Shown here: positions 1-64,000 of the stretch, piece after piece | Layout of the letters: each line of letters begins with the position of its first letter | Position numbering within the stretch: the stretch's first letter is position 1 | Assembly (NCBI RefSeq): GCF_009193175.1 | Contig: NZ_VUKE01000013.1 | Location: 62,001-126,000, forward strand | Source of the DNA: Georgenia ruanii | GTDB lineage: Bacteria > Actinomycetota > Actinomycetes > Actinomycetales > Actinomycetaceae | Direction of reading: 5' to 3' | Length of the DNA: 64,000 nt | Position numbers and translations under genes: made by a program | The notes under the pieces: generated by a model | The model's database searches: none | What the model saw: the letters and a program-made list of their open reading frames with translations, nothing else | Told to the model about the DNA's origin: nothing

Positions 1-323
1 CCTCGACCACGCACCGGCAGCTGAGCGCCGAGCAGCTGGACGCCGCCGGGGTGCGCGGGGACCTCATCCGGCTCTCCGTCGGGCTCGAGGACCTCGAGGA
101 CATCCTGTGGGACCTCGACCAGGCACTGACCCGGGCCACCGGACGCACCCGCGAGGGCGCGCCGGCCGACGTCGTCGCCGACTGGGACGACGCGGGGCCG
201 GCGGGGGCTGCCGGGGAGCCGGCGGGTGTCGCGGTGCCCGTCGAGGCCGCGTCCGTCCAGGCGGGCGCCGCGTCCATCCAGGCGGGCGCCGCCTGCACCA
301 TCGGAGAAGGAGCCCGCGCATGA
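1..323 (+). CDS. O-acetylhomoserine/cystathionine-type PLP enzyme, C-terminal part (metY-like), truncated by window edge
   Basis: Only the C-terminal end is present; the reading frame enters at base 3. The segment HRQLSAEQL followed by [20 protein letters not shown] is the typical C-terminal signature of the Cys/Met-metabolism PLP-dependent family (O-acetylhomoserine sulfhydrylase, cystathionine synthase/lyase). The spacing of the HRQL motif favours a MetY-type enzyme, which makes homocysteine from O-acetylhomoserine and sulfide. After the family's usual end the protein runs on for about 60 Ala/Gly-rich residues, including a 7-residue repeat ([14 protein letters not shown]). Its TGA stop at 321-323 overlaps the ATG of the next gene, so the two are probably translationally coupled. 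The active-site lysine lies outside the window, so the exact substrate is uncertain. Confidence 0.8.
250..291 (+). repeat. 21-bp tandem repeat, 2 copies, in the 3' end of the metY-like gene
   Basis: Two adjacent 21-nt units (250-270 and 271-291) differ at one base. They are in frame and encode a 7-residue repeat in the Ala-rich C-terminal extension. Confidence 0.8.
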
Positions 324-817
324 CCGCCACCGCCGAACGCACCTGGGTGGGGCCCTCCGCCCCCGAACGGCTCGCCATCCTGCGCCGCACCCGCTCGATC
401 GCGATCGTCGGGGCGTCGGACAAGCCCTCCCGGGCGTCGTACTTCGTGGCGACCTACCTGCTCTCCTCCACGCCGTACCGGGTGTACTTCGTCAACCCGG
501 TCGCCAAGGAGATCCTGGGACAGCCCGTCTACCCCTCGCTGGCGGACCTGCCCGAGGCGCCCGACCTCGTCGACGTCTTCCGCCGCCACGACGACCTGCC
601 GCAGGTGCTCGAGGAGACCATCGCCGCCGGGGCCAAGACGTTGTGGCTGCAGCTGGGGTCCTGGCACGAGGACGTCGCCCGCGGCGGCGAGGCGGCCGGC
701 CTGGAGGTGGTCATGGACCGCTGCGTGAAGATCGAGCACGCCCGCTTCCACGGCGGGCTGCACCTGGCGGGCTTCAACACCGGGGTGATCTCCTCGCGGC
801 GCCAGGTGCGCGCCTGA
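320..817 (+). CDS. CoA-binding domain protein (YccU-like)
   Basis: This 165-residue protein is a single Rossmann-type CoA-binding domain. The N-terminal motif [11 protein letters not shown] (about residues 33-43) is the nucleotide-binding loop; VYFVNP and the late [12 protein letters not shown] segment are typical of the stand-alone CoA-binding proteins related to succinyl-CoA ligase alpha subunits. The domain binds CoA, but no reaction is established for these single-domain proteins. The ATG at 320 overlaps the preceding stop by the ATGA arrangement, with GGAGAAGGAG upstream as ribosome-binding site. Pairing with a Cys/Met PLP enzyme is recurrent in actinobacteria (from memory). A strong terminator follows. 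Confidence 0.85.
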
Positions 818-839
818 CGCGCGCTGCCCTTTGTCCCGG

Positions 840-872
840 CCGGCCCCGGCGCCCCTGTGGCGCCGGGGCCGG
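840..872 (+). terminator. Rho-independent-type hairpin after the CoA-binding gene
   Basis: A perfect 14-bp GC stem (CCGGCCCCGGCGCC) closes a 5-nt loop (CCTGT), 22 bases after the stop. It has no clear T-tract, as is common in high-GC actinobacteria. Confidence 0.75.
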
Positions 873-1232
873 TTCGGCAGTGGCGCGCGCCGGCGTCAGC
901 TTCGCCTTCCGGTGGCGGTGAAGGCCCCGCAGGTCGCTGTGGTGTCACCTTCGTCAGGCATATAGCCGGACGGATGTACACCATTGCGTGCGCGCCGGGG
1001 CCTCGGCCGTCCTCGGGCCCCGCGTCGCTTCCACCGTCGTCCAGGCGCCGCCGGTTGAGCCCGATCGAACGTGCGCTGCTACCAGCCGATCGGCGCGTCA
1101 CCGCGAGCAGGACCTCGCGGCCCGCCGCAGGCCGCGCCCTTCCGCGCAAATCGTCCCGATTCCGGTGGCACCGCCCCGGCCCGCCCGGTTGACTGGGACG
1201 AGGTACAGGCGTCGAGGACGAGGAGCGTCGAG
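873..1232. other. Intergenic region upstream of ku, no gene seen
   Basis: This stretch of 360 bases between the terminator and ku holds no convincing ORF, RNA gene or repeat. A ku promoter must lie here, but no -35/-10 pair with good spacing could be chosen. AGGAG just before the ATG at 1233 is the likely ribosome-binding site. Confidence 0.5.
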
Positions 1233-2420
1233 ATGCGCGCGATCTGGAAGGGGTCGATCAGCTTCGGCCTGGTCAACGTGCCCATCAAGCTCTTCAGCGC
1301 CACGGAGAGCCACGATGTCGAGCTGCACCAGGTACACAACGCCGACGGCGGCCGCATCCGGTACCAGCGCCGCTGCGAGGTGTGCGGCAAGGTGGTCGAC
1401 TACCAGGACATCGCCAAGGCCTACGACGACGGCGACCGCACGGTGGTCCTCACCGACGAGGACTTCGACGCCCTGCCGGTGGAGAAGTCCCGCGAGATCA
1501 GCGTGCTGGAGTTCGTCCCCTCGGACCAGCTCGACCCGATCATGTTCCAGAAGCCGTACTACCTGGCGCCGGACTCGAAGTCGACGAAGTCCTACGTGCT
1601 GCTGCGCCGGACCCTCGAGGAGACGGACCGCACGGCGATCGTGAACTTCACGCTGCGGGAGAAGACGCGGCTGGGGGCGCTGCGGGTGCGCGGTGACGTC
1701 CTCGTGCTGCAGTCGCTGCTGTGGGAGGACGAGGTCCGCGAGGCGAACTTCCCCGAGCTCGAGCAGAGCGTCACGCTCAGCTCGAAGGAGATGGAGATGG
1801 CCTCCGCGCTCGTCTCCAGCTTCGAGTCCGACTTCAACCCCGACGAGTTCGAGGACGAGTACCAGGTCGAGCTGCGCCAGCTCATCCAGGCCAAGCTCGA
1901 GCAGGGCGAGGCCGTCGACACCGAGAAGACGTTCGGCGAGACCGGCGAGGAGGAGGGCGCGGAGGTGCTCGACCTCATGGAGGCCCTGCGCCGGTCGGTC
2001 GAGGCGTCGCGCGGCAAGAAGACCGGCGCCAAGGGGCGGCGCACCGGCACCGACGACGAGGCCCCCGCGGACCAGGCCGATGAGGAGAAGCCGGCAGGCA
2101 AGAGCGCCGGGACGAAGAGGCCCGCACGGAAGAGCGCCGGGGAGAAGACCGCGACGGCGGGCGAGAAGGCGCCGGCCCGGAGGACGGCGGCCGAGAAGGC
2201 GCCGGCCCGGAGGACGGCAGCCGAGAAGGCGCCGGCCCGGAGGACGGCAGCCGAGAAGGCCCCGGCACACAAGACCACGGCAAGCAAGACCGCCGACGAG
2301 AAGGCCCCGGCACGGCGGAGCACCGCCAAGCGGGCGAGTGCGGAGACGGCGGAGGAGAAGCCGGCCGCGAAGAAGACCACGAGCCGCACGAAGAAGACCC
2401 CGGCCAAGAAGACCGCCTGA
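1233..2420 (+). CDS. ku: Non-homologous end-joining protein Ku
   Basis: Bacterial Ku binds DNA double-strand ends as a homodimer and recruits LigD. The start MRAIWKGSISFGLVNVPIKL is diagnostic and fixes the ATG at 1233, preceded by AGGAGCG; the longer frame upstream lacks homology. The Ku core covers about residues 1-255 and ends in the EVLDLMEALRRSVE segment. A tail of about 130 residues follows, rich in Lys, Ala and Thr and built on an EKAPARRTAA repeat; it resembles histone H1-like DNA-binding tails of other actinobacterial Ku proteins and probably helps hold DNA non-specifically. At 395 residues it is longer than minimal Ku (about 270-300). No ligD is present in the window, so Ku stands alone here. 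Confidence 0.95.
   Translation: MRAIWKGSISFGLVNVPIKLFSATESHDVELHQVHNADGGRIRYQRRCEVCGKVVDYQDIAKAYDDGDRTVVLTDEDFDALPVEKSREISVLEFVPSDQLDPIMFQKPYYLAPDSKSTKSYVLLRRTLEETDRTAIVNFTLREKTRLGALRVRGDVLVLQSLLWEDEVREANFPELEQSVTLSSKEMEMASALVSSFESDFNPDEFEDEYQVELRQLIQAKLEQGEAVDTEKTFGETGEEEGAEVLDLMEALRRSVEASRGKKTGAKGRRTGTDDEAPADQADEEKPAGKSAGTKRPARKSAGEKTATAGEKAPARRTAAEKAPARRTAAEKAPARRTAAEKAPAHKTTASKTADEKAPARRSTAKRASAETAEEKPAAKKTTSRTKKTPAKKTA
2163..2252 (+). repeat. 30-bp in-frame tandem repeat, 3 copies, in the Ku tail
   Basis: Units at 2163-2192, 2193-2222 and 2223-2252 each encode EKAPARRTAA and differ by at most one base. More diverged copies follow to about 2330. Confidence 0.9.
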
Positions 2421-2549
2421 CCTGCCGCCGGGGGTTCGGGGACGGCGCCGGGTCACCGCGCCCGCCTCGGACTCCGTCTCTCACAGCCCTCGGGCTCCGG
2501 TCTTCAGCCTTGAGCCGTCAACGTTGCTCGACGGTCAACCTGGCCCGGC

Positions 2550-2640
2550 GACGCGCCCGCCCACTCAGCCCTGCTCGGCCGACGCGCCCGCCCGCTCAGG
2601 CCTGCCCGGCGCCGCCCCGCCCACTCAGCCCTGCTCGACC
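2550..2640. repeat. 30-bp tandem repeat copying the 3' end and stop codon of the LLM gene
   Basis: Three imperfect units (2550-2580, 2581-2610, 2611-2640). The last contains the real stop of the minus-strand LLM gene (complement of 2625-2627). The two outer units repeat the same last codons and stop (TCA on the plus strand at 2565 and 2596). Confidence 0.75.
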
Positions 2641-3620
2641 GGCGCGGCCGCCCGCAGCTTCTCCAACAGCGGCCCGGCGGCCTCGTCGAGGAACGCCTGC
2701 TGCCCCTCGTCGCCGATCTGGACCAGGGCGATGTCCGTGAACCCGGCCTCCCAGAACGCCTTGACCGCCTCGACCACTGCGTCCAGGTCGGGCCCGCACG
2801 GGATGGAGGCGGCGACGTCCTCCGGCCTGACGAACTGCGTGGCGTCCGTGAAGGACCGGGTGGTGGGCAGGTCGGCATTGACGCCCCACCCGCCGCCGAA
2901 CCACCGAAACGTCCGGTGCGCGCGCTCGACGGCCGCGTCGGCGTCGCGGTCCCAGCAGATGGGGATCTGGCCGATGGCCCGGGACGCGGGCAGGTCGTCG
3001 TCGGCGCGCAGCTGGCGCCACAGCTTCAGCGGCTCGGGCTCCGGCTGGGTGCTGATCAGGTGGTCGGCCAGGGAGGAGAACCGGTGGACCGACTGCTCCC
3101 CCGACACGGCGACGCCGATCTCCACCGGGCGCTCGGGCACGTCCCACAGCTCCGCCGAGTCCACCCGGAAGTGGTCGCCGTCGAAGGTGAGGTGGTCGCC
3201 GTCGAGCAGGTGCCGAATGATGACCAGCGCCTCCTCGAGCATGTCGTGACGCTCCCCCACCGCCGGCCAGCGCTCGCCGACCACGTGCTCGTTGAGGTTC
3301 TCCCCCGCGCCCAGACCGAGGACGAACCGCTCGTCGGAGAGCACCGCCAGGGTGGCCGCCTTCTGCGCGACGACGGCGGGGTGGTAGCGCATGGTCGGGC
3401 ACGTCACGTACGTCATGAGCTCGACCCGCTCGGTGGCCTGCGCGACCGCGCCGAGCACGGTCCAGGCGTAGGGCGAGTGGCCCATCTCGTCGAGCCAGGG
3501 GAAGTAGTGGTCGGAGGAGACCTCGAAGTCGAAGCCCGCGCGCTCGGCGGCGACGGCGTAGCGCACGAGCTCTTTCGGCCCGCTCTGCTCGGTCATGAGC
3601 GTGTACCCAAATCGCACCAT
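2625..3620 (-). CDS. LLM-class F420-dependent oxidoreductase
   Basis: This 331-residue protein belongs to the luciferase-like monooxygenase superfamily, in the branch related to F420-dependent glucose-6-phosphate dehydrogenase. It starts MVRFGYTLMTEQ and carries SSDHYFPWLDEMGHSPYAW, LGLGAGENLNEHV and the C-terminal IALVQIGDEGQ segment characteristic of the F420-dependent family annotated TIGR03557 (from memory). The enzyme would transfer hydride between F420 and an unknown substrate in the cytosol. The ATG at 3620 was preferred over one 36 bases upstream because homology begins there. Its 3' end lies in a tandem repeat that duplicates the stop region. It is transcribed divergently from the UbiB-like gene, with about 155 bases between. 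Confidence 0.85.
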   Translation of the reverse strand: MVRFGYTLMTEQSGPKELVRYAVAAERAGFDFEVSSDHYFPWLDEMGHSPYAWTVLGAVAQATERVELMTYVTCPTMRYHPAVVAQKAATLAVLSDERFVLGLGAGENLNEHVVGERWPAVGERHDMLEEALVIIRHLLDGDHLTFDGDHFRVDSAELWDVPERPVEIGVAVSGEQSVHRFSSLADHLISTQPEPEPLKLWRQLRADDDLPASRAIGQIPICWDRDADAAVERAHRTFRWFGGGWGVNADLPTTRSFTDATQFVRPEDVAASIPCGPDLDAVVEAVKAFWEAGFTDIALVQIGDEGQQAFLDEAAGPLLEKLRAAAPVEQG

Positions 3621-3775
3621 GGGTCCCAGGCTGACACGGGCCTCGTGGGGCGGCACCCCGGGCCCCGGCGCTGCCCCGGCCCCGCTCGCGACGGTCGCGC
3701 CGTCGGCGACGTGCGGGTCGGCCTCAAACCGGATTTCCGGACGACGCAGGCTGGCCTCGCTGCCACACTGCGCCC

Positions 3776-5770
3776 ATGGGCTTCGTCATCTGGCTCCTCG
3801 CCGCGGTCAGCTACGTCGTCGGCGTCGTCGTCCTCGTCGCGATCGTGCGCCGCCTGCTCGGCGTGCGCGTGTCGTTCCTCCGCTCCGCGGTGGCGGCCGT
3901 CGTGGCGCTGCTCATCGCCCGGCCGCTGCTCGACTCCCTCGTCGACGAGCCGGTGGTCACCGAGGAGGCGCCGAGCGGCGCCGCGACGACGGAGGTGCTG
4001 CTCTACCTCGCCCTGCTCACCGTGTTCGCGTTCGTCGTGGCCATGGTGCTGCTCGTGATCGCCGAGGTGCTCGTCCCGGACGGTTCCGTCCCCGGCCCGC
4101 TGGACCTGTGGCGCAGCTGGCGGGCCCGGCTCGGCCGCTCGGGGCGGTACGTCGAGATCCTGCGCATCGCCACCCGCCACGGCCTGGCACGGTTCCTCCG
4201 CGGGCGGCGCCACCTGGCGCTGGGCACGAGCGCCGAACGCCGGGAGCTGGCCCGGGCGCTGCGCCGGGCCCTGGAGGACGGCGGGGTCACCTTCGTCAAG
4301 CTCGGCCAGCAGCTGTCCACCCGTCACGACCTGCTGCCCGCCGAGTTCACCGCCGAGCTGGCGCAGCTGCAGGACGGCGCCGCCCCGATCCCCTGGGAAG
4401 AGGTCCGCGGGCAGATCCGCCGCGAGACCGGGCGGGACCCGGAGGAGCTCTTCGCCGACGTCGAGCCCACCCCGCTCGCCTCGGCGTCCATCGGGCAGGT
4501 CCACGCCGCCCGGCTGCGCACCGGCGAACGGGTCGTGGTCAAGGTGCAGCGGCCCGAGATCGCCCGCGACGTCGACCGCGACCTCGACATCGTCAGCCGG
4601 CTGGCGGCCACGCTCGACGCGCGCACCGACTGGGCGCGGGCGCTCGGTGTGCGCGAGCTCGCCGCCGGCTTCGCGGCCGCCCTGCGCGAGGAGCTGGACT
4701 TCCGCATCGAGCGCGACAACATGATCGGCGTCGCCGCCGGGCTGGCCGACGGCAACGGCGGGCACATCCGCGTGCCCGTCCCCGTCGCCCCGCTCAGCGG
4801 CAGCCAGGTGCTGGTCATGGAGCGGCTCGACGGCGTCCCCCTCGGCGCGGCACAGCACGTGCTCGCCCGGCTCGGCGAGCAGGAACGACGGCGCATCGCC
4901 GACACCTTGCTCCAGACCGTCGTCGACCAGCTGCTGCAGACCGGCATCTTCCACGTCGACCTCCACCCCGGCAACGTCCTCGTCGGCGCGGAGGGCAGTC
5001 TGGGCATGCTCGACCTCGGCTCGGTGGGCCGGCTCGGCGCGAAGACCCGCCGCGCGATGAGCCAGTTCCTCGCCGCCATCGGCACCGGCGACTCCATGGC
5101 GGCGACCGACGCGCTCCTCGAGCTCGTCGAGCGGCCCGAGGCCGTGGACGAGCGCGGCCTGGAGCAGGCCCTGGGCGTCCTCATCCTCCGGTTCACGGCC
5201 GGCGGCGGCGTCGACGGCGCCGCCGCGTTCACCTCGCTGTTCGGTCTCATCAACGACTTCCGGCTGGGCGTGCCGCCCGAGGTCGCGGCCGTCTTCCGCG
5301 CCATGGCCACGCTCGAGGGCACGCTCCGGGCGATCGACCCGGGCTACGACCTGGTCACCGAGGCCAAGGCGATGGGCCGCAAGCGGGTGACGGCGATGCT
5401 TGGCCCGACCCACCTCAAGGACACGATGGAGCAGGAGCTCGGCGCCCTGCTGCCGATCCTCCGGCGCCTGCCGCATCGGGTGGACCGCATCGCCGACGCC
5501 GTCGAGCACGGGCGCCTGAGCGCCAACGTGCGCCTGTTCGCCGACGCCCGCGACCGGCGCATCGTCACCAACCTCGTGCACCGCACGCTCCTGACGGTGC
5601 TGGCGGCGACTGCGGGGATGATGTCCGTGGTCCTGTTCACCATCAAGGGCGGTCCGATGGTGACGGCGGAGACGAGCCTGTTCACCGTGCTCGGCACGAG
5701 CCTGTTCCTCGTGTCGGTGGTGCTCGTGCTGCGCGTCCTCATCATCGTGCTGCGCCGCGAGGAACCGTGA
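3776..5770 (+). CDS. UbiB/ABC1/AarF-family atypical kinase, membrane-anchored
   Basis: This 664-residue protein has hydrophobic segments near residues 2-50 and 72-100, then an ABC1 kinase-like domain. Visible motifs are the family-specific KxGQ (VKLGQ, about residues 174-178), ASIGQVHAA in place of a glycine loop (about 237-245), the lysine of VVVKVQRP (K256), HVDLHPGNVLV (393-403) and LDLGS (412-416). Two C-terminal hydrophobic helices end the protein. UbiB relatives are ATPases or kinases that support isoprenoid-lipid (quinone) metabolism; the substrate here is unknown. The ATG at 3776 matches the start of the first membrane helix. Five short tandem repeats begin inside its last codons (5758-5875). 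Confidence 0.85.
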   Translation: MGFVIWLLAAVSYVVGVVVLVAIVRRLLGVRVSFLRSAVAAVVALLIARPLLDSLVDEPVVTEEAPSGAATTEVLLYLALLTVFAFVVAMVLLVIAEVLVPDGSVPGPLDLWRSWRARLGRSGRYVEILRIATRHGLARFLRGRRHLALGTSAERRELARALRRALEDGGVTFVKLGQQLSTRHDLLPAEFTAELAQLQDGAAPIPWEEVRGQIRRETGRDPEELFADVEPTPLASASIGQVHAARLRTGERVVVKVQRPEIARDVDRDLDIVSRLAATLDARTDWARALGVRELAAGFAAALREELDFRIERDNMIGVAAGLADGNGGHIRVPVPVAPLSGSQVLVMERLDGVPLGAAQHVLARLGEQERRRIADTLLQTVVDQLLQTGIFHVDLHPGNVLVGAEGSLGMLDLGSVGRLGAKTRRAMSQFLAAIGTGDSMAATDALLELVERPEAVDERGLEQALGVLILRFTAGGGVDGAAAFTSLFGLINDFRLGVPPEVAAVFRAMATLEGTLRAIDPGYDLVTEAKAMGRKRVTAMLGPTHLKDTMEQELGALLPILRRLPHRVDRIADAVEHGRLSANVRLFADARDRRIVTNLVHRTLLTVLAATAGMMSVVLFTIKGGPMVTAETSLFTVLGTSLFLVSVVLVLRVLIIVLRREEP

Positions 5771-5875
5771 GGGCCTCCGCCGAGGGGTCATGAGCGCCCC
5801 GCCGAGGGGTCTTGAGCGCCTCCGCCGAGGAAACCGTGAGCACCTCCACGGCACAGGAACGCTGAGCAGCTCCGC
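5758..5875 (+). repeat. 22-26-bp degenerate tandem repeat, 5 copies, spanning the ubiB-like stop codon
   Basis: Units begin at about 5758, 5781, 5803, 5826 and 5850 and share the pattern CGAGG...TGAGCGCCTCCGC. Each contains a TGA; the first is the true stop (5768-5770). Unit 4 restores GAGGAAACCGTGA, close to the gene's own last codons. Confidence 0.7.
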
Positions 5876-5896
5876 CGGCACGACCCTCACGCCGTG

Positions 5897-5912
5897 TTAT
5901 CCACACCTGTGG
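5897..5912 (+). promoter_or_regulatory. DnaA-box-like palindromic motif upstream of the HNH gene
   Basis: TTATCCACA (5897-5905) equals the consensus DnaA box and runs into TGTGG, giving CCACA-CC-TGTGG as a small inverted repeat. It lies about 100 bases before the DUF222-HNH start. A regulatory or target-site role is inference. Confidence 0.4.
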
Positions 5913-6008
5913 CAGACCTGTTTGGCGGTGTCCCCGGCCGCGGATAGGTTTGGACCCATCGTCGAACACAGTTTCGACACGTCGACGGCGACGGGAGGTG
6001 TGGCCACC

Positions 6009-7376
6009 ATGTCTGGTTCTGCCCCCTCCGCCGCCGTCGCCGCCACGCTGGACCAGGTGGGCGCCCTCCTGACCGACCTGAACGCCGTCGACCTCCAAGC
6101 CCTGCCGTCCCAGGCGCTGCTCGACACCGTCGGTCGGATCGAGACGCTGCAGCGCCAGCTCGAGGGGCTCAACGCGAAGGCCCTCGCCGCGGCCGAGGCG
6201 GACGGGCTCTGGGCCACCACCGGCGCCCGGTCGTTCGCCGCCTGGTACCGCAACGTCAGCGGCCGGCACACCAGCACCGCGCGGCGGCAGGTGCGCCAGG
6301 CCCGGGTGTTGCGTGACCGGCTCCCGGCCGCGGCGAAGGCCCTCGCCCAGGGCGAGATCGGACCGGACCACGTCGCCGCCCTGGTCCGGCACACCACGAA
6401 CAGCCCCCTCCGCCGGGACCAGCTCGGCGACGAGGAGATGGGCGAGGAGTTCCTCGTCGCGCGCGCCAGGGAGCTCGACGCCGCGGACTTCCTGCACATC
6501 GTCAAGCACTGGGCCGTCCGCACCGACCCCGACGCCGCGGACCGGGCGTGGAAGGACGACGGCGACCGCGCCGAGCTGACCATCGCCGAGACCACCGGCG
6601 GCTACCACCTGGCCGGCTGGCTCTCCAAGATCGACGGGATGGCCCTCGTGACGGCCCTGGACGCGCGCGTGGGCGTGCCGGCCGCGGACGACACCCGCAC
6701 CGTCGCCCAGCGCCGCGCCGCCGCCCTGGGCTCCCTCGCCCGCCTCGCCCTCGACGGCGGCACGCTCAAGCCCGGCGCCCGGATCCGGCCGCACCTGGCG
6801 GTGCACGTGCCGATCGACACCCTGCTGCGCATGGTCACCGCCTCGCGGCCCGACGACTGCGACGGAGCCCCAAGCCGGCCGGGGACAGCCTTCGGGGCAG
6901 GGCCGCTGGAGCCGCAGCCGCTCGACGTCATCCCCGCCGAGCTGGACCCGGAGGCCCTCGCCGGCGCCGAGCCAGCCACGCTGGAGGACGGCACGCCGAT
7001 CCCGCACGCCGAGCTGGCCCGCCTGGCCTGCCAGAGCCAACTTCACCGCGTGATCTTCGGCCCCGACTCCGAGGTCCTCGACCTCGGACGGGAGGAACGC
7101 CTCTACACCGCCGCCCAGGCCCGCGCCATCATCGCCCGGGACCGTCGATGTCAGTACCCCGGCTGCAACGCCCCGCCGTACGAGGGCGAGATCCACCACA
7201 GCCTGTACTGGTACGCGCACGACGGACCGACCGACGTGGGCAAGGGCGTCCTGCTCTGCTGGTACCACCACGACTACGTGCACCTGCATCGCATCGCGAT
7301 CCACCGATTCCTCGACCGCTGGCGCTTCGTGCGTCCCGACGGCAGCGTCATCGGCGAGACCGGCGTGGCCGCCTGA
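6009..7376 (+). CDS. DUF222 / HNH endonuclease-domain protein (13E12-repeat type)
   Basis: This 455-residue protein has an N-terminal DUF222 region (about residues 15-330) and a C-terminal HNH nuclease fold. The HNH part contains RDRRCQYPGC, then EIHHSLYW, and LLCWYHHDYVH, giving the Cys, His-His and final His residues expected for a metal-binding beta-beta-alpha nuclease. The family is abundant and multi-copy in actinobacteria (the 13E12 family in mycobacteria) and its biological role is unsettled; nuclease activity is inferred from the motif. The ATG at 6009 has GGGAGGTG just upstream. An in-frame upstream extension from 5790 is low-complexity repeat and was rejected. A long hairpin terminator follows. 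Confidence 0.85.
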   Translation: MSGSAPSAAVAATLDQVGALLTDLNAVDLQALPSQALLDTVGRIETLQRQLEGLNAKALAAAEADGLWATTGARSFAAWYRNVSGRHTSTARRQVRQARVLRDRLPAAAKALAQGEIGPDHVAALVRHTTNSPLRRDQLGDEEMGEEFLVARARELDAADFLHIVKHWAVRTDPDAADRAWKDDGDRAELTIAETTGGYHLAGWLSKIDGMALVTALDARVGVPAADDTRTVAQRRAAALGSLARLALDGGTLKPGARIRPHLAVHVPIDTLLRMVTASRPDDCDGAPSRPGTAFGAGPLEPQPLDVIPAELDPEALAGAEPATLEDGTPIPHAELARLACQSQLHRVIFGPDSEVLDLGREERLYTAAQARAIIARDRRCQYPGCNAPPYEGEIHHSLYWYAHDGPTDVGKGVLLCWYHHDYVHLHRIAIHRFLDRWRFVRPDGSVIGETGVAA

Positions 7377-7432
7377 GCCGCTCCCACGGCACCACGCGCC
7401 CGCCATGCCGCGGCCCACCGCGGGCGGCGCGG

Positions 7433-7476
7433 CCGCGCGTCCGTCCCCTCCTCCTGCCGGAGGGACGGACGCGCGG
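7433..7476. terminator. Bidirectional terminator between convergent HNH and LLM genes
   Basis: The arms CCGCGCGT-CCGTCCCCTCC and GGAG-GGACGG-ACGCGCGG form an 18-bp stem with a single bulge and a 7-nt loop, between a plus-strand gene ending at 7376 and a minus-strand gene ending at 7488. Confidence 0.75.
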
Positions 7477-7487
7477 GTCTGGCGGGC

Positions 7488-8570
7488 TCAGGCGACGGGC
7501 ACGGCGGCGAGCTGGCCGGTCCAGCGGGCGCCGGTGACCGGCCCGCGCCGGGCGGCGTCCGCCCCCGCGCCACGGGTGGCGGCGGCGGCGCGGACCGCGG
7601 GGCGCTGCGCCGTCGGCGCGTTCGCCACCGCCTGCTCTGCCACCAGACCCCGGGTGCGCAGCTCGGGCAGGACCCCGCGCAGCAGGCCCACGACGTCGGC
7701 GGGAAGGGACCCGGGCAGGACGACGAACCCGTCGGCCGCTCCGCCCTGCACCCAGGTCTGGATGAGGTCGGCGACGTCGCCGGGGGTGCCCACCGCGCTC
7801 AACGCGCCCCGCCAGGGCGCGTCGTCGCCGTCGATGTCGGCGACGAGCTCGGCCCGCGCCTCGGCGCTGGCCCGGTCGGCGGAGATCACAGCGTGGAGGT
7901 CGACGAGGACCCGCACGTCCTCACGGCCCGCGGCCCGGGCCGCGGCGCGGACGGCGTAGCGCAGCTCGCGGGCCCACTCCAGGTCCTGCTCGCGGATGCG
8001 CACGACGTCGGCGAAGGACCCGGCGAGCTCCACCTCGGACTCGGTGCTCACCGGGACACAGACGCGGGGGCGCGCCGCCTTCGCGGCGCCCGCCCGGCGC
8101 GGCAGCGTGCCGGTCACGCCCGAGAGGGTACGGGCCAGCGCGTCGGTGTCGCCGTTGTGGTCGCTGACCTGCAGGCCCGCCCAGGCACCGCCGGTCGAGC
8201 TGATCTGGGCCAGCTCACCGGCGACGAGGGACAGGTCGGCGCCGCGCACCGGGACGCTGGGCACCAGGCCGGCGGCCGCGTGGGGGCTGATGCGGCGGGC
8301 GGCGACCACCGGGTCGAGCCAGGAGTCGTGCCGCACCGCGCGGTCGCTGCGCAGGCGGAACTGCTCGCCGAGAGAGACGAAGGAGACCCCGCCGCGGTGG
8401 GCGGAGCGGGTGTACGAGGCCAGCCGGGCCAGGTCGGCCTTCTCGACGGGCAGGTCGGCGGAGAAGCCGTCGGTCGCGCCGCTCACGCCGAGACCGGTGA
8501 GGTCGAGGCCGATGGTGGCCTTGGCGGCGGAGGGGCGAGCGGTGCGGGTGGGCAGCAGGGAGATAGACAT
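7488..8570 (-). CDS. LLM-class flavin-dependent monooxygenase, probably sulfur-related
   Basis: This 360-residue protein is a luciferase-like (alpha/beta)8 flavoenzyme. Features are a substrate/flavin segment with VSFVSLGEQFRLRSDRAVRH (about residues 62-82), SPHAAAGLVPSV, and a C-terminal DLIQTWVQGGAADGFVVLP segment typical of the nitrilotriacetate/dibenzothiophene/alkanesulfonate monooxygenase group. That group uses FMNH2 or FADH2 from a reductase partner; none is encoded next door. The ATG at 8570 begins MSISLLPTRT; the longer upstream frame is leader sequence. The gene sits behind a SAM-IV-like riboswitch, a Met/Cys-rich leader peptide and a hairpin, which argues for a role in acquiring sulfur from organic compounds (inference). 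Confidence 0.8.
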   Translation of the reverse strand: MSISLLPTRTARPSAAKATIGLDLTGLGVSGATDGFSADLPVEKADLARLASYTRSAHRGGVSFVSLGEQFRLRSDRAVRHDSWLDPVVAARRISPHAAAGLVPSVPVRGADLSLVAGELAQISSTGGAWAGLQVSDHNGDTDALARTLSGVTGTLPRRAGAAKAARPRVCVPVSTESEVELAGSFADVVRIREQDLEWARELRYAVRAAARAAGREDVRVLVDLHAVISADRASAEARAELVADIDGDDAPWRGALSAVGTPGDVADLIQTWVQGGAADGFVVLPGSLPADVVGLLRGVLPELRTRGLVAEQAVANAPTAQRPAVRAAAATRGAGADAARRGPVTGARWTGQLAAVPVA

Positions 8571-8610
8571 GGGTGCACATCCAGAAGGTGTCGTCGCGCG
8601 ATGCGCGGTG

Positions 8611-8647
8611 AAGCAAGGAAGGAGGCCTGCCCGGCCGGTCCCAGGCC
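8611..8647 (-). promoter_or_regulatory. Attenuator-like hairpin with pyrimidine tract before the LLM monooxygenase
   Basis: On the minus strand GGCCTG and CAGGCC (8624-8647) form a stem around a 12-nt CG-rich loop, followed at once by TCCTTCCTTGCTT. It lies between the leader peptide stop (8733) and the enzyme start (8570), where an attenuator would be expected. Confidence 0.45.
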
Positions 8648-8732
8648 GCGGTGTGTCACGCACCCGGCGAGGGGGCTCTGGGCAGGGGTGATGCGTCGGC
8701 GGCTCAGCGCCGGGGCATCGCGGAGAACGTCG

Positions 8733-8825
8733 TCAGGCGGACATTCGCGAACGACAGCACATGGACATGCACATGGAGCGGCGAGGCGAGAGGGCGATCT
8801 GCCTGGGGCTCGGGTGCGTGTTCAT
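8733..8825 (-). CDS. Sulfur-amino-acid-rich leader peptide (30 residues)
   Basis: The ATG at 8825 opens a 30-codon ORF ending RRSMCMSMCCRSRMSA. Seven of its last 13 residues are Met or Cys, and the run follows an ...SPRR segment, resembling the RRxxxxCR leader peptides found before sulfur genes in actinomycetes (comparison from memory). AAGGA lies about 12 bases upstream of the start. The position, between a SAM-IV-like riboswitch and the monooxygenase it precedes, suggests ribosome stalling when charged Met-tRNA or Cys-tRNA is scarce. Such peptides usually have no function after translation. The ORF could be chance in GC-rich DNA, but the density of Met and Cys codons is far above background. 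Confidence 0.6.
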   Translation of the reverse strand: MNTHPSPRQIALSPRRSMCMSMCCRSRMSA

Positions 8826-8873
8826 CGTCGTTCTGGTTCCTTCGTGCTCATGCACCTGGAGGTGCCGTGCGTT

Positions 8874-8894
8874 GCCCCACGAGGACCGTGGGGC
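8874..8894 (-). promoter_or_regulatory. Hairpin directly 3' of the riboswitch core
   Basis: A perfect 8-bp stem (GCCCCACG / CGTGGGGC) with a 5-nt loop abuts the P1 end of the putative SAM riboswitch. It may be the extra 3' helix of SAM-IV RNAs or part of the expression platform. Confidence 0.5.
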
Positions 8895-8990
8895 CAGGTC
8901 ATCACCCGGGGCACCCCCAGCACGTGGGGGGTTGCCGACCAGCAAGCCGGGGCTTAGCGCACGTGGTGCGCACTGGTGCTCTGAACCTTG
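8893..8990 (-). ncRNA. SAM-IV-like (S-box-related) riboswitch
   Basis: Read on the minus strand from 8990, the RNA has AGGTTCA ... TGATGACCT as P1 arms, CCAG pairing with CTGG around TAAGCCCCGGCTTG, then the conserved CGGCAACC junction, a CCCCCA/TGGGGG hairpin, and GGTGCCCCGGGTGATGACC. This order and these sequence blocks match the S-adenosylmethionine riboswitches of the SAM-I/SAM-IV superfamily in actinobacteria, where SAM-IV predominates. These RNAs repress sulfur and methionine genes when SAM is abundant. A good -10/-35 pair would start transcription almost exactly at its 5' end. Assignment is by eye; a covariance search would settle the class. Confidence 0.75.
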
Positions 8991-8996
8991 TGGCCG

Positions 8997-9026
8997 ACGC
9001 TAGGCGAGGCGAAGTTCACGTGTCAA
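8997..9026 (-). promoter_or_regulatory. Sigma70-type promoter for the SAM-riboswitch/LLM transcript
   Basis: On the minus strand TTGACA (complement of 9021-9026) and TAGCGT (8997-9002) are 18 bases apart. The predicted start, around 8990, coincides with the 5' end of the riboswitch. Confidence 0.6.
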
Positions 9027-9102
9027 CAATCCGGACCGCGCGTCTCGCGTGGTGGTCCGGGCCGGGGCTCGTGCGGCCACCCGCGGGCCGAGCCCGGCCC
9101 TC

Positions 9103-10251
9103 CTAGCGGCGCCGGCGCGGCCGCACCTGCGCGAGGTCGTCGCGGTGGACGACGGCGCGCGGGTGCTGGTCGAAGTTGTCGGCGAGCTGGTGGCTGGACT
9201 TGCCCATGATGTGCGGGATCTCGGCGGCGCCGTAGGCGGTCAGCCCGCGAGCGACGACGCCGTCGGGCCCCACCAGCTCCACGACGTCGCCGGCCTCGAA
9301 GTCGCCGTCGACGCCGACGACACCCGCGGCCAGCAGGGACCGCTTGCCGTCGGTCACGGCGCGGGCCGCCCCGGCGTCGAGGTGCAGCCGGCCGCGCACC
9401 TGCGCCGCGTGCGCCAGCCACAGCCGCCGGGCGGATTTGCGCCGACCGGTGGCCGCGAACCAGGTGCCCACCTGCTCCCCCGCGAGCGCGGGCGAAATGT
9501 TGGCCGCGGAGGTGAGCACCACGGGGATGCCGGCCCCCGTGGCGATGGAGGCGGCGTCGAGCTTGGTGACCATGCCGCCGGTGCCGATGTCGCTGCCGCG
9601 CCCGGTCACCTCCACCCCGGCGAGGTCGGCGCTGCCGCGGACCTCGCGGATGAGCCGGGTGCCGGGCCGGGAGGGCGGCCCGTCGTAGAGGCCGTCGACG
9701 TCGGTGAGCAGCACGAGCGCGTCGGCGCGGACGAGGTGGGAGACGAGCGCGGCGAGCCGGTCGTTGTCGCCGAAGCGGATCTCGTCCGTGGCGACGGTGT
9801 CGTTCTCGTTGACGATCGGCACGACGCCGAGGGTGAGCAGACGCTCGAGCGCCCGCTGGGCGTTGGCATAGTTGGTCCGGCGGATGAGGTCCTCGGCGGT
9901 GAGCAGCACCTGCCCGACCCGGCGGCCGTGGTAGGCGAACGCCTCGGTGTACCGCGCCACGAGCAGGCCCTGCCCGACGCTGGCGGTGGCCTGCGCCGTC
10001 GCCAGGTCCTTGGGCTTGCCCGGCAGGCCGAGCGGCATGATGCCCGCCGCGATCGCGCCGGAGGAGACGAGGACGACCTGCTGCCCGGCGGCGCGCCGCT
10101 CGGCCAGCACCTGCACGAGGTGGTGGACGGCGGACAGGTCGAGGCGGCCGTCCGGGGCCGTGAGCGAGGACGACCCCACCTTCACGACGATCCGCGCGGC
10201 GGTCGGCAGCTCGGAACGGCTGGTCAGCGGCAGGTTCACGGCTCTCATCAT
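9103..10251 (-). CDS. proB: Glutamate 5-kinase
   Basis: ProB phosphorylates L-glutamate to gamma-glutamyl phosphate, the first step of proline synthesis, in the cytosol. The protein (about 382 residues) has the amino-acid-kinase start RIVVKVGSSSLT, LVSSGAIAAG, PIVNENDTVA and GTGGMVTKLDAA, followed by a C-terminal PUA domain (about residues 280-375, with GRLHLDAGAARAV). Full length matches PUA-containing ProB proteins. Two adjacent ATG codons (10251 and 10248) are possible starts and neither has a clear Shine-Dalgarno. proA is not in the window next to it; obg is about 6 kb away although proB usually follows obg in this phylum, so the locus has been rearranged. Confidence 0.93.
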   Translation of the reverse strand: MMRAVNLPLTSRSELPTAARIVVKVGSSSLTAPDGRLDLSAVHHLVQVLAERRAAGQQVVLVSSGAIAAGIMPLGLPGKPKDLATAQATASVGQGLLVARYTEAFAYHGRRVGQVLLTAEDLIRRTNYANAQRALERLLTLGVVPIVNENDTVATDEIRFGDNDRLAALVSHLVRADALVLLTDVDGLYDGPPSRPGTRLIREVRGSADLAGVEVTGRGSDIGTGGMVTKLDAASIATGAGIPVVLTSAANISPALAGEQVGTWFAATGRRKSARRLWLAHAAQVRGRLHLDAGAARAVTDGKRSLLAAGVVGVDGDFEAGDVVELVGPDGVVARGLTAYGAAEIPHIMGKSSHQLADNFDQHPRAVVHRDDLAQVRPRRRR

Positions 10252-10263
10252 CCCGCACGCGCG

Positions 10264-10410
10264 GCGTGGTCCGCGCCGGGCGTCCAGGTGCGGCGCCTGC
10301 GGCATGGTCGGCGCCGGCCGTCCCGGTGCGGCACCCCCGGGCGTGGTCGGCGCCGGCCATCCAGGCGCGGCACCCCCGCGGGGTCCGCGCCCGGCGTCCA
10401 GGCGCTACAC
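10264..10410. repeat. About 38-bp degenerate tandem repeat, 4 copies, in the proB/FAD-oxidoreductase intergenic region
   Basis: Units start near 10264, 10302, 10341 and 10378 and share the pattern GCGTGGTCSGCGCCGGSCGTCCAGGTGCGGCAC. The rest of the 353-base gap (10411-10604) shows no gene; divergent promoters are expected there but none was clear. Confidence 0.65.
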
Positions 10411-10604
10411 CGGCCACCCGCTCCGACCCCACGTCGCACCGCCTCCTCACCCCGCTCGGATCTCTTGTCCCCCTTTGGTCCCCGGGGAAGAATCGGCCGC
10501 GACAGCAGCCGGGCGGTCGTCGCGGGGCCGGCGAGGAAGACGGACCGATCGGCGGCCGCCACGCGGGTACGACACCCGCGGGCGGACCGAGGGCGGTGGT
10601 CGCC

Positions 10605-12026
10605 GTGAGCACGTCAGCACCCGGGCCGAAGCTCGAGGCCCTCACCCGGCGCGTGGGTGGAGCGGTGTGCCGGGCCGGCGACCCCGGCTACGAGGAGGCC
10701 CGCCGGGTCTGGAACGGCATGGTCGACCGGCGGCCACTCGCCGTCGTCCGCGCCGCCACGGCGGGCGACATCGGCGCCGTCGTCGAGTTCGCCAAGGAGA
10801 CCGGGCTGCCGCTGGCCGTGCGCGGCGGCGGGCACGGCGTGGCCGGCAACGGCACGGTCGACGGCGGCATCGTCCTGGACTTGGGCAGCCTCGACTTCGT
10901 CAGCGTCGACCCCGGGTCCGGCACGGTCCGGGCCGAGCCGGGCGCCACCATCGCCGACGTCGACGCCGCCACCGCCGTCCACGACCTCGCGGTCCCGCTC
11001 GGCGTGGTCTCGACGACCGGCATCGCCGGCCTCACGCTCGGCGGCGGCATCGGGTGGCTCACCCGCGCCCACGGCCTGAGCATCGACAACCTCCTGGCTG
11101 CCGACGTCGTCACCGCCGGGGGTGGGACGCTGCACGCCAGCGCCGAGGAGAACCCGGACCTCTTCTGGGGCATCCGCGGCGGGGGCGGCAACTTCGGCGT
11201 CGTCTCGGCCTTCACCTTCCGTGCCGACCCGCTGCCGCACGAGGTGCTCGCCGGCAACCTCGTCTACGGCGAGGAGCGCTGGCTCGACGCGCTGCTGGCG
11301 TGGGAGGAGTGGACCCGGGCGCTGCCCGACGCCATGCAGTCCATCGTCACCTTCTTCGTGCCGCCGCCGAGCTGGGAGCTTGGGTCCGAGCCGCTCATGG
11401 TCGTGCGGTTCGCGTGGGCCGGCCCGGACCACGCGGAGGGCGCCGCAGTGCTGGCGCAACTGCGCGCGGCGGCGCGGCCGGACGGCGAGGTGGTCGGGCC
11501 GATGGCGTGGACCGCCTGGCAGTCGGTCGCGGACGAGCTCTTTCCGCGCGGCTCGCGCGCCTACTGGAAGAACACGTCCTTCGACCGGATGGCCGACGAC
11601 GTCGTGGAGACCCTCGTGCTCCGCGCCGGCGAGCAGCGCTGGCGCGGCACCGGGTTCGACATCCACCACATGGGCGGCGCCTACGGCCGCGTGCCCGAGG
11701 ACGCCACGGCGTTCCCCACCCGCGCCGCGAGGTTCTGGCTCAACGTCTACGGCTACTGGCAGGACGCCGCCGACGACGGCGCCCGGGTGGCCTTCGTGCG
11801 CGGACTCGCCACCGACATGGAACCGTTCGCCACGGGCGGGACGTACACGAACTTCCTCGGCGCCGAGGCCCCGGGGCCGGACGAACGCCGGGCGCAGCAG
11901 GTCGACCGCCGGGCGCAGGCGGCGGCGGTGTGGGGCCCGGACGCGCTCGAGCGCCTGGTCGCGCTCAAGCGCCGGTACGACCCGGGCAACCTCTTCCACC
12001 TCAACCACAACATCCCGCCGACGTAG
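10605..12026 (+). CDS. FAD-binding oxidoreductase of the berberine-bridge/PCMH type
   Basis: This 473-residue protein has an N-terminal FAD-binding PCMH domain: RGGGHGVAGNG (about residues 79-89, containing the loop His that often carries covalent FAD), GTVRAEPGAT, and GLTLGGGIGWLTR (about 143-155). A substrate domain follows, and the protein ends with the BBE motif KRRYDPGNLFHLNHNIPP. Such enzymes oxidise alcohols, sugars or aromatic compounds using oxygen; the substrate is not predictable. The long open frame upstream is repeat sequence, so the GTG at 10605 was chosen because the real fold begins a few residues later. It is convergent with cydB. Confidence 0.85.
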   Translation: MSTSAPGPKLEALTRRVGGAVCRAGDPGYEEARRVWNGMVDRRPLAVVRAATAGDIGAVVEFAKETGLPLAVRGGGHGVAGNGTVDGGIVLDLGSLDFVSVDPGSGTVRAEPGATIADVDAATAVHDLAVPLGVVSTTGIAGLTLGGGIGWLTRAHGLSIDNLLAADVVTAGGGTLHASAEENPDLFWGIRGGGGNFGVVSAFTFRADPLPHEVLAGNLVYGEERWLDALLAWEEWTRALPDAMQSIVTFFVPPPSWELGSEPLMVVRFAWAGPDHAEGAAVLAQLRAAARPDGEVVGPMAWTAWQSVADELFPRGSRAYWKNTSFDRMADDVVETLVLRAGEQRWRGTGFDIHHMGGAYGRVPEDATAFPTRAARFWLNVYGYWQDAADDGARVAFVRGLATDMEPFATGGTYTNFLGAEAPGPDERRAQQVDRRAQAAAVWGPDALERLVALKRRYDPGNLFHLNHNIPPT

Positions 12027-12117
12027 CCGCGCCGCTTCTCAGGCGCTGCTCACCGGCCGCAGGTCTCGGACGAGGTCGCGATCTCCGACGCCGCCTCTCC
12101 TCCGCCGCCTCCCAGAC

Positions 12118-13128
12118 TCACACGTCCGCGCGCTGCCGTCGCCCCTCGCGCTGGAACAGCGAGTACAGCCACACGAGCGACGGGACCAGGAGGAGCGCGC
12201 CTACGGCGAGGCTGATGAGCACCGCGCGCAGCACCGCGTCGGTCGCGGCCGCCTGCTGCACGGTCACGTTGGCCTGGAGGAGGTGTGGGTACTGCGCCGC
12301 GGCCCAGGCCACCAGGACGAGCGCCACGGCGGCGGCCGCCGTCAGCCGCACGGCGCCGTAGCGGCGCAGCGCCAGGAGCACGAGACTCGCGAGCCCCGCG
12401 GCGGCCGAGGCGACGGCGAACGGCAGCGCCACGCCGACCAACCCGATGAACAGCTGGTCGGCGAACTGGGCGATGACGATCAGCCCGGTCACGGCCACCA
12501 CGCCGGTCACGACCCCGGACACCAGCGCCCGGGTCCGGAAGTACTCGGCCAGCGTGTCCTCGCCGGTGCGCCGGGCGTCCCCGGTGAGGTAGACGGCGGC
12601 CAGGTAGGCGCACACGAGCACCGCCATCAGGCCGCTGAACAGGCTGACCGGGTTGACCCAGCTGCCCACCACGTCGCCCAACCTGCCGTACGGCACCTGG
12701 CCGGAGGCCAGCGCGCCGGCGACGGTGCCGAGGAAGAACGGGGTGAGCACCGAGGACGCCGCGAACAGCACCCCGAACAGCTCCTCCAGCCGTCCGGGCG
12801 GCACCGACTTGCGGAACACGAAGGCCGAGCCCCGGAAGATGATGCCGACCGCCACGAGCGTGAGCGGGATGATGAGCGTCGCCGCCGCCGACGCGAAGGC
12901 GAGGGGGAAGGCGGTCCACGCCATGACGATGGCGAAGATGAGCCAGACGTGGTTGGCCTCCCACACCGGACCGATGATGTGCTCGATGAGCTCACGGACG
13001 GGTCGGCCGCGCTCCCCGCGGCCGGCCAGCAGGTCCCAGGTGCCGGCGCCGAAGTCCGCCCCGCCGAAGAGCAGGTAGGCGACGACGGCGAGCCACAGCA
13101 CCGCCAGGGCGACGTCGGCGAGGGTCAT
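12118..13128 (-). CDS. cydB: Cytochrome bd-type quinol oxidase subunit II (first locus)
   Basis: This 336-residue integral membrane protein has about eight to nine hydrophobic helices and the CydB start LWLAVVAYLLFGGADFGAGTWDLL, with WEANHVWLIF (about residues 54-63) as the family's signature. CydB stabilises the heme b595/d site of CydA and carries no hemes itself. Its ATG overlaps the cydA stop by four bases, so the pair is one operon. No cydDC follows: the next gene is on the other strand. It is the CydB partner of the shorter CydA of the window and differs clearly from the second CydB at 33655. Confidence 0.9.
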   Translation of the reverse strand: MTLADVALAVLWLAVVAYLLFGGADFGAGTWDLLAGRGERGRPVRELIEHIIGPVWEANHVWLIFAIVMAWTAFPLAFASAAATLIIPLTLVAVGIIFRGSAFVFRKSVPPGRLEELFGVLFAASSVLTPFFLGTVAGALASGQVPYGRLGDVVGSWVNPVSLFSGLMAVLVCAYLAAVYLTGDARRTGEDTLAEYFRTRALVSGVVTGVVAVTGLIVIAQFADQLFIGLVGVALPFAVASAAAGLASLVLLALRRYGAVRLTAAAAVALVLVAWAAAQYPHLLQANVTVQQAAATDAVLRAVLISLAVGALLLVPSLVWLYSLFQREGRRQRADV

Positions 13129-14474
13129 GACCGGCCGCCGACGGCGCGGTAGTCCGCGACGTGCTCGGCCACCCCGGTCGGGAGGGGCGTGCGGGCGAGC
13201 CGGCGCAGCACGTAGATCGCGGCGATGGTGAGGAAGACGTAGACCGGGATGAGCCCGTAGAAGCCGAGGCGCAGGCCGGCCACCGGGTTAACGGCGTGCG
13301 CGGTAAGGAGGTAGCCGTAGACGATCCACGGCTGGCGGCCCACCTCGGTCACCACCCACCCGCACTCCAGGGCGACGACGGCGGCCGGCCCGGCGAGCAC
13401 GGCCAGGCGGTAGAACCACGATGAGGCGGGCAGCGCGCGCCGGCGCCACGCGGCGACGGCGAACCACAGCGACAGGCCGAGCAGCACGAACGCCAGCCCA
13501 ACCATGATGTCGAAGCTCCAGTGCACCATCATGACCGGTGGCCGCAGCACCGGCGGCACCGTCTCCAGCCCGGGGACGGTCGAGTTCGGGTCGCCGCTGA
13601 CCAGCAGCGACAACCCGTGCGGGATGGTGAGGGCGTACCGCAGCTCCCCGTCGCTGAGCACCCCGCCCACCTGCAGCGGCGCGCCCTGCTCGCTGCGCAG
13701 CAGCGCCTCCATGGCGGCGAGCTTGATCGGCTCCAGATCGGCCACGGCGCGGGCCGCCACGTCGCCGACGACCACCTGGACGGGGGCCGCGATCGCGCCG
13801 AGGGTGAATGCCAGGCCGAACGCCCGTCGGTGATAGACGTCCCGGCGGCCGCGCAGCAGCGCCACCGCGTACACGCAGGCGACGAGGAACCCGCTGACCA
13901 TGAGGGCGGCGACGATCATGTGCACGGTCTCGTGCGGCATGGCCGGGTTGAACATCGCCCGCCACGGCGAGGCCGCGACCACCCGCCCGTCCTCGACCCG
14001 GAAGCCGACGGGGGTCTGCATCCAGGCGTTGGCGGTCACCACGAAGAACGCCGACGCGATCCCGGCGACGATGATCGGCAGGCCGGCGAGCAGGTGCGCC
14101 CGGGGCGGCAGGCGGCCCCAGGCGTAGAGGTAGATCCCCAGGAAGATCGCCTCGATGAAGAACGCGATCCCCTCGATGGCGAAGGGCAGCCCGATGACCT
14201 CGCCGTAGGTGCCCATGAGGCCGGGCCACAGCAGGCCCATCTCGAACGACAGGATGGTCCCGGAGACCGCGCCGACGGCGAAGACCACGGCGAGCGCCTT
14301 GGCCCAGCGGCGCGCGATGAGCGTCCACGTCTCGTCGCGGGTGCGCAGCCCGCGCCACTCGGCCAGCAGCACCAGCGCCGGGAAGCCGACGCCCAGGCAG
14401 GCGAGGACGATGTGCCACCCCAGCGACATGGCCATCTGCATCCGCGCCGCGAGCAGATCGCCGAGGGCCGTCAT
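13125..14474 (-). CDS. cydA: Cytochrome bd-type quinol oxidase subunit I, short Q-loop form (first locus)
   Basis: The subunit oxidises quinol and reduces oxygen at the heme b/d site in the plasma membrane without pumping protons. At 449 residues it has the GWHIVLA segment (b595 ligand His near residue 20), MPHETVHMIVAALM (b558 His region, about 185-198), PPVMMVHWSFDIMVG (b558 Met) and GRQPWIVYG. The loop between membrane helices is short, as in cyanide-insensitive-oxidase-like (CIO) proteins. AGGTGG precedes the ATG at 14474. It heads a two-gene cydAB unit without CydDC; it may rely on the CydDC encoded at 34.7-38.5 kb. Confidence 0.92.
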   Translation of the reverse strand: MTALGDLLAARMQMAMSLGWHIVLACLGVGFPALVLLAEWRGLRTRDETWTLIARRWAKALAVVFAVGAVSGTILSFEMGLLWPGLMGTYGEVIGLPFAIEGIAFFIEAIFLGIYLYAWGRLPPRAHLLAGLPIIVAGIASAFFVVTANAWMQTPVGFRVEDGRVVAASPWRAMFNPAMPHETVHMIVAALMVSGFLVACVYAVALLRGRRDVYHRRAFGLAFTLGAIAAPVQVVVGDVAARAVADLEPIKLAAMEALLRSEQGAPLQVGGVLSDGELRYALTIPHGLSLLVSGDPNSTVPGLETVPPVLRPPVMMVHWSFDIMVGLAFVLLGLSLWFAVAAWRRRALPASSWFYRLAVLAGPAAVVALECGWVVTEVGRQPWIVYGYLLTAHAVNPVAGLRLGFYGLIPVYVFLTIAAIYVLRRLARTPLPTGVAEHVADYRAVGGRS

Positions 14475-14565
14475 GGGACCACCTGATCTCGGGCCGACGG
14501 GGCGTCGTCACGGCGCCGGAGGGTTCAGCGGGGCGTGGCCCGGGCCGGGCCGCCCGCACCGCGCG

Positions 14566-14766
14566 TCAGGGCTCGAGCCGCTTGGTGCGACCCCGGTTGC
14601 CCTCGTGCGTGTCCTGGTAGGCGCCGGCGGCCGGGTCTCCCCCGCCCTCGTCGCCGTGCACGCTCGGCGAACGGCCGAGGTCGTCCTCGAGCGCGGACTC
14701 CTCATCCGCGCCGCCGAAGGTGAGGTCGGCGGCGCCGGGCCTTCTCTTCTCGTCCTTCTCCGTCAT
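14566..14766 (-). CDS. Small acidic hydrophilic protein, unknown
   Basis: A 66-residue ORF starting MTEKDEKRRPGAADLTFGG. It is polar and predicted disordered, with an acidic centre (DEESALEDD) and a basic end (NRGRTKRLEP). No family was recognised. The codon third positions are GC-rich as in neighbouring genes, which supports its being real, and it lies alone between two minus-strand genes. The upstream in-frame extension to 14835 overlaps a direct repeat and was not used. Confidence 0.5.
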   Translation of the reverse strand: MTEKDEKRRPGAADLTFGGADEESALEDDLGRSPSVHGDEGGGDPAAGAYQDTHEGNRGRTKRLEP

Positions 14767-14810
14767 GGCTCCACCGTGGCACCGGTGGGGGCATCCGGCA
14801 GCCCGAGCCG

Positions 14811-14850
14811 GCGCGACGCCGTCGCGAATCGGCAACCCGCGACGCCGTCG
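14811..14850. repeat. Direct repeat of CGCGACGCCGTCGCG, 2 copies
   Basis: The 15-base near-palindrome occurs twice, about 11 bases apart, in the gap between the small acidic protein gene and the next membrane protein gene. Confidence 0.55.
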
Positions 14851-14897
14851 CGGACCGACCGCCTTTTGCCGGAGCTGCGCCCGCGCGCGGCGCAGGG

Positions 14898-16310
14898 TCA
14901 GGAGGTGGCAGGTCCGGAGTCCGCCGTCGTCCCCGTCGCGGTCCCCTTGGGGGCCGACGCCGCGTCGACGTCGTCGTCCTCGGCCGCCTCCGCCTCGAGG
15001 GAGGCGATCTGCGCCTCGGTGTCCCGGCTGCGGCCGGCGGCGACCTCACGCGCCCGGGCGAGCCAGAGCAGCAGGGCGCCGAGCAGCAGCCAGCCCAGCA
15101 GGACCAGCAGCGGGCGCAGCGCGCCACCGCCGCCGAGGTACGCCACCGACTGCACGAGCCGGCCGTAGGCGCCCTGTGGGAGGAGCTGGCCGATGGCACC
15201 GAACGGGCTCGGGAGCATCTCCGGGGCCGAGGTCAGCCCGGACAGGCCGATCCCGGGAATGACGATGAGCAGCGTGAACAGACCGGCGGCCACGAGGCCA
15301 CCGAGGCGGACGAGCGCCAGGACGACGGCCTCGACCGCGAGGACCGCGAACGCCGTCACCGCCGCCACCTGGAGGAAGGCCCCCGCGACGGAGCCGAGCA
15401 GCTGGAGCGCGGCCGCCACCCCGATGCCGAGGACGACCGCCAGGGCGAGCGCCCCGGTCAGCTGCGCCGACAGGCGCCGACCGGCCGTTCGCGCGATGAC
15501 GCAGGCGCCGGCGACGGCGGCCAGGGTCGCGATCGTGGCAGCCACCTGCAGGCCGTACCCGGAGGTGTCGGCCTTCGAGCCGGGCGCGACGTCGTCGACG
15601 GTGGCGCCCAGGGAGGTGCCGATGTTGCCGAGGAATTGCCCGAGGACGGGGCTGGCGCCGGTGGCGACGACGGCGGTCGCGCTCGAGCTGTCGACGGCGA
15701 ACCCGCCGTAGACCTCGCGGTGCAGGGTCGCGGCGCGCAGCGCGTCGGCGTCACCGTAGGTCTTCACGTGAAAGGCCCCGGGCTGGAGCGTCGTGAGCAG
15801 CTGCTCGATCTGGCTCGTGGAGGTCTTCTCCCCCGCCACGCCGACGGGCACGTTGCGCGGGACGGTGCCCAGGAAGGGCGCGACGAGCGCGACGATGGCG
15901 AACACGGCGGCGATGGCGGTCACCAGCGCGACGGCGACGAGCCGGCCGACACCCGTGTGCTCGGGGGCCGGTGCGGCCCCGCCGTCCTCCGCGCTCGTCT
16001 CCGCCGCCTCGCCCGGCTCGGTTGTCCCGCCCGGCTCGGCCGTCTCGTCCGGCGCGGCCGCACCGCCCGGCTCGGCCGCGCCAGCGGGTTGAGCCTGATC
16101 ACCCAGTGCCGGCGCCTCACCGGCCCGTGCTGCACCGGCAGGCTCGGCCCCGTCCGCGCGTCCGGACGCCCCACCCGCCGTCGCGGCTTCGGTGCGCGGG
16201 GCGGCGGACTGCTCCGCCTCGGCGGGTCCGGCGCCGTCCGGCATCGTCACGTCGGGGTCCGGCTCGTTGGTCGCGTCGGCGCCGCCTGCGGCGCGCGGGT
16301 CCTGGGACAT
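14898..16310 (-). CDS. ABC-2-type membrane protein (YhgE/Pip/DUF3533-like)
   Basis: This 470-residue protein starts with about 110 disordered Ala/Glu/Pro-rich residues. A first membrane helix follows (LVAVALVTAIAAVFAIVALV), then an extracytoplasmic domain of about 110 residues beginning FLGTVPRNVPVGVAG, then five to six more helices. This is the layout of YhgE/Pip-like and DUF3533 proteins, which resemble the permease part of ABC-2 exporters; the transported compound is unknown and no ATPase is adjacent. The start at 16310 is fixed by AGGAGG five bases upstream. The end is again Ala/Asp-rich and disordered. Confidence in the family is moderate. Confidence 0.65.
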   Translation of the reverse strand: MSQDPRAAGGADATNEPDPDVTMPDGAGPAEAEQSAAPRTEAATAGGASGRADGAEPAGAARAGEAPALGDQAQPAGAAEPGGAAAPDETAEPGGTTEPGEAAETSAEDGGAAPAPEHTGVGRLVAVALVTAIAAVFAIVALVAPFLGTVPRNVPVGVAGEKTSTSQIEQLLTTLQPGAFHVKTYGDADALRAATLHREVYGGFAVDSSSATAVVATGASPVLGQFLGNIGTSLGATVDDVAPGSKADTSGYGLQVAATIATLAAVAGACVIARTAGRRLSAQLTGALALAVVLGIGVAAALQLLGSVAGAFLQVAAVTAFAVLAVEAVVLALVRLGGLVAAGLFTLLIVIPGIGLSGLTSAPEMLPSPFGAIGQLLPQGAYGRLVQSVAYLGGGGALRPLLVLLGWLLLGALLLWLARAREVAAGRSRDTEAQIASLEAEAAEDDDVDAASAPKGTATGTTADSGPATS

Positions 16311-16466
16311 GTGCCTCCTGCCGTGCACGGCAGAGCCTTTCCACCGCGGCCATCCACCCTACGACGCACACCCTGGGAGCGGCCTGGGAGCGTCCCGCCG
16401 GGCGAGCTCAACGGCCCGGCGACTGCGACTCGACGGCGGCGGTCGGTCCAGCGGCCCGGCGGCGGG

Positions 16467-17990
16467 CTACTCCTCGTCGGCGGTCGGGTCGGTCCAGCGG
16501 CCCGAGTCGCGCTCGGTCCACAGCTCCTCGCGGGTCGCCGCCTTGGCGTCCATGAGGTCGTGGTAGCCGCGGCGCTTCTCGGCGCGGGTGGGCCGGGCGC
16601 TCTCCTCCAGGCGCAGGTCGGTGCCGCGCGGGCCGAGCAGCTCCGCGCCGGCCTGCAGGGTCGGCTCCCAGTCGAACACGACGCCACCCTCGACGGGTCC
16701 GATGACGACGGTGTCGCCCGCGACGGCCCCGACCTTGTAGAGCTGTTCCTCGATGCCGACCTTGGCGAGCCGGTCGGCGAGGTAGCCGACGGCCTCGTCG
16801 TTGTTGAAGTCGGTCTGGCGCACCCAGCGCTCCGGCTTCGTGCCGCGCACCTGGTAGAAGACCCCGTCGGGGCCGGTGCGCCGGCTGACGTTGAAGCCGA
16901 CGTCGTCGACCGCCTTGGGCCGCAGGATGACGCGCGTGGCCTCCGGCGTCGGGGCCTCGGCGCGGGCCCGGGCGACGATCTCGGCGAGCGCGAAGGACAG
17001 CGGGCGCAGGCCCTCGTGGGAGGCCGTCGAGATCTCGAAGACGGGCAGGCCCCGGGCCTCGAGGTCCGGGCGGACGAGCTCGGCCAGGTCGCGGGCCTCG
17101 GGGACATCGATCTTGTTGAGCACCACGATGCGCGGCCGGTCCATGAGCGGCACCCGCCCGCCGGCGATGTCCAGGTCGCCGGCGTAGGCGCCCAGCTCCG
17201 CCTCGATGGTGTCGAGATCGCTGATCGGGTCGCGGCCGGGCTCGAGGGTGGCGCAGTCGAGAACGTGCACGATCACCGCGCACCGCTCGATGTGGCGCAG
17301 GAACTCCAGCCCCAGGCCCTTGCCCTGAGAGGCGCCGGGGATGAGGCCCGGCACGTCGGCGACGGTGTAGCGCTCGCCGCCGGCCTGCACGACGCCGAGG
17401 TTCGGCACCAGCGTGGTGAAGGGGTAGTCGGCGATCTTCGGGCGGGCGGCCGACATCGCGGCGATGAGCGAGGACTTCCCGGCGCTGGGGAAGCCGACGA
17501 GCGCGACGTCGGCGACCGACTTCAGCTCCAGCACGAGGTCGATCTGCTCGCCCTCCTCGCCGAGCAGGGCGAAGCCGGGGGCCTTGCGGCGCGGCGAGGC
17601 CAGCGCGGCGTTGCCCAGCCCGCCGTGCCCGCCGGTGGCCGCGACGAAGCGGGTGCCGGCGCCGACGAGGTCCGCGAGCACCTCGCCGTCCGGTGTCTTC
17701 ACGACGGTGCCGTCCGGCACGGGGAGGACGAGGTCCTCGCCGTTGCGGCCCGCGCGCATGTCGCCGGCCCCCTGGGTGCCGGAGGTGGCCCGCTGGTGCG
17801 GGGCGTGGTGGTAGGCCAGCAGCGTCGTGGTCTGCGGGTCGACGACGAGGACGACGTCGCCGCCCCTGCCGCCGTTGGCCCCGTCGGGGCCGGCGAGGGG
17901 CTTGAACTTCTCGCGGCGGATGGACGCGCACCCGTTCCCGCCGTCGCCCGCGGCCACGTGGAGCACCACGCGGTCTACGAAGGTGGCCAT
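16467..17990 (-). CDS. obg: GTPase Obg (CgtA)
   Basis: Obg is an essential ribosome-associated GTPase that acts in 50S maturation and stress control. The 507-residue protein has the glycine-rich Obg fold ([20 protein letters not shown] onward, about 1-160), the G domain with [10 protein letters not shown] (P-loop, about 168-177), the switch region [15 protein letters not shown] and NKID, and a C-terminal OCT domain (about 330-420). A further polar tail of about 80 residues is typical of actinobacteria. The ATG at 17990 gives the conserved N-terminus. It follows rpmA in the classical rplU-rpmA-obg order, but a strong hairpin at 18151 separates it from rpmA. Confidence 0.97.
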
Positions 17991-18150
17991 CGCCGTCGTC
18001 CTCTTCCCTGCTGCTTGCTGCACTACCGATTGCTGCTACCGGCCCTGCCGGGGGCCGCCGTCCTGTGCCCGTCCGATGCGGAGACCCGTCCGGCGGGGAG
18101 GCCCGCCAGTCCAGTGTGCCCCGCGGCCCCGGCCCGGGCCGGACATGCGG

Positions 18151-18183
18151 CAGGGGCGGACGGCATCACGCCGTCCGCCCCTG
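18151..18183 (-). terminator. Hairpin between rpmA and obg
   Basis: A perfect 14-bp stem (CAGGGGCGGACGGC) with loop ATCAC lies 19 bases after the rpmA stop. It may end most rplU-rpmA transcripts and lower obg expression relative to the ribosomal proteins. Confidence 0.75.
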
Positions 18184-18202
18184 TGGCTGCGTTCGCGGTG
18201 GG

Positions 18203-18460
18203 TCAGGCCTCGGCCAGCACCACGTCGACGACCTTGCGCCCGCGGCGGGTGCCGAAGGCCACGGCGCCGGCCTCGAGGGCGAACAGGGTGTCGTCCTTGC
18301 CACGGCCGACGTTCAGGCCGGGGTGGAAGTGAGTGCCGCGCTGGCGGACGATGATCTCGCCGGCCTTGACGACCTGACCGCCGAAGCGCTTCACACCGAG
18401 GCGCTGGGCGTTGGAGTCGCGGCCGTTCCGGGAGGAGCTGGCGCCCTTCTTGTGTGCCAT
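18203..18460 (-). CDS. rpmA: Ribosomal protein bL27
   Basis: This 85-residue protein has the canonical [16 protein letters not shown] start and [16 protein letters not shown] segment. bL27 sits at the peptidyl-transferase centre of the 50S subunit. The start is mature-type (MAHKKG), without the N-terminal extension cleaved in Firmicutes. It lies 58 bases downstream of rplU. Confidence 0.98.
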
Positions 18461-18518
18461 CTCGAACCTGCTTTCGTTCTCGTCTTCGTGTCAGGAACGG
18501 GCCCGTGCGGGCCGCAAC

Positions 18519-18839
18519 TTACTTGATGCCGGTGACCTTGAGGCGGGTCAGCTTGGAGCGGTAGCCCTGGCGCTTGCGGTAACCGGTCTTGTTCTTGTAC
18601 TTCACGATCGAGATCTTCGGGCCCTTCTCGGCCCGCACGATCTCGGCAGTCACCTTGACCTTGTCCAGGTCGCCGGCGGCCGTGGTGACCTTGTCACCGT
18701 CGACGAGCATGATCGGCTCGAGCTCGACGGTCTCGCCGACCTCACCGGTCAGCTTGTCGACGACGACGACGTCGCCGACGGACACCTTCTCCTGACGGCC
18801 GCCGGCCTTGACGATCGCGTACACCACGTTGCTGCTCAT
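18519..18839 (-). CDS. rplU: Ribosomal protein bL21
   Basis: This 106-residue protein has [15 protein letters not shown] at the start and [20 protein letters not shown] at the end, both diagnostic for bL21, a 23S-rRNA-binding protein of the 50S subunit. The ATG at 18839 was chosen; an in-frame start 33 bases upstream adds a non-conserved [11 protein letters not shown]. It heads the rplU-rpmA unit and is divergent from an uncharacterised gene. Confidence 0.97.
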
Positions 18840-19105
18840 CTCTGTCGTTTCGGCTCTTGACTGTTCACGCACCCGCGCCCGGCCACACGGCGGTCGGGGG
18901 GACGCGCAAGACTTGGGGTCCGGCGCGCTGCTCTGCGGCGCACCGACGCTCTAGGTTACGGTCTGGCGCGCCCCGGGGCAAATGTCCGCGGCCCGGCGGG
19001 CCGCCCCGGACGGTGTGGGATCGGGCACAGCGCCGCGCGAGATCCGCGGCTTCCCCATGGTACCGGGTAGACCTCGGTGTCAGTGGCGGGTGGCAGTCTC
19101 CGGCC

Positions 19106-19606
19106 ATGGAGCCCACCACCGTGCCCGTATCTGCCGCGGCGGCGATCAGCGGCTTCTTCGCGCACGCCCGGGTGCTGCGTCGCCCGGCGGTGCGCGACAC
19201 CGCGGCGCTCGTGCGCCGTCACCTCGAGACGTACCTCGACACCGAGGGCGAGCGGTGGCTCGGCCCGGACGACCGCGTCCTCGTCGCCGCCGAGCGGGAG
19301 GTGGATCCGGCCGGGGCGGTGGCCCGGGTGACCGGCCCGGCCGTGCTCGTCGCCGCCCTGCCCGGCTTCCTCGACCCCGCCTGGCTCATCCCCACCGCGC
19401 CCGCGGCCCGGATCCAGCTGCTCGTCGTCGCCGAGCTGGTGCGCTGGCTCGAGCACGCGGGCCTGGTGGACGGCATGGCCTACCCGGTGCTGGCGGTGCG
19501 GGCGGCGCTGGCCCGGGCCGCGGCGCGGCTGGCGGCCGGGCCGGGCCCGCCGGTCAGTCGGTCAGCTCCGCCAGAGCGACCGCCACCCGGGTCGGACCGG
19601 AGATGA
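19106..19606 (+). CDS. Hypothetical protein, helical, unknown
   Basis: A 166-residue ORF starting MEPTTVPVSAAAAISGFF. It looks soluble and mostly alpha-helical (LVRRHLETYLDTEGERW, LLVVAELVRWLEHAG); the final 25 residues are Pro/Arg-rich and overlap the 3' end of the convergent SDR gene by about 50 bases. No family was recognised. The G/C-rich third positions in this frame support coding. It is divergent from rplU. Confidence 0.55.
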   Translation: MEPTTVPVSAAAAISGFFAHARVLRRPAVRDTAALVRRHLETYLDTEGERWLGPDDRVLVAAEREVDPAGAVARVTGPAVLVAALPGFLDPAWLIPTAPAARIQLLVVAELVRWLEHAGLVDGMAYPVLAVRAALARAAARLAAGPGPPVSRSAPPERPPPGSDRR

Positions 19607-20210
19607 CCTCGGTGACCAGACCCGCGGTGGCGGGGTCGTCCAGGGCCGCGCAGATGACCCGGGCGACGTCCTCGCGCGGGATGCTGCCGCGGCCGGTCTC
19701 TGCGCCCATGGTGACCTCGCCGGTGCCCGGCTCGTCCGTCAGGCCGCCGGGCCGGACGATGGTCCAGTCCAGCTCGCGGCGCATGAGGTCCTCGTCGGCG
19801 GCCTTCTTGGCGTCCTGGTAGGCGGCGAAGACCTCGTCCTCGATGCCGGCCCCGCCCCGGCCCGCACCCATGGAGGAGACCATGACGTAGCGCCGCACGC
19901 CGGCGCGCTCGGCGGCGTCGGCGAGGAGCACCGCGCCACCCCGGTCCACGGTGTCCTTGCGTGCCGCGCCGCTGCCCGGGCCCGCGCCCGCCGCGAAGAC
20001 GACGGCGTCGGCACCGGCGATGAGCTCCGCGAGCTCGTCCGCGCTGTCCCGCTCGAGGTCGAAGACGACCGGTTCGGCCCCGGCCGCCCGCACGTCGTCG
20101 GCGTGGTCCGGGTTGCGGATCAGGCCCACCACCTCGTCCCCGCGGCCGGCGAGCTGGCGCTCGAGGATGCGGGCGATCTTGCCGTGGCCTCCGGCGATGA
20201 CGACTCTCAT
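19554..20210 (-). CDS. NAD(P)-binding atypical short-chain dehydrogenase family protein
   Basis: This 218-residue protein has the dinucleotide-binding motif MRVVIAGGHGKIAR (GxxGxxG variant, residues 1-14), AVVFAAGAGPGSG, YVMVSSMGAG and the WTIVRPGGLTDEPGTG segment. These identify the YwnB/SDR_a5-like NAD(P)H-binding family, single-domain proteins often active as reductases or redox sensors. The classical YxxxK is replaced by a YQDAKKAAD region. The substrate is unknown. Its 3' end overlaps that of the convergent hypothetical gene. Confidence 0.85.
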   Translation of the reverse strand: MRVVIAGGHGKIARILERQLAGRGDEVVGLIRNPDHADDVRAAGAEPVVFDLERDSADELAELIAGADAVVFAAGAGPGSGAARKDTVDRGGAVLLADAAERAGVRRYVMVSSMGAGRGGAGIEDEVFAAYQDAKKAADEDLMRRELDWTIVRPGGLTDEPGTGEVTMGAETGRGSIPREDVARVICAALDDPATAGLVTEVISGPTRVAVALAELTD

Positions 20211-20335
20211 GCCCGCGACGTTACGACCTCAGACCGCCCGCGGGCCATCGGCGGGCACGCGGGCGGCCTCGGCCGGCGCGCTCCCGCGGACCCGCGGCAC
20301 CGCGCGGCCGCCCGGGACCGCGCCGCCCGACCGGG

Positions 20336-21154
20336 TCACTCGCGGACCGCACCCTCGAGCATGCCCTGGATGAAGTGCCGCTGGAGGAACAGGTAGAGGA
20401 CCACCACCGGCAACGCCACCAGCACCGCGCCCGCGGCCAGCAGGGTGGTGCCCTGGACGTACTGGCCCTGGAAGAGGGCCAGGCCGAGCGGGGCGGTGCG
20501 CAGCTGGGCGTTGGGCGACATCACCAGCGGGATGAGGAACTCGTTCCACGTCCACATGAACGTCAGCAGCACCAGGGTGACCACCGCCGGGCGGGCGACC
20601 GGCACGAGCACCTGCCACAGCACCCGGTGGTGCCCGGCGCCGTCGAGGCGGGCGGCCTCGATGATCGACCGGTTGGCGCCGCGGAAGTACGCCCGCATCC
20701 AGAAGGTGCCGAACGCGACCGACTGGGCCACCTGGGGCAGCGCGATGGCCCAGATGGTGTTCGTCAGGCCCACCGCCTGGAAGTCGAAGAACAGCGGCAC
20801 CACGATCGCCTCGGTGGGCACCATGAGCCCCAGGAGGAAAAGGTAGAAGATCGCCTGCGAGCCCCGGAACGCGAAGGCGCCCAGCGCGTAGCCGGCCATG
20901 ATCGAGCAGACGGTCGCGAGCACCACGACCACGACGGCCACGACCGCGGAGTTGAGCATGTACTGGCCGAAGTGCCCCTGCTGCCAGGCGCGGCCGAAGT
21001 TCTCCAGGTGCACCGGGGCGCCGGTCGCCGCGTCCTGCGGCGTCTCCGGGGCCAGCGCCGTCCGCAGGATGGTCAGCACCGGCGTTAGCGCGACGACGGC
21101 GAAGAGCAGCAGGATGGCGTAGTTCGCGGCCCGCTCGGTGGCGGAGATCCTCAT
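20336..21154 (-). CDS. Carbohydrate ABC transporter permease (MalG/CUT1 type)
   Basis: This 272-residue protein has six predicted membrane helices and the EAA loop EAARLDGAGHHRVLWQVLVP (about residues 165-184) that docks on the ATPase. WTWNEFLIPL is the usual segment of the second CUT1 permease. The ATG at 21154 overlaps the stop of the first permease by four bases, so the two subunits are made together. The operon order is binding protein, permease 1, permease 2, with no ATPase gene; a shared MsiK-like ATPase elsewhere in the genome would be needed (inference). Confidence 0.92.
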   Translation of the reverse strand: MRISATERAANYAILLLFAVVALTPVLTILRTALAPETPQDAATGAPVHLENFGRAWQQGHFGQYMLNSAVVAVVVVVLATVCSIMAGYALGAFAFRGSQAIFYLFLLGLMVPTEAIVVPLFFDFQAVGLTNTIWAIALPQVAQSVAFGTFWMRAYFRGANRSIIEAARLDGAGHHRVLWQVLVPVARPAVVTLVLLTFMWTWNEFLIPLVMSPNAQLRTAPLGLALFQGQYVQGTTLLAAGAVLVALPVVVLYLFLQRHFIQGMLEGAVRE

Positions 21155-22092
21155 CGCTCCCGCTCCCCGATGCGGGTGACGGCGAGGTTGATGGCGAAGA
21201 TGAGGACGGTGAGCACGACGGCGACGGCCGCCGCGCTCCCGACCTGGCCGAGCTCGAACGCCCGGCGGTAGACCTCGAAGCTGGGCACCGTGGTGGTGTT
21301 GCCCGGGCCGCCCGAGGTGGTGACGTAGACGAGGTCGAACGTCTTCAGCGCCGCGATGATCGTCAGGGTCAGGGCGACGACGATCTCGGCGCGCACCGAC
21401 GGCAGGGTGATGGCGAAGAACTGGCGCACCGCCCCGGCGCCGTCGAGCGTCGCGGCCTCGTACAGCTCCGCCGGCACCCGGGACATCCCGGCCATGAGCA
21501 GCACGGTGACCAGCCCGGTCGAGACCCAGGTGCCGATGAGGCCCACGGCGGGCAGCGTCAGGGTGAAGTCCCCGAGCCAGGTGCGGGTCCATCCGTCCAG
21601 ACCGACGGCGCGCAGCGTCTGGTTGAGCAGGCCGTCCGGGGCGTAGATCTGCCGCCAGGCGACCGCGACGACCACCATGGCGATGACCTGCGGCAGGAAC
21701 ACCACCGTGCGGAAGAAGCCCAGGCCGCGCACCTGGCCGCGGGTGAGGACGGCGGCCAGGACCAGCCCGAGCGCGAGGGGCAGGACGGCGAAGAAGAAGA
21801 TCAGCACCAGGGCATGGCCGAAGGCGGCCCGCAGCTGGGCGTCGGCGACGACCTGGGCATAGTTGTCCAGGCCGACGAACGTCGCCAGCGTCAGCCCGTC
21901 CCAGTCGTACAACGAGATCTGCACCGCCCGACCCAGGGGGTAGAGCAGGAACACCGCATAGACGGCGAGGCCGGGCAGCAGGAAGGCGTACGGCGTGAGG
22001 CCGTACCGGCTGCGCCGGCGCGCCGGCGGAGCGGGGCGCACCGCGGCGCCCCGCTCCCGCACGTCAGCCGTTGGACGCGACGAAGTCCGCAT
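21151..22092 (-). CDS. Carbohydrate ABC transporter permease (MalF/CUT1 type)
   Basis: This 313-residue protein has a short basic N-terminus, six membrane helices starting near YAFLLPGLAVYAVFLLYPLG, and an EAA loop EAATLDGAGAVRQFFAITLP (about residues 220-239). VYVTTSGGPGNTT is typical of first CUT1 permeases. The ATG at 22092 lies inside the end of the binding-protein gene (29-base overlap); a GTG at 22062, one base after that gene's stop, is an equally plausible start. Helix count and operon position support sugar import. The exact sugar is unknown. Confidence 0.9.
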   Translation of the reverse strand: MRTSSRPTADVRERGAAVRPAPPARRRSRYGLTPYAFLLPGLAVYAVFLLYPLGRAVQISLYDWDGLTLATFVGLDNYAQVVADAQLRAAFGHALVLIFFFAVLPLALGLVLAAVLTRGQVRGLGFFRTVVFLPQVIAMVVVAVAWRQIYAPDGLLNQTLRAVGLDGWTRTWLGDFTLTLPAVGLIGTWVSTGLVTVLLMAGMSRVPAELYEAATLDGAGAVRQFFAITLPSVRAEIVVALTLTIIAALKTFDLVYVTTSGGPGNTTTVPSFEVYRRAFELGQVGSAAAVAVVLTVLIFAINLAVTRIGERER

Positions 22093-23446
22093 AGTCCTTT
22101 TCGACGGTCTCGGTGAACTGCTGCGGCGTGGACTGCCCGGCCATCAGGGCCTGCAGCGCCTGGCCGATCGTGGTGTTCATCGTCGGCGTCGCGTTGTCGA
22201 GGTAGGGCACCAGCTGGCCCTTCTCGGTAGCGTCACCGTAGGCCTGGAAGACGTCGGCCTGCACGCCCGACGGCGGGGTGTGCGCGGCGGTGTTGACCAC
22301 GGGCATGTTGCCCGTCTCGGCCAGCACCTTCATGGCGTCGTCGCTCGTGATGAAGTTGACGTAGGCCGCGGCGACGTCGCGGTCCTTGGCCTTCGCGGTC
22401 ACCGCGAACGGGATGCCGGTCCCGCCGGTGGTCACCGGTCCCTGCCCGGCCTCGACAGGCGGCGGCGCGAAGAAGCCGACGTCGTCGCCCATGGCGGCCT
22501 GCAGGTCGGCGGCCAGCCAGGATCCGCCCATGAGGTAGACGCCTTTGCCCTCGGTCAGTGACTTCCACGCGGCGTCGTAGTCGGTGCCGTTGAAGCCCTC
22601 GTTGAAGTAGCCCTTCTTCGCCCAGTCCTGGATCGTCGTCGCCGCCTTGACGTTCTCCGGCGAGGTCCAGCTCGCCCCCGTGTTGCCGAAGCCGAGGGTG
22701 CGGATCTTGTCGGCGGGCACGGTCGCGCCCTGGATCGGGCCGAAGACGTGCAGCGCCGGCCACTGCTCGATGTTGCCCAGCAGCAGCGGGGTCTGTCCGG
22801 CGTCCTTGATCGTCTGCAGCTGGCCCTGGAAGTCGGCCCACGTCTGGGGCACCTCCAGGCCGAGCTCGGCGAGCTTGCTCTTGGAGTAGAAGACGCCGAC
22901 GACCTCCCCCACCTGCGGCAGGCCGTAGACCGAGCCCTCGCCCCAGGTCTTCCCGTCGGGGCTGAAGCTCGTGTACTGCAGCACGCTGGGCGAGAAGCGG
23001 TCCTTCCACCCGTAGGCGTCGGCGTAGGCGTCGAGCGAGACGAGCTGCCCGGCGGCCACGTACTGGCCCATCTGCGAGCGGGAGTTGTTGGCCTGCGTGA
23101 CGTCCGGAGCGTCGTTGCCGGTCAGGGCCAGCCGCAGGGTGGTGTTGAGGTCGTCGGTGGACTGCTTGACGCGCTTGACGGTGATGTTCGGGTACTTCTC
23201 CTCGAACGCGGCGTTGAGCCGCTCCATCTGCTCGTTCTGGCCGCCGCGGACCTCCTGGTCCCACACGGTGAGGGTCTGGTCGCCGACCTTCGAGATGTCG
23301 GTGACCACCTCGCTGGGCGACCGACCGGCGCTGGTCTGGTCCGAGGCCGTGTTGGATCCCGGAGTGCATGCCGCCAGCGCGAGCGCGGCGGTCGCGAGCA
23401 CGGCGGCGCCGGTGGCGACGCGCTTGGGACGCACGGATCTGCTCAT
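22064..23446 (-). CDS. Extracellular sugar-binding lipoprotein of the ABC importer
   Basis: This 460-residue protein begins MSRSVRPKRV, a basic signal peptide, and has a lipobox LALAAC (Cys near residue 25) for lipid anchoring. The mature part has features of CUT1 family-1 binding proteins: DQTLTVWDQEVRGGQ, FEEKYPNITVKRVKQS, YGLPQVGEVVGVFYSK and GVYLMGGSW. It would capture a sugar or oligosaccharide outside the cell and deliver it to the two permeases. AGGAG eight bases before the ATG at 23446 fixes the start. The gene is divergent from the Nramp-like transporter, and a palindrome in between may be a shared operator. Confidence 0.92.
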   Translation of the reverse strand: MSRSVRPKRVATGAAVLATAALALAACTPGSNTASDQTSAGRSPSEVVTDISKVGDQTLTVWDQEVRGGQNEQMERLNAAFEEKYPNITVKRVKQSTDDLNTTLRLALTGNDAPDVTQANNSRSQMGQYVAAGQLVSLDAYADAYGWKDRFSPSVLQYTSFSPDGKTWGEGSVYGLPQVGEVVGVFYSKSKLAELGLEVPQTWADFQGQLQTIKDAGQTPLLLGNIEQWPALHVFGPIQGATVPADKIRTLGFGNTGASWTSPENVKAATTIQDWAKKGYFNEGFNGTDYDAAWKSLTEGKGVYLMGGSWLAADLQAAMGDDVGFFAPPPVEAGQGPVTTGGTGIPFAVTAKAKDRDVAAAYVNFITSDDAMKVLAETGNMPVVNTAAHTPPSGVQADVFQAYGDATEKGQLVPYLDNATPTMNTTIGQALQALMAGQSTPQQFTETVEKDYADFVASNG

Positions 23447-23902
23447 GATGCGGTTCTCCTGTCTGGTGCCAAGGCACTCATTCTGGCCGAGCATCCACCC
23501 TCCCCGTGCCACGCGCCCGGATCTCGACCGGCGTGGGGCGTCGTCGATCCCCGCGCGCCGCCACCGCGGCAGCGCCGACCTTGCCCTGATCCACCCCTCG
23601 CCGTCGGCCCTTCGCCCGCCGCCTTGCGCCTCACCGACCCCCGCCGACGGTCCCTCGGCCGCCACGCCTCTCCCCCCGCACGTGCGCGGACCCACCGCGC
23701 CGACCTCGCGTCTCGGCGTCGCCGCGGCAACAACCTGCAACCATGCGGACGGATGATTCGGAGTAATTAGCATGCTTATTGAGTGATGGTGGTCTCAACG
23801 TCGACCGCCACCGCCCTTCCTTCCACCGCCCGGGAGCCGTTCAGCGACGACGCGCGTCGCCGACCCGTTCCAGCGCGCTCATCCCTGAGAGGACCACCAG
23901 CG
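23447..23902. promoter_or_regulatory. Divergent control region with a 16-bp palindrome at 23765-23780
   Basis: The 456-base gap holds no gene. An AT-rich island within otherwise GC-rich DNA contains AATTAGCATGCTTATT (23765-23780), an inverted repeat with one central-flank mismatch pair. It looks like a MarR- or GntR-type operator and could serve the binding-protein operon and the transporter-dehydrogenase pair. No regulator gene lies next to it. Confidence 0.5.
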
Positions 23903-25330
23903 ATGTCAGTGACGACAAGCCCCCACGGCGCGGAGCCCGCGACCGCGGCGCTACGCGACCCCTACAAGCTCGATCCCGCGGACATCCTCGATCCCCCGCG
24001 CGGGTGGCGGGCGAGCTGGAAGTTCTTCGGCCCCGGGTTCGTGACCAGCGCCGCCGTCGTCGGCTCCGGTGAGCTCATCACCGCCACGGCGCTGGGCGCC
24101 GAGGTCGGCTTCCTTCTGCTGTGGCTCGTCCTCGTCTCGACGTTCGTCAAGGTCGCCGTGCAGATCGAGCTGGCCCGCTGGTCCATCTCGACGGGGAAGA
24201 CCTCGGTCACGGGCTACGACGACGTCACCCCGAAGATTGCCGGCCGCGGCTGGATCTCCTACATCGGCCTGCTGATGATCCTGCAGATCGTCGTCGGGCA
24301 GGGCGGTGTCCTGGGCACCGGCGCGCTCGCGCTGAGCATGGTCATGCCCGTCGGGGGCGACCCGTTCTCGCTCGTCTCCATCGCCACCTGGGTGACGGTC
24401 ATCGTCGTGCTCGCCGTCGCGGTGCACCTGACCAACCGGTACGGCGTCATCGAGCGGGTCTCCACGATCCTGGTCGCCCTGGTCACCCTCGGCGTCATCG
24501 CCATGGTCGTCGGCCTGCAGTTCACGCCCTTCGCGTGGACCGCGACTGACATCGCCGAGGGCATGCAGTTCAAGATCCAGGTCGGCACCATGGGCGTGGC
24601 CCTGGCCATGTTCGGCATGACCGGCGTGGGCGGCGGCGAGATCACCGCCTACAGCTACTGGGTGGTCGAGAAGGGCTACGCCCGCTTCGCCGGCCCGAAC
24701 GACGGCTCCCAGGCGTGGGTCGACCGCGCCCGCGGCTGGATCTCGGTCATGAAGAAGGACGCCTTCCTCTCCTGGATCATCTACACCGTCTCGACCGCCG
24801 CCTTCTACATCCTGGGCGCCGCCGTCCTGCACCCGCAGGGGCTCGTGCCCCAGGGCACCGAGGTCCTCGAGGTCCTCTCCCGCATGTTCACCGACGTCGC
24901 GGGCGACTGGACCAAGGTCATCTTCCTGGTCGGCGCCGCCGCCGCCCTGATCAAGACCATCCTCGCCAACGTCCCCGGCTTCGCCCGGCAGGTCTCCAAC
25001 ACCCTCGCCCTCTTCGGCGCCTTCGACTGGAACAACCTCACCGTCCGCAACAAGTGGCTGCGCACGCTCATGGTGCTGCTGCCCGTCGTGTGGGGCGTGT
25101 TCTACCTGTTCGTGCAGTCCCCCGTCCTGATGATCGTCCTCGCCGGCATCGGCAACGCGGTCTACCTCATGGCCATCGTCGCCGCCGTCTGGTATCTGGG
25201 CCGCACGCAGACCGACCCCCGGGTCAAGGACGGGAAGGGCTTCACCTTCTACCTCGTCATCTCCTCGATCGCCGTCTTCGCCGTCGGGCTGCTCTCGCTG
25301 CTGGACCTCCTCGGCGTTTCGATCGGCTGA
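23903..25330 (+). CDS. Nramp-superfamily transporter with altered metal-site motifs
   Basis: This 475-residue membrane protein has about eleven helices and aligns by eye with Nramp (SLC11, MntH) proteins: WKFFGPGFVTSAAVVGSGEL begins helix 1 and FGMTGVGGGEITAYSYW is in helix 6. In canonical Nramp these positions read DPGN (helix 1) and MPHN (helix 6), the residues that bind Mn or Fe. Here they are GSGE and GGGE. The substrate is therefore probably not a simple transition metal. The ATG at 23903 has GAGAGGACC upstream; an earlier in-frame ATG (23783) gives an unlikely extension. The dehydrogenase gene follows after 32 bases, suggesting a sugar-acid or polyol pathway. Confidence 0.8.
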   Translation: MSVTTSPHGAEPATAALRDPYKLDPADILDPPRGWRASWKFFGPGFVTSAAVVGSGELITATALGAEVGFLLLWLVLVSTFVKVAVQIELARWSISTGKTSVTGYDDVTPKIAGRGWISYIGLLMILQIVVGQGGVLGTGALALSMVMPVGGDPFSLVSIATWVTVIVVLAVAVHLTNRYGVIERVSTILVALVTLGVIAMVVGLQFTPFAWTATDIAEGMQFKIQVGTMGVALAMFGMTGVGGGEITAYSYWVVEKGYARFAGPNDGSQAWVDRARGWISVMKKDAFLSWIIYTVSTAAFYILGAAVLHPQGLVPQGTEVLEVLSRMFTDVAGDWTKVIFLVGAAAALIKTILANVPGFARQVSNTLALFGAFDWNNLTVRNKWLRTLMVLLPVVWGVFYLFVQSPVLMIVLAGIGNAVYLMAIVAAVWYLGRTQTDPRVKDGKGFTFYLVISSIAVFAVGLLSLLDLLGVSIG

Positions 25331-25362
25331 GACGACACCGCACCGCGAGAAAGGAACTGGTC

Positions 25363-26406
25363 ATGAAGGCAGTCGTGGTCCACGGCAAGGACGACCTGCG
25401 CGTGGAGGAGGTGCCCGACCCGGTCACCGACCCCGACGACGTCCTCGTCGAGATGGAGTGGGGCGGGATCTGCGGCTCGGACGTGTCGTACTGGAAGCAC
25501 GGCGCCTCGGGCACCGCGGTGCTCAAGGACCCGCTGATCCTCGGTCACGAGGTGGCCGGGCACGTCGTCGAGATCGGCGCCGGTGCGGCCGCTGAGGCCG
25601 AGCGGCTCGGCGTCCGGGAGGGCACCCGCGTGACCATCCACCCGGCGACGCCGGTCGGGGACCACGCGATGCCCGCCGACCTCGCCGAGCGCACCAACCT
25701 CTGGCCCGAGGTCCGCTACTTCGGCTCCGCGGCGTTCAGCCCGCACGAGCACGGCGGGTTCGCCCGGCTGCGCACCGTCCGGCCGGACCAGCTGCGGGTC
25801 GTCCCGGACAGGGTCTCCACCAAGGAGGCGGCCCTCGCCGAGCCCTTCGGCGTTGCGCTGCACGCGGTCGCCCGGGCCGGGGACCTGTCGGGTCGCTCCG
25901 TCCTGGTGAACGGGTCCGGCCCGATCGGGGCGCTGGTGGTGGCCGCGGCGCGAGCGAAGGGGGCCGGCACGATCTACGCCTCCGACCTGTCCCCCGCCGC
26001 CCTGGAGATCGCCCGCAAGATGGGCGCCGACCACACGGTCAACCCGGCCTCGGGCGACGCGCTGCCGCAAGACGTCGAGGTCGCCTTCGAGGCCTCCGGC
26101 GCCCCCAAGGCGCTGGGCGGGGTCATCGCCGCGGTGCGCCGCGGCGGCGTCATCGTCCAGGTGGGCAACCTGCCCGCCGGTGAGGTCTCGGCGGCGCTGG
26201 GCAACCTCGTCACGCGCGAGATCGACTACCGCGGGTCCTACCGCTTCGTCGACGAGATCTCCGACGCCCTGCGCCTCATGGCCGACGGCGTCGACGTCTC
26301 GCCGCTGATGACCCACGAGGTGGAGCTCGTCGAGGCGGCCCACGGCTTTGGGCTCGCCGCCGACCGCAGCACGGGCTCGTCGAAGGTCATGCTCAAGCTC
26401 TCCTGA
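25363..26406 (+). CDS. L-idonate 5-dehydrogenase-like zinc/NAD(P) alcohol dehydrogenase
   Basis: This 347-residue medium-chain dehydrogenase has CGSDVSYWKHG (catalytic zinc Cys, about residues 38-48), GHEVAGHVVEIG (zinc ligands, about 66-77), and the Rossmann motif VNGSGPIGALV (about 183-193). The structural-zinc four-cysteine loop is absent: HPATPVGDHAMPADLAERTN occupies its place, as in many idonate/sorbitol-type members. It would oxidise a sugar alcohol or sugar acid such as L-idonate to 5-ketogluconate; the substrate is inferred from resemblance. GAGAAAGGAAC precedes the ATG. It forms a two-gene unit with the Nramp-like transporter and ends at a very strong terminator. Confidence 0.85.
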   Translation: MKAVVVHGKDDLRVEEVPDPVTDPDDVLVEMEWGGICGSDVSYWKHGASGTAVLKDPLILGHEVAGHVVEIGAGAAAEAERLGVREGTRVTIHPATPVGDHAMPADLAERTNLWPEVRYFGSAAFSPHEHGGFARLRTVRPDQLRVVPDRVSTKEAALAEPFGVALHAVARAGDLSGRSVLVNGSGPIGALVVAAARAKGAGTIYASDLSPAALEIARKMGADHTVNPASGDALPQDVEVAFEASGAPKALGGVIAAVRRGGVIVQVGNLPAGEVSAALGNLVTREIDYRGSYRFVDEISDALRLMADGVDVSPLMTHEVELVEAAHGFGLAADRSTGSSKVMLKLS

Positions 26407-26412
26407 CCGGCC

Positions 26413-26460
26413 ACGCAAGGCGCCCCTCACCGGAGCTCTCCGGCGAGGGGCGCCTTGCGT
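26413..26460. terminator. Strong bidirectional terminator after the dehydrogenase gene
   Basis: The outer stem ACGCAAGGCGCCCCTC pairs perfectly (16 bp) with its complement. An inner CCGGA/TCCGG stem closes a GCTC loop. It lies between convergent genes. Confidence 0.85.
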
Positions 26461-26513
26461 TGCGGGACCGGACGCGTGGACGACGGCGCCCCGCTCTTGT
26501 GAACTGTGCGCGG

Positions 26514-27308
26514 TCAGCCGCGGGTCAGCGCCGTCCTTGCAGTGCGGACCTCGAAGGGCGCGGAGCTCTCCGTGGTGACGGCGAACCCCTGCACCGGCTG
26601 CCACACGCCCGAGCCGGCGACCCGGAACTCGCCGGCCCATCGCGTCGTCACAGTCACCGTCCGGCCCTCGGCGGCCCCGGTGTAGACGTGGCTCACCGTG
26701 TGGTTCGGGTAGGGCGCGCCGGGGTCGGTGGTCCGGACAGGGCCCGCACCGTCGCCGAAGTCCCAGGTGAAGTCGGCAGGCCTGACCCGGACATCAACGG
26801 GCGTGTCGAGCACGACCGTGCTGAAGCTCTGCGCCGCCGCCTCGGTCCAGACGATGGTGTCGATGTTGACGAGCACCCAGCCCTGGTCCGGCTGGACGGT
26901 AAGGCCGCCGGGTGCGATCGGGAGGCGCTGGATGTCCTGCGCCGTCACGACGACGGGTGGCGTTTGCTGGCTGGGGTCACCCGGTGGAGGAATGGCGGTG
27001 ACGTCGGGAAGATTGAGGGCGATCTCGTTTTCGCAGGGCTTGTATCGATGGGTGTGTGGGCCGATCTGCACATACTGACCGCAGGCCGCTTGGTTGAACG
27101 CCCGCTTCCAGTCAACTTCCGATCTAGGCCTCGCGTTCACGGCCCCGCGCACGTTTACCTTTTCGTCGCCTACAACGGTGACGGCGCTGCCCCCTGCTTC
27201 TGCCCCGATACGGGTTCCATCCGCGGCAAAAGCCGGCTGTGCAGCAAGCATGCCAATAAAGACCAGCGCAACAGCTGTGGCGACGGCTTCACTTAGAGAA
27301 AGTTTCAT
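26514..27308 (-). CDS. Secreted PKD-domain protein
   Basis: This 264-residue protein starts MKLSLSEAVATAVALVFIG and has a signal peptide ending in QPAFA. The middle is uncharacterised, with a Cys pair (NQAACGQYVQ, RYKPCENEI). The last 120 residues form a PKD-type beta-sandwich, recognised by PADFTWDFGDGAGP and HVYTGAAEGRTVTVTTRW. PKD domains mediate extracellular protein or carbohydrate contacts. The ATG at 27308 lies inside the 3' end of the DUF6318 gene, and the ribosome-binding site is weak (AGGTCGAAG). Codons of its first third are noticeably AT-richer than those of neighbours, suggesting recent acquisition. Confidence 0.7.
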   Translation of the reverse strand: MKLSLSEAVATAVALVFIGMLAAQPAFAADGTRIGAEAGGSAVTVVGDEKVNVRGAVNARPRSEVDWKRAFNQAACGQYVQIGPHTHRYKPCENEIALNLPDVTAIPPPGDPSQQTPPVVVTAQDIQRLPIAPGGLTVQPDQGWVLVNIDTIVWTEAAAQSFSTVVLDTPVDVRVRPADFTWDFGDGAGPVRTTDPGAPYPNHTVSHVYTGAAEGRTVTVTTRWAGEFRVAGSGVWQPVQGFAVTTESSAPFEVRTARTALTRG

Positions 27309-27891
27309 CTTCGACCTGGCCCTCACGGATCCTCCACCCGTCTCCGTCACGGCCGACGGCGAACACGATCACGTTCACACCACCTTGATGCTCGTCAACT
27401 AGGCTGGTTCCCGCGAAAGATTTCGATGGTGCCTCACGGGCGCGGATATCGACGCGAAAATAGTCGTTCCCTTCACGGGGAGGGCGGCTCACAATCTTCT
27501 CCACGGACATTTCTCCGCCGACTGCATGGCCGCCGGAACCGTACAAAGCCGCGACGCTCTCAACGACACCCGCACAGAACACGCACTCCGGGTGCGACAT
27601 CGCCTTCCACTCGGTGAGGTCACCGGTGGCATACACGTAGGGGTACAGCTGCAGGAAGTACTGGGCGGCCGCCTCGGCGCCGGCCACGTCGTCTCTGCGC
27701 ATCGCGTCGGGCGGCACGGGCTTCTCGGCCTCGGGACCCTCCGCCGCGGTGGGCGACGGAGCCGCTGACGCCGTCGTCGGGTCGGCCGTGGGCTGCGGGT
27801 CCGCGTCTGCCGTGCACCCGGCGAGCAGCGCCGTGGCGGCCAGCATTCCGAGGCCACCGGCCGACGCGCCACGCTCCACCCCCAGAGCCAT
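27289..27891 (-). CDS. DUF6318-like lipoprotein
   Basis: This 200-residue protein has a lipoprotein signal (MLAATALLAGC, Cys near residue 26), a Thr/Ala/Pro-rich linker, and a compact domain containing YFLQLYPYVYATGDLTEW, SHPECVFCAG and DYFRVDIRARE. The CxxC within PECVFC and the overall layout match the actinobacterial family annotated DUF6318 (from memory). The function is unknown; the protein is expected on the outer face of the membrane. It overlaps the PKD gene by about 20 bases, so both are probably co-translated and may work together at the cell surface. Confidence 0.7.
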   Translation of the reverse strand: MALGVERGASAGGLGMLAATALLAGCTADADPQPTADPTTASAAPSPTAAEGPEAEKPVPPDAMRRDDVAGAEAAAQYFLQLYPYVYATGDLTEWKAMSHPECVFCAGVVESVAALYGSGGHAVGGEMSVEKIVSRPPREGNDYFRVDIRAREAPSKSFAGTSLVDEHQGGVNVIVFAVGRDGDGWRIREGQVEDETFSK

Positions 27892-27970
27892 GCGGCGACG
27901 GTAGTGGCAGCCACGGGCGAGCGGCTAGGGATTCGCGAAACTGTGGATGCGAACCCCTGAGGAATGGGGT

Positions 27971-28022
27971 GCACGACGGCGGAGGGCCGGCACCCGTGGG
28001 TGCCGGCCCTCCACTGTCGTGC
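27971..28022 (-). terminator. Terminator after the RNase E/G gene
   Basis: GGAGGGCCGGCACC pairs perfectly with its complement around CGTG (27981-28012). Flanking GCACGAC/GTCGTGC arms extend the stem. It starts six bases after the stop codon of the minus-strand gene. Confidence 0.85.
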
Positions 28023-28027
28023 GCTGC

Positions 28028-31000
28028 CTACTTCTTCTCGGGCAGGTCGAGCGTGACGATCTTCGTCTCCCCCGGCGTCACCACGCCGCTGGCGACGGCC
28101 CGGCGGCTGCGCCGACGCTTCGGCGCCGGCTCCGTCGTCGTCTCGACCGTGGACGGCACCGGTGCCGCGATCGCGGGCGGCTCGACCACCACGTCGCCCT
28201 GCCCCTCGTCGGTCCGCTCCGCACCGGTCACATCCGCGTGGGCCATCCGCGAGGTCGTCGCCTCACCGGCGGGCGGCACCGCCGCGTGGGCGCCGATCAC
28301 GCCCGTCTTCAGCGGCGCAGCGGGCGCAGACGAGGCGGGCGCCACCTCAGCGGCCGCGACCTGAGGAGCGGCCTCGGCCACCTTCTCCGGCGCCGCCGGC
28401 GCGGCCTCGTCGGAGGCCCCGGCCTCGTCGGAGCCCCCCCCGGTCGCCGCGGGCTCACCTGCCGACGCGGGCGCGGAGGCGGGCGCCTCCTTCTTGGTGC
28501 CGTGGCTCTCCTGGTGGGCGTTCGCGGCCGCGGCGGCGATCGTCGCGAGCGTGGCCTTGACGGCCTCTCGCGCGGCCACCGCCGCCTCGTCCTCCACGGG
28601 CGCCTCCGCCTCGGGGGCGGGCTCGGCGGCCGGCTGCGCGCCGCGCCGTCCCCGTCGGCGCGAGCCGGAACCGGAACCGGACTCCTCGGCGTGCGCGTGG
28701 CCGTCGCCCGAGCCGGTCTTCTCCACCGGCTCCTCGTGCACGATGAACCCGCGCCCGTTGCAGCACTCGCACGGGGTGGAGAACGCCTCGACGAGGCCCT
28801 GCCCCACCCGCTTGCGGGTCATCTGCACCAGGCCGAGCGAGGTCACCTCGGCCACCTGGTGGCGGGTGCGGTCCCGGCCCAGGCACTCGAGCAGCCGGCG
28901 CATGACGAGGTCGCGGTTCGACTCGAGCACCATGTCGATGAAGTCGATGACGATGATGCCGCCGATGTCCCGCAGCCGGAGCTGCCGGACGATCTCCTCG
29001 GCCGCCTCGATGTTGTTCCGGGTGACCGTCTCCTCCAGCGTGCCGCCGGAACCGGTGAACTTCCCGGTGTTGACGTCGATGACGGTCATCGCCTCGGTGC
29101 GGTCGATGATGAGGGACCCGCCCGAGGGCAGCCAGACCTTGCGGTCCATGCCCTTGGCGAGCTGCTCGTCGACCCGGTACTCGCTGAAGACGTCCTTGCG
29201 GTCCGTCCAGTGGTGAAGCCGGTCGGCCAGGTCGGGCGAGAGCTCGCGGACGTACTGCGAGATCGTCTGCCACGCGGTGTCGCCGGCGACGACGAGGTTC
29301 TCGAAGTCCTCGTTGAACACGTCGCGCACCACCCGCACGGCGAGCTCGGGCTCGCCCTTGAGCAGCACCGGCGCGCTCTTGGCGTTCTTGGCCTTGGCCT
29401 CGATGTCCGCCCACTGCTTGGTGAGCCGCTCGACGTCGGCGCGCAGCTGCTCCTCGGTGGCCCCCTCGGCGGCGGTGCGGACGATGACGCCGGCGCCGTC
29501 GGGCACGATCTGCTTGAGCAGCTTCTTCAGCCGCGCGCGCTCGTTCTCCGGCAGCTTGCGGGAGATGCCGGTCATGGCCCCCGACGGCACCAGCACCAGG
29601 TGCCGCCCGGCCAGGGTGATCTGGGAGGTCAGCCGGGCGCCCTTGTGCCCGATCGGGTCCTTGGTGACCTGCACGAGCACCGAGTCCCCGGACTTCAGCG
29701 CCTGCTCGATGCGGCGGGGCTGGCCCTCCATGCCGGCGGCGTCCCAGTTGACCTCGCCGGCGTAGAGCACTGCGTTGCGGCCCTTGCCGAGGTCGACGAA
29801 CGCGGCCTCCATCGAGGGCAGCACGTTCTGCACGCGGCCGAGGTAGACGTTGCCGACCATCGAGGTCTGCGTGTGGCGGGCGACGTAGTGCTCGACGAGG
29901 ATCCCGTCCTCGAGGACGCCGATCTGGTTGAGCCCGTCCTTCTCGCGCACCACCATCGAGCGCTTGACCGCCTCGCGGCGCGCCAGGAACTCGGACTCGG
30001 TGATCGTCGGACGACGGCGGCCGGCCTCGCGACCCTCCCGGCGGCGCTGACGCTTGGCCTCCAGCCGGGTGGAGCCCTTGAGTGCGGTGACCTCGTCGCG
30101 GGCGCTGCGCCCGCCGGTCTCGGCCTCGCCGGTGCGGCTGCGGCGGCGACGACGGCGACGGCGCGAGCTCGACGTGCCCTCCTCGCCCTCGGCCTCGACC
30201 TCGGCGTCGGCGTCGGCGTCGGCCTCGGTGGCCTCCGCCTCCTCGGCGCTCTCGTCCTCGGTCTCGGAGGGAGTCGCGGCGGACTCCTCCTCCGCGGCCT
30301 CCTCGCCGCCCTCGTGCTGGTTGCGGTTGCGGCGTCCGCGCCCGCCGCGACGGCGACGACGACGCCCGCCGGCGTGCTCCTCCTCGCCCTCGGCGGTCTC
30401 GGCCGGCTGCTCCTCGGGCTCGGTGGGCTCGGCGGTCTCGGGCGCCTCCTCGGCGGGGGCGGGCGCACCGGCCGGGGCCTGTGCCCGCCGGCGGCGGCGG
30501 GCCTTGGTGGCGTCGGGCGCCTGGAACAACAGCGCCGTGGCAGGCAGCCGGGGCCCGCCCTCCTCCTCCGGCGCCTGGGGCTGCTCGCCACCGGCGGCCG
30601 CGACGTCCTCGAAGGCGGCCTCGGCCAGCTCCTCGTCGGTCGGCTCCTCCTCCGCCTCCTCCTCGGGCTCCCCCGCGGCCTCGGCGGCAGGGCGGACGCC
30701 GAGCTCGGCCAGGACGTCGAGCTTCTGCTCGGGAGACCGGACGGGGGCGGTGGCGCGGCGGCTGCGACGGGCGGGCCGCTTGGAGGCCTGCTCCGCCTCG
30801 CCGGCACCGTCGGAGGCGTCCTCGACGGCCAGGCCGGTGGTGTCCTCCCCGAGCGCCGGACCCTGGAGCTCGCGGGCGGGGGTCTCCGGCGCGCTGTCCT
30901 CGGCGGCGGTGGCCGTCGTGTCCTCGGCCTTGACCTCGCCGGTGTCGCCGGTGAGCGCCGGGCCGGGGATCTCCTTGCCGGTGCCCGTGGACGGGCCGGC

Positions 31001-31654
31001 CACCTGCTCCTCGATGGACTTCTTGGTGGTGCGCCGCGTGCGGGTCTTCTTCGGCGCGGGCGCCTCGGCGGGCTCGGTCGCGGCGGGTGCCGCCCCGGCG
31101 GCCTCGGTGGGCGTCGTCCGGTCGGCGTCGGCGGGTGCGGCCGCGGAATCAGCGGCCTCGGCCGGTGCGCCGGCGTTCTCGGCCGTGGCGCTCTCCGCGG
31201 CCTGGGCGGTCTTGTCGGTCTTCTTCGTGGTGGCGCGGCGCGTGGCGGTGCGCCGGGCCGGCGCCTTCTTCGCCGCCGCTTCCTGGGCCGGGGCCGCATC
31301 CGGGGCCTCCTGGGCCGCCGCGGCCGGGGCCTCCTGGCCGGCGGGGGCCTGCCCGTCGGCCGGCGCGGCCTTCTTCGCCGGCGCCTTGCGGGCACGGGTG
31401 GCCCGCTTCTTGGGGGCCGTCTCGGCGGCGTCCGCCTTCGCAGACTCCGCCTCGGGCGCGGTGCCCGCCTTGGGCGCGGGCGCTGCCTCGGACGTGCCCT
31501 GGTCCGCCGGCGTGCCGGCGGTCTCGGGCGCGCCCTCGCCGGACGCCTGAGGCCCCGTCGCCGGGCTCGTCGCGCGGCGCGAGCGGGTGCGACGCGCCGG
31601 CTTCTGGTCTTCCGCTGCGGTCTCCGCGCCGGAGTCGATCGTCTCGTCGTTCAC
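28028..31654 (-). CDS. rne: Ribonuclease E/G family protein
   Basis: This 1208-residue endoribonuclease matures rRNA and tRNA and initiates mRNA decay. The first 500 or so residues are an Ala/Glu/Lys-rich disordered region with Arg-rich patches ([15 protein letters not shown]). The catalytic core follows: an S1 domain (QTSMVGNVYLGRVQNVLPSM), the DNase I-like region with VIDVNTGKFTG and GGIIVIDFIDM, and the zinc-link CECCNGRGF. A C-terminal disordered Ala-rich tail of about 250 residues ends the protein. A central core flanked by long disordered arms is the actinobacterial layout. The GTG at 31654 has AAGGGGAG upstream; the longer upstream frame lacks a ribosome-binding site. Confidence 0.95.
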   Translation of the reverse strand: MNDETIDSGAETAAEDQKPARRTRSRRATSPATGPQASGEGAPETAGTPADQGTSEAAPAPKAGTAPEAESAKADAAETAPKKRATRARKAPAKKAAPADGQAPAGQEAPAAAAQEAPDAAPAQEAAAKKAPARRTATRRATTKKTDKTAQAAESATAENAGAPAEAADSAAAPADADRTTPTEAAGAAPAATEPAEAPAPKKTRTRRTTKKSIEEQVAGPSTGTGKEIPGPALTGDTGEVKAEDTTATAAEDSAPETPARELQGPALGEDTTGLAVEDASDGAGEAEQASKRPARRSRRATAPVRSPEQKLDVLAELGVRPAAEAAGEPEEEAEEEPTDEELAEAAFEDVAAAGGEQPQAPEEEGGPRLPATALLFQAPDATKARRRRRAQAPAGAPAPAEEAPETAEPTEPEEQPAETAEGEEEHAGGRRRRRRGGRGRRNRNQHEGGEEAAEEESAATPSETEDESAEEAEATEADADADAEVEAEGEEGTSSSRRRRRRRRSRTGEAETGGRSARDEVTALKGSTRLEAKRQRRREGREAGRRRPTITESEFLARREAVKRSMVVREKDGLNQIGVLEDGILVEHYVARHTQTSMVGNVYLGRVQNVLPSMEAAFVDLGKGRNAVLYAGEVNWDAAGMEGQPRRIEQALKSGDSVLVQVTKDPIGHKGARLTSQITLAGRHLVLVPSGAMTGISRKLPENERARLKKLLKQIVPDGAGVIVRTAAEGATEEQLRADVERLTKQWADIEAKAKNAKSAPVLLKGEPELAVRVVRDVFNEDFENLVVAGDTAWQTISQYVRELSPDLADRLHHWTDRKDVFSEYRVDEQLAKGMDRKVWLPSGGSLIIDRTEAMTVIDVNTGKFTGSGGTLEETVTRNNIEAAEEIVRQLRLRDIGGIIVIDFIDMVLESNRDLVMRRLLECLGRDRTRHQVAEVTSLGLVQMTRKRVGQGLVEAFSTPCECCNGRGFIVHEEPVEKTGSGDGHAHAEESGSGSGSRRRGRRGAQPAAEPAPEAEAPVEDEAAVAAREAVKATLATIAAAAANAHQESHGTKKEAPASAPASAGEPAATGGGSDEAGASDEAAPAAPEKVAEAAPQVAAAEVAPASSAPAAPLKTGVIGAHAAVPPAGEATTSRMAHADVTGAERTDEGQGDVVVEPPAIAAPVPSTVETTTEPAPKRRRSRRAVASGVVTPGETKIVTLDLPEKK

Positions 31655-32127
31655 GGGGTACTCCCCTTGCCCCCGGCCGCCGCCCACACCCACGGCGCCC
31701 GCGGGCGGTTCAGTCGTCCGCACGAGGCGGACGGAAGTCCATGTGGTACGCCCGGCGCGCCGTGAAGCGCAAACCTGACGCCGACGGCGGTCGGCCTGCC
31801 GACCTGCCCTCATGGCTGCTCGGCCACGGGCACCCTGACCCCTGCTGCAGCGCACCCACCGTGAGGCGGGGCGGCGCGAGGTGAGCCAGGACCGGTGCGG
31901 TCGCGACGTCGTCGGACCGGAGAACGGGGTGTGGTGCTGCCCTCCGGCCGGAAGAAGTATCTCACAGTGCCTCGCGACCGGCCCCGCGGACGCGCCGGCG
32001 ATCGTGACGGGCCGTCATCTTCCGGGACGTTGGTCCCGGCCCGCCCCGAGACGCCGCTCGTACGTTGGCTGCACGACAGCCGCGGTTTTCGGCTGCTCGC
32101 ACGCTTCTCATCACGAAGGGCGCCCCG
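31655..32127. promoter_or_regulatory. Divergent control region of rne and cydABDC
   Basis: A 473-base gap with no gene. It contains the palindrome TGACGGGCCGTCA (32005-32017), the DosR-like box at 32024-32037, and a CAGCCG/CGGCTG hairpin at 32077-32095. GAAGGG precedes the cydA GTG. No convincing -10/-35 pair was identified. Confidence 0.5.
32024..32037. promoter_or_regulatory. DosR/DevR-box-like palindrome upstream of cydABDC
   Basis: GGGACGTTGGTCCC has the GGGAC-N4-GTCCC layout of the DosR box of mycobacteria and relatives. It lies about 90 bases before cydA. A Dos-like kinase and regulator are encoded just downstream of the operon. Confidence 0.5.
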
Positions 32128-33633
32128 GTGGAATCCCTCGACCTCGCTCGGTGGCAGTTCGGCATCACGACCGTCTACCACTTCATCCTCGTGCCGCTCA
32201 CGATCGGCCTGTCCCCCCTGGTGGCGATCATGCACACCGCGTGGGTGCGCACCGGCAACGAGCGCTGGCACCGGCTGACGAAGTTCTTCGGCAAGGTCCT
32301 GCTCATCAACTTCGCCCTCGGCGTGGCCACGGGCATCGTGCAGGAGTTCCAGTTCGGGATGAACTGGTCGGAGTACTCCCGGTTCGTGGGCGACATCTTC
32401 GGCGCCCCGCTGGCCATCGAGGCCCTGGCCGCGTTCTTCCTCGAGTCGACGTTCCTGGGCCTGTGGATCTTCGGCGAGGGCAAGCTGCCCAAGTGGCTGC
32501 ACAGCGCCTGCATCTGGCTGGTGGCGATCGGCACGAACCTCTCCGCCTACTGGATCCTGGCGGCGAACTCCTGGATGCAGCACCCGGTCGGGGCGGTGTA
32601 CAACCCCGAGACCGGCCGCGCGGAGCTCGACGGCGTGCGCGGCTTCTTCGAGGTGATGACCAACAACACCCTCATCGCCGCCTACTCCCACACCGTGAGC
32701 GCCGCGTTCCTGGTCGGCGGCACCTTCGTCGCCGGCATCTGCGGCTGGTGGATCGTGCGCTCGGTGCGCGCCGGGCGCGAGCACGAGGCCGGGCAGGTGT
32801 GGCGGCGCGGCGCCTACGTCGGCCTGATCACGATGCTCATCGCCGGCGTCGGCGTCGGGATCTCCGGCGACTTCCAGGGCAAGCTCATGTACGAGCAGCA
32901 GCCCGCGAAGATGTCCGCCGCCGAGGCGCTGTGCGAGGGCGAGGAGGGCGCCGCGTTCTCCCTGTTGACCATCGGGGACCTGTCCAACTCCTGCGAGGGC
33001 GTGCACCACGTCCTCCAGATCCCGGGCCTGACCTCCTTCCTCGGCACCGGCCACTTCGCCGGCGCGGACAGCTACCTGCCGGGCGTCAACGACGTCCAGC
33101 GCGAGTACACCGAGCGCTACGCCGACCAGTTCGGCCCCGACGTGGACTACGTGCCCAACCTCGCCGTGACGTACTGGAGCTTCCGGCTCATGATCGGGCT
33201 GGCCGGCTTCTCCGCCGCCCTGGCCCTGGCCGGGCTGTGGGTGCTGCGCAGGGGCCGGGTCACGGACTCGGTGTGGTTCTCCCGGCTGTGCCTGGTCGCG
33301 CTGCCGATGCCGTTCCTCGCCTCGTCCTTCGGCTGGATCTTCACCGAGATGGGCCGCCAGCCCTGGGTGGTCCACCCCAACCCCGCCAACCCGGTGGACC
33401 AGGTCTACCTGCTCACCCAGCACGGCGTCTCCACCGTCGTCTCAGCCGGCTCGGTGATCACCTCCCTCGTCATCTTCACGCTGCTCTACGCCGCGCTGGG
33501 CGTGGTGTGGTTCCTGCTCATCCGCCGCTACGTCCGCGAGGGCATCGAGCCCCTGCCCGGGGACGGCGCCGCCGGCCCCACCGACACCGGCGCGCCGGGC
33601 GAGCTCGAGCCCACCCTGTCCTTCGCCTACTGA
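32128..33633 (+). CDS. cydA: Cytochrome bd quinol oxidase subunit I (second locus)
   Basis: This 501-residue CydA oxidises menaquinol and reduces oxygen at the membrane with high affinity. Heme-related residues seen are His18 (TTVYHFILVP), Glu99 (AIEALAAF), His188 (AAYSHTVSAAF) and Met355 (SFRLMIGL); GRQPWVVHP is the late family motif. The quinol loop (about residues 250-345) holds two cysteines, Cys269 and Cys289, positioned as the disulfide pair reported for actinobacterial CydA (from memory). The GTG at 32128 was chosen because the conserved sequence begins with ESLDLARWQFG and GAAGGG lies upstream. It is the first gene of cydA-cydB-cydD-cydC-sensor kinase. Confidence 0.95.
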   Translation: MESLDLARWQFGITTVYHFILVPLTIGLSPLVAIMHTAWVRTGNERWHRLTKFFGKVLLINFALGVATGIVQEFQFGMNWSEYSRFVGDIFGAPLAIEALAAFFLESTFLGLWIFGEGKLPKWLHSACIWLVAIGTNLSAYWILAANSWMQHPVGAVYNPETGRAELDGVRGFFEVMTNNTLIAAYSHTVSAAFLVGGTFVAGICGWWIVRSVRAGREHEAGQVWRRGAYVGLITMLIAGVGVGISGDFQGKLMYEQQPAKMSAAEALCEGEEGAAFSLLTIGDLSNSCEGVHHVLQIPGLTSFLGTGHFAGADSYLPGVNDVQREYTERYADQFGPDVDYVPNLAVTYWSFRLMIGLAGFSAALALAGLWVLRRGRVTDSVWFSRLCLVALPMPFLASSFGWIFTEMGRQPWVVHPNPANPVDQVYLLTQHGVSTVVSAGSVITSLVIFTLLYAALGVVWFLLIRRYVREGIEPLPGDGAAGPTDTGAPGELEPTLSFAY

Positions 33634-33654
33634 CCGAGTTTTGGAGACGTCCCC

Positions 33655-34713
33655 ATGGATCTCCCCCTGCTGTGGTTCCTCCTCATCGCCGTCCTGTGGA
33701 CGGGGTACCTCGTCCTCGAGGGCTTCGACTTCGGCGTGGGGATGCTGCTCAAGCCCTTCGCCCGCGACGAGAAGGAGCGCCGGGTGCTGCTGCGCTCGAT
33801 CGGCCCGGTGTGGGACGGCAACGAGGTATGGCTGCTCACCGCCGGCGGCGCCACCTTCGCCGCCTTCCCCGAGTGGTACGCCACCATGTTCTCGGGCTTC
33901 TACCTGCCGCTGCTGCTCATCCTGCTCGCGCTCATCGTGCGGGTCTGCGCCATCGAGTGGCGCGCGAAGATCAACGACCCGGCGTGGCGCAACCGCTGGG
34001 ACTGGGCGCACACCGTGGGGTCCTGGGTGCCCGCGGTGCTGTGGGGCGTGGCCTTCGCCAACCTCGTCCAGGGCACCGAGATCCGGCTCGTCGACGGCCG
34101 CCACCAGCTCGTGGGCGGGTTCTTCTCCCTGCTCACGCCGTTCACCCTGCTCGGCGGGGTGATGACCGCCGTCGTCTTCCTCACCCACGGCGCGGTCTTC
34201 CTGGCGCTGAAGACCGGCGGGGAGGTGCGCGAGCGGGCCGGGAAGCTGGCCGCCCGGCTGTCGGTGGTCTCCCTCGTGGTGGCCGGCGCCTGGGCGGTGT
34301 GGGCCCAGCTGGCCTTCTCCGCGCACACCCTGACCTGGGTGCCGCTGGCCGCCGCGGCCCTGGCGCTGGTGGGCGTCGTCGTGGCCACCCGGGCCCGGCG
34401 CGAGGGTTGGGCCTTCACGCTCAACGCCGTGGCGATCGTGGCCGCCGTCGTGCTGATCTTCGGGGTGATGTACCCCAACGTCATGCCGTCCTCGATCGAC
34501 CCCGCCTTCTCCCTCTCGATCGACGCCGCCGCCTCCTCCCAGGCGACGCTGCAGGTCATGAGCGTGGTCGCGCTGCTCATCGTCCCGGTCGTGCTGGCCT
34601 ACCAGGGCTGGACGTACTGGGTGTTCCGCAAGCGCATCACCACCGACCAGATCGGCGGCGACGAGGGCCTGCTGCCCACCGAGGGCCGGCCGCTCGAGCC
34701 CACCGCACACTGA
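33655..34713 (+). CDS. cydB: Cytochrome bd quinol oxidase subunit II (second locus)
   Basis: This 352-residue membrane protein has nine hydrophobic helices and the CydB motifs LVLEGFDFGVGML (about residues 22-34) and GPVWDGNEVWLLTAGGATFAA (here split: GPVWDGNEVW, LLTAGGATFAA; about 53-73). It forms the heterodimer with the 501-residue CydA encoded 21 bases upstream. It diverges from the first CydB (12118-13128), so the two loci are not a recent duplication. The ATG at 33655 follows TTTTGGAGACG. Confidence 0.95.
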   Translation: MDLPLLWFLLIAVLWTGYLVLEGFDFGVGMLLKPFARDEKERRVLLRSIGPVWDGNEVWLLTAGGATFAAFPEWYATMFSGFYLPLLLILLALIVRVCAIEWRAKINDPAWRNRWDWAHTVGSWVPAVLWGVAFANLVQGTEIRLVDGRHQLVGGFFSLLTPFTLLGGVMTAVVFLTHGAVFLALKTGGEVRERAGKLAARLSVVSLVVAGAWAVWAQLAFSAHTLTWVPLAAAALALVGVVVATRARREGWAFTLNAVAIVAAVVLIFGVMYPNVMPSSIDPAFSLSIDAAASSQATLQVMSVVALLIVPVVLAYQGWTYWVFRKRITTDQIGGDEGLLPTEGRPLEPTAH

Positions 34714-34717
34714 TCAG

Positions 34718-36511
34718 GTGAAGCCGCTCGACCCCCGCCTCCTCCGTCACGCCCGCGCCGCCCGCCGCTACATCGCCCTGACGGCCGCGACGGGCTTCAC
34801 GACCGCGGCCCTCGTGGTCGCTCAGGCGCTGCTGATCTCCCACGCCGTCGCCCCCGTCATCGAGGGCCGGGCCGCCTGGGCCGACGTCGCGGGCCTGGTG
34901 TGGGCGTTCGCGGCGGTGGTGGCGGGCCGGTTCCTGGTGCTGGTGGTCCAGGAGGCCTTCGCCCACCGCGCCGCGCGCGACGTCGTGGCCGACCTGCGCG
35001 CGCAGGTGCTCACCGCCGCCGTCGCCCAGGGGCCGCGCTGGCTCGCCGCGGGCCACGGGCAGCAGGTGGTCACCCTGGCCACCCGCGGCCTGGACGACCT
35101 CGAGCCGTACTTCGTGCGCTACCTGCCCCAGCTGCTGCTCGCGGCGACCGTCACCCCGGCGGCGCTGGTGGTCGTGGTCGGCCTCGACCTCGTCTCGGCG
35201 CTGATCATCGCGGCCACGCTGCCCCTCATCCCGGTGTTCATGTGGCTCATCGGGCTGCTCACGCAGAAGTACGCCGCCGAGAAGCTCGAGGTCATGACCC
35301 GGCTCGGCGCCCAGCTGCTCGACCTGCTCGCCGGGCTGAGCACCCTCAAGGCGCTCGGCCGCGAGCGCGGCCCGGGCCGGCGGGTGGGCGAGCTCGGCCG
35401 CGCCTACGCGGCCACCACCATGGCGACCCTGCGGGTGGCGTTCCTCTCCGGCGCGGTGCTGGAGTTCCTGGCCTCCATCTCCGTCGCGCTGGTCGCGGTG
35501 GTCATCGGCACCCGCCTCGTGGCCGGCGACCTGGACCTCACCACCGGGCTGGCCGTGCTCATGCTCGCCCCGGAGATCTACAAGCCGCTGCGCGAGGTCG
35601 GCTCGCAGTTCCACGCCTCCGCCGACGGGGTGGCCGCCGCCGAGCAGGCCTTCGCGGTCCTCGAGCGGCCGGCCCCGCCGGCCGGGAGCGCCCCCGCCCC
35701 CGACCTGCGCCGCACCACGCTGGTGCTCGACGGCGTGAGCGTCGCCGCGCCGGGGCGGGCCACCTGGGCGCCCTCGGGCCTGGACGCCCGGGTCCGGCCC
35801 GGCCGGCTGGTGGCCCTGGCGGGCCCGTCCGGGGCGGGCAAGACCACCGCCGCCGCCGTCGTCCTGGGGCTGCTGCGCCCGGACGCCGGCGCGGTGCGGC
35901 TCGAGCCGGCCGCGGGCGCGCCGCTCGACCTGGCCGACGTCGACCCCGCGGCCTACCGCGCCCAGGTCGCCTGGGTGCCCCAGCGCCCGATCATCCTGCC
36001 CGGCACGGTGCGCGCGAACGTGCTCGGGGCCGCCGACGCCCCGGTCGACGCCCGCGCGGAGGCGGCCGCGGCGGCCACCGGGTTCGACCGGGTGCTCGCC
36101 GCGCTGCCCGAGGGCTGGGACGCCGTCCTCGGTCACGGCGGCGCGGGGCTGTCCGTGGGCCAGCGTCAGCGCCTGGCCCTGACCCGCACCCTGCTGGGCG
36201 CCGAGCCGCTGGTGGTCCTGGACGAGCCCACCGCGCACCTGGACGCCGCGGCCGAGCGCCAGGTGCTCGACTCCCTCGCCGCGCTGCGCGCCGCGGGGCG
36301 CACCGTGCTGGTCATCGCCCATCGGGAGGCGGTGGTGGCCCTGGCCGACGACGTCGTGGCGGTCCGCGCGCGCACGGCCACCGCGGCCGAGGCGGCCGCG
36401 CTGGACGCAGCCGCGACCGCCGCCGCCGCGACCGCCGCCGACGCGCCGGCCCGCGGGCCGGCGGCGCCCGCGCAGGACGCCGCCGCGACCCCCGAGGAGG
36501 TGGCCCGGTGA
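34718..36511 (+). CDS. cydD: Thiol-reductant ABC exporter subunit CydD
   Basis: CydDC is a heterodimeric ABC transporter needed to assemble cytochrome bd; it has been linked to export of glutathione/cysteine and to heme handling. The 597-residue CydD has six membrane helices (about residues 20-310) and an ATPase domain with AGPSGAGKTTAA (Walker A, about 367-378), SVGQRQRLALTR (signature) and VVLDEPTAHLD (Walker B). A C-terminal Ala-rich stretch follows. The GTG at 34718 lies four bases after the cydB stop, and its own stop overlaps the GTG of cydC. Confidence 0.92.
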   Translation: MKPLDPRLLRHARAARRYIALTAATGFTTAALVVAQALLISHAVAPVIEGRAAWADVAGLVWAFAAVVAGRFLVLVVQEAFAHRAARDVVADLRAQVLTAAVAQGPRWLAAGHGQQVVTLATRGLDDLEPYFVRYLPQLLLAATVTPAALVVVVGLDLVSALIIAATLPLIPVFMWLIGLLTQKYAAEKLEVMTRLGAQLLDLLAGLSTLKALGRERGPGRRVGELGRAYAATTMATLRVAFLSGAVLEFLASISVALVAVVIGTRLVAGDLDLTTGLAVLMLAPEIYKPLREVGSQFHASADGVAAAEQAFAVLERPAPPAGSAPAPDLRRTTLVLDGVSVAAPGRATWAPSGLDARVRPGRLVALAGPSGAGKTTAAAVVLGLLRPDAGAVRLEPAAGAPLDLADVDPAAYRAQVAWVPQRPIILPGTVRANVLGAADAPVDARAEAAAAATGFDRVLAALPEGWDAVLGHGGAGLSVGQRQRLALTRTLLGAEPLVVLDEPTAHLDAAAERQVLDSLAALRAAGRTVLVIAHREAVVALADDVVAVRARTATAAEAAALDAAATAAAATAADAPARGPAAPAQDAAATPEEVAR

Positions 36512-38466
36512 CCGCGACCACCGCCGCGCCCGTCCGCCCCGGCGCCGGCGTGCTGCCGGCCGCCGAACGGCGGGCGCTGCGCCGCGCCGTCGCCCTGCTC
36601 GACCTCGACCGGGTGCGCCTGCTGTGGGCGGTGCTCGCCGGCAGCGCGGGCCTGGGCAGCGCGGTCGCCCTGAGCGCGACCGCCGCCTGGCTCATCGCCC
36701 GCGCCTCGCAGATGCCCCCGATCCTCGAGCTCGGCGTCGCCTCGGTGGCGGTGCGCACCTTCGGCATCTCCCGGGCGCTCATGCGCTACCTCGAGCGCCT
36801 CGCCTCCCACGAGGTCGCCCTGCGCGGCATGGCCTCGCTGCGCCAGCACGTCTACCAGACCCTCGCCGCCGGGCCGGTCGACGCCGTCGCCGGGCTGCGC
36901 CGCGGCGACCTGCTCGCGCGCACCGGCGCCGACGTCGACGCGGTCGGCGACGTCGTCGTGCGCGCCCTGCTGCCCGCCGCCGTCGCGGCGGTCGTCGGCG
37001 TCGGCTCGGTGGCGCTCGTGGGCTGGCTGCACCCGGGAATCGGCGCGCTGCTCGCGGTGTGCCTGCTGGTGGCCGGGCTGGTGGGCCCGTGGCTGAGCAT
37101 GCGGGCGGCGCGGCTGTCCGAGCGTGCCCAGCTCCTCGCCCGGGCGGACCTGTCCGCGACGGCGCAGACCCTGGTCGACGGCGCCGCCGAGCTGACCGTC
37201 TCGGGCCGGCTGACCCGGCTGCTCGCGCACCTGGGCCGCACCGAGGCCACGCTGGCCCGCGCCAAGGACGCCGCGGCCCGGCCGGCCGCGCTGGCCGCCG
37301 GGGTGGACAACCTGGCGATGGGCGTCGCCGTCCTCGGGGCGCTGGTGCTCGGCATCCCGGCCGCCACCGCCGGGGCGCTGGCGCCGGTCGAGCTCGCCGT
37401 GGTGGTGCTCACCCCGCTGGCGGCGTTCGAGGGCACGGCGCTGCTCGGCCCGGCCGCGATCCAGCTGGTCCGCTCGGGCGGGTCGGCGCTGCGGATCATG
37501 GAGCTGCTCGACGCCGCCGCTCCCGGCGGCGAGAGGTCAGCTCAGCGAGACGTCACCGTCGCCGCGGGCCGTCCCGGTCGTCGCGAGACGCCGGCTCCCG
37601 CACCCGCCAACGCGGTCCCGGCCCCCGCCGCTGGGCCGTCGATCCCGGCGGCCGAGGTCACCCCCGGCCCGCGCCCGCACCTGGGCGCCCGGAACCTCGC
37701 GGTGGGCTGGCCGGGCGGAGCCGTGGTGGCCGCCGGGCTCGACCTCGACCTCTCCCCCGGCCGGGCGGTCGCCGTCGTCGGCCCCAGCGGCATCGGCAAG
37801 ACGACGCTGCTGCTCACCCTCGCCGGGCTGCTGCCCCCGCGCGCCGGCGCCGCCACCCTCGACGGCGCGCCGGCGTGGGGCATGGACCGGGGCGCGGTCA
37901 GCGACCAGGTGGTGCTCACCGCCGAGGACGCGCACGTCTTCGCGACCACGGTGCTGGAGAACCTGCGCGTGGCCCGCGGCAGCGTGACCCGGGCGGAGGC
38001 CGCCGCGCTGCTCGGCCGCGCCGGCCTGGGCGACTGGCTCGCCCGCCTGCCCCAGGGCCTGGACACCATGCTCGGCACGGACGCCACGACCATCTCCGGC
38101 GGCGAGCGGCGCCGTATCCTGCTCGCCCGCGCGCTGGCCAGCCCCGCGCCGCTGCTGTTGCTCGACGAGCCCGGCGAACACCTCGACCCCGCCACCGCCG
38201 ACCGGCTCGTCACCGACCTGCTGCGGGCCGGCCGCGACGCAGAGTCCGGGCCGGGGCGCGGCGTCGTCCTCGTCACCCACCGGCTGGCGGCGCTGGACGC
38301 CGCCGACGAGGTGATCGTGCTCGGCAGGCCCGAGGAGGTGAACGACGACGTCGCACCCGGCCCGGCGCGCGCACCGGCTACCGTGCTGGCCAGGGGCTCG
38401 CACCGGGAGCTCCTGGCCACCATGCCCGCCTACCGGTGGGCGGCAGAGCAGGAAGAGCGACGATGA
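36508..38466 (+). CDS. cydC: Thiol-reductant ABC exporter subunit CydC
   Basis: This 652-residue partner of CydD has a transmembrane domain starting near residue 30 (LLWAVLAGSAGLGSAVALSA, ATAAWLIARASQMPPIL), with the CydC-typical RTFGISRALMRYLERL. An Ala/Pro-rich linker (about residues 335-390) precedes the ATPase domain with VGPSGIGKTTLL, ISGGERRRILLARAL and LLLDEPGEHLD. The GTG start overlaps the cydD stop (GTGA), and its own TGA overlaps the ATG of the sensor kinase, so oxidase assembly and the sensor are co-expressed. Confidence 0.92.
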   Translation: MTATTAAPVRPGAGVLPAAERRALRRAVALLDLDRVRLLWAVLAGSAGLGSAVALSATAAWLIARASQMPPILELGVASVAVRTFGISRALMRYLERLASHEVALRGMASLRQHVYQTLAAGPVDAVAGLRRGDLLARTGADVDAVGDVVVRALLPAAVAAVVGVGSVALVGWLHPGIGALLAVCLLVAGLVGPWLSMRAARLSERAQLLARADLSATAQTLVDGAAELTVSGRLTRLLAHLGRTEATLARAKDAAARPAALAAGVDNLAMGVAVLGALVLGIPAATAGALAPVELAVVVLTPLAAFEGTALLGPAAIQLVRSGGSALRIMELLDAAAPGGERSAQRDVTVAAGRPGRRETPAPAPANAVPAPAAGPSIPAAEVTPGPRPHLGARNLAVGWPGGAVVAAGLDLDLSPGRAVAVVGPSGIGKTTLLLTLAGLLPPRAGAATLDGAPAWGMDRGAVSDQVVLTAEDAHVFATTVLENLRVARGSVTRAEAAALLGRAGLGDWLARLPQGLDTMLGTDATTISGGERRRILLARALASPAPLLLLDEPGEHLDPATADRLVTDLLRAGRDAESGPGRGVVLVTHRLAALDAADEVIVLGRPEEVNDDVAPGPARAPATVLARGSHRELLATMPAYRWAAEQEERR

Positions 38467-40451
38467 CGGACGAGGGCCAGCGCGGCACGGCACCCGGGTG
38501 CCCGTTCCCCCACGGCATGACGCCGGGCGCGGGCGACGGCGAGACGGCCGGGCACGGCGACGGCGCGCGCGCCGCCGGCGGGATGGGCCGCCCCGACCCG
38601 CACGGCACACCGGCCGGGGTCGGCCGCACCGACCCGCACGGCACACCGGCCGGGGTCGGCCGCACCGACCCGCACGGCACACCCACCGACGGCGTCGACC
38701 TCGCCGACCTCCACGACGCCCTCACCTACCCCCGCCTGGTCAACCCGCACGCGGGCACGGGCCCCACCCACGCCGACGGCGACCGGCACACCATCGCCAC
38801 CGACACCTCCTCGCTGCTCGGCGCGGCCATCAACGTCGCCTCGCACCTCAACACGACCGACGCGCTGCGCAACTTCGTCGACCGCGCCGCCCGCCTCACC
38901 GGCGCCCGCTACGCCGCCCTCGGCGTCCTCGACAGCCGCGGCAACACCACCGCCTTCGTCCAGGTGGGCGTGACCGAGGAGGAGGTCGAGATCCTCGGCC
39001 ACCCGCCGCGCGGGCACGGCGTGCTCGGCGCCATCCCCGTCGACGGCCCGCTGCTCCTCGACGACCTCACCCAGCACCCCGACTTCGGCGGCTTCCCGCC
39101 CGGCCACCCGCCGATGTACTCCTTCCTGGGGGTGCCGGTGCGGGTGCGCGACCAGGTCTTCGGCCGCCTGTACCTCTCCGAGAAGCCCGGCGGCTTCTCG
39201 CAGCACGACGCCGAGGACATGATGAGCCTGGCCGAGGCGGCCGCGGTGTCGATCGAGAACTCGCGCCTGTACGCCGAGGCGCGCAACCGCGAGCGGTGGA
39301 TCGCCGTCAGCCAGGACATCACCACCACCTTGCTCGAGGGCACCGAGGAGGAGGAGGCCCTCGAGATGATCGCCGCGCGGTTGCGCGAGGTCGCCGAGGC
39401 CGACACCGCGCTCATCGTCCTGCCCTCCGTGGGCGACGCGTGGGCCTGCGAGATCGCCGACGGCGTGGACGCCCACGAGCTCATCGGGCTGGTCTTCCCG
39501 CCGGACGGGCGTGCCATGACGGTGCTCAAGGAGGGGTCCGGCATGATCGTCGACTCCCTCACCCGGCTGCGGACCCTCCGGCTGCGCGAGCTCGCCCGCT
39601 TCGGCCCGGCGCTGTACGCCCCGATGATGCTGCGCGGGGAGGGCCGCGGCGTCATCCTCCTGCTGCGACGCATCGGCGCCGAGGAGTTCGACCTGTCCGA
39701 CCTCGCCATGGCCGAGTCGGTGGCCGGGCAGGCCGCGCTCGCCCTCGAGCTGGCCGCCGCCCGCCACGCCCAGGACGTCGCCTCTCTCCTGGACGAGCGC
39801 GCCCGCATCGGCCGGGACCTGCACGACCTCGCCATCCAGCAGCTGTTCGCCACCGGCATGCAGCTGGAGTCGGCCCGCGCGCACCTGGCCGAGCGCGGCG
39901 AGGCGGCCCTGGCGACCCTCTTCGAGCAGTCGCTGGGCAGCGTCGACGAGTCCGTCAAGCAGATCCGCGCCATCGTGCACTCCCTGCGCCAGCCGGACAC
40001 CGCCGTCGTCCTCGTCGAGCGGCTGCGCCGCGAGGCCTCGCTGGCCCGCACCGCGCTGGGCTACGCCCCCTCGCTCCTCATCGACGTCGACGGCGTGGTC
40101 ATCGCCGGGGACGACGACGACAGCGACCTCGTCGACACGGTCGACAACCGCGTGGACGCCGACATCGCCGACGACGTCGTCGCCGTGGTGCGCGAGGGCA
40201 TGTCCAACGCCGCCCGCCACGCCAAGGCGTCCTCGGTGCAGGTGCGCGTGAGCGTGCTCGGCCACGGGCCGACCGGGCGGGTGGTCGTGGACGTGGAGGA
40301 CGACGGCACCGGCGTGGACCCGAGCGTCACCCGCAGCTCCGGCCTGTCCAACCTCGCCGCGCGGGCGCGCCGCCACGGCGGCACCTTCGCCCTGGGCGCG
40401 AACGAGCGCGGCCAGGGCAGCCTGATGAGCTGGCAGGCGCCGCTGAGCTGA
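38463..40451 (+). CDS. GAF-GAF sensor histidine kinase, DosS/DevS-like, predicted heme sensor
   Basis: This 662-residue cytoplasmic kinase has a disordered N-terminus with a Cys-Pro motif (PGCPFPHG) and DPHGTP repeats (residues 1-75), GAF-A (about 125-265), GAF-B (about 285-430), a HisKA_3 dimerisation helix with phospho-acceptor H454 (GRDLHDLAIQQ) and an HATPase domain (N582 in EGMSNAARHA; VEDDGTGVD). GAF-A reads GHPPMYSFLGVPVRVRD then GRLYLSEK: His215 and Tyr237 are 22 residues apart, the same spacing as the heme-ligand His149 and distal Tyr171 of mycobacterial DosS (numbers recalled). It is therefore likely to sense oxygen, NO, CO or redox state through heme. It is co-transcribed with cydABDC. 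Confidence 0.85.
   Translation: MTDEGQRGTAPGCPFPHGMTPGAGDGETAGHGDGARAAGGMGRPDPHGTPAGVGRTDPHGTPAGVGRTDPHGTPTDGVDLADLHDALTYPRLVNPHAGTGPTHADGDRHTIATDTSSLLGAAINVASHLNTTDALRNFVDRAARLTGARYAALGVLDSRGNTTAFVQVGVTEEEVEILGHPPRGHGVLGAIPVDGPLLLDDLTQHPDFGGFPPGHPPMYSFLGVPVRVRDQVFGRLYLSEKPGGFSQHDAEDMMSLAEAAAVSIENSRLYAEARNRERWIAVSQDITTTLLEGTEEEEALEMIAARLREVAEADTALIVLPSVGDAWACEIADGVDAHELIGLVFPPDGRAMTVLKEGSGMIVDSLTRLRTLRLRELARFGPALYAPMMLRGEGRGVILLLRRIGAEEFDLSDLAMAESVAGQAALALELAAARHAQDVASLLDERARIGRDLHDLAIQQLFATGMQLESARAHLAERGEAALATLFEQSLGSVDESVKQIRAIVHSLRQPDTAVVLVERLRREASLARTALGYAPSLLIDVDGVVIAGDDDDSDLVDTVDNRVDADIADDVVAVVREGMSNAARHAKASSVQVRVSVLGHGPTGRVVVDVEDDGTGVDPSVTRSSGLSNLAARARRHGGTFALGANERGQGSLMSWQAPLS
38595..38684 (+). 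repeat. 36-bp perfect tandem repeat, 2.5 copies, in the sensor-kinase N-terminus
   Basis: 38595-38630 and 38631-38666 are identical, and an 18-base partial copy follows. They encode a 12-residue unit DPHGTPAGVGRT. Confidence 0.9.
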
Positions 40452-40487
40452 CCGGGGCCCCCGCGACGCCCGCCGCGTCCTCGCTCG

Positions 40488-41141
40488 CTACTGGCGCCAG
40501 CCGGCGGCGCGCTGGCCCGCCACCCAGGCGGCGACCTGGGTGCGCCGCTGCAGGCCCATCTTGCTCAGCAGCGCGGTGATGTGGTTCTTCACCGTCTTCT
40601 CGGCGACGCCGAGCTTCTCGCCGATCTCCCGGTTGGACAGCCCGTCGCCGATGAGATCGAGAACCTTGCGCTCGGAGGGGGTGAGCTCCGCCGTCGGGTC
40701 GTCGTGGTCGGCGCGCCGGCGGGTGACGGTGCGCTCGTCGAGGAGCGTGCGGCCGGCGGCCACGGCCTTGACGACGTCGGCGATCTCCGCGCCGCGGACG
40801 GTCTTGAGCAGGTAGGCCTTGGCGCCGGCGTTGAGCGCGGCGGCCAGGGCGTCGTCGTCGTCGAAGGAGGTCAGCACGACGGAACGGGCGTCCGGGATCT
40901 TCTCGCGCAGGGTGGTGATGATGTCGATGCCGGTGCCGTCGGGCAGCTGGAGGTCGACGAGGAGGACGTCGGGGCGCACCAGCTCCCCGCGGCGCACGGC
41001 CTCGGCCACGGACCCCGCCTCGGCGACGACGGTCAGCCCGTCGGCGCGGTCGACGATCTCGGCGATCCCCCGCCGGACGATCTCGTGGTCATCGATGATC
41101 ATGACGCGGATGTCGCGTCCGGTCTGCTGTTCGTACGACAC
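40488..41141 (-). CDS. LuxR/NarL-family response regulator, DosR/DevR-like
   Basis: This 217-residue protein has a receiver domain with acidic pocket D17-D18, phospho-acceptor D63 (VLLVDLQLPDG) and K113 (AYLLKTVRG), and a C-terminal LuxR-type helix-turn-helix (LTPSERKVLDLIGDGLSNRE, then KTVKNHITALLSKMGLQRR). It is the closest candidate partner of the adjacent GAF kinase, but it is encoded convergently, with 36 bases between the stops, rather than in the same operon. The start is a GTG at 41141 giving MSYEQQTGRDIRV; a shorter start is possible. It would bind DosR-like boxes when phosphorylated (inference). Confidence 0.88.
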   Translation of the reverse strand: MSYEQQTGRDIRVMIIDDHEIVRRGIAEIVDRADGLTVVAEAGSVAEAVRRGELVRPDVLLVDLQLPDGTGIDIITTLREKIPDARSVVLTSFDDDDALAAALNAGAKAYLLKTVRGAEIADVVKAVAAGRTLLDERTVTRRRADHDDPTAELTPSERKVLDLIGDGLSNREIGEKLGVAEKTVKNHITALLSKMGLQRRTQVAAWVAGQRAAGWRQ

Positions 41142-41242
41142 GGCCCGAGCCTATCGAAGGCACCCGCGGCGCGGGTGGGACGATTCCGGCGATTTCGGCG
41201 TTTCCAGGACGACGGCGCCCGGTTCCGTGGCGGCCGGCACCG

Positions 41243-41332
41243 CGACGCCCGGCCAGACCACGACGCCCGGCCAGACCACGACGCCCGGCCAGACCACGTC
41301 GCCCGGCCAGACCACGTCGCCCGGGCGGGTGC
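41243..41332. repeat. 18-bp tandem repeat, about 4.5 copies, between mutM and the response regulator
   Basis: Units at 41243, 41261, 41279 and 41297 share CGACGCCCGGCCAGACCA (one base changed in unit 4) with a partial fifth. The array ends five bases before the mutM stop. Confidence 0.85.
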
Positions 41333-41336
41333 GGCG

Positions 41337-42362
41337 TCAGCGGGCGGCGGGGCGGCGCTGGCAGCGCGGGCACGAGAACGACCCGCGGTTCATGAACTGC
41401 TCGCGCCGCACGGGCGCGCCGCAGCGGGGGCACGGCCGGCCGGCGCGGCCGTAGACTGCCAGGGAGCGGGCGAAGTATCCGGCGGCGCCCTCGACGTCGA
41501 CGTACAGGGCGTCGAAGCTCGTCCCGCCGACGGCGAGGGCCTCGCCCATGACCTCCGCGGCGGCGTCGAGCAGCTCGCGGACCGCGGCCGGGCGGAGCCG
41601 GTCGGTGCGGCGGGTGCCGTGCAGCCGCGCGCGCCACAGCGCCTCGTCGGCGTAGATGTTCCCGACCCCGGAGACCAGGGACTGGTCCAGCAGCGCCCGC
41701 TTGACCTCGGTGCGCCGGGCCCGGAGGCGGCGCACGAGGGCGGGCCGGTCCAGCGCCGGGTCGAGCACGTCGCGGGCGATGTGCGCCACGGGCGCGGGCA
41801 GCACCGGCGCGTCGGACCCCTGCCCGCCGGGGGCGCCGTCGTCGGTGGGCACGGTGTCGACCGCCATGAGGTGGCCGAAGGTGCGCTGGTCGACGAACCA
41901 CAGCTGCCCGCCGTCGGCGAGGCGCAGCCGGACGCGCAGGTGGGCGGTGGTGGCCGGGACGGTGCGCACGAGGCTGGGCGGGCGCAGCGCGGTGAGGTCG
42001 GCCGGGCGGTCCCCGGCCGGGGCGAGGAAGGGCTCCGCGGGGCCGCCGAGGTCCTCGGCGACGTTCCGCCGCGCCTCGTCGGGCTCCTGGACGAGCAGCT
42101 GGCCGCTCATGCCGAGGTGGGCGAGCAGCGCCTCGTGCGGGGCGTCGTCGGCGCCGTCGCCGAGGGTGAGCCAGAGGTACTTGCCGCGGCGGACGGCGCC
42201 GGTGACCGCGCGGCCGCGGGTGCGGGCGACGAGCTCGGCCGCTCCCCCGGGCTGGCGCCGCACGCCGCGCGGGTGCAGCACGTCGACGTCGGCGATGGTG
42301 CGGCCCACCACGCGGGCGGCCAGGCCACGGCGGACGGTCTCGACCTCGGGCAGCTCCGGCAT
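41337..42362 (-). CDS. mutM: Formamidopyrimidine-DNA glycosylase (8-oxoguanine repair)
   Basis: Fpg removes oxidised purines and cuts the backbone by beta/delta elimination. The start [14 protein letters not shown] gives the catalytic N-terminal Pro and Glu after Met removal; RRGKYLWL supplies the conserved lysine, [13 protein letters not shown] the helix-two-turn-helix, and [13 protein letters not shown] ... CPRCQ the zinc finger. At 341 residues it is longer than the usual 270-290, because of insertions around residues 100-115 and 155-180. The ATG at 42362 fixes the N-terminal Pro. It lies eight bases after rnc, in the usual rnc-mutM order. Confidence 0.95.
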
Positions 42363-42370
42363 CGGCGCGG

Positions 42371-43207
42371 TCAGGCCTGTGCGGCGGCCGCGTCGTCGGG
42401 CGCGCCGGTCGCGGCGGCAGGCCCGCCGTCGTCCGCACCGGCGCCGGGCGCACCGTCGGCGGGAGCGGCGGCCGCGGCCTCGACGCCCGCGGCCTCGAGC
42501 CGGGCGTAGGCGTCCTCGGCGGCGTTCTGCTCGGCGACCTTCTTCGAGCTGCCCACGCCCGAGCCGGCCTCGGCCCCCGCCAGCTCGACCACGGCGGTGA
42601 ACGTGCGGGCGTGGTCGGGCCCGGTGCCGGTGACGACGTAGGCGGGGCCGCCCAGGCCGCGCGCGGCGGCGAGCTCCTGCAGGGAGGTCTTCCAGTCCAG
42701 CCCGGCACCGAGCCGCTCGGCCTGGCTGAGCAGGTGCCCGACGAGGCGCTCGACGACGGCGCGGGTGTGCTCGAGGCCGTGGCACAGGTAGGTGGCGCCG
42801 ATGAGGGCCTCGACGGTGTCGGAGAGGATGGAGTCCTTCTCCCGCCCGCCGGTGACGAGCTCGCCGCGCCCGAGGAGGATGAACTCCCCCAGCGCGAGGT
42901 CGCGGGCCACCTCGGCCAGCGCGCGCTGGCTGACCGTGGCCGCGCGCATGCGGGCGAGGTCGCCCTCGGGCACGCCGGGGTGGTGGCGGTAGAGGTACTC
43001 GGTGACGATGACGCCGAGGACGGAGTCGCCGAGGAACTCCAGCCGCTCGTTGGTGGGGATGCCGCCGGCCTCGTGGGCGAAGGACCGGTGGGTCAGGGCG
43101 AGGACCAGCAGCTCGGGGTCGATCGTCGTCCCCAGGGCCTGCAGCAGCGCCTCGACGTCCTGGCGGGCCGGCGCCTCGGCGACCTGGCCGCGCTTCTTCT
43201 TGCTCAT
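42371..43207 (-). CDS. rnc: Ribonuclease III
   Basis: RNase III cuts double-stranded RNA in rRNA maturation and mRNA turnover. The 278-residue protein has the signature [13 protein letters not shown] (about residues 54-66), [12 protein letters not shown] (catalytic Asp/Glu, about 131-142), and a C-terminal double-stranded-RNA-binding domain ending [15 protein letters not shown] (about 218-232). A further Ala/Gly/Asp-rich tail of about 45 residues is unusual in length. It lies 25 bases after the DUF177 gene; the rpmF gene usually found between them is missing. Confidence 0.96.
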
Positions 43208-43232
43208 GCCGCTCCCCCCGTCGTGCCCGCCG

Positions 43233-43799
43233 TCACTGCTCCGCCTGCTTCTCCGCGTCGGGGAACAGCGAGCCGAGGGCGGACCAGCGCGGGTCGAGCT
43301 GCTCGTGGTGGTGGCCCGGCTCGGCGTCGTCGAGCCGCACGCCGCACTCGGGGCACAGCCCGGGGCAGTCGGGCCGGCACAGCGGCCGGAACGGCAGGGC
43401 CAGCACGACGGCGTCGCGCAGGGTCGGCTCGAGGTCGAGCAGCTCGCCGGCGAGCTCGGGCAGGTCCTCGGCCTCCTCGTCGCCGTCGGCGGCCAGCTCG
43501 GCGCGCTTGCCCGGGTAGTAGTACAGCTCCGAGACGCCCACGCTGAGGTCGTCGTCGACCTCGCGCAGGCAGCGCGAGCACTCCCCGTGGAGGCCGACGC
43601 CGACCGTGCCGGTGACGAGCACGCCGTCGGACACCGCCTCCAGGCGCAGGTCCAGGTCCATGTCGCTGCTGGCGGGCACCCCGATGACCTCGGTGCCCAT
43701 GTCCGCCGGGGCGGGCATGGTGCGGGTCAGTTCGCGCAGCGCCCCGGCCCGACGGCCGAGGTCGTGCGTGCTGATCACCAGGGGGGATCGCGGGTCCAT
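43233..43799 (-). CDS. DUF177 (YceD-type) protein
   Basis: This 188-residue protein is of the YceD/DUF177 family, which is tied to 23S rRNA synthesis and normally encoded with rpmF. Four conserved cysteines appear as [11 protein letters not shown] (about residues 71-81) and [12 protein letters not shown] (about 145-156), a probable zinc site. The ATG at 43799 was chosen: AAGGAG lies five bases upstream, whereas the TTG one codon before has none. It is transcribed with rnc and mutM. Confidence 0.9.
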
Positions 43800-43893
43800 C
43801 AAGGCTCCTTGGGTGGGGTGGGGTCGCCCGGTGGGGGCGCCGGCCGGGTGGTCGCCGGCCGCGGCGCGCCCGTGGTCGGGACCGGCCTTCGAT

Positions 43894-43919
43894 GCTACCC
43901 GCGCCCCGGCGCGGGCAGC
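43894..43919 (-). terminator. Hairpin after the rsmD-coaD-DivIVA-like unit
   Basis: CCCGCGC/GCGCGGG with outer GCT/AGC arms forms a stem about 33 bases downstream of the stop at 43952 and before the DUF177 gene. Confidence 0.5.
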
Positions 43920-43951
43920 GTGCGTGCTCCCTCTGGGCGAACGCCGGGGTG

Positions 43952-44461
43952 CTACCCCTGCCCGCCCGGCGAACGGTCGCCGCGGGCGGCCAGCGCCTCG
44001 CGCCCGGCGCGCACCTGGGCGGTGATCGCGCCGAGGTCGATCTCGAACTGGGCGAGCCGGCGGTCGCAGTAGTCGTCGGCGTCGGCGGCGAGCTTGGCCG
44101 CCTGCTCCTCGGCCTCGGCGACGATCCGCTCGGCGCGCTCGTTGGCCAGCGCCACCACCCGCTCGCCGGCGACGAGCCGCTCGGCCTCCGCCTCGGCGTC
44201 GGCGACGATCCGCTCGGCCTGCTCGCGGGCGCGCCGCAGGACGGCGTCGGCGTCGGCCACGATGTCGTCCGCGGCGTGGATCTCCGCGGGCACGACGGCG
44301 CGGGCGGCGTCGAGCAGGTCGAGCGCCTCGGCCTTGTTGACCAGCACTGAGGCGGACATCGGCATCGCCCGGGCGCGCTCGAGCATCGCGGCGAGCTCGT
44401 CGAGGATGGAGATCAGCGAGGCGCCGTCGTCGGCGCGCTGCTGCGTGGTGGGTGCCGTCAT
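43952..44461 (-). CDS. DivIVA-like coiled-coil protein
   Basis: This 169-residue protein is almost entirely helical: LISILDELAAMLERARAMPM at the start, then a long charged coiled coil with repeats of ERIVADAEAEAERLVAGE and ERAERIVAEAEEQAAKLAAD. It resembles the DivIVA/Wag31-related proteins encoded next to coaD in actinobacteria, and also the stalk of ATP synthase subunit b. A scaffold role near the membrane or septum is inference. AGGAG seven bases upstream supports the ATG at 44461, which overlaps the coaD stop by four bases. Confidence 0.75.
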   Translation of the reverse strand: MTAPTTQQRADDGASLISILDELAAMLERARAMPMSASVLVNKAEALDLLDAARAVVPAEIHAADDIVADADAVLRRAREQAERIVADAEAEAERLVAGERVVALANERAERIVAEAEEQAAKLAADADDYCDRRLAQFEIDLGAITAQVRAGREALAARGDRSPGGQG

Positions 44462-44952
44462 CTCTGTTCTCCTGCGGGTGTGGACAGGGCCTGGTGCAGC
44501 GCGGCGGCGACGGCGGGCGGCACGAGGTCGTCGATGGGGCCGCCGTGGCCGGCGACGTCCTTGACCATGGACGAGGCGATGTGCCCGAGGGTGGGGTCCC
44601 CCATGACGAAGACCGTCTCGATGCCCACCAGGTGGCGGTTCATCAGCGCCATCGCCTGCTCGGAGTCGAAGTCGGCGGCGCCGCGCAGGCCCTTGACGAT
44701 CGCCACCGCGCCCACGTCGGCGCAGTAGCGCGCGAGCAGGCCGTCGACGAGCTCGACGCGCACCCCGGGCAGGTCCGCGAGCGCGGCGCGCGCCAGGGCC
44801 ACGCGCTGCTCCGCGTCGAAGAGGTACCGCTTGGCGGGGTTGTGCGCGACGACGACCACCACCTCGTCGAACATCGCGCGGGCCCGGCGGACCACGTCGA
44901 CGTGCCCGTAGGTGATGGGGTCGAACGAGCCCGGGCAGACGGCCAGGCTCAT
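44458..44952 (-). CDS. coaD: Phosphopantetheine adenylyltransferase
   Basis: CoaD makes dephospho-CoA from 4'-phosphopantetheine and ATP, the penultimate step of CoA synthesis. The 164-residue protein has the nucleotidyl-transferase motifs CPGSFDPITYGHVDVV (residues 6-21, with the GH motif), KGLRGAADFDSE (about 90-101) and the late ASSMVKDVAGHGG, matching the hexameric bacterial enzyme in length. It lies 33 bases after rsmD, in the conserved rsmD-coaD order. Confidence 0.97.
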   Translation of the reverse strand: MSLAVCPGSFDPITYGHVDVVRRARAMFDEVVVVVAHNPAKRYLFDAEQRVALARAALADLPGVRVELVDGLLARYCADVGAVAIVKGLRGAADFDSEQAMALMNRHLVGIETVFVMGDPTLGHIASSMVKDVAGHGGPIDDLVPPAVAAALHQALSTPAGEQR

Positions 44953-44985
44953 GCCGGTCCTTCCTCGCTGCGCATGGCCGACACG

Positions 44986-45618
44986 TTAGCCCCGGTTCTC
45001 CACGGCCTCGGCGAACCACACCGCGGTGTCGCCGTAGCCGCGGTCGTCGACCGGGGCGAGGCCGGCCGGCCAGGTGGGCTCGGGGCTGCGCTTGGAGCGC
45101 TCGACGACGACGACGGCGTCCGGGGCCAGCCACCCGGCGCCGGCCGTGCCGGCGGCGCCGGCGGGCGGCGCAGTCCCCGCCGTGCCGGCGTCCCCGGCGA
45201 GGAGGGCGAGGACGGCGGCGAGGTCCTCCTCGGTGACGTCGTAGGGCGGGTCGAGCAGGACCAGGTCCGCCGGTGCGGTGCCCGCCGGGGGCGGGGCGGC
45301 GAGGTAGGTGTGCACCTTCGCGGCGACGACGTCGACCCGCTCGCCCAGCCCCAGGGCCCCGGCGTTGCGGCGGCACAGCTGGGCGGCGGCCTTGGCGGAC
45401 TCGACGAGGGTGACCCGGGCGGCCCCGCGCGAGGCGGCCTCGAGACCGAGCGCCCCGGAGCCGGCGTAGAGGTCGAGCACGCGCGCGCCGCTCACGACCC
45501 CGAGGTGCTCGAGGCGGGAGAACAGCGCCTCGCGGACGCGCTCGGAGGTGGGGCGGGTCCCGTTGCGCGGCACCTGGAGGGTGCGCCCGCCGGCGCTCCC
45601 GGCGACGATCCTGGTCAC
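44986..45618 (-). CDS. rsmD: 16S rRNA (guanine-966-N2)-methyltransferase
   Basis: RsmD methylates G966 of 16S rRNA with SAM. The 210-residue protein shows VREALFSRLEH, the SAM-binding DLYAGSGALGLEA (about residues 49-61) and the catalytic DPPYDVTEEDL (about 119-129). An Ala/Gly-rich insertion around residues 140-160 is lineage-specific. It normally follows recG directly; here an LLM gene and an ABC pair lie between. Confidence 0.95.
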   Translation of the reverse strand: MTRIVAGSAGGRTLQVPRNGTRPTSERVREALFSRLEHLGVVSGARVLDLYAGSGALGLEAASRGAARVTLVESAKAAAQLCRRNAGALGLGERVDVVAAKVHTYLAAPPPAGTAPADLVLLDPPYDVTEEDLAAVLALLAGDAGTAGTAPPAGAAGTAGAGWLAPDAVVVVERSKRSPEPTWPAGLAPVDDRGYGDTAVWFAEAVENRG

Positions 45619-45838
45619 GGGGCCAGCGTAGACAGCCGCCGGCGCGGGCCCCGACCCGGGCGGGCGCGGGCCCTGCCCGGGGCCTCAGCGGGACCCGACC
45701 CGGCCGGGCCGTCGCGACCTCACCCAGGGCCCGGGGTGACACCTCCGACATCCCGGCCGCTCCGCGCACGACGTACGGTGGGGATAGGTCATCCTGCCGT
45801 CCGCAAGGCGGCGTCGCCGTCGTCCCCGAGGGAGCGCC

Positions 45839-46822
<984 letters not shown>

Positions 46823-46908
46823 TCAGCGCCGGCCGACGCCGGTGTGCTCCCGGCCGGCGGGCGCAGCGTCTCGCGCAACCCGCCGCGCGGTCGGCGCCCT
46901 TGCGGAAA

Positions 46909-47002
46909 CGCGCCACAAAGTCGGCCCGCCACCCTCCGGGCGCGCATCGGGGACGGCGTGTCGTCGGCGTGTCGCTCAGGTGGCGCCGGACTTTGCGGCG
47001 CG
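46909..47002. repeat. 94-bp element bounded by imperfect inverted repeats
   Basis: Arms CGCGCCACAAAGTC (46909-46922) and GACTTTGCGGCGCG (46989-47002) pair with one mismatch. Inner CGCCAC/GTGGCG (46927-46932 and 46980-46985) extends the stem. It lies between convergent genes; it could be a terminator or a small non-autonomous repeat. Confidence 0.6.
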
Positions 47003-47010
47003 ATCCGCGA

Positions 47011-48537
47011 CTAGGTCGCCGCCCGGCCCGGCCGGGCCGCGACCGCCACGGCGATGACGGCGAGCACCGCCTGGGCGGCGAGCAGCGCCGGCGGCACCGC
47101 GCCCAGCAGCAGCGCGACGAGCACCGGGATGGCGCCGAGGCTCGCGATGTCGGGGCCCTTGGCCACCACGGAGGTCATGCCTGGCGGCAGCGCGCCCATG
47201 GGCGTGTGGACCAGGGGGCCGGAGAAGTCCGGCAGCGGCCGGTAGGCCGCCCGCACCACCGCCGCCGCCCACACCGGCGCCCCAAGCACGCCGAGGACCA
47301 GCCACGACCCCGCGTCGCCGTACCGCCATCCCAGGGCTGCGAAGACCACCAGCGACCACGCCACCAGCACCCCGGTCGGCACCGCCAGGCGCAGCAGGCG
47401 GACGTGCTTCTGGGCCAGCGGGAGCAGGGCGTCCAGCGCCGGGGCGACGTGGGCCTGGCGAGCGCCGTCCGCCGTCGCCAGGGCCGCGACGTAGGCCCCG
47501 ACCACGAGCAGGACGATGGTGACCACGGGGACGGGCTGGGGAACGGCGAGCGCGAGCAGCGGCAGGCACGCGGCCGCGAGCAGCTGGACCAGGTGGCGCG
47601 GGCTGCGGGCCAGCAGCAGGGCGTCGGCGGTGACCAGCGCGGCCGCGGCGCGGCGGCGCACCGGGACCCGGACGAGCCACCGCATGGGCGATGAGCGGGC
47701 CCGGGCCGCCGGCGCGGCGGCCTGCCCCAGCGCCCGGCCGAGGGCGCGGGTGTCGAGGGCGAGCAGCGCGCCCAGTGCCTCGCCCGCCGCGGCGCCCCGC
47801 TCGCGCACGACGGCGTCGCGCAGGCGCCCGAGCCGGGCGTCCAGGCTCAGGGCGGCGGCCACCGCGAGCGCGACGACGGCGGCCGCGAGGGCCGGCAGCG
47901 CGGTGGGCAGCCGCGGCGCGGCGGGGGCGGCCACGGCCAGGAGCAGGCCGAGGACCGGCACGGCCGCGACGAGCAGGTCCGCCGCGCGGCGGGCGCGCCG
48001 GTGGGCCGCGGCGGAGACCTGCGCCAGCGCGGTGGCCAGCACCGCGACGACCGCCGCCGCCGCGCCGAGCACGGCCGCCGCCGCCAGCGCGCCGGCGCCC
48101 AGCCGCGGCCGGACGACGAGGGCGACCGCCGCCCCGAGCAGCGCCCCGGGCACGACGGCGAGCAGGGGCCAGCGCGCGGCGGCGGGGCGGAGCAGGGAGC
48201 GCCGGTCCACCGGCAGCGGCAGCCACCAGCGGGCCTGCGGGCCCGACAGTGCGACCGGCCCGAGCCGGGCGGCGAGCCCGGCGAGCCCGCCGAGCGCCGC
48301 GACGGCGGCGAGCACCGCCAGCCACCCGGGGGCCAGGGCGACGCCGGCGCTGACCGTCGGGGGCGCCGCGGCGAGCTCGGCCCCGAGGTGCGTGGCCGCC
48401 GTCAGGGCGACCGCCACCGTCATGACGAGCGCCAGCGCCGCGGTGTAGACGTCGGCGAGCAGGTCGGTGACGCTGCCCGCGGCGCGGCCGCCCGTGCGGA
48501 GCCGGGTCCAGCGGCGTACCGCCCGCCCGGTCCTCAC
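47011..48537 (-). CDS. Large membrane protein paired with an ABC ATPase (possibly DUF6297)
   Basis: This 508-residue protein is very hydrophobic, with about ten to twelve membrane helices rich in Ala, Val and Leu, and a central cytoplasmic stretch containing LRDAVVRERGAAAGEALG and RWLVRVPVRRRAAAAL. The start is the GTG at 48537, overlapping the TGA of the ABC ATPase gene, so the two are coupled. It is the likely permease half of an ABC exporter; the actinobacterial family DUF6297 has this size and context, recalled with low certainty. The transported compound is unknown. Confidence 0.7.
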   Translation of the reverse strand: MRTGRAVRRWTRLRTGGRAAGSVTDLLADVYTAALALVMTVAVALTAATHLGAELAAAPPTVSAGVALAPGWLAVLAAVAALGGLAGLAARLGPVALSGPQARWWLPLPVDRRSLLRPAAARWPLLAVVPGALLGAAVALVVRPRLGAGALAAAAVLGAAAAVVAVLATALAQVSAAAHRRARRAADLLVAAVPVLGLLLAVAAPAAPRLPTALPALAAAVVALAVAAALSLDARLGRLRDAVVRERGAAAGEALGALLALDTRALGRALGQAAAPAARARSSPMRWLVRVPVRRRAAAALVTADALLLARSPRHLVQLLAAACLPLLALAVPQPVPVVTIVLLVVGAYVAALATADGARQAHVAPALDALLPLAQKHVRLLRLAVPTGVLVAWSLVVFAALGWRYGDAGSWLVLGVLGAPVWAAAVVRAAYRPLPDFSGPLVHTPMGALPPGMTSVVAKGPDIASLGAIPVLVALLLGAVPPALLAAQAVLAVIAVAVAARPGRAAT

Positions 48538-49226
48538 AGCCGCGCGACGGCGTCCGCGCCGTCGGCGGCCGCGAGCAGGCGCACCGCCTCCTCGGTGATC
48601 AGGAGCACCGCGGTGGCCACCCGGGCGACGAGGCCGGGGTCGTGGGTGGCGAGGAGCACCGCCCCGCCGCTCTCGCGCTCCTCGACCAGCCGCCCGGCCA
48701 GGTGCGCGCGCATCCGGGTATCGAGGCGCTGCTCGGGCTCGTCGAGCAGCAGCAGCGAGCGCGGCCGGCTGAACGCGGCCGCCAGCAGCAGGCGGCGCCG
48801 CTGCCCGGAGGACAGCGCCTGGGGCAGCGCGTCGGCGCGGGCGGTGAGCCCGAACTCCTCGAGCAGGTCCTCGACGACGTCGGGCGCCTCGGCGACGCCG
48901 TGGCCCAGGCAGGTCAGCAGCAGGTGCTCGCGGGCGGTGAGCGCGGGGAAGAACACGTCGTCGCCCAGGTCGGCGGCCACCGCGGCGCGAAACTCCGCGC
49001 TGCGCTCGTCCACCGGCCGGCCGAGCACCTCGACGCGGCCTTTGACCGGCTCGAGCTGCCCGGCGACGGTGCGCAACAGGGTGGACTTGCCCGTGCCGTT
49101 GGCGCCGACGACGGCGAGGACCTGCCCCGCGCGCACGGTGAAGGTCAGCGGTGGGCACACGGCGGCGCCGTAGCCGACGGCGAGTCCGGCGGCGCGCACG
49201 AGCGGCTGGGCCGCGGCACGGGTCAC
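48534..49226 (-). CDS. ABC transporter ATP-binding protein
   Basis: This 230-residue single ATPase domain has VVGANGTGKSTLLRTVAG (Walker A, about residues 35-52), ALSSGQRRRLLLAAAF (signature, about 137-152), LLLLDEPEQRLD (Walker B) and ATHDPGLVARV (H-loop). It powers the membrane protein encoded immediately downstream, probably for export. The GTG at 49226 was chosen just before the conserved start; no good ribosome-binding site is visible. It lies between recG and the repeat at 49272-49311. Confidence 0.85.
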   Translation of the reverse strand: MTRAAAQPLVRAAGLAVGYGAAVCPPLTFTVRAGQVLAVVGANGTGKSTLLRTVAGQLEPVKGRVEVLGRPVDERSAEFRAAVAADLGDDVFFPALTAREHLLLTCLGHGVAEAPDVVEDLLEEFGLTARADALPQALSSGQRRRLLLAAAFSRPRSLLLLDEPEQRLDTRMRAHLAGRLVEERESGGAVLLATHDPGLVARVATAVLLITEEAVRLLAAADGADAVARL

Positions 49227-49271
49227 GCCGACGAGCCTAGGCGCCGTGGCCGGGGCGCCCTCCGCCGCCCC

Positions 49272-49311
49272 GCCGGACGGGGCGGCGGCCTGCCGGACGG
49301 GGCGGCGGCCC
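49272..49311. repeat. 20-bp tandem repeat, 2 copies, downstream of recG
   Basis: GCCGGACGGGGCGGCGGCCT and a copy differing at the last base lie between the ABC ATPase start and the recG stop. Confidence 0.8.
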
Positions 49312-49327
49312 AGGCGGCGGCTCCGGC

Positions 49328-51625
49328 TCAGAAGCGCTGGAGGTACTCCGCCGTCTCCTCGTCGAGGCTCTCGGCGAGGACCTCGGCGAGGTCGGGCTCG
49401 GTGGTCAGGGCGGGGTCGCGGGCGACGAGCTCGCGGGCGGCGGCCCGGGCGTCGGCGATGATGTCGAGGTCCTTGGTCACCCGCAGCAGCCGCAGCGAAG
49501 AGCCCCGGCCGGCCTGCGCGGCGCCGAGGATGTCGCCCTCCCGGCGCTGCTCCAGGTCGAGCTCGGCGAGGCGGAAGCCGTCCGTGGTGCCGGCGAAGGC
49601 CTCGACGCGCTCGATCGCCCGGGAGCCCGGCTCGGCGGTGGTCACCGCCAGGCACACCCCGGGCTTGGCGCCGCGCCCGATGCGCCCGCGCAGCTGGTGC
49701 AGCTGGGACAGGCCGAAGCGGTCGGCGTCGAGGATGACCATCACCGTCGCCTCGGGCACGTCCACGCCCACCTCGATGACCGTGGTGGACACCAGCACCG
49801 GGGCCGCGCCGCCGGCGAAGGCGGCCATGGCTGCGTCCTTGGCCTCGGTGCTCAGCCGGCCGTGCATCTCCCCGACCGTCACCCCCTCGAGCGCCCGCTC
49901 CTGGCGCAGCAGGGCCGCGACGTCCTCCACCGCGGCCAGGGCCGGGCGGGCCGGCGCCGGCTCGCCGCCGGTCGCGACCAGGTCGCCGGTGTCGGGCAGG
50001 TCGTCGAGGAGGTCGGCGTCCTCGGTGCCCTGCTCGGCCTCGGTGGCGCTGATCCGGGGGCACACGACGTAGGCGCGGCCGCCGGCGTCGACCTCCTCGC
50101 GGATGCGTTGCCACACCCGCTGGATCCACGCCGGCTTCGACGCGGGCACGACGACGGTCTCGACCCCGGCGCGCCCGGCGGGCAGCTCGCTGAGGGTGGA
50201 GGTCTCCAGGTCCCCGAAGCTCGTCATCGCCACGGTGCGCGGGATCGGCGTGGCCGTCATGACGAGCAGGTGCGGGGTGCCGTCGGCCTTGGCCCGCAGT
50301 GCGTCGCGCTGCTCGACGCCGAAGCGGTGCTGCTCGTCGATGACGACCAGGCCCAGGTCGGCGAACTGGACGTTCTCGCTGAGCAGGGCGTGGGTGCCGA
50401 TGACGATGCCCGCCTCGCCCGAGGCCGCCGCGGCCAGGGCCTTGCGCCGGGCGGTGGCGCCGAGCGAGCCGGTCAGCAGGGTCACCCGGGTGGCCTCCTC
50501 CGCCCCGCCGAGCATCCCGGCCTCGGCCAGCGGGCCGAGCAGCGCCGTGATGGTGCGCAGGTGCTGCTGGGCGAGGACCTCGGTCGGGGCCAGCAGCGCG
50601 GCCTGCCCGCCGGCGTCGACCACCTGGAGCATGGCGCGCAGCGCGACGACGGTCTTGCCCGACCCGACCTCGCCCTGGAGCAGCCGCTGCATGGGCAGGG
50701 GCCGGGCGAGCTCGTCCTCGAGGACGTCGCCGACCTCGCGCTGGCCGGCGGTGAGGGTGAAGGGCAGGCGGGCGTCGAAGGCGTCGCGGATCCCCCCGGC
50801 GCGGGCCGGGCGGGCGGTGGCGGGCTGGGCCAGCATGGCGGAGCGGCGCTGGGCCAGCGCCGTCTGCAGCACGAACGCCTCCTCGTGCCGCAGGCGCAGG
50901 TGGGCGCGGGCGATGTCGGTGGTGCTGTGCGGCTCGTGCACCAGCTGCAGCGCCGGCAGGGCACCGACCAGGTGGTGGGTCTCGCGGTAGGCGGCGGGCA
51001 GCGGCTCGGGCACGTCGGGCGCCTGCTGCGCCCCGAGCACGGTGCGCACGGCGGTCGCGATCCGCCAGCTGGCGATGGCGGCGCTGGCGGGGTAGATGGG
51101 CACCGGCCAGTCGATCTTCTGCACCGCCTCGAACTCGTCGTCGAGGTCCTCGAAGGTCTCGTAGTCGGGGTGGGTCAGCTGCCGCGACCCGCGGTAGGCG
51201 CTGACGGTGCCGGTGAACATGCCGGTCGTGCCGGGACGGAGGCGCTTCTCGTGGCCCTGCAGCGGGCCGGTGCGCTTGCCGAAGAACGTCAGCTGCAGCT
51301 CGGCGCGCCCGTCCGTGATGGTGACGTTGAGGATGGCCCCGTTGCGGTTGCGCATGGGCCGCACCCCGCCGTTCTTCGCCACCCGGGCGATGACGGTGAC
51401 GTGCTCGTCGAGCCGCAGGTGCGCCAGGTCGGTGAGCTTGCCGCGGTCGCCGTAGCGGCGCGGGTAGTAGCGCAGCAGCTCGCCGGTGGTGCGCGGGCCC
51501 AGCTTCTCCAGCGCCTCGGCGGTCTTGGGCCCGACCGCCTTGCTCAGCGGCGTGGACAGCCGGCCCCGCCGGTCCCCCGCCACCGCCGGCACGTGCCGGC
51601 TCCCGCGCACGACTCGCTCGCTCAC
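49328..51625 (-). CDS. recG: ATP-dependent DNA helicase RecG
   Basis: RecG reverses stalled replication forks and branch-migrates Holliday junctions. The 765-residue protein has the N-terminal wedge/OB domain (about residues 60-180; VIARVAKNGGVRPMRNRNGA), helicase motifs GEVGSGKTVVAL (about 315-326), DEQHRFGVEQRDAL (about 430-443) and VMTATPIPRT, and the C-terminal QLHQLRGRIGRG. The GTG at 51625 overlaps the DAK2 stop, as usual in this operon. Length is normal for the family. Confidence 0.97.
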   Translation of the reverse strand: MSERVVRGSRHVPAVAGDRRGRLSTPLSKAVGPKTAEALEKLGPRTTGELLRYYPRRYGDRGKLTDLAHLRLDEHVTVIARVAKNGGVRPMRNRNGAILNVTITDGRAELQLTFFGKRTGPLQGHEKRLRPGTTGMFTGTVSAYRGSRQLTHPDYETFEDLDDEFEAVQKIDWPVPIYPASAAIASWRIATAVRTVLGAQQAPDVPEPLPAAYRETHHLVGALPALQLVHEPHSTTDIARAHLRLRHEEAFVLQTALAQRRSAMLAQPATARPARAGGIRDAFDARLPFTLTAGQREVGDVLEDELARPLPMQRLLQGEVGSGKTVVALRAMLQVVDAGGQAALLAPTEVLAQQHLRTITALLGPLAEAGMLGGAEEATRVTLLTGSLGATARRKALAAAASGEAGIVIGTHALLSENVQFADLGLVVIDEQHRFGVEQRDALRAKADGTPHLLVMTATPIPRTVAMTSFGDLETSTLSELPAGRAGVETVVVPASKPAWIQRVWQRIREEVDAGGRAYVVCPRISATEAEQGTEDADLLDDLPDTGDLVATGGEPAPARPALAAVEDVAALLRQERALEGVTVGEMHGRLSTEAKDAAMAAFAGGAAPVLVSTTVIEVGVDVPEATVMVILDADRFGLSQLHQLRGRIGRGAKPGVCLAVTTAEPGSRAIERVEAFAGTTDGFRLAELDLEQRREGDILGAAQAGRGSSLRLLRVTKDLDIIADARAAARELVARDPALTTEPDLAEVLAESLDEETAEYLQRF

Positions 51626-53361
51626 TCCACCCCCACCAGCACGGCCGGGGCGCTCTGCCCGCCCCGGACGACGACGACCTCGACCTGCGGCGCCACCCGG
51701 GCGACCGTCTCACGCAGCTGCTCGGCGACCTCGTCGTCGGCGCCGGCGCCGAGCAGGGCGGTGACCAGCTCGTCGGCCGGCCCGAGCTCGCCGGCGAGCC
51801 GGGCCACCGCGGCGTCCGCGTCGAGCGCCACGGTGCGCACCCGCCGCGCGGCCTGCTCGGCGAGCGCCGGCAGCAGGGCCCCCGCCGCGGGCGCGCCGGG
51901 TCCGGAGACCTCCACCGCCGCGGCGAGCACGTGCAGCTCGTTGCGGGTGGCGGCCACGGTCATCTCCTGGCGCCCGCCCAGGTGCGGCGCGCCGCGGCCC
52001 TCGGCGGCCCGGGCGGCGGCCCGCGCCGTCGTCGCCGCGGCCTCGTCGCACGGCAGCACGAGGACGTGGGGCGCGCCGGTGTCGGCGGCGGCGCGCAGCA
52101 GCCCGGCCGGGTCGGCGGGCGGGTCCAGGACGACGACGGCGCCGGTGCGGGCCAGCGGTTCGAGCAAGCCCGGCGCCCGGGTGCAGGCGACCACCCCGGT
52201 GATCGCCGCCGACGCGGCGGTCACCTCGGGGGCTGCCGGGTCCGCGGCCGTGGCCGGGGTCTCCGGTGACGCCGAGCCCGCGGGCGCGGCCGGGTTCTCG
52301 GGCGCGTGGCCGTGTTCGGGCCGGGCCAGCCCGGTGAGCAGCGGGCGCAGGTAGCGCACGCAGACCTGGTCCATGACGGCCGGCTCGGCCAGCGCCGTCA
52401 GCGGGGCGTCGGTGTGGACGTGGACCTGCCACACGCCCGCACCGGTGGCGTCGGCCGCGCCGACCACCGCGACGGAGTGGCCGGTGCGGGCCAGGGTCGC
52501 GCGCAGGGCGGCGGCGCGGGCGGCGTCCGCGCGCAGGAGGTACATGACCTCGAAGTCGCCCGCGGCGTCGTCGGTGTCCACCGCGGCGTCGGCGAGAGGC
52601 GTACCGACAGCGGTGCCGGAGCCGCCACCTGCGGCGTCGGGGCTGGTCCGGCCGCGGGCGGGTGGGTCGGCAGCGGCCGCGTCGGGAGCAGCCGCACCGA
52701 GCCCGGCCAGCAGGGCCCCGACGGCGTCGGCCCGGTGGGTGCCGGTATCCCCCTCGCCGGCCACGATGTCGACGAGCGCGCCGAGCAGCACGACGTAGCC
52801 GGCGGCGCCGGCGTCGAGGGCCGCTCCGTGGGCGCCACCGGTGGCGGCGAGCGCGTCGCGGGCGGCGCGGGAGGCCGCCGCGACGGTGGCGGCGAGGTCG
52901 CCGTCGTCCGCCGCGGCCCGGGCGGCCCCGGCCGCGGCCCGGGCGACGGTGAGGATGGTGCCCTCCACCGGGTGCACCATCGCCGCGCGGGCCTGCGCGT
53001 CAGCGGCCGTCAGGGCGCGGGCGAGCAGCGCCGGCGAGGCCTCGTCGGCGCCGGCGAAGGTCTCCGCCAGCGCCTGCAGGCACTGACCGACGATGACGCC
53101 GGAGTTGCCGCGGGCGCCGAGCAGGGCGCCGTCGGCGGCGGCCCGGGTCAGCGTGGCCAGGTCCGCGGCCGGGTCGAGCTCGCCCACGGCCTCGGCGGCC
53201 CCGGACAGGGTGAGGACGAGGTTGGTGCCGGTGTCGGCGTCGGGGACGGGGAAGAGGTTGAGCCTGTCGACCTGGCGGCGCACGAGCAGCAGCGACCGCA
53301 GCGCGTGCTCGAACCACGCCCGCACCGCGGCGGCGTCGAGCACGGCAAGCGGCGTGGACAC
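51622..53361 (-). CDS. DAK2/DegV-type protein (YloV/FakA-like)
   Basis: This 579-residue protein has an N-terminal DhaL/DAK2 domain: LNLFPVPDADTGTNLVLTL (about residues 34-52) and LGARGNSGVIVGQ (about 80-92), which form the ATP-Mg site. The C-terminal region after residue 230 resembles the domain that contacts the fatty-acid-binding FakB partner. In Firmicutes the equivalent FakA phosphorylates fatty acids; here that role is inference and no fakB-like gene is nearby. GGAGG precedes the GTG at 53361. It is divergent from rpmB and co-transcribed with recG. Confidence 0.85.
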   Translation of the reverse strand: MSTPLAVLDAAAVRAWFEHALRSLLLVRRQVDRLNLFPVPDADTGTNLVLTLSGAAEAVGELDPAADLATLTRAAADGALLGARGNSGVIVGQCLQALAETFAGADEASPALLARALTAADAQARAAMVHPVEGTILTVARAAAGAARAAADDGDLAATVAAASRAARDALAATGGAHGAALDAGAAGYVVLLGALVDIVAGEGDTGTHRADAVGALLAGLGAAAPDAAAADPPARGRTSPDAAGGGSGTAVGTPLADAAVDTDDAAGDFEVMYLLRADAARAAALRATLARTGHSVAVVGAADATGAGVWQVHVHTDAPLTALAEPAVMDQVCVRYLRPLLTGLARPEHGHAPENPAAPAGSASPETPATAADPAAPEVTAASAAITGVVACTRAPGLLEPLARTGAVVVLDPPADPAGLLRAAADTGAPHVLVLPCDEAAATTARAAARAAEGRGAPHLGGRQEMTVAATRNELHVLAAAVEVSGPGAPAAGALLPALAEQAARRVRTVALDADAAVARLAGELGPADELVTALLGAGADDEVAEQLRETVARVAPQVEVVVVRGGQSAPAVLVGVE

Positions 53362-53478
53362 GGGGCCTCCTGGTGTGGCGATACGGTTCTCCCGCAGGCT
53401 AGTCGCCCGCACCGACACGCCACCTCCGCCGGCCCCCCGGCTGTGGTGGACGCCACGGCGCCCCGCGGGGCCGGACGG

Positions 53479-53508
53479 TTGGGCGGCGGCGACGCTCTCG
53501 GGTACTCT
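53479..53508 (+). promoter_or_regulatory. Probable rpmB promoter
   Basis: TTGGGC (53479-53484) and TACTCT (53503-53508) are separated by 18 bases, about 110 bases upstream of the rpmB start, in the rpmB/DAK2 divergent gap. Confidence 0.4.
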
Positions 53509-53618
53509 GTTCAGGTTGCCCGTCCCGAGCAGGTCCCGCCTGCGTCCTCACGGGCCTTAAGAACCTCAGTGTGCGGCCGCCCGGTCGTGCACGCAGCGAG
53601 AAGATCAGGAGAACGACC

Positions 53619-53810
53619 GTGGCTGCCACCTGCGACGTCTGCGGCAAGCGCCCGAGCTTCGGCAAGAGCGTCTCGCACTCCCACGTGCGGACCAGCCGCC
53701 GTTGGAACCCGAACATCCAGCGCGTGCGCGCCCTCGTCAACGGCGCGCCCAAGCGCGTCAACGTGTGCACCTCGTGCCTCAAGGCCGACAAGGTCGTCCG
53801 CGCCGTCTGA
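53619..53810 (+). CDS. rpmB: Ribosomal protein bL28, zinc-binding form
   Basis: This 63-residue bL28 starts AATCDVCGKRPSFGKSVSHS after a GTG at 53619, with AGGAG upstream. It keeps both CxxC pairs (CDVC and CTSC), the C+ form that holds zinc; actinobacteria often carry a second, cysteine-free copy used under zinc limitation. The longer in-frame start upstream is not conserved. A strong terminator follows. Confidence 0.97.
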   Translation: MAATCDVCGKRPSFGKSVSHSHVRTSRRWNPNIQRVRALVNGAPKRVNVCTSCLKADKVVRAV

Positions 53811-53825
53811 CGCACCCCGCACCAC

Positions 53826-53861
53826 GCCAAGGGCCGCGCACCGAGGTGCGCGGCCCTTGGC
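53826..53861. terminator. Terminator between convergent rpmB and adenine deaminase genes
   Basis: GCCAAGGGCCGCGCAC pairs perfectly with its complement around a short CGAG loop, 15 bases after the rpmB stop. Confidence 0.85.
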
Positions 53862-53953
53862 GTCCCGGTGGCGACCCCCGGGTGGGCGTCCGGCGCGGCG
53901 CGCCGGTCCGGCGGCGCGCATGCGCGCCCCCGCCGCGCGCCGCGCAGCCGCCC

Positions 53954-54952
53954 TCAGCCCTGGTGCGCCAGCTGCGCCTCGCGCCACGCGGTGACCTCGG
54001 CGGCCAGCTCGGCCCGCCGGGCGTCGTCGACGAAGGCGGCCTCCACGCCGTTGCGGGCCAGGGTGGTCAGCTCGTCCAGGGACAGGCCCAGCACGTCGGT
54101 GAGCTGGCGGACGTTCTCGTCGACGTACCCGCCGAAGTAGGCGGGGTCGTCGGAGTTGATCGTCACGACCAGCCCGCGCTCGAGCATGCGGCGCAGCGGG
54201 TACTCCGCCAGGTTGTCGAGCACGCGCAGGCGCACGTTCGACAGCGGGCAGAGCGTCAGCGGCACCCGCTCGGCCACGAGGCGGTCCACCAGCGCGTCGT
54301 CCTCCAGGGCGCGGATGCCGTGGTCGACCCGCTCGACGCCGAGCACGTCGAGGACCTCCCGGACGTTGGCCGCCGGCCCCTCCTCCCCCGCGTGCGCGAC
54401 GCGGCGCAGCCCGTGCGCCCGGGCCAGGTCGTAGACCGGCTTGAACGGCGCGGCCGGGCCGACCTCGCTCGAGCACAGCCCGACGCCGAGCAGCGGGACG
54501 TCGAGGCGGAGGATCTCCTCCAGCGACCTCAGCGCGTCCTCGGCGGGCAGGTGCCGCAGGAACGTCACGATCAGCCCGGTGGAGATGCCGAACTCCCGCT
54601 CGGAGGCGGCCAGCGCCTCGCTCACCCCGCCGAGGGCGACCTCGGCCGGCACCCCGCGGGAGGTGTGGGCCTGGATGTCGAAGAAGACCTCGGCGTGGCG
54701 CACGCCGGCCCGCCGTGCCCGGGCGAGATAGGCCCGGGTGAGGTCGGCGAAGTCCTGCTCGTGGCGCAGCACCGCCATGTTGGCGTAGTAGAGGTCCAGG
54801 AAGTTCTGGAGCCCGGTGAACTCGTAGCGGCGGCGCAGCTCCTCGATGTCGCCGTAGGGCAGGGTGATCCCGTTGCGCTCGGCGACGGCGAAGATCAGCT
54901 CGGGCTCGAAGGTCCCCTCCAGGTGGAGGTGGAGCTCGACGGTGGGCATCAT
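53954..54952 (-). CDS. Adenosine-deaminase-family protein, probably adenine deaminase
   Basis: This 332-residue amidohydrolase has the metal site HLHLEGTFEPEL (about residues 8-19), HAGEEGPAANV (about 190-200, catalytic Glu region), VPLTLCPLSNVRL and NSDDPAYFGGYVDEN (about 268-282). HLEGTFEPEL, NMAVLRHEQDFADLT and SDDPAYFGGY are characteristic of the adenine aminohydrolase branch (EC 3.5.4.2) rather than classic adenosine deaminases, so purine salvage of adenine to hypoxanthine is the better call. Two adjacent ATG codons open the frame. It stands alone between convergent rpmB and a divergent DUF2277 gene. Confidence 0.82.
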   Translation of the reverse strand: MMPTVELHLHLEGTFEPELIFAVAERNGITLPYGDIEELRRRYEFTGLQNFLDLYYANMAVLRHEQDFADLTRAYLARARRAGVRHAEVFFDIQAHTSRGVPAEVALGGVSEALAASEREFGISTGLIVTFLRHLPAEDALRSLEEILRLDVPLLGVGLCSSEVGPAAPFKPVYDLARAHGLRRVAHAGEEGPAANVREVLDVLGVERVDHGIRALEDDALVDRLVAERVPLTLCPLSNVRLRVLDNLAEYPLRRMLERGLVVTINSDDPAYFGGYVDENVRQLTDVLGLSLDELTTLARNGVEAAFVDDARRAELAAEVTAWREAQLAHQG

Positions 54953-55013
54953 CCCGACAGTATGGACCGTCGAGGGGCTGCGGGGCCCCCACCCGCCACC
55001 CTAGATTGACGCC

Positions 55014-55286
55014 ATGTGCCGCAACATCCGGACCCTGCACAACTTCGAACCTGCCGCGAACGACGACGAGGTGCACGCGGCGGCGCTGCAGTATGTCCGC
55101 AAGATCAGCGGGAGCACCCGCCCGTCCCAGGCCAACCGCGAGGCCTTCGACCGCGCCGTGGAGGAGATCGCGCACATCACCCGCCACCTCCTCGACGACC
55201 TCGTCACCTCGGCGCCGCCGCGCAACCGCGAGGTCGAGGCGGCGCGGGCCCGGGCCCGCGCCGAGAAGCGCTTCGCCCCGGCCTGA
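55014..55286 (+). CDS. DUF2277 protein
   Basis: This 90-residue protein starts MCRNIRTLHNFEPAA, the hallmark of DUF2277, and continues EVHAAALQYVRKISGSTRPS and EEIAHITRHLLDDLV. The function is unknown; it is small, soluble and helical. The divergent partner is the adenine deaminase gene, with about 60 bases between starts. Its stop codon begins a 22-bp tandem duplication. Confidence 0.9.
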   Translation: MCRNIRTLHNFEPAANDDEVHAAALQYVRKISGSTRPSQANREAFDRAVEEIAHITRHLLDDLVTSAPPRNREVEAARARARAEKRFAPA

Positions 55287-55325
55287 CCGGCGGCGTAGCG
55301 GGCCCTGACCGGCGGCGTAGTGGGC
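55282..55325 (+). repeat. 22-bp tandem duplication spanning the DUF2277 stop codon
   Basis: 55282-55303 and 55304-55325 differ at one base. Each contains CCTGACCGGCGGCGTAG; the TGA of the first copy is the gene's stop. Confidence 0.85.
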
Positions 55326-55338
55326 CCCGCCCAGGCGG

Positions 55339-56328
55339 TCAGGGCCGGAAGTGGTCCCATCCCGGCGTGACGTCGGGCACCGCGCCGGCCACGGTCACCG
55401 TGCCCGCCGGGAGCTCCGCCGTCGGGGCACTCACGCGGCCCAGCGCGACGAACCCGTCGGGCAGCGTGGTCCCGGCCGGGAAGGTCGCGAGCATGCCGTG
55501 GTCCTCGCCCCCGCTGAGCAGCCAGTCCACGGGCTCGACGCCCAGGCGGGCGGCGGCGTCGGCCACCTGCGCGACCGCGCCGGGCACCGTCTCCTCCAGC
55601 GGGCCGAGCTCGAGCACGACCCCCGAGGCGCGGGCGAGGCGCCGGCCGTCGCGCAGCAGGCCGTCGGAGACGTCCATCATCGCGCTCGCTCCGGCGCGGG
55701 CGGCGGCGGGGCCGGCCGCGAGCGCCGGGCGGGGGCGCAGGAAGTCGGTGATGAGCTCTTCGTCCGCGCCCCCGCGGCGCCCGGAGGCCAGCAGCGCGTA
55801 GCCGGCGGCGCTGCGCCCCAACCGGCCGCTGTGGGCGACGACGTCGCCGGGCCGCGCGCCCGACCGCAGCACCGGGGCGCGCCCACCGAGATCCCCGTGG
55901 ACGGTGACGGCGACGACGAGCTGCTCCCCGGCGGAGAGGTCCCCGCCGTCGACGCCGACGCCCAGCGGCGCGCACGCCTCGCCCATGCCGCGGCAGAAGT
56001 CGTGCAACCAGGCCACCGGGGTGGCCGGCGGCAGCACCAGGGCGACGACCATCGCGGTCGGCTCGGCCCCCATGCCGGCGATGTCGGAGAGGTTCTGCAT
56101 CGCCGCGCGCCAGCCGACGTCGGCGCCCGAGCTCCAGTCGAGGCGGAAGTGGTGGCCGGCCACGAGCACGTCCGTGGAGACGCAGAAGCGCCCGTCCGGC
56201 GCGGCGACGACGGCGGCGTCGTCGCCGTTGGGCACGAGGGTGCGGCCCCCGCGTGGCAGCAGCGGGAGGAAGGAGGCGATGAGCTCGTCCTCGCTGAGGT
56301 CGGCGACTACGTCGGCAGGTACGGTCAC
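55339..56328 (-). CDS. thiL: Thiamine-monophosphate kinase
   Basis: ThiL phosphorylates thiamine monophosphate to the active cofactor thiamine diphosphate. The 330-residue protein has the start SEDELIASFLPLL, LVPNGDDAAVV (Mg/ATP site, about residues 31-41), WRAAMQNLSDIAGMGAEP and GASAMMDVSDGLLRDGRRLA (about 209-228), all diagnostic. The GTG at 56328 was chosen because homology begins there. Its position near ddl, DUF3515 and rpmB is the conserved actinobacterial order. Confidence 0.95.
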   Translation of the reverse strand: MTVPADVVADLSEDELIASFLPLLPRGGRTLVPNGDDAAVVAAPDGRFCVSTDVLVAGHHFRLDWSSGADVGWRAAMQNLSDIAGMGAEPTAMVVALVLPPATPVAWLHDFCRGMGEACAPLGVGVDGGDLSAGEQLVVAVTVHGDLGGRAPVLRSGARPGDVVAHSGRLGRSAAGYALLASGRRGGADEELITDFLRPRPALAAGPAAARAGASAMMDVSDGLLRDGRRLARASGVVLELGPLEETVPGAVAQVADAAARLGVEPVDWLLSGGEDHGMLATFPAGTTLPDGFVALGRVSAPTAELPAGTVTVAGAVPDVTPGWDHFRP

Positions 56329-56531
56329 CCGTCCACGGTAGCCGCCGGAGTGCGCGGGGCGCCCCGGACGGGGCGGGCCGATCCAGGACACCGCGCCCTG
56401 ACAAGCGCGCGCCGGTGGCCCGGCCGGCGCCCGACCACCGGGCCGGGCGACGCCCGACGGCCGGACCGACGCTTGGCGGCGGCCCTCGGCCTCGCACCGG
56501 GCTGTCCGGCGGGCCGACGTACAGTGGCTCC

Positions 56532-57053
56532 GTGCCCCACCGACGCCTTCTCGTGCTGTCCCTTGTCGCCGGCGCCGGACTCCTGGCCGGGTGCGGCGCG
56601 CCGGCCGTCACCCTCGCGCCTGGCGTGGCGGCCGCCGATCCGGTGTGCGCGCGGGTGCTGCAGGCGACCCCCGACCGGCTGGGCGCCCTCGAGCGCCGGT
56701 CGACCAGCGCGCAGGCCACCACCGCCTGGGGCGCGGACCCGGCCGTCACGCTGCGCTGCGGCGTCGCGCCGACGGGCCCGACCACGGACCGGTGCGTCAA
56801 CGTCGAGCGGCCCGACGGGACGTCGGTGGACTGGATCCAGCTCGAGTCCGACGACCCCAACTACCCCGCCAACGCGGCCGAGGGCGCGGGCGCGTGGGCG
56901 TTCGTGACCTACGGGCGCGTCCCGGCGGTGGAGGTGGTCGTGCCCGCCGAGCACGTCACCGGCCAGCCGACCGCCTTCCTCGTCGACCTCGCCCCGGCCG
57001 CGGAGGTGGTCCCGGCGCAACGGGCCTGCGTGGGCGTGGGGGACGTGCCGTAG
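56532..57053 (+). CDS. DUF3515 lipoprotein
   Basis: This 173-residue protein has a lipoprotein signal LVAGAGLLAGC (Cys near residue 21) after a GTG start at 56532. The mature domain contains DPVCARVLQATPDRLG, VTLRCGVAPTGPTTDRC and DWIQLESDDPN, typical of DUF3515, an exported protein of unknown function almost always encoded between ddl and thiL in actinobacteria. It is convergent with ddl here. Four cysteines in the mature part could form disulfides. Confidence 0.88.
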   Translation: MPHRRLLVLSLVAGAGLLAGCGAPAVTLAPGVAAADPVCARVLQATPDRLGALERRSTSAQATTAWGADPAVTLRCGVAPTGPTTDRCVNVERPDGTSVDWIQLESDDPNYPANAAEGAGAWAFVTYGRVPAVEVVVPAEHVTGQPTAFLVDLAPAAEVVPAQRACVGVGDVP

Positions 57054-57089
57054 CGAGCGCGGCCGCCCGGCACCCGGGCGGCCGGACTC

Positions 57090-58301
57090 CTACCGCAGGC
57101 CCGCGTCGCGCTCCCGCGCGAGCTGGATGAGCTCGTCGATGAGCTCCGGGTAGCTCAGCCCCGTCTTCTCCCACAGCAGCGGGTACATCGAGAACGGCGT
57201 GAAGCCGGGCATGGTGTTGACCTCGTTGATGATCACCCGCCGCCCGTCGTAGAAGAAGTCGACCCGGGCCAGGCCCTCGCAGCCCAGCGCGTCGAAGGCG
57301 TCGGCGGCCAGGGCGCGCACCTGGGCGGCGACGTCCTCGGGCAGGTCGGCCGGTGCCGCCATGGTCAGCGGCGCGGTGTCGAGGTACTTCGTCTCGTAGT
57401 CGTAGAAGCCTGAGGCGGGGGCGTCCAGGACGATCTCGCCGGGGACCGTGGTGCGCGGGGCGTCGTCGCCGTGGCCCTCGAGCACCGCGCACTCGATCTC
57501 CCGGCCGTCGATGCCGGCCTCGACGATGACCTTGGGGTCGTGACGCTGGGCCTCGGCGATCGCGGCCTCGAGGTCCTCGGGCCGCTCGACCTTGCTGATG
57601 CCCAGCGACGAGCCGGCGCGGGCGGGCTTGACGAACACCGGGAAGCCGAGGGAGGCCGCGGCGTCGAGCGCGCGGGCCTTGTCGGTGCGCCAGGTGCGCG
57701 GGGTGATGACGGTGTAGGGCCCCACCGGCAGGCCGTGCCCGGCGAGGATGACCTTCATGTAGTGCTTGTCCATGCCCGCCGCGGACGCGAGGACGCCGGA
57801 GCCGACGTAGCGCACCCCGGCCATCTCCAGCAGGCCCTGGAGCGTGCCGTCCTCACCGAAGGGTCCGTGCAGCAGCGGCATCACGACGTCGACCGCGCCC
57901 AGCTCCCGGGGCACCTGCCCGGGCTCGGCCACGACCAGCCCGCCGGAGCGCTCGCCCAGCGGCACGAGCACCTGGGCGTCGGCCGCGCTGACCTCGGCGC
58001 GCCCGCCCTCCAGGCGGGCCGGGTCGTCAGCGACGAGGACCCACTCCCCCGCCCGGGTGATGCCGATGGGCAGCACGTCGTACCGGTCCCGGTCGATGGC
58101 CCGCAGCACGCCCGCCGCCGTGGCGCAGCTCACCGGGTGCTCGCCGCTGCGCCCACCGAAGACGACGGCGACGCGCACCTTGCCGCCGGACGGGCCGGCC
58201 GCAGGAGTGGGGGCGGGGCCGGCGGCCGGGGTGGGGGCGGGGGCGGCGGCCGGGCCCACGGGGGCGGCGCCGTCGGGGGCGGTCTCGGGTGCGGTGTTCA
58301 T
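57090..58301 (-). CDS. ddl: D-alanine--D-alanine ligase
   Basis: Ddl makes the D-Ala-D-Ala dipeptide of peptidoglycan precursors. The 403-residue ATP-grasp protein has VAVVFGGRSGEHPVSCATA (about residues 43-61), PLLHGPFGEDGTLQG, KPARAGSSLGISKV (about 215-228) and the metal site INEVNTMPGFTPFSMYP (about 365-381). A tandem Ala/Pro-rich stretch precedes the core (residues 1-40). The YxxK/DY region (FYDYETKY) suggests a D-Ala-specific, vancomycin-sensitive enzyme. The ATG at 58301 is the likely start. It is divergent from the PLP enzyme. Confidence 0.96.
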   Translation of the reverse strand: MNTAPETAPDGAAPVGPAAAPAPTPAAGPAPTPAAGPSGGKVRVAVVFGGRSGEHPVSCATAAGVLRAIDRDRYDVLPIGITRAGEWVLVADDPARLEGGRAEVSAADAQVLVPLGERSGGLVVAEPGQVPRELGAVDVVMPLLHGPFGEDGTLQGLLEMAGVRYVGSGVLASAAGMDKHYMKVILAGHGLPVGPYTVITPRTWRTDKARALDAAASLGFPVFVKPARAGSSLGISKVERPEDLEAAIAEAQRHDPKVIVEAGIDGREIECAVLEGHGDDAPRTTVPGEIVLDAPASGFYDYETKYLDTAPLTMAAPADLPEDVAAQVRALAADAFDALGCEGLARVDFFYDGRRVIINEVNTMPGFTPFSMYPLLWEKTGLSYPELIDELIQLARERDAGLR

Positions 58302-58369
58302 CGCCAGCGAGCGTACCTGCCGCCGGACGCCCCGCCCCGGCATCGCCCGACCGGCCTACCCTGAGGCGC

Positions 58370-59536
58370 GTGACCGACACCCAGTCCCGCCCGCACACCG
58401 GCCTGTCCCCCGCCACGCTGGCCGTCGCCGCCGGCCGGCCGCCGCGCGAGCAGGGCGCGCCGGTCAACCCGCCGGTCGTGCTGACGAGCACGTACGTCTC
58501 GACCGGCGTGCCGGGGCCGGAGAAGCTCTACGCCCGCTACGACACCGAGACCTGGCAGCCCCTGGAGGAGGCGGTCGGCCAGCTCGAGGCGGCCGACCTG
58601 CCCGCACTCGTCTTCGCCTCCGGGATGGCGGCCATCGACGCCGTGCTGCACCTGGCCACGCCGGGCACCGCCATCGTGGCCCCGCGCCACGCCTACCTCG
58701 CCACGCTGACCGCCGCCCACGAGCTCACCGCCCGGGAGGGCGGGGTGGTGCGCGAGGTCGACATCGCCGACACCGACGCCGTCATCGCCGCGCTCGCCCC
58801 CGAGGACGGTCCGGCCGCCTCGCTGCTGTGGATCGAGACGCCGACCAACCCGATGCTCGAGGTCGCCGATGTCCCCGCGCTCGCCGCCGCCGCCAGCGCC
58901 GCCGGCGTGCTCACCGTGGTGGACAACACCTTCGCGACGCCGCTGGCGCAGCGTCCGCTCGCCCAGGGCGCCGACGTCGTGGTGCACTCGGTGACGAAGT
59001 ATCTCGCCGGCCACTCCGACCTCGTCATGGGCGCGGCGGTGACCTCCGACCCCGAGCTGCGCGCGCGGATCCACGCCCGCCGCACCACCGGCGGCGCGAT
59101 CGCCGGGCCATGGGAGACCTGGCTCGCGCTGCGCGGGCTGCGCACCCTGGCGCTGCGCGTCGAGCGCTCCCAGGCCTCCGCGCTCGAGCTGGCCCGGCGC
59201 CTCGCCGACCACCCGCTCGTGGCGGAGGTGCAGCACCCCGGGCTGCCCACCCATCCCCAGCACGAGCGGGCGGCCGCGGTGATGGACGGTTTCGGCTCGA
59301 TCATCACGCTGCGCCCGCGCGGCGGCGCCGAGGCGGCCGACGCCCTCACCCGCGCGGTGGCCCTGTGGGTGCCGGCGACCAGCCTGGGCGGGGTGGAGTC
59401 CAGCCTCGAGCGGCGACGGCGGCTCCCGGCCGAGGCGCCGACCGTGCCGGTGGACCTGCTGCGCCTCAGCGTCGGGATCGAGGACGTCGAGGACCTGTGG
59501 GCGGACCTCGACCAGGCGCTGCGCGCGACGGCGTAG
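58370..59536 (+). CDS. Cystathionine gamma-synthase/lyase-family PLP enzyme
   Basis: This 388-residue enzyme belongs to the Cys/Met-metabolism PLP family. It shows PPVVLTSTYVSTG and YARYDTETWQPLEEAVGQLE at the substrate and cofactor phosphate site, FASGMAAIDAVLHL, VVDNTFATPLAQRPL (Asp for the PLP ring) and SVTKYLAGHSDLVMGA with the Schiff-base lysine (near residue 206). The end is DLLRLSVGIEDVEDLWADLD. It could be a cystathionine gamma-synthase, cystathionine or methionine gamma-lyase; residues alone do not decide. It is a paralogue of the gene cut off at the start of the window. The GTG at 58370 was chosen. Confidence 0.9.
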   Translation: MTDTQSRPHTGLSPATLAVAAGRPPREQGAPVNPPVVLTSTYVSTGVPGPEKLYARYDTETWQPLEEAVGQLEAADLPALVFASGMAAIDAVLHLATPGTAIVAPRHAYLATLTAAHELTAREGGVVREVDIADTDAVIAALAPEDGPAASLLWIETPTNPMLEVADVPALAAAASAAGVLTVVDNTFATPLAQRPLAQGADVVVHSVTKYLAGHSDLVMGAAVTSDPELRARIHARRTTGGAIAGPWETWLALRGLRTLALRVERSQASALELARRLADHPLVAEVQHPGLPTHPQHERAAAVMDGFGSIITLRPRGGAEAADALTRAVALWVPATSLGGVESSLERRRRLPAEAPTVPVDLLRLSVGIEDVEDLWADLDQALRATA

Positions 59537-59630
59537 CCGCCGGGGTGCCACGCGCCCCGGCACAGCCTTCAAAGGTGCCCACGCACGACGGCGCAGCCAC
59601 CGCGGCGCCGCGTGCGACGGCGCAGCCGCC
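59521..59630 (+). repeat. Degenerate repeats of the 3' end of the PLP-enzyme gene
   Basis: GCGCGACGGCGTAGCCGCC at the gene's end recurs as imperfect copies at about 59581-59601 and 59610-59630, where TAG has become CAG. Confidence 0.65.
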
Positions 59631-59735
59631 CCGGTCACAGATGTGCATCGACACGGCCCGCCTGCCAGGTCCGCGACGCCCCTCGCCCTAGGGTGGTCGC
59701 GGCGGCACCGGCCGCCCCGACGTGACGGAGGAGCC

Positions 59736-60404
59736 ATGAGAAGAGCGCCGCAAGTGATCCTGGCCGCCACCGCCGCCCTGGTGACCCTGGCCGCGTGCTC
59801 GTCCGGCGGGCAGCAGGCGACGCGCACGGCCGGGACGACGAGCCCCTCCGCGGCGCCCGAGACCTCGGCCCCCGCCGAGACGCCCAGCGCGACCCCGAGC
59901 GAGACGCCCCAGCCCGCCGACGCGGCCGACGAGGCCGACGACCCGGGCTCCGGGGCGCCCTTCGGCACCGAGCCGCAGAGCTCGGCCGACTGGCCCGGGT
60001 CCAGCGGCGACCTGCTGCCGGTGGGGGTGCGGGTCGGGGCGCACGACGGCTACGAGCGCGTCGTGTTCGACCTCGAGGGCGCCGACACGCCCGGCTGGCG
60101 GGTGGAGTACGTCGACAGCGCCATCACCGAGGGCAAGGGCGACGAGATCGACGTCGACGGCGACGCCGTCCTCCAGGTGGTCCTCACCGGCTTCCGCTAC
60201 CCGGAGTCGAGCGAGACCGGCAAGCTCGCCCGGGGCGCCTACGCCGCCAAGGGCGCCGAGGCGATCGACGAGGTATACGTCGCGGGCATCTTCGAGGGGC
60301 AGAACCAGGCGTTCATCGGCCTCGACGAGCAGGTGCCCTTCCGCGTGTTCCACCTCGCCAACCCCGCCCGGGTCGTCGTGGACGTGCAGACCGGCCGCGG
60401 CTGA
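59736..60404 (+). CDS. AMIN-like domain lipoprotein
   Basis: This 222-residue protein has a lipoprotein signal ending LVTLAAC (Cys near residue 21), a Thr/Ser/Pro-rich spacer of about 60 residues, and a C-terminal beta domain: VGVRVGAHDGYERVVFDLEG, GWRVEYVDSAITEGKG and FRVFHLANPARVVVDVQTG. The last pattern marks the AMIN-like fold that binds cell-wall polymers in related proteins. It should sit on the outer membrane face and contact peptidoglycan or its modifications (inference). GGAGGAGCC precedes the ATG. Confidence 0.85.
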   Translation: MRRAPQVILAATAALVTLAACSSGGQQATRTAGTTSPSAAPETSAPAETPSATPSETPQPADAADEADDPGSGAPFGTEPQSSADWPGSSGDLLPVGVRVGAHDGYERVVFDLEGADTPGWRVEYVDSAITEGKGDEIDVDGDAVLQVVLTGFRYPESSETGKLARGAYAAKGAEAIDEVYVAGIFEGQNQAFIGLDEQVPFRVFHLANPARVVVDVQTGRG

Positions 60405-60426
60405 CGACCCGCGCGCTCCAAGCCGC

Positions 60427-60633
60427 TCAGTCCAGCTTGAACCCGACCTTGAGGGTCACCTGGACGTGCGCGACCTGGCCCTCCTCGATGTGCCCGCGCA
60501 CCTCCACCACCTCGAACCAGTCCAGCCCGTGGAGCGTCTCGGCCGCCTTGCCGATGGCCCCGCGGATCGCGTCGTCGACGCTGGTGGCCGACGTGCCGAC
60601 GATCTCGGTGACCTTGTAGACGTTCTCCGCCAT
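60427..60633 (-). CDS. Dodecin (flavin-storage protein)
   Basis: This 68-residue protein starts MAENVYKVTEIVGTS and contains LDWFEVVEVRGHIEEGQ, with the Trp (residue 39) that stacks flavins, and ends HVQVTLKVGF. Dodecins form hollow 12-mers that bind FMN, riboflavin or CoA. The family's HWQV is HVQV here. It is a single-gene unit convergent with the AMIN-like gene. With several LLM flavoenzymes in this window a role in flavin buffering is plausible. Confidence 0.96.
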   Translation of the reverse strand: MAENVYKVTEIVGTSATSVDDAIRGAIGKAAETLHGLDWFEVVEVRGHIEEGQVAHVQVTLKVGFKLD

Positions 60634-60730
60634 GGGGACCTCCAGCTCTCGGGGACGCGAGCCCCCAGCCTCCCGTGGGCGCCGCAGGGCGGCAACCGCA
60701 GCCGCGGCGCCCTGAGGGGTCGTCGGTCGC

Positions 60731-60825
60731 GCTCGTGCCCGACGGCGGGTGAGCCAGGGGTGCTCGTGCCCGACGGCGGGGTGGGTCAGGCGCGCTCGTG
60801 CCCGACGGCGGGGTGGGTCAGGCGC
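60731..60825. repeat. 32-bp tandem repeat, 3 copies, duplicating the gpsA 3' end and stop codon
   Basis: 60762-60793 and 60794-60825 are identical, and 60731-60761 is a diverged third copy. The last unit contains the real gpsA stop (complement of 60818-60820); the next carries the same last codons (HERA) and stop. Confidence 0.9.
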
Positions 60826-61867
60826 GCTCGTGCTTGAGCGGGCGGTCGAGCAGCATCCGGGTCATCTCCGCCACCGGCAGCCCCTCGTGCAGCACCGCCA
60901 CCACCGCCTCGGTGATGGGCATGTCCACGCCGTGGCGGCGGGCGAGGTCGAGCACCGAGCGGCACGACTTCACGCCCTCGGCCGTCCCGCCGGTCAGCCG
61001 GATGGCCTCCTCGAGGCTGCGGCCGGCACCGAGGTGCGCCCCCAGGGTGTGGTTGCGCGAGAGCGGCGAGGCGCAGGTGGCGACCAGGTCGCCCATCCCG
61101 GCCAGGCCCGCGAACGTCGCCGGCCGGGCGCCCAGCGCCGCCCCTAGGCGGCTGATCTCCGCCAGCCCGCGGGTGATGAGGGTGGCCTTGGTGTTGTCGC
61201 CGTACCCGCGCCCCTGCGCCATGCCGACGGCGAGGGCGATGACGTTCTTCACCGCGCCGCCCAGCTCGACGCCGACGACGTCGGTCTCGATGTAGGGCCG
61301 GAAGTAGGGGGCGGCGCAGGCCCGGGCCACGACCTTGGCCACCTCGGGGTCCTCGGCCGCGACGACCCCGCCGGCCGGCTGGTGGGCGACGATCTCCTTG
61401 GCGAGGTTGGGCCCGGAGACCACGGCCACCCGCTCCGGCGCGACGCCGAGCGTCGCCGCGAGCACCTGGCTCATCCGCAGGTCGGTGCCCAGCTCCACGC
61501 CCTTCATGAGCGAGACGACGACGACGTCGGGGCGCAGGGTCCCGCCGAGCGGCGCGAGCGCCCGGCGCACCGACTGCGCCGGGATCGCGACGACGACGAC
61601 GTCGGCGCCCGCCACGGCGCCCGCCAGGTCGGTGGTCGCGGTGAGGGAGGCCGGGAGCGCGGCGCCGGGGAGGTTCTTGGTGTTGCGGTGCGTCGAGGCG
61701 ATCTCCTCCACGACGTCCGCGCTGCGCCCCCACAGGCGCACCGCGCAGCCGGCGTCGGCGAGCACGGCGGCGAAGGTCGTGCCCCACGCGCCCGTGCCCA
61801 GGACGGTGGCCCGCAGCCGCGTCCCGCCGCCCGGTCCCGCCGCCGGTGCCGGGGTGCCCGCGGTCAT
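60818..61867 (-). CDS. gpsA: NAD(P)-dependent glycerol-3-phosphate dehydrogenase
   Basis: GpsA reduces dihydroxyacetone phosphate to sn-glycerol-3-phosphate for phospholipid synthesis. The 349-residue protein has the Rossmann motif VLGTGAWGTTFAAVLADAG (about residues 22-40), AIPAQSVRRAL, SGPNLAKEI, the catalytic lysine in LGGAVKNVIALAVG (about 206-219) and AGMGDLVATCASPLSRN. The ATG at 61867 overlaps the plsC stop by four bases, so acyl transfer and substrate supply are coupled. Its 3' end is tandemly duplicated. Confidence 0.96.
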   Translation of the reverse strand: MTAGTPAPAAGPGGGTRLRATVLGTGAWGTTFAAVLADAGCAVRLWGRSADVVEEIASTHRNTKNLPGAALPASLTATTDLAGAVAGADVVVVAIPAQSVRRALAPLGGTLRPDVVVVSLMKGVELGTDLRMSQVLAATLGVAPERVAVVSGPNLAKEIVAHQPAGGVVAAEDPEVAKVVARACAAPYFRPYIETDVVGVELGGAVKNVIALAVGMAQGRGYGDNTKATLITRGLAEISRLGAALGARPATFAGLAGMGDLVATCASPLSRNHTLGAHLGAGRSLEEAIRLTGGTAEGVKSCRSVLDLARRHGVDMPITEAVVAVLHEGLPVAEMTRMLLDRPLKHERA

Positions 61868-62655
61868 CGGCGACCCCCTCGCAGGCGCGCGAGCCGCCCG
61901 CGCCGTCCCGCCCGCCGAGCGGCCCGCGCGCCGTCGGCGGTGGCCCGCGGGTCGCCGTCGCGGCGCACGTCGTAGGCACGGGCCGGCGGCGCCTCGCCGC
62001 GGATGTCGGCGAGCTGGCCGGTGAGGGCGGCCATGATCCGGCGGGTGGCCTCCTGCAAGGTCTGCTGGTCCGGCTCGCCGCCGTAGAGGTCGTCGAGGTC
62101 GACCGGCGGGCCGGCGACGACGGTCACGGGCTTGCGGGGGAACGGCCGGAAGCGGCTGGTGTAGGGCGGGAGCACGAAGTGGGCGCCCCACTGCGCGATG
62201 GGGATGACCGGGACGCGGGTGCGCAGCGCCAGGCGCGCGACCCCCGTCTTGCCCGTCATCGGCCACATCGCGGGGTCGCGGGTGAGCGTGCCCTCGGGGA
62301 ACACGGCCACGCACTCCCCCTGCGCCAGCGCCGCCTCGGCGGCCACGAGCGCGTCGGCGGCGCGGGCGGTGCCGCGGTAGACCGGGATCTGGTCGGCGCC
62401 GCGCAGCAGCGCGCCGAGCACCGGGACCTCGAACAGCGAGGACTTGGCGAGGAACTTCGGCGCGGCGCCCTGGTCGTAGAGGTAGTGCGCGAAGGTCAGC
62501 GGGTCGAGGTTGGAGACGTGGTTGCCCACGGCGAGGAAGCCGCCGTCGGGCAGGTGCTCCCCGCCCCGCCAGGTCCGGGTGGTCATCGCCCGCATCGTCG
62601 GTCGGAGGACACGGGCGAGGAACCGGTAGATACCGGACTGCTTGCGTACCTGCAC
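61864..62655 (-). CDS. plsC: 1-acylglycerol-3-phosphate O-acyltransferase (PlsC-like)
   Basis: This 263-residue acyltransferase makes phosphatidic acid at the membrane. Motifs are NHVSNLDPL (HxxxxD-type, with NH-V-S-N-L-D; about residues 45-53), PVYRGTARA, FPEGTLTRD (about 118-126) and VIPIAQWG. The end is strongly basic (Arg-rich). The GTG at 62655 was chosen because the conserved helix RFLARVLRPT begins soon after. It precedes gpsA and follows a DinB gene. Confidence 0.92.
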   Translation of the reverse strand: MQVRKQSGIYRFLARVLRPTMRAMTTRTWRGGEHLPDGGFLAVGNHVSNLDPLTFAHYLYDQGAAPKFLAKSSLFEVPVLGALLRGADQIPVYRGTARAADALVAAEAALAQGECVAVFPEGTLTRDPAMWPMTGKTGVARLALRTRVPVIPIAQWGAHFVLPPYTSRFRPFPRKPVTVVAGPPVDLDDLYGGEPDQQTLQEATRRIMAALTGQLADIRGEAPPARAYDVRRDGDPRATADGARAARRAGRRGRLARLRGGRR

Positions 62656-62677
62656 GCCCCCGATGGTAGTCGGGGGC

Positions 62678-63184
62678 TCAGGACCGCTCGTACAGGCCAC
62701 GGACATAGGCGGCCTGCCCGAGGTGCTGGAGGTCGTCGGCGACGATGCTCACCAGCCGCACGCCCAGCGAGACCGGCGGGTCCCACCGCTCGTCGACGAT
62801 CCGGTCGAGGTCCTCCTCGGCCAGGGTGCTGAGGAACTCCACGGTGCGCCGGTGCACCGCGCCGAGGTAGCCGCGCAGCTCCGCCGCGCTCGCACGCACC
62901 GCGCCGACCTCCTCGGCGCTCTGCCCGTACCCGGTGGCCGTGGCGTCGAACGGCAGCGCGAAGCGCTCGGCCCAGCCGTCCGCGGTCCACGCCTCCTCGG
63001 TGCCGGCCGCGTCGGCGATCTGGGCGTCCTGGCCGCGGGAGAGGTGCCAGACCAGCCAGGCGATGCTGTTGGCCTGGGCGTCCGGGCGGGCGGTGAGCCC
63101 GGCCTCGTCCAGCCCGTCCAGGATCCGGTCGACGCCGTCGGGCACGCGAGAGTAGGCCTCGATGAGCAGCTCAGCGGTGTTCAT
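62678..63184 (-). CDS. DinB/DUF664-family protein, possible mycothiol-dependent transferase
   Basis: This 168-residue four-helix protein starts MNTAELLIEAYSRVPDGV and has SIAWLVWHLSRGQDAQIAD (about residues 40-58) and DDLQHLGQAAYVRGL (about 149-163). The histidines in WHLS and LQHLGQ, with a third upstream, form the metal site of the DinB superfamily. In actinobacteria this branch (DUF664) includes mycothiol-dependent transferases and isomerases; the substrate is unknown. It lies between plsC and murA on the same strand, separated from murA by a long hairpin. Confidence 0.85.
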   Translation of the reverse strand: MNTAELLIEAYSRVPDGVDRILDGLDEAGLTARPDAQANSIAWLVWHLSRGQDAQIADAAGTEEAWTADGWAERFALPFDATATGYGQSAEEVGAVRASAAELRGYLGAVHRRTVEFLSTLAEEDLDRIVDERWDPPVSLGVRLVSIVADDLQHLGQAAYVRGLYERS

Positions 63185-63315
63185 GGCCCCAGTGTGGCCG
63201 GACGTGGCCGGCTCCGCAGGGCGATGACGCCGGCCCGCACGCCCGGCCCGCACGCCGCACTGCCCCGCCGCGCGCGCCCGCTCTCGGCGACCGCACCCGT
63301 TCGCGAGGGCGGGTC

Positions 63316-63385
63316 GTGCACCGCGCGCCGATGCCGCGAGCACCCGCGCCGGGCGCGAGCGACGGCGGCAGGGCGCGCGGTGCAC
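63316..63385 (-). terminator. Long nested hairpin downstream of murA
   Basis: GTGCACCGCGCGCC (63316-63329) pairs perfectly with 63372-63385. Inner TGCCGC/GCGGCA (63332-63337 and 63365-63370) continues the stem. It begins six bases after the murA stop. Confidence 0.8.
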
Positions 63386-63390
63386 CGCGA

Positions 63391-64000
63391 TCAGACGAGC
63401 GCGACCTGGCCCTGGGCCTCGGCGAGGGAGACCTTCGCGCCCAGCGCCTCGAGCTTGTCCATGAAGTTCTCGTAGCCGCGGTTGATGATGTCGATGCCGC
63501 GCACCCGCGAGACGCCCTCGGCGGCCAGCGCGGCGATGAGGTGGGAGAACCCGCCGCGCAGGTCCGGCACCTCGATGTCGGCCGCCCGCAGCGGGGTCGG
63601 CCCGGAGATGACGGCCGAGTGGTTGAAGTTGCGCTGATCGAACCGGCACTCCAGGCCGCCGAGGCACTCCCGGTAGATCTGGATGGTCGCACCCATGCCG
63701 CGCAGCGCGTCGGTGAAGCCGAAGCGGTTCTCGTAGACCGTCTCGTGCACGATCGACAGCCCGGTGGCCTGGGTCAGCGCCACGACGAGGGGCTGCTGCC
63801 AGTCGGTCATGAAGCCGGGGTGGACGTCCGTCTCGAGGACGATCGAGCGCAGCTCCCCGCCCGGGTGCCAGAAGCGGATGCCGTCCGCGCGCACGTCGAA
63901 CGCGCCGCCGACCTTCCGGAAGGTGTTGAGGAAGGTCATCATCTCGGGCTGGGTGGCGCCCTTGACGAACACGTCGCCGCGGGTCGCCAGCGCCGCGGAG
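63391..64000 (-). CDS. murA: UDP-N-acetylglucosamine 1-carboxyvinyltransferase, C-terminal half, truncated by window edge
   Basis: MurA adds enolpyruvate to UDP-GlcNAc, the first committed step of peptidoglycan synthesis. Only about the last 200 residues are here: VKGATQPEMMTFLNTFRKVG, VLETDVHPGFMTDWQQPL, IVHETVYENRFGFTDALRGMG and VPDLRGGFSHLIAALAAEG, all typical of MurA. The catalytic Cys/Asp loop lies upstream, outside the window. The frame remains open to base 64000. Confidence 0.95.
   Translation of the reverse strand, partial: SAALATRGDVFVKGATQPEMMTFLNTFRKVGGAFDVRADGIRFWHPGGELRSIVLETDVHPGFMTDWQQPLVVALTQATGLSIVHETVYENRFGFTDALRGMGATIQIYRECLGGLECRFDQRNFNHSAVISGPTPLRAADIEVPDLRGGFSHLIAALAAEGVSRVRGIDIINRGYENFMDKLEALGAKVSLAEAQGQVALV

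Follow-up and report, generated by a model that had tools for sequence, protein, structure and literature searches.

A Met/Cys-rich leader ORF between a SAM-IV riboswitch and a sulfur-poor monooxygenase-like gene in Georgenia and related actinobacteria: a candidate two-input sulfur-starvation leader

A short open reading frame (ORF) with a run of Met and Cys codons lies between a SAM riboswitch and the gene for a monooxygenase-like enzyme in a 64,000-nt stretch of DNA (hereafter referred to as the window) from a Georgenia-like actinobacterium, for which Georgenia thermotolerans provides the nearest named locus (93% protein identity, in a search that may omit records very near the window). This observation, first made in a preliminary description of the window, is confirmed, and the interpretation given there is partly supported. 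The arrangement is probably best explained as a leader with two inputs that responds to sulfur starvation.

The elements are arranged on the minus strand in the order proB-like kinase, SAM-IV aptamer, Shine-Dalgarno sequence (SD), leader ORF, 162-nt spacer and monooxygenase-like gene, and are listed below in the coordinates of the window.

9103-10305, minus strand: proB-like amino acid kinase that contains a PUA domain (family search)
8862-8987, minus strand: SAM-IV riboswitch aptamer (Rfam RF00634, 59.8 bits against a gathering threshold of 38)
8838-8843, minus strand: SD GAAGGA of the leader ORF (conserved; folds pair it with the pyrimidine tract, matched-versus-swapped p=0.0012)
8814-8832, minus strand: predicted helix A, 5' arm, in the leader start region; its partner, 8750-8772, is the Met/Cys run (folds; matched-versus-swapped p=0.0018)
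8733-8825, minus strand: leader ORF MNTHPSPRQIALSPRRSMCMSMCCRSRMSA, 30 codons, ATG start, stop TGA included in the span (conservation, shuffles)
8754-8774, minus strand: Met/Cys codon run MCMSMCC, the proposed sensor codons (Met/Cys kept in relatives by differing codons; survey enrichment)
8725-8746, minus strand: predicted hairpin H1 across the leader stop codon, GAAUGUC/GACGUUC (in 11 of 11 representatives; swap p=0.061, not significant)
8690-8719, minus strand: predicted hairpin H2, GAUGC..GCAUC (covariation)
8626-8686, minus strand: predicted stem H3, CCUGCCC/GGGCAGG, around a hairpin (8650-8665) whose loop is of the GUGACA type (covariation)
8610-8625, minus strand: pyrimidine tract CCUCCUUCCUUGCUUC, putative anti-Shine-Dalgarno partner or possible Rho-loading element (folds, swap test)
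7488-8570, minus strand: LLM-type flavin-monooxygenase-like gene, 360 aa, ATG at 8568-8570 (partial TIGR03860 match under the cut-off, AlphaFold2 model, composition)

Reading of the span 8733-8825 bears out the 30-codon ORF of the preliminary description, with seven Met/Cys codons among its last 13, in both coordinates and content. The SAM riboswitch placed there upstream of the leader is recovered as a full-length match to RF00634 (model positions 1-116, with the conserved core aligned), and the pyrimidine tract placed close before the monooxygenase gene ends about 40 nt from its ATG. Dinucleotide shuffles of the window's own aptamer-to-gene stretch were used to assess chance occurrence. An ORF at the observed level of six Met/Cys (at least two of them Cys) per 10 codons occurred in none of 20,000 shuffles, while 11 reached five Met/Cys and 170 reached four or more. 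Judged on its sequence and conservation, the leader ORF is not a chance product.

Relatives of the enzyme were sought in 59 genomes, 32 of which had a match, and an alignment of the enzyme was searched against a genome collection, yielding 52 loci, many only distantly related; SAM-IV was detected in 13 of 17 loci in one scan and in 12 of 16 in another. In one clade the Met/Cys leader ORF lies ahead of the enzyme gene in 26 of 26 loci read and SAM-IV is found in 25 of them; these loci correspond to 24 distinct contigs, as L009/L092 and L015/L099 are each one contig taken twice, and L089-L091, being contigs of L002, L004 and L006, were left out of the reading. The start, the SD and the Met/Cys run are conserved in all 26, the start in L013 being TTG or GTG. 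The leader shares two traits with amino-acid leader-peptide attenuators, namely an SD of its own together with conservation among orthologous loci, and a run of pathway codons at every locus read, the latter provided that the enzyme has the sulfur role suggested below. The Georgenia-type leaders read roughly M(N/T)TH..SPRQ...S.RRSMCM.MC.RSRMS(A/L/I/V), and examples from Occultella, Ruania and Actinotalea are MGTITRERATTPLQISLAMCCCSMSVQA, MIQDRTTVPQRPALRFATCMMCCCSMSA and MAQAQVPGFGRSTRTTTGTCCMCMCLCTMA; in distant genera Met and Cys are retained with a different order of codons, and L013, from the same order, has a leader ...ARMCRARMCCPSMCRQGALV that begins at the TTG or GTG. Alignment, the check proposed for the ORF and its run in riboswitch-bearing relatives, found both kept, save in the sister locus L016, where SAM-IV is present but this ORF is lacking. 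A tree was built from 28 proteins, 18 from the 26 leader-bearing loci and 10 from loci without a leader. A single branch (support 100/99) separates the leader-bearing proteins from the rest, and midpoint rooting makes L016 their sister; identity to the window protein goes down to 37% within the clade. On this tree the leader has one origin and has been retained since.

At 22 of the 25 aptamer-bearing loci of the clade, the distance from aptamer to leader start is 33-39 nt, the exceptions being L010 and L011 at 20 nt and L013 at 19 or 31 nt according to the start codon chosen. For comparison, direct genes at leader-free SAM-IV loci, called with an approximate criterion of SD and codon bias that succeeded at 97 of 118 loci and failed at 21, start most often at 30-49 nt (44 of 97), with quartiles of 34, 43 and 80. 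The leader therefore starts where direct genes most often begin, as in upstream ORFs (uORFs) of the Mycobacterium tuberculosis type. Since it occupies the usual place of a directly controlled gene, the riboswitch probably gates its translation, and the predicted SAM-IV element, as judged from position, most likely acts on the initiation step at the leader ORF. The place of the leader under SAM-IV also suggests the ordering suspected in the preliminary description, namely control by SAM and by Met/Cys in series.

The peptide as a whole does not appear to be the conserved feature. Among 13 aligned ORFs, single-base codon differences in frame comprise 159 synonymous and 408 nonsynonymous changes, while the +1 frame, with 275 and 302, has the larger synonymous share; pairwise differences are fewest at codon position 3 and most numerous at codon position 1. 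Purifying selection on the whole peptide was rejected on these counts, which show none across the ORF. The frame is kept nevertheless: leader lengths differ by multiples of three nucleotides only, and all 13 ORFs end in TGA. The pattern of codon differences indicates that conservation covers the reading frame, the Met/Cys run and a handful of further residues. Part of the conservation of the run may be structural, since it pairs with the leader start in helix A, and so may be the final Met, as the RMSA tail overlaps H1 and the stop codon lies in the H1 loop.

The predicted RNA structures of the leader and the spacer were examined by a swap test of duplex energies with matched versus species-swapped arms, using 11 of 16 sequences after near-copies were dropped. 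The p-values are 0.0012 for the SD with the pyrimidine tract, 0.0018 for the leader start with the Met/Cys run (helix A), 0.0004 for H2, and 0.0018 and 0.0064 for the outer and inner parts of H3, and they serve as guides, since swapping leaves relatedness in and the arms were chosen after the folds had been seen. A gene-start hairpin had no swap support (p=0.17) and H1 was set aside as a swap-supported helix (p=0.061, not significant). Helix A is also strongly predicted in seven distant loci, a prediction made without a control. RNAalifold, run on the structure-free alignment A4 (12 sequences), recovered H2 and H3 with 22 pairs, nine of them changed on both sides. The covariation score on the drawn structure is 0.276 against 0.134 in shuffles (none of 500 as high) and at most 0.052 in slid versions; further pair types are no commoner than in shuffles, 286 of 500 being as high. 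Covariation supports the predicted pairing of the leader start with the Met/Cys run and of the SD with the pyrimidine tract, in addition to H2 and H3, which would shape the spacer. The GGCCTG/CAGGCC hairpin of the preliminary description is present as sequence at 8624-8647; as a conserved hairpin it was rejected, because its 3' arm pairs instead with CCUGCCC at the far end of H3, and the conserved pairing, CCUGCCC/GGGCAGG around an inner hairpin, reads CCUGACC/GGUCAGG in several relatives.

A search of positions 8400-9200 detected neither an intrinsic terminator nor a sigma-70 promoter, so that the locus departs from a classical attenuator with an intrinsic terminator before the gene, and no Rfam family other than SAM-IV was found in the spacer region up to E=5. 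The spacer is C-rich (71 C versus 47 G), which together with the lack of an intrinsic terminator makes the involvement of Rho possible. A ribosome-driven switch of gene-start accessibility was sought in folds and gave no consistent pattern: although the helices above are conserved, 13 sequences folded with the leader blocked at the first Cys codon, the stop or the start showed no consistent change at the gene start. A model of the spacer, R1, was searched under stricter filters against 297 genomes of the order and matched in 4, all in the genus of the window or that of G. satyanarayanai. At distant loci its matches are weak (E 0.05-0.6), lying in the right place in L015/L099, L098, L096, L101, L100 and L102, with a slightly better match off place in L102, and L013, L016 and L097 have none. 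L012 (2479-2813, minus strand) retains the leader ORF, MNTHRTLGQSPSTLRSEVMCMCMCGRARMSA, and also the structure of the spacer, which matches R1 at 45.1 bits; no SAM-IV remnant is detected there up to E=10, making this locus a natural experiment for the two sensors.

The regions downstream of other SAM-IV aptamers were surveyed for ORFs with at least four Met/Cys, at least two of them Cys, per 10 codons. Such ORFs were identified in 9 of 130 regions against 0.68 expected from shuffles, and the reverse strand, used as a control, gave 1 of 130 at a score of 4 or more; a score of 3 carries no signal (13 on the forward strand, 17 on the reverse, 5.0 expected). The 130 regions are a nonrandom set made up of 51 from two locus lists and 79 hand-picked among the best matches listed; the set leaves out seven loci of the window's gene (L041, L042, L043, L045, L048, L052 and L053), many loci of one large genus taken as Streptomyces, and L170, whose region is incomplete. 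Among the nine, L058 and L039 belong to the window's gene family and L212 is probably a chance ORF inside a gene. The leaders MCIRRMCCR, MARSPMRCCCQ, MRASLCPLSRCCCR, MCCCRMN and VKVDVMCRCRMTGVAGA precede MetY-like genes, assigned by family search at L066 only and by resemblance at the others. The leader MQINSAAPRATTASSLMAACMCTCECRR precedes a TsuA/YeeE-like transporter that scores 411 bits with the TsuA model, under its cut-off of 645, and lies above the cut-off for Pfam Sulf_transp. The sulfur leaders of the survey start mostly 36-41 nt past the aptamer, with L040 at 14 and L209 at 19. The survey suggests that the leader design is not confined to the window's gene.

Some SAM-IV loci are also of note individually. 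L040 (genome G010) has SAM-IV, a leader ending MAACMCTCECRR and then a TsuA/YeeE-like transporter. A second SAM-IV of one genome, G000:C36:163770-163882 (L046; also L050), precedes by 20 nt a 108-aa ORF that begins VSADPTPAPCTPGPC and is followed by a regulator-like gene. An ORF ending TVLTARRHIDLQRTDSAVCPR lies downstream of the SAM-IV aptamer at L037, and its end resembles the RHxDLxR type of leader peptide found before Streptomyces sulfur genes.

The monooxygenase-like protein has no Pfam match, and its match to the NtaA/DmoA family TIGR03860 is partial, at 66.9 bits against a cut-off of 279.7. Its AlphaFold2 model (mean pLDDT 78.1) resembles YtnJ/CmoJ, BdsA, DmoA, SfnG and SsuD, with a best E of 1.7e-17 and TM scores, normalised by query length, of 0.51-0.63 among the 50 best matches listed. 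Several of these fold relatives are, going by entry titles, enzymes that use organic sulfur compounds as substrates, and the resemblance suggests that the job of the enzyme is probably sulfur salvage.

The enzyme is itself poor in sulfur. The window protein has only its start Met and one Cys, and the proteins of the 26 leader-bearing loci have 17 Met+Cys in 8826 residues against 163 expected from the mean of 1.85% in 28 coding-like ORFs of the window, about ten times below expectation, with depletion seen in each leader-bearing locus read. The strength of the depletion lies in the family, since for the window protein alone P is about 0.01 and values as low as 0.48% occur among the window's other ORFs. 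Eleven homologues counted without a leader, mostly from smaller genomes, average 2.8% Met+Cys (0.98%-5.7%) and do not overlap with the leader-bearing group (Mann-Whitney p=1.7e-6, a value that overstates independence because the leader label changes once on the tree). As the leader and the sulfur depletion both map to one origin, their association represents one event that has been kept and not many. The best survey-type score within 330 nt upstream of the 11 homologues is 3. Two loci, L014 and L019, which have no SAM-IV, carry upstream ORFs ending CRQRRMCS and CRMCR that are possible weak or degenerate sulfur leaders; these blur the leader comparison, from which the depletion relative to Georgenia's own genes stands apart. 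A low content of sulfur amino acids in proteins made during sulfur starvation is a known theme.

In the two-input explanation, high SAM would close the leader and low SAM would open it to translation, and the Met/Cys run would then report, by the speed or stalling of the ribosome, how much charged Cys-tRNA and Met-tRNA is available. An untranslated leader would be locked by two pairings, as the covariation suggests: that of its SD with the pyrimidine tract close to the gene, and that of its start region with its own Met/Cys run. The position of the ribosome would set whether these locks and the spacer hairpins H1-H3 hold and thereby the expression of the gene, the last step being translational or Rho-dependent. 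The enzyme, almost free of Met and Cys, could be made while both are scarce. A more far-reaching version, which we put forward tentatively and would not bet on at even odds, regards the locus as a module of sulfur economy, in which the SAM riboswitch gates a sensor ORF, the Met/Cys codons both sense charging and lock their own start, the enzyme has been purged of Met and Cys by selection so that it can be made as the sensor stalls, and the same design was reached or kept at MetY-like and TsuA-like genes in other actinobacteria.

Two other mechanisms could account for part of these data. SAM-IV may switch translation of the leader, with translation itself controlling the gene by opening structure or barring Rho from the C-rich spacer, and the Met/Cys codons slowing elongation or being incidental. 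The position of the leader at the commonest start of direct SAM-IV genes, the spacer of 71 C to 47 G with no intrinsic terminator, and precedents in M. tuberculosis (available text of PMC11260477 and PMC12810186) all agree with such control without amino-acid sensing. It leaves unexplained, however, the retention of Met/Cys by other codons in distant genera, the leader at L012 in the absence of SAM-IV and the recurrence of sulfur codons in the leaders of other SAM-IV loci, and is considered unlikely. The run might instead be kept mainly for its RNA pairing in helix A, the peptide being a by-product and tRNA not being sensed; the swap test of helix A (p=0.0018), its strong though uncontrolled prediction in seven distant loci and the absence of amino-acid constraint in the rest of the ORF are in keeping with this. 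Many sequences could pair, yet Met and Cys recur, for instance in the unrelated MCIRRMCCR, MARSPMRCCCQ and MCCCRMN; the frame survives codon-sized changes in length and a sulfur-poor enzyme is present at every leader-bearing locus, so that pairing as the main cause appears less likely still. GC-rich leaders often hold short ORFs, which speaks for a chance ORF in an untranslated spacer; against 0 of 20,000 shuffles matching the run, the start, SD and run in 26 of 26 loci read and the frame and stop in the 13 aligned, it is extremely improbable.

The components of the two-input leader have parallels in known systems. In Salmonella mgtA/mgtL a metal-responsive RNA and a leader peptide share a transcript, as two sensors do here, in a system that differs in its signal (Mg2+), its codons (proline) and its lineage. 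Riboswitch-to-uORF control has been described in M. tuberculosis for a B12 switch with uPPE2 and ppe2 (PMC11260477) and for Mbox-uORF-pe20 (PMC12810186), where, according to the available text, a translational riboswitch likewise acts on a short ORF between the switch and the gene and, in Mbox-pe20, the first uORF has several Cys codons, described as rare codons (PMC12810186). Those systems have other ligands and genes, and the portions of PMC11260477 and PMC12810186 available contain no mention of sulfur sensing; ppe2 is coupled through an AUGA stop-start overlap (PMC11260477), whereas the gap from stop to gene in Georgenia is 162 nt. Leader peptides before actinobacterial sulfur genes, known as the preliminary description had it (PMC1262725 and PMC8079986, in the text available), include the Cys leader peptides of Seliverstov 2005 (PMC1262725) and the Cys-responsive attenuation in M. 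smegmatis of Canestrari 2020, as cited in the accessible parts of PMC9031893, PMC9094748 and PMC13236596. These also have a short ORF ending in a Cys run before sulfur genes and no obvious terminator; as described in those parts, the ORFs in M. smegmatis are leaderless and their Cys codons contiguous, whereas the Georgenia leader is led by an SD, combines Met with Cys and lies downstream of a SAM-IV aptamer, which sets it apart from the leaderless poly-Cys attenuators. The metL leader before metNIQ, a methionine transport operon of S. lividans, is a mixed Met/Cys leader ending RCMCRRMCAF, described as leaderless and, in the available text, without mention of a riboswitch (PMC8079986). In Xanthomonas a SAM-I leader integrates SAM and Met-tRNA charging; there the RNA binds uncharged initiator tRNA directly and the accessible text describes no leader peptide (PMC7270179).

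The locus would combine the known riboswitch-plus-uORF and Cys/Met leader types. The suggestion that the arrangement may be undescribed holds to this extent, that riboswitch uORFs are known in M. tuberculosis, as the partial texts above indicate, and the open-licence literature available yielded no description of a SAM-IV riboswitch followed by a sulfur-codon leader, which constitutes weak evidence of novelty because most subscription papers lie outside that search.

If the two-input explanation is true, one short transcript would sense first SAM, the end product, and then the charged tRNAs for its precursors, and the sulfur-control logic of the actinobacteria would become testable by simple reporters. 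The codons of the proposed sensor match the composition of its target, and the nearly sulfur-free enzyme would be a separate indication, from evolution, of the conditions in which the gene is used.
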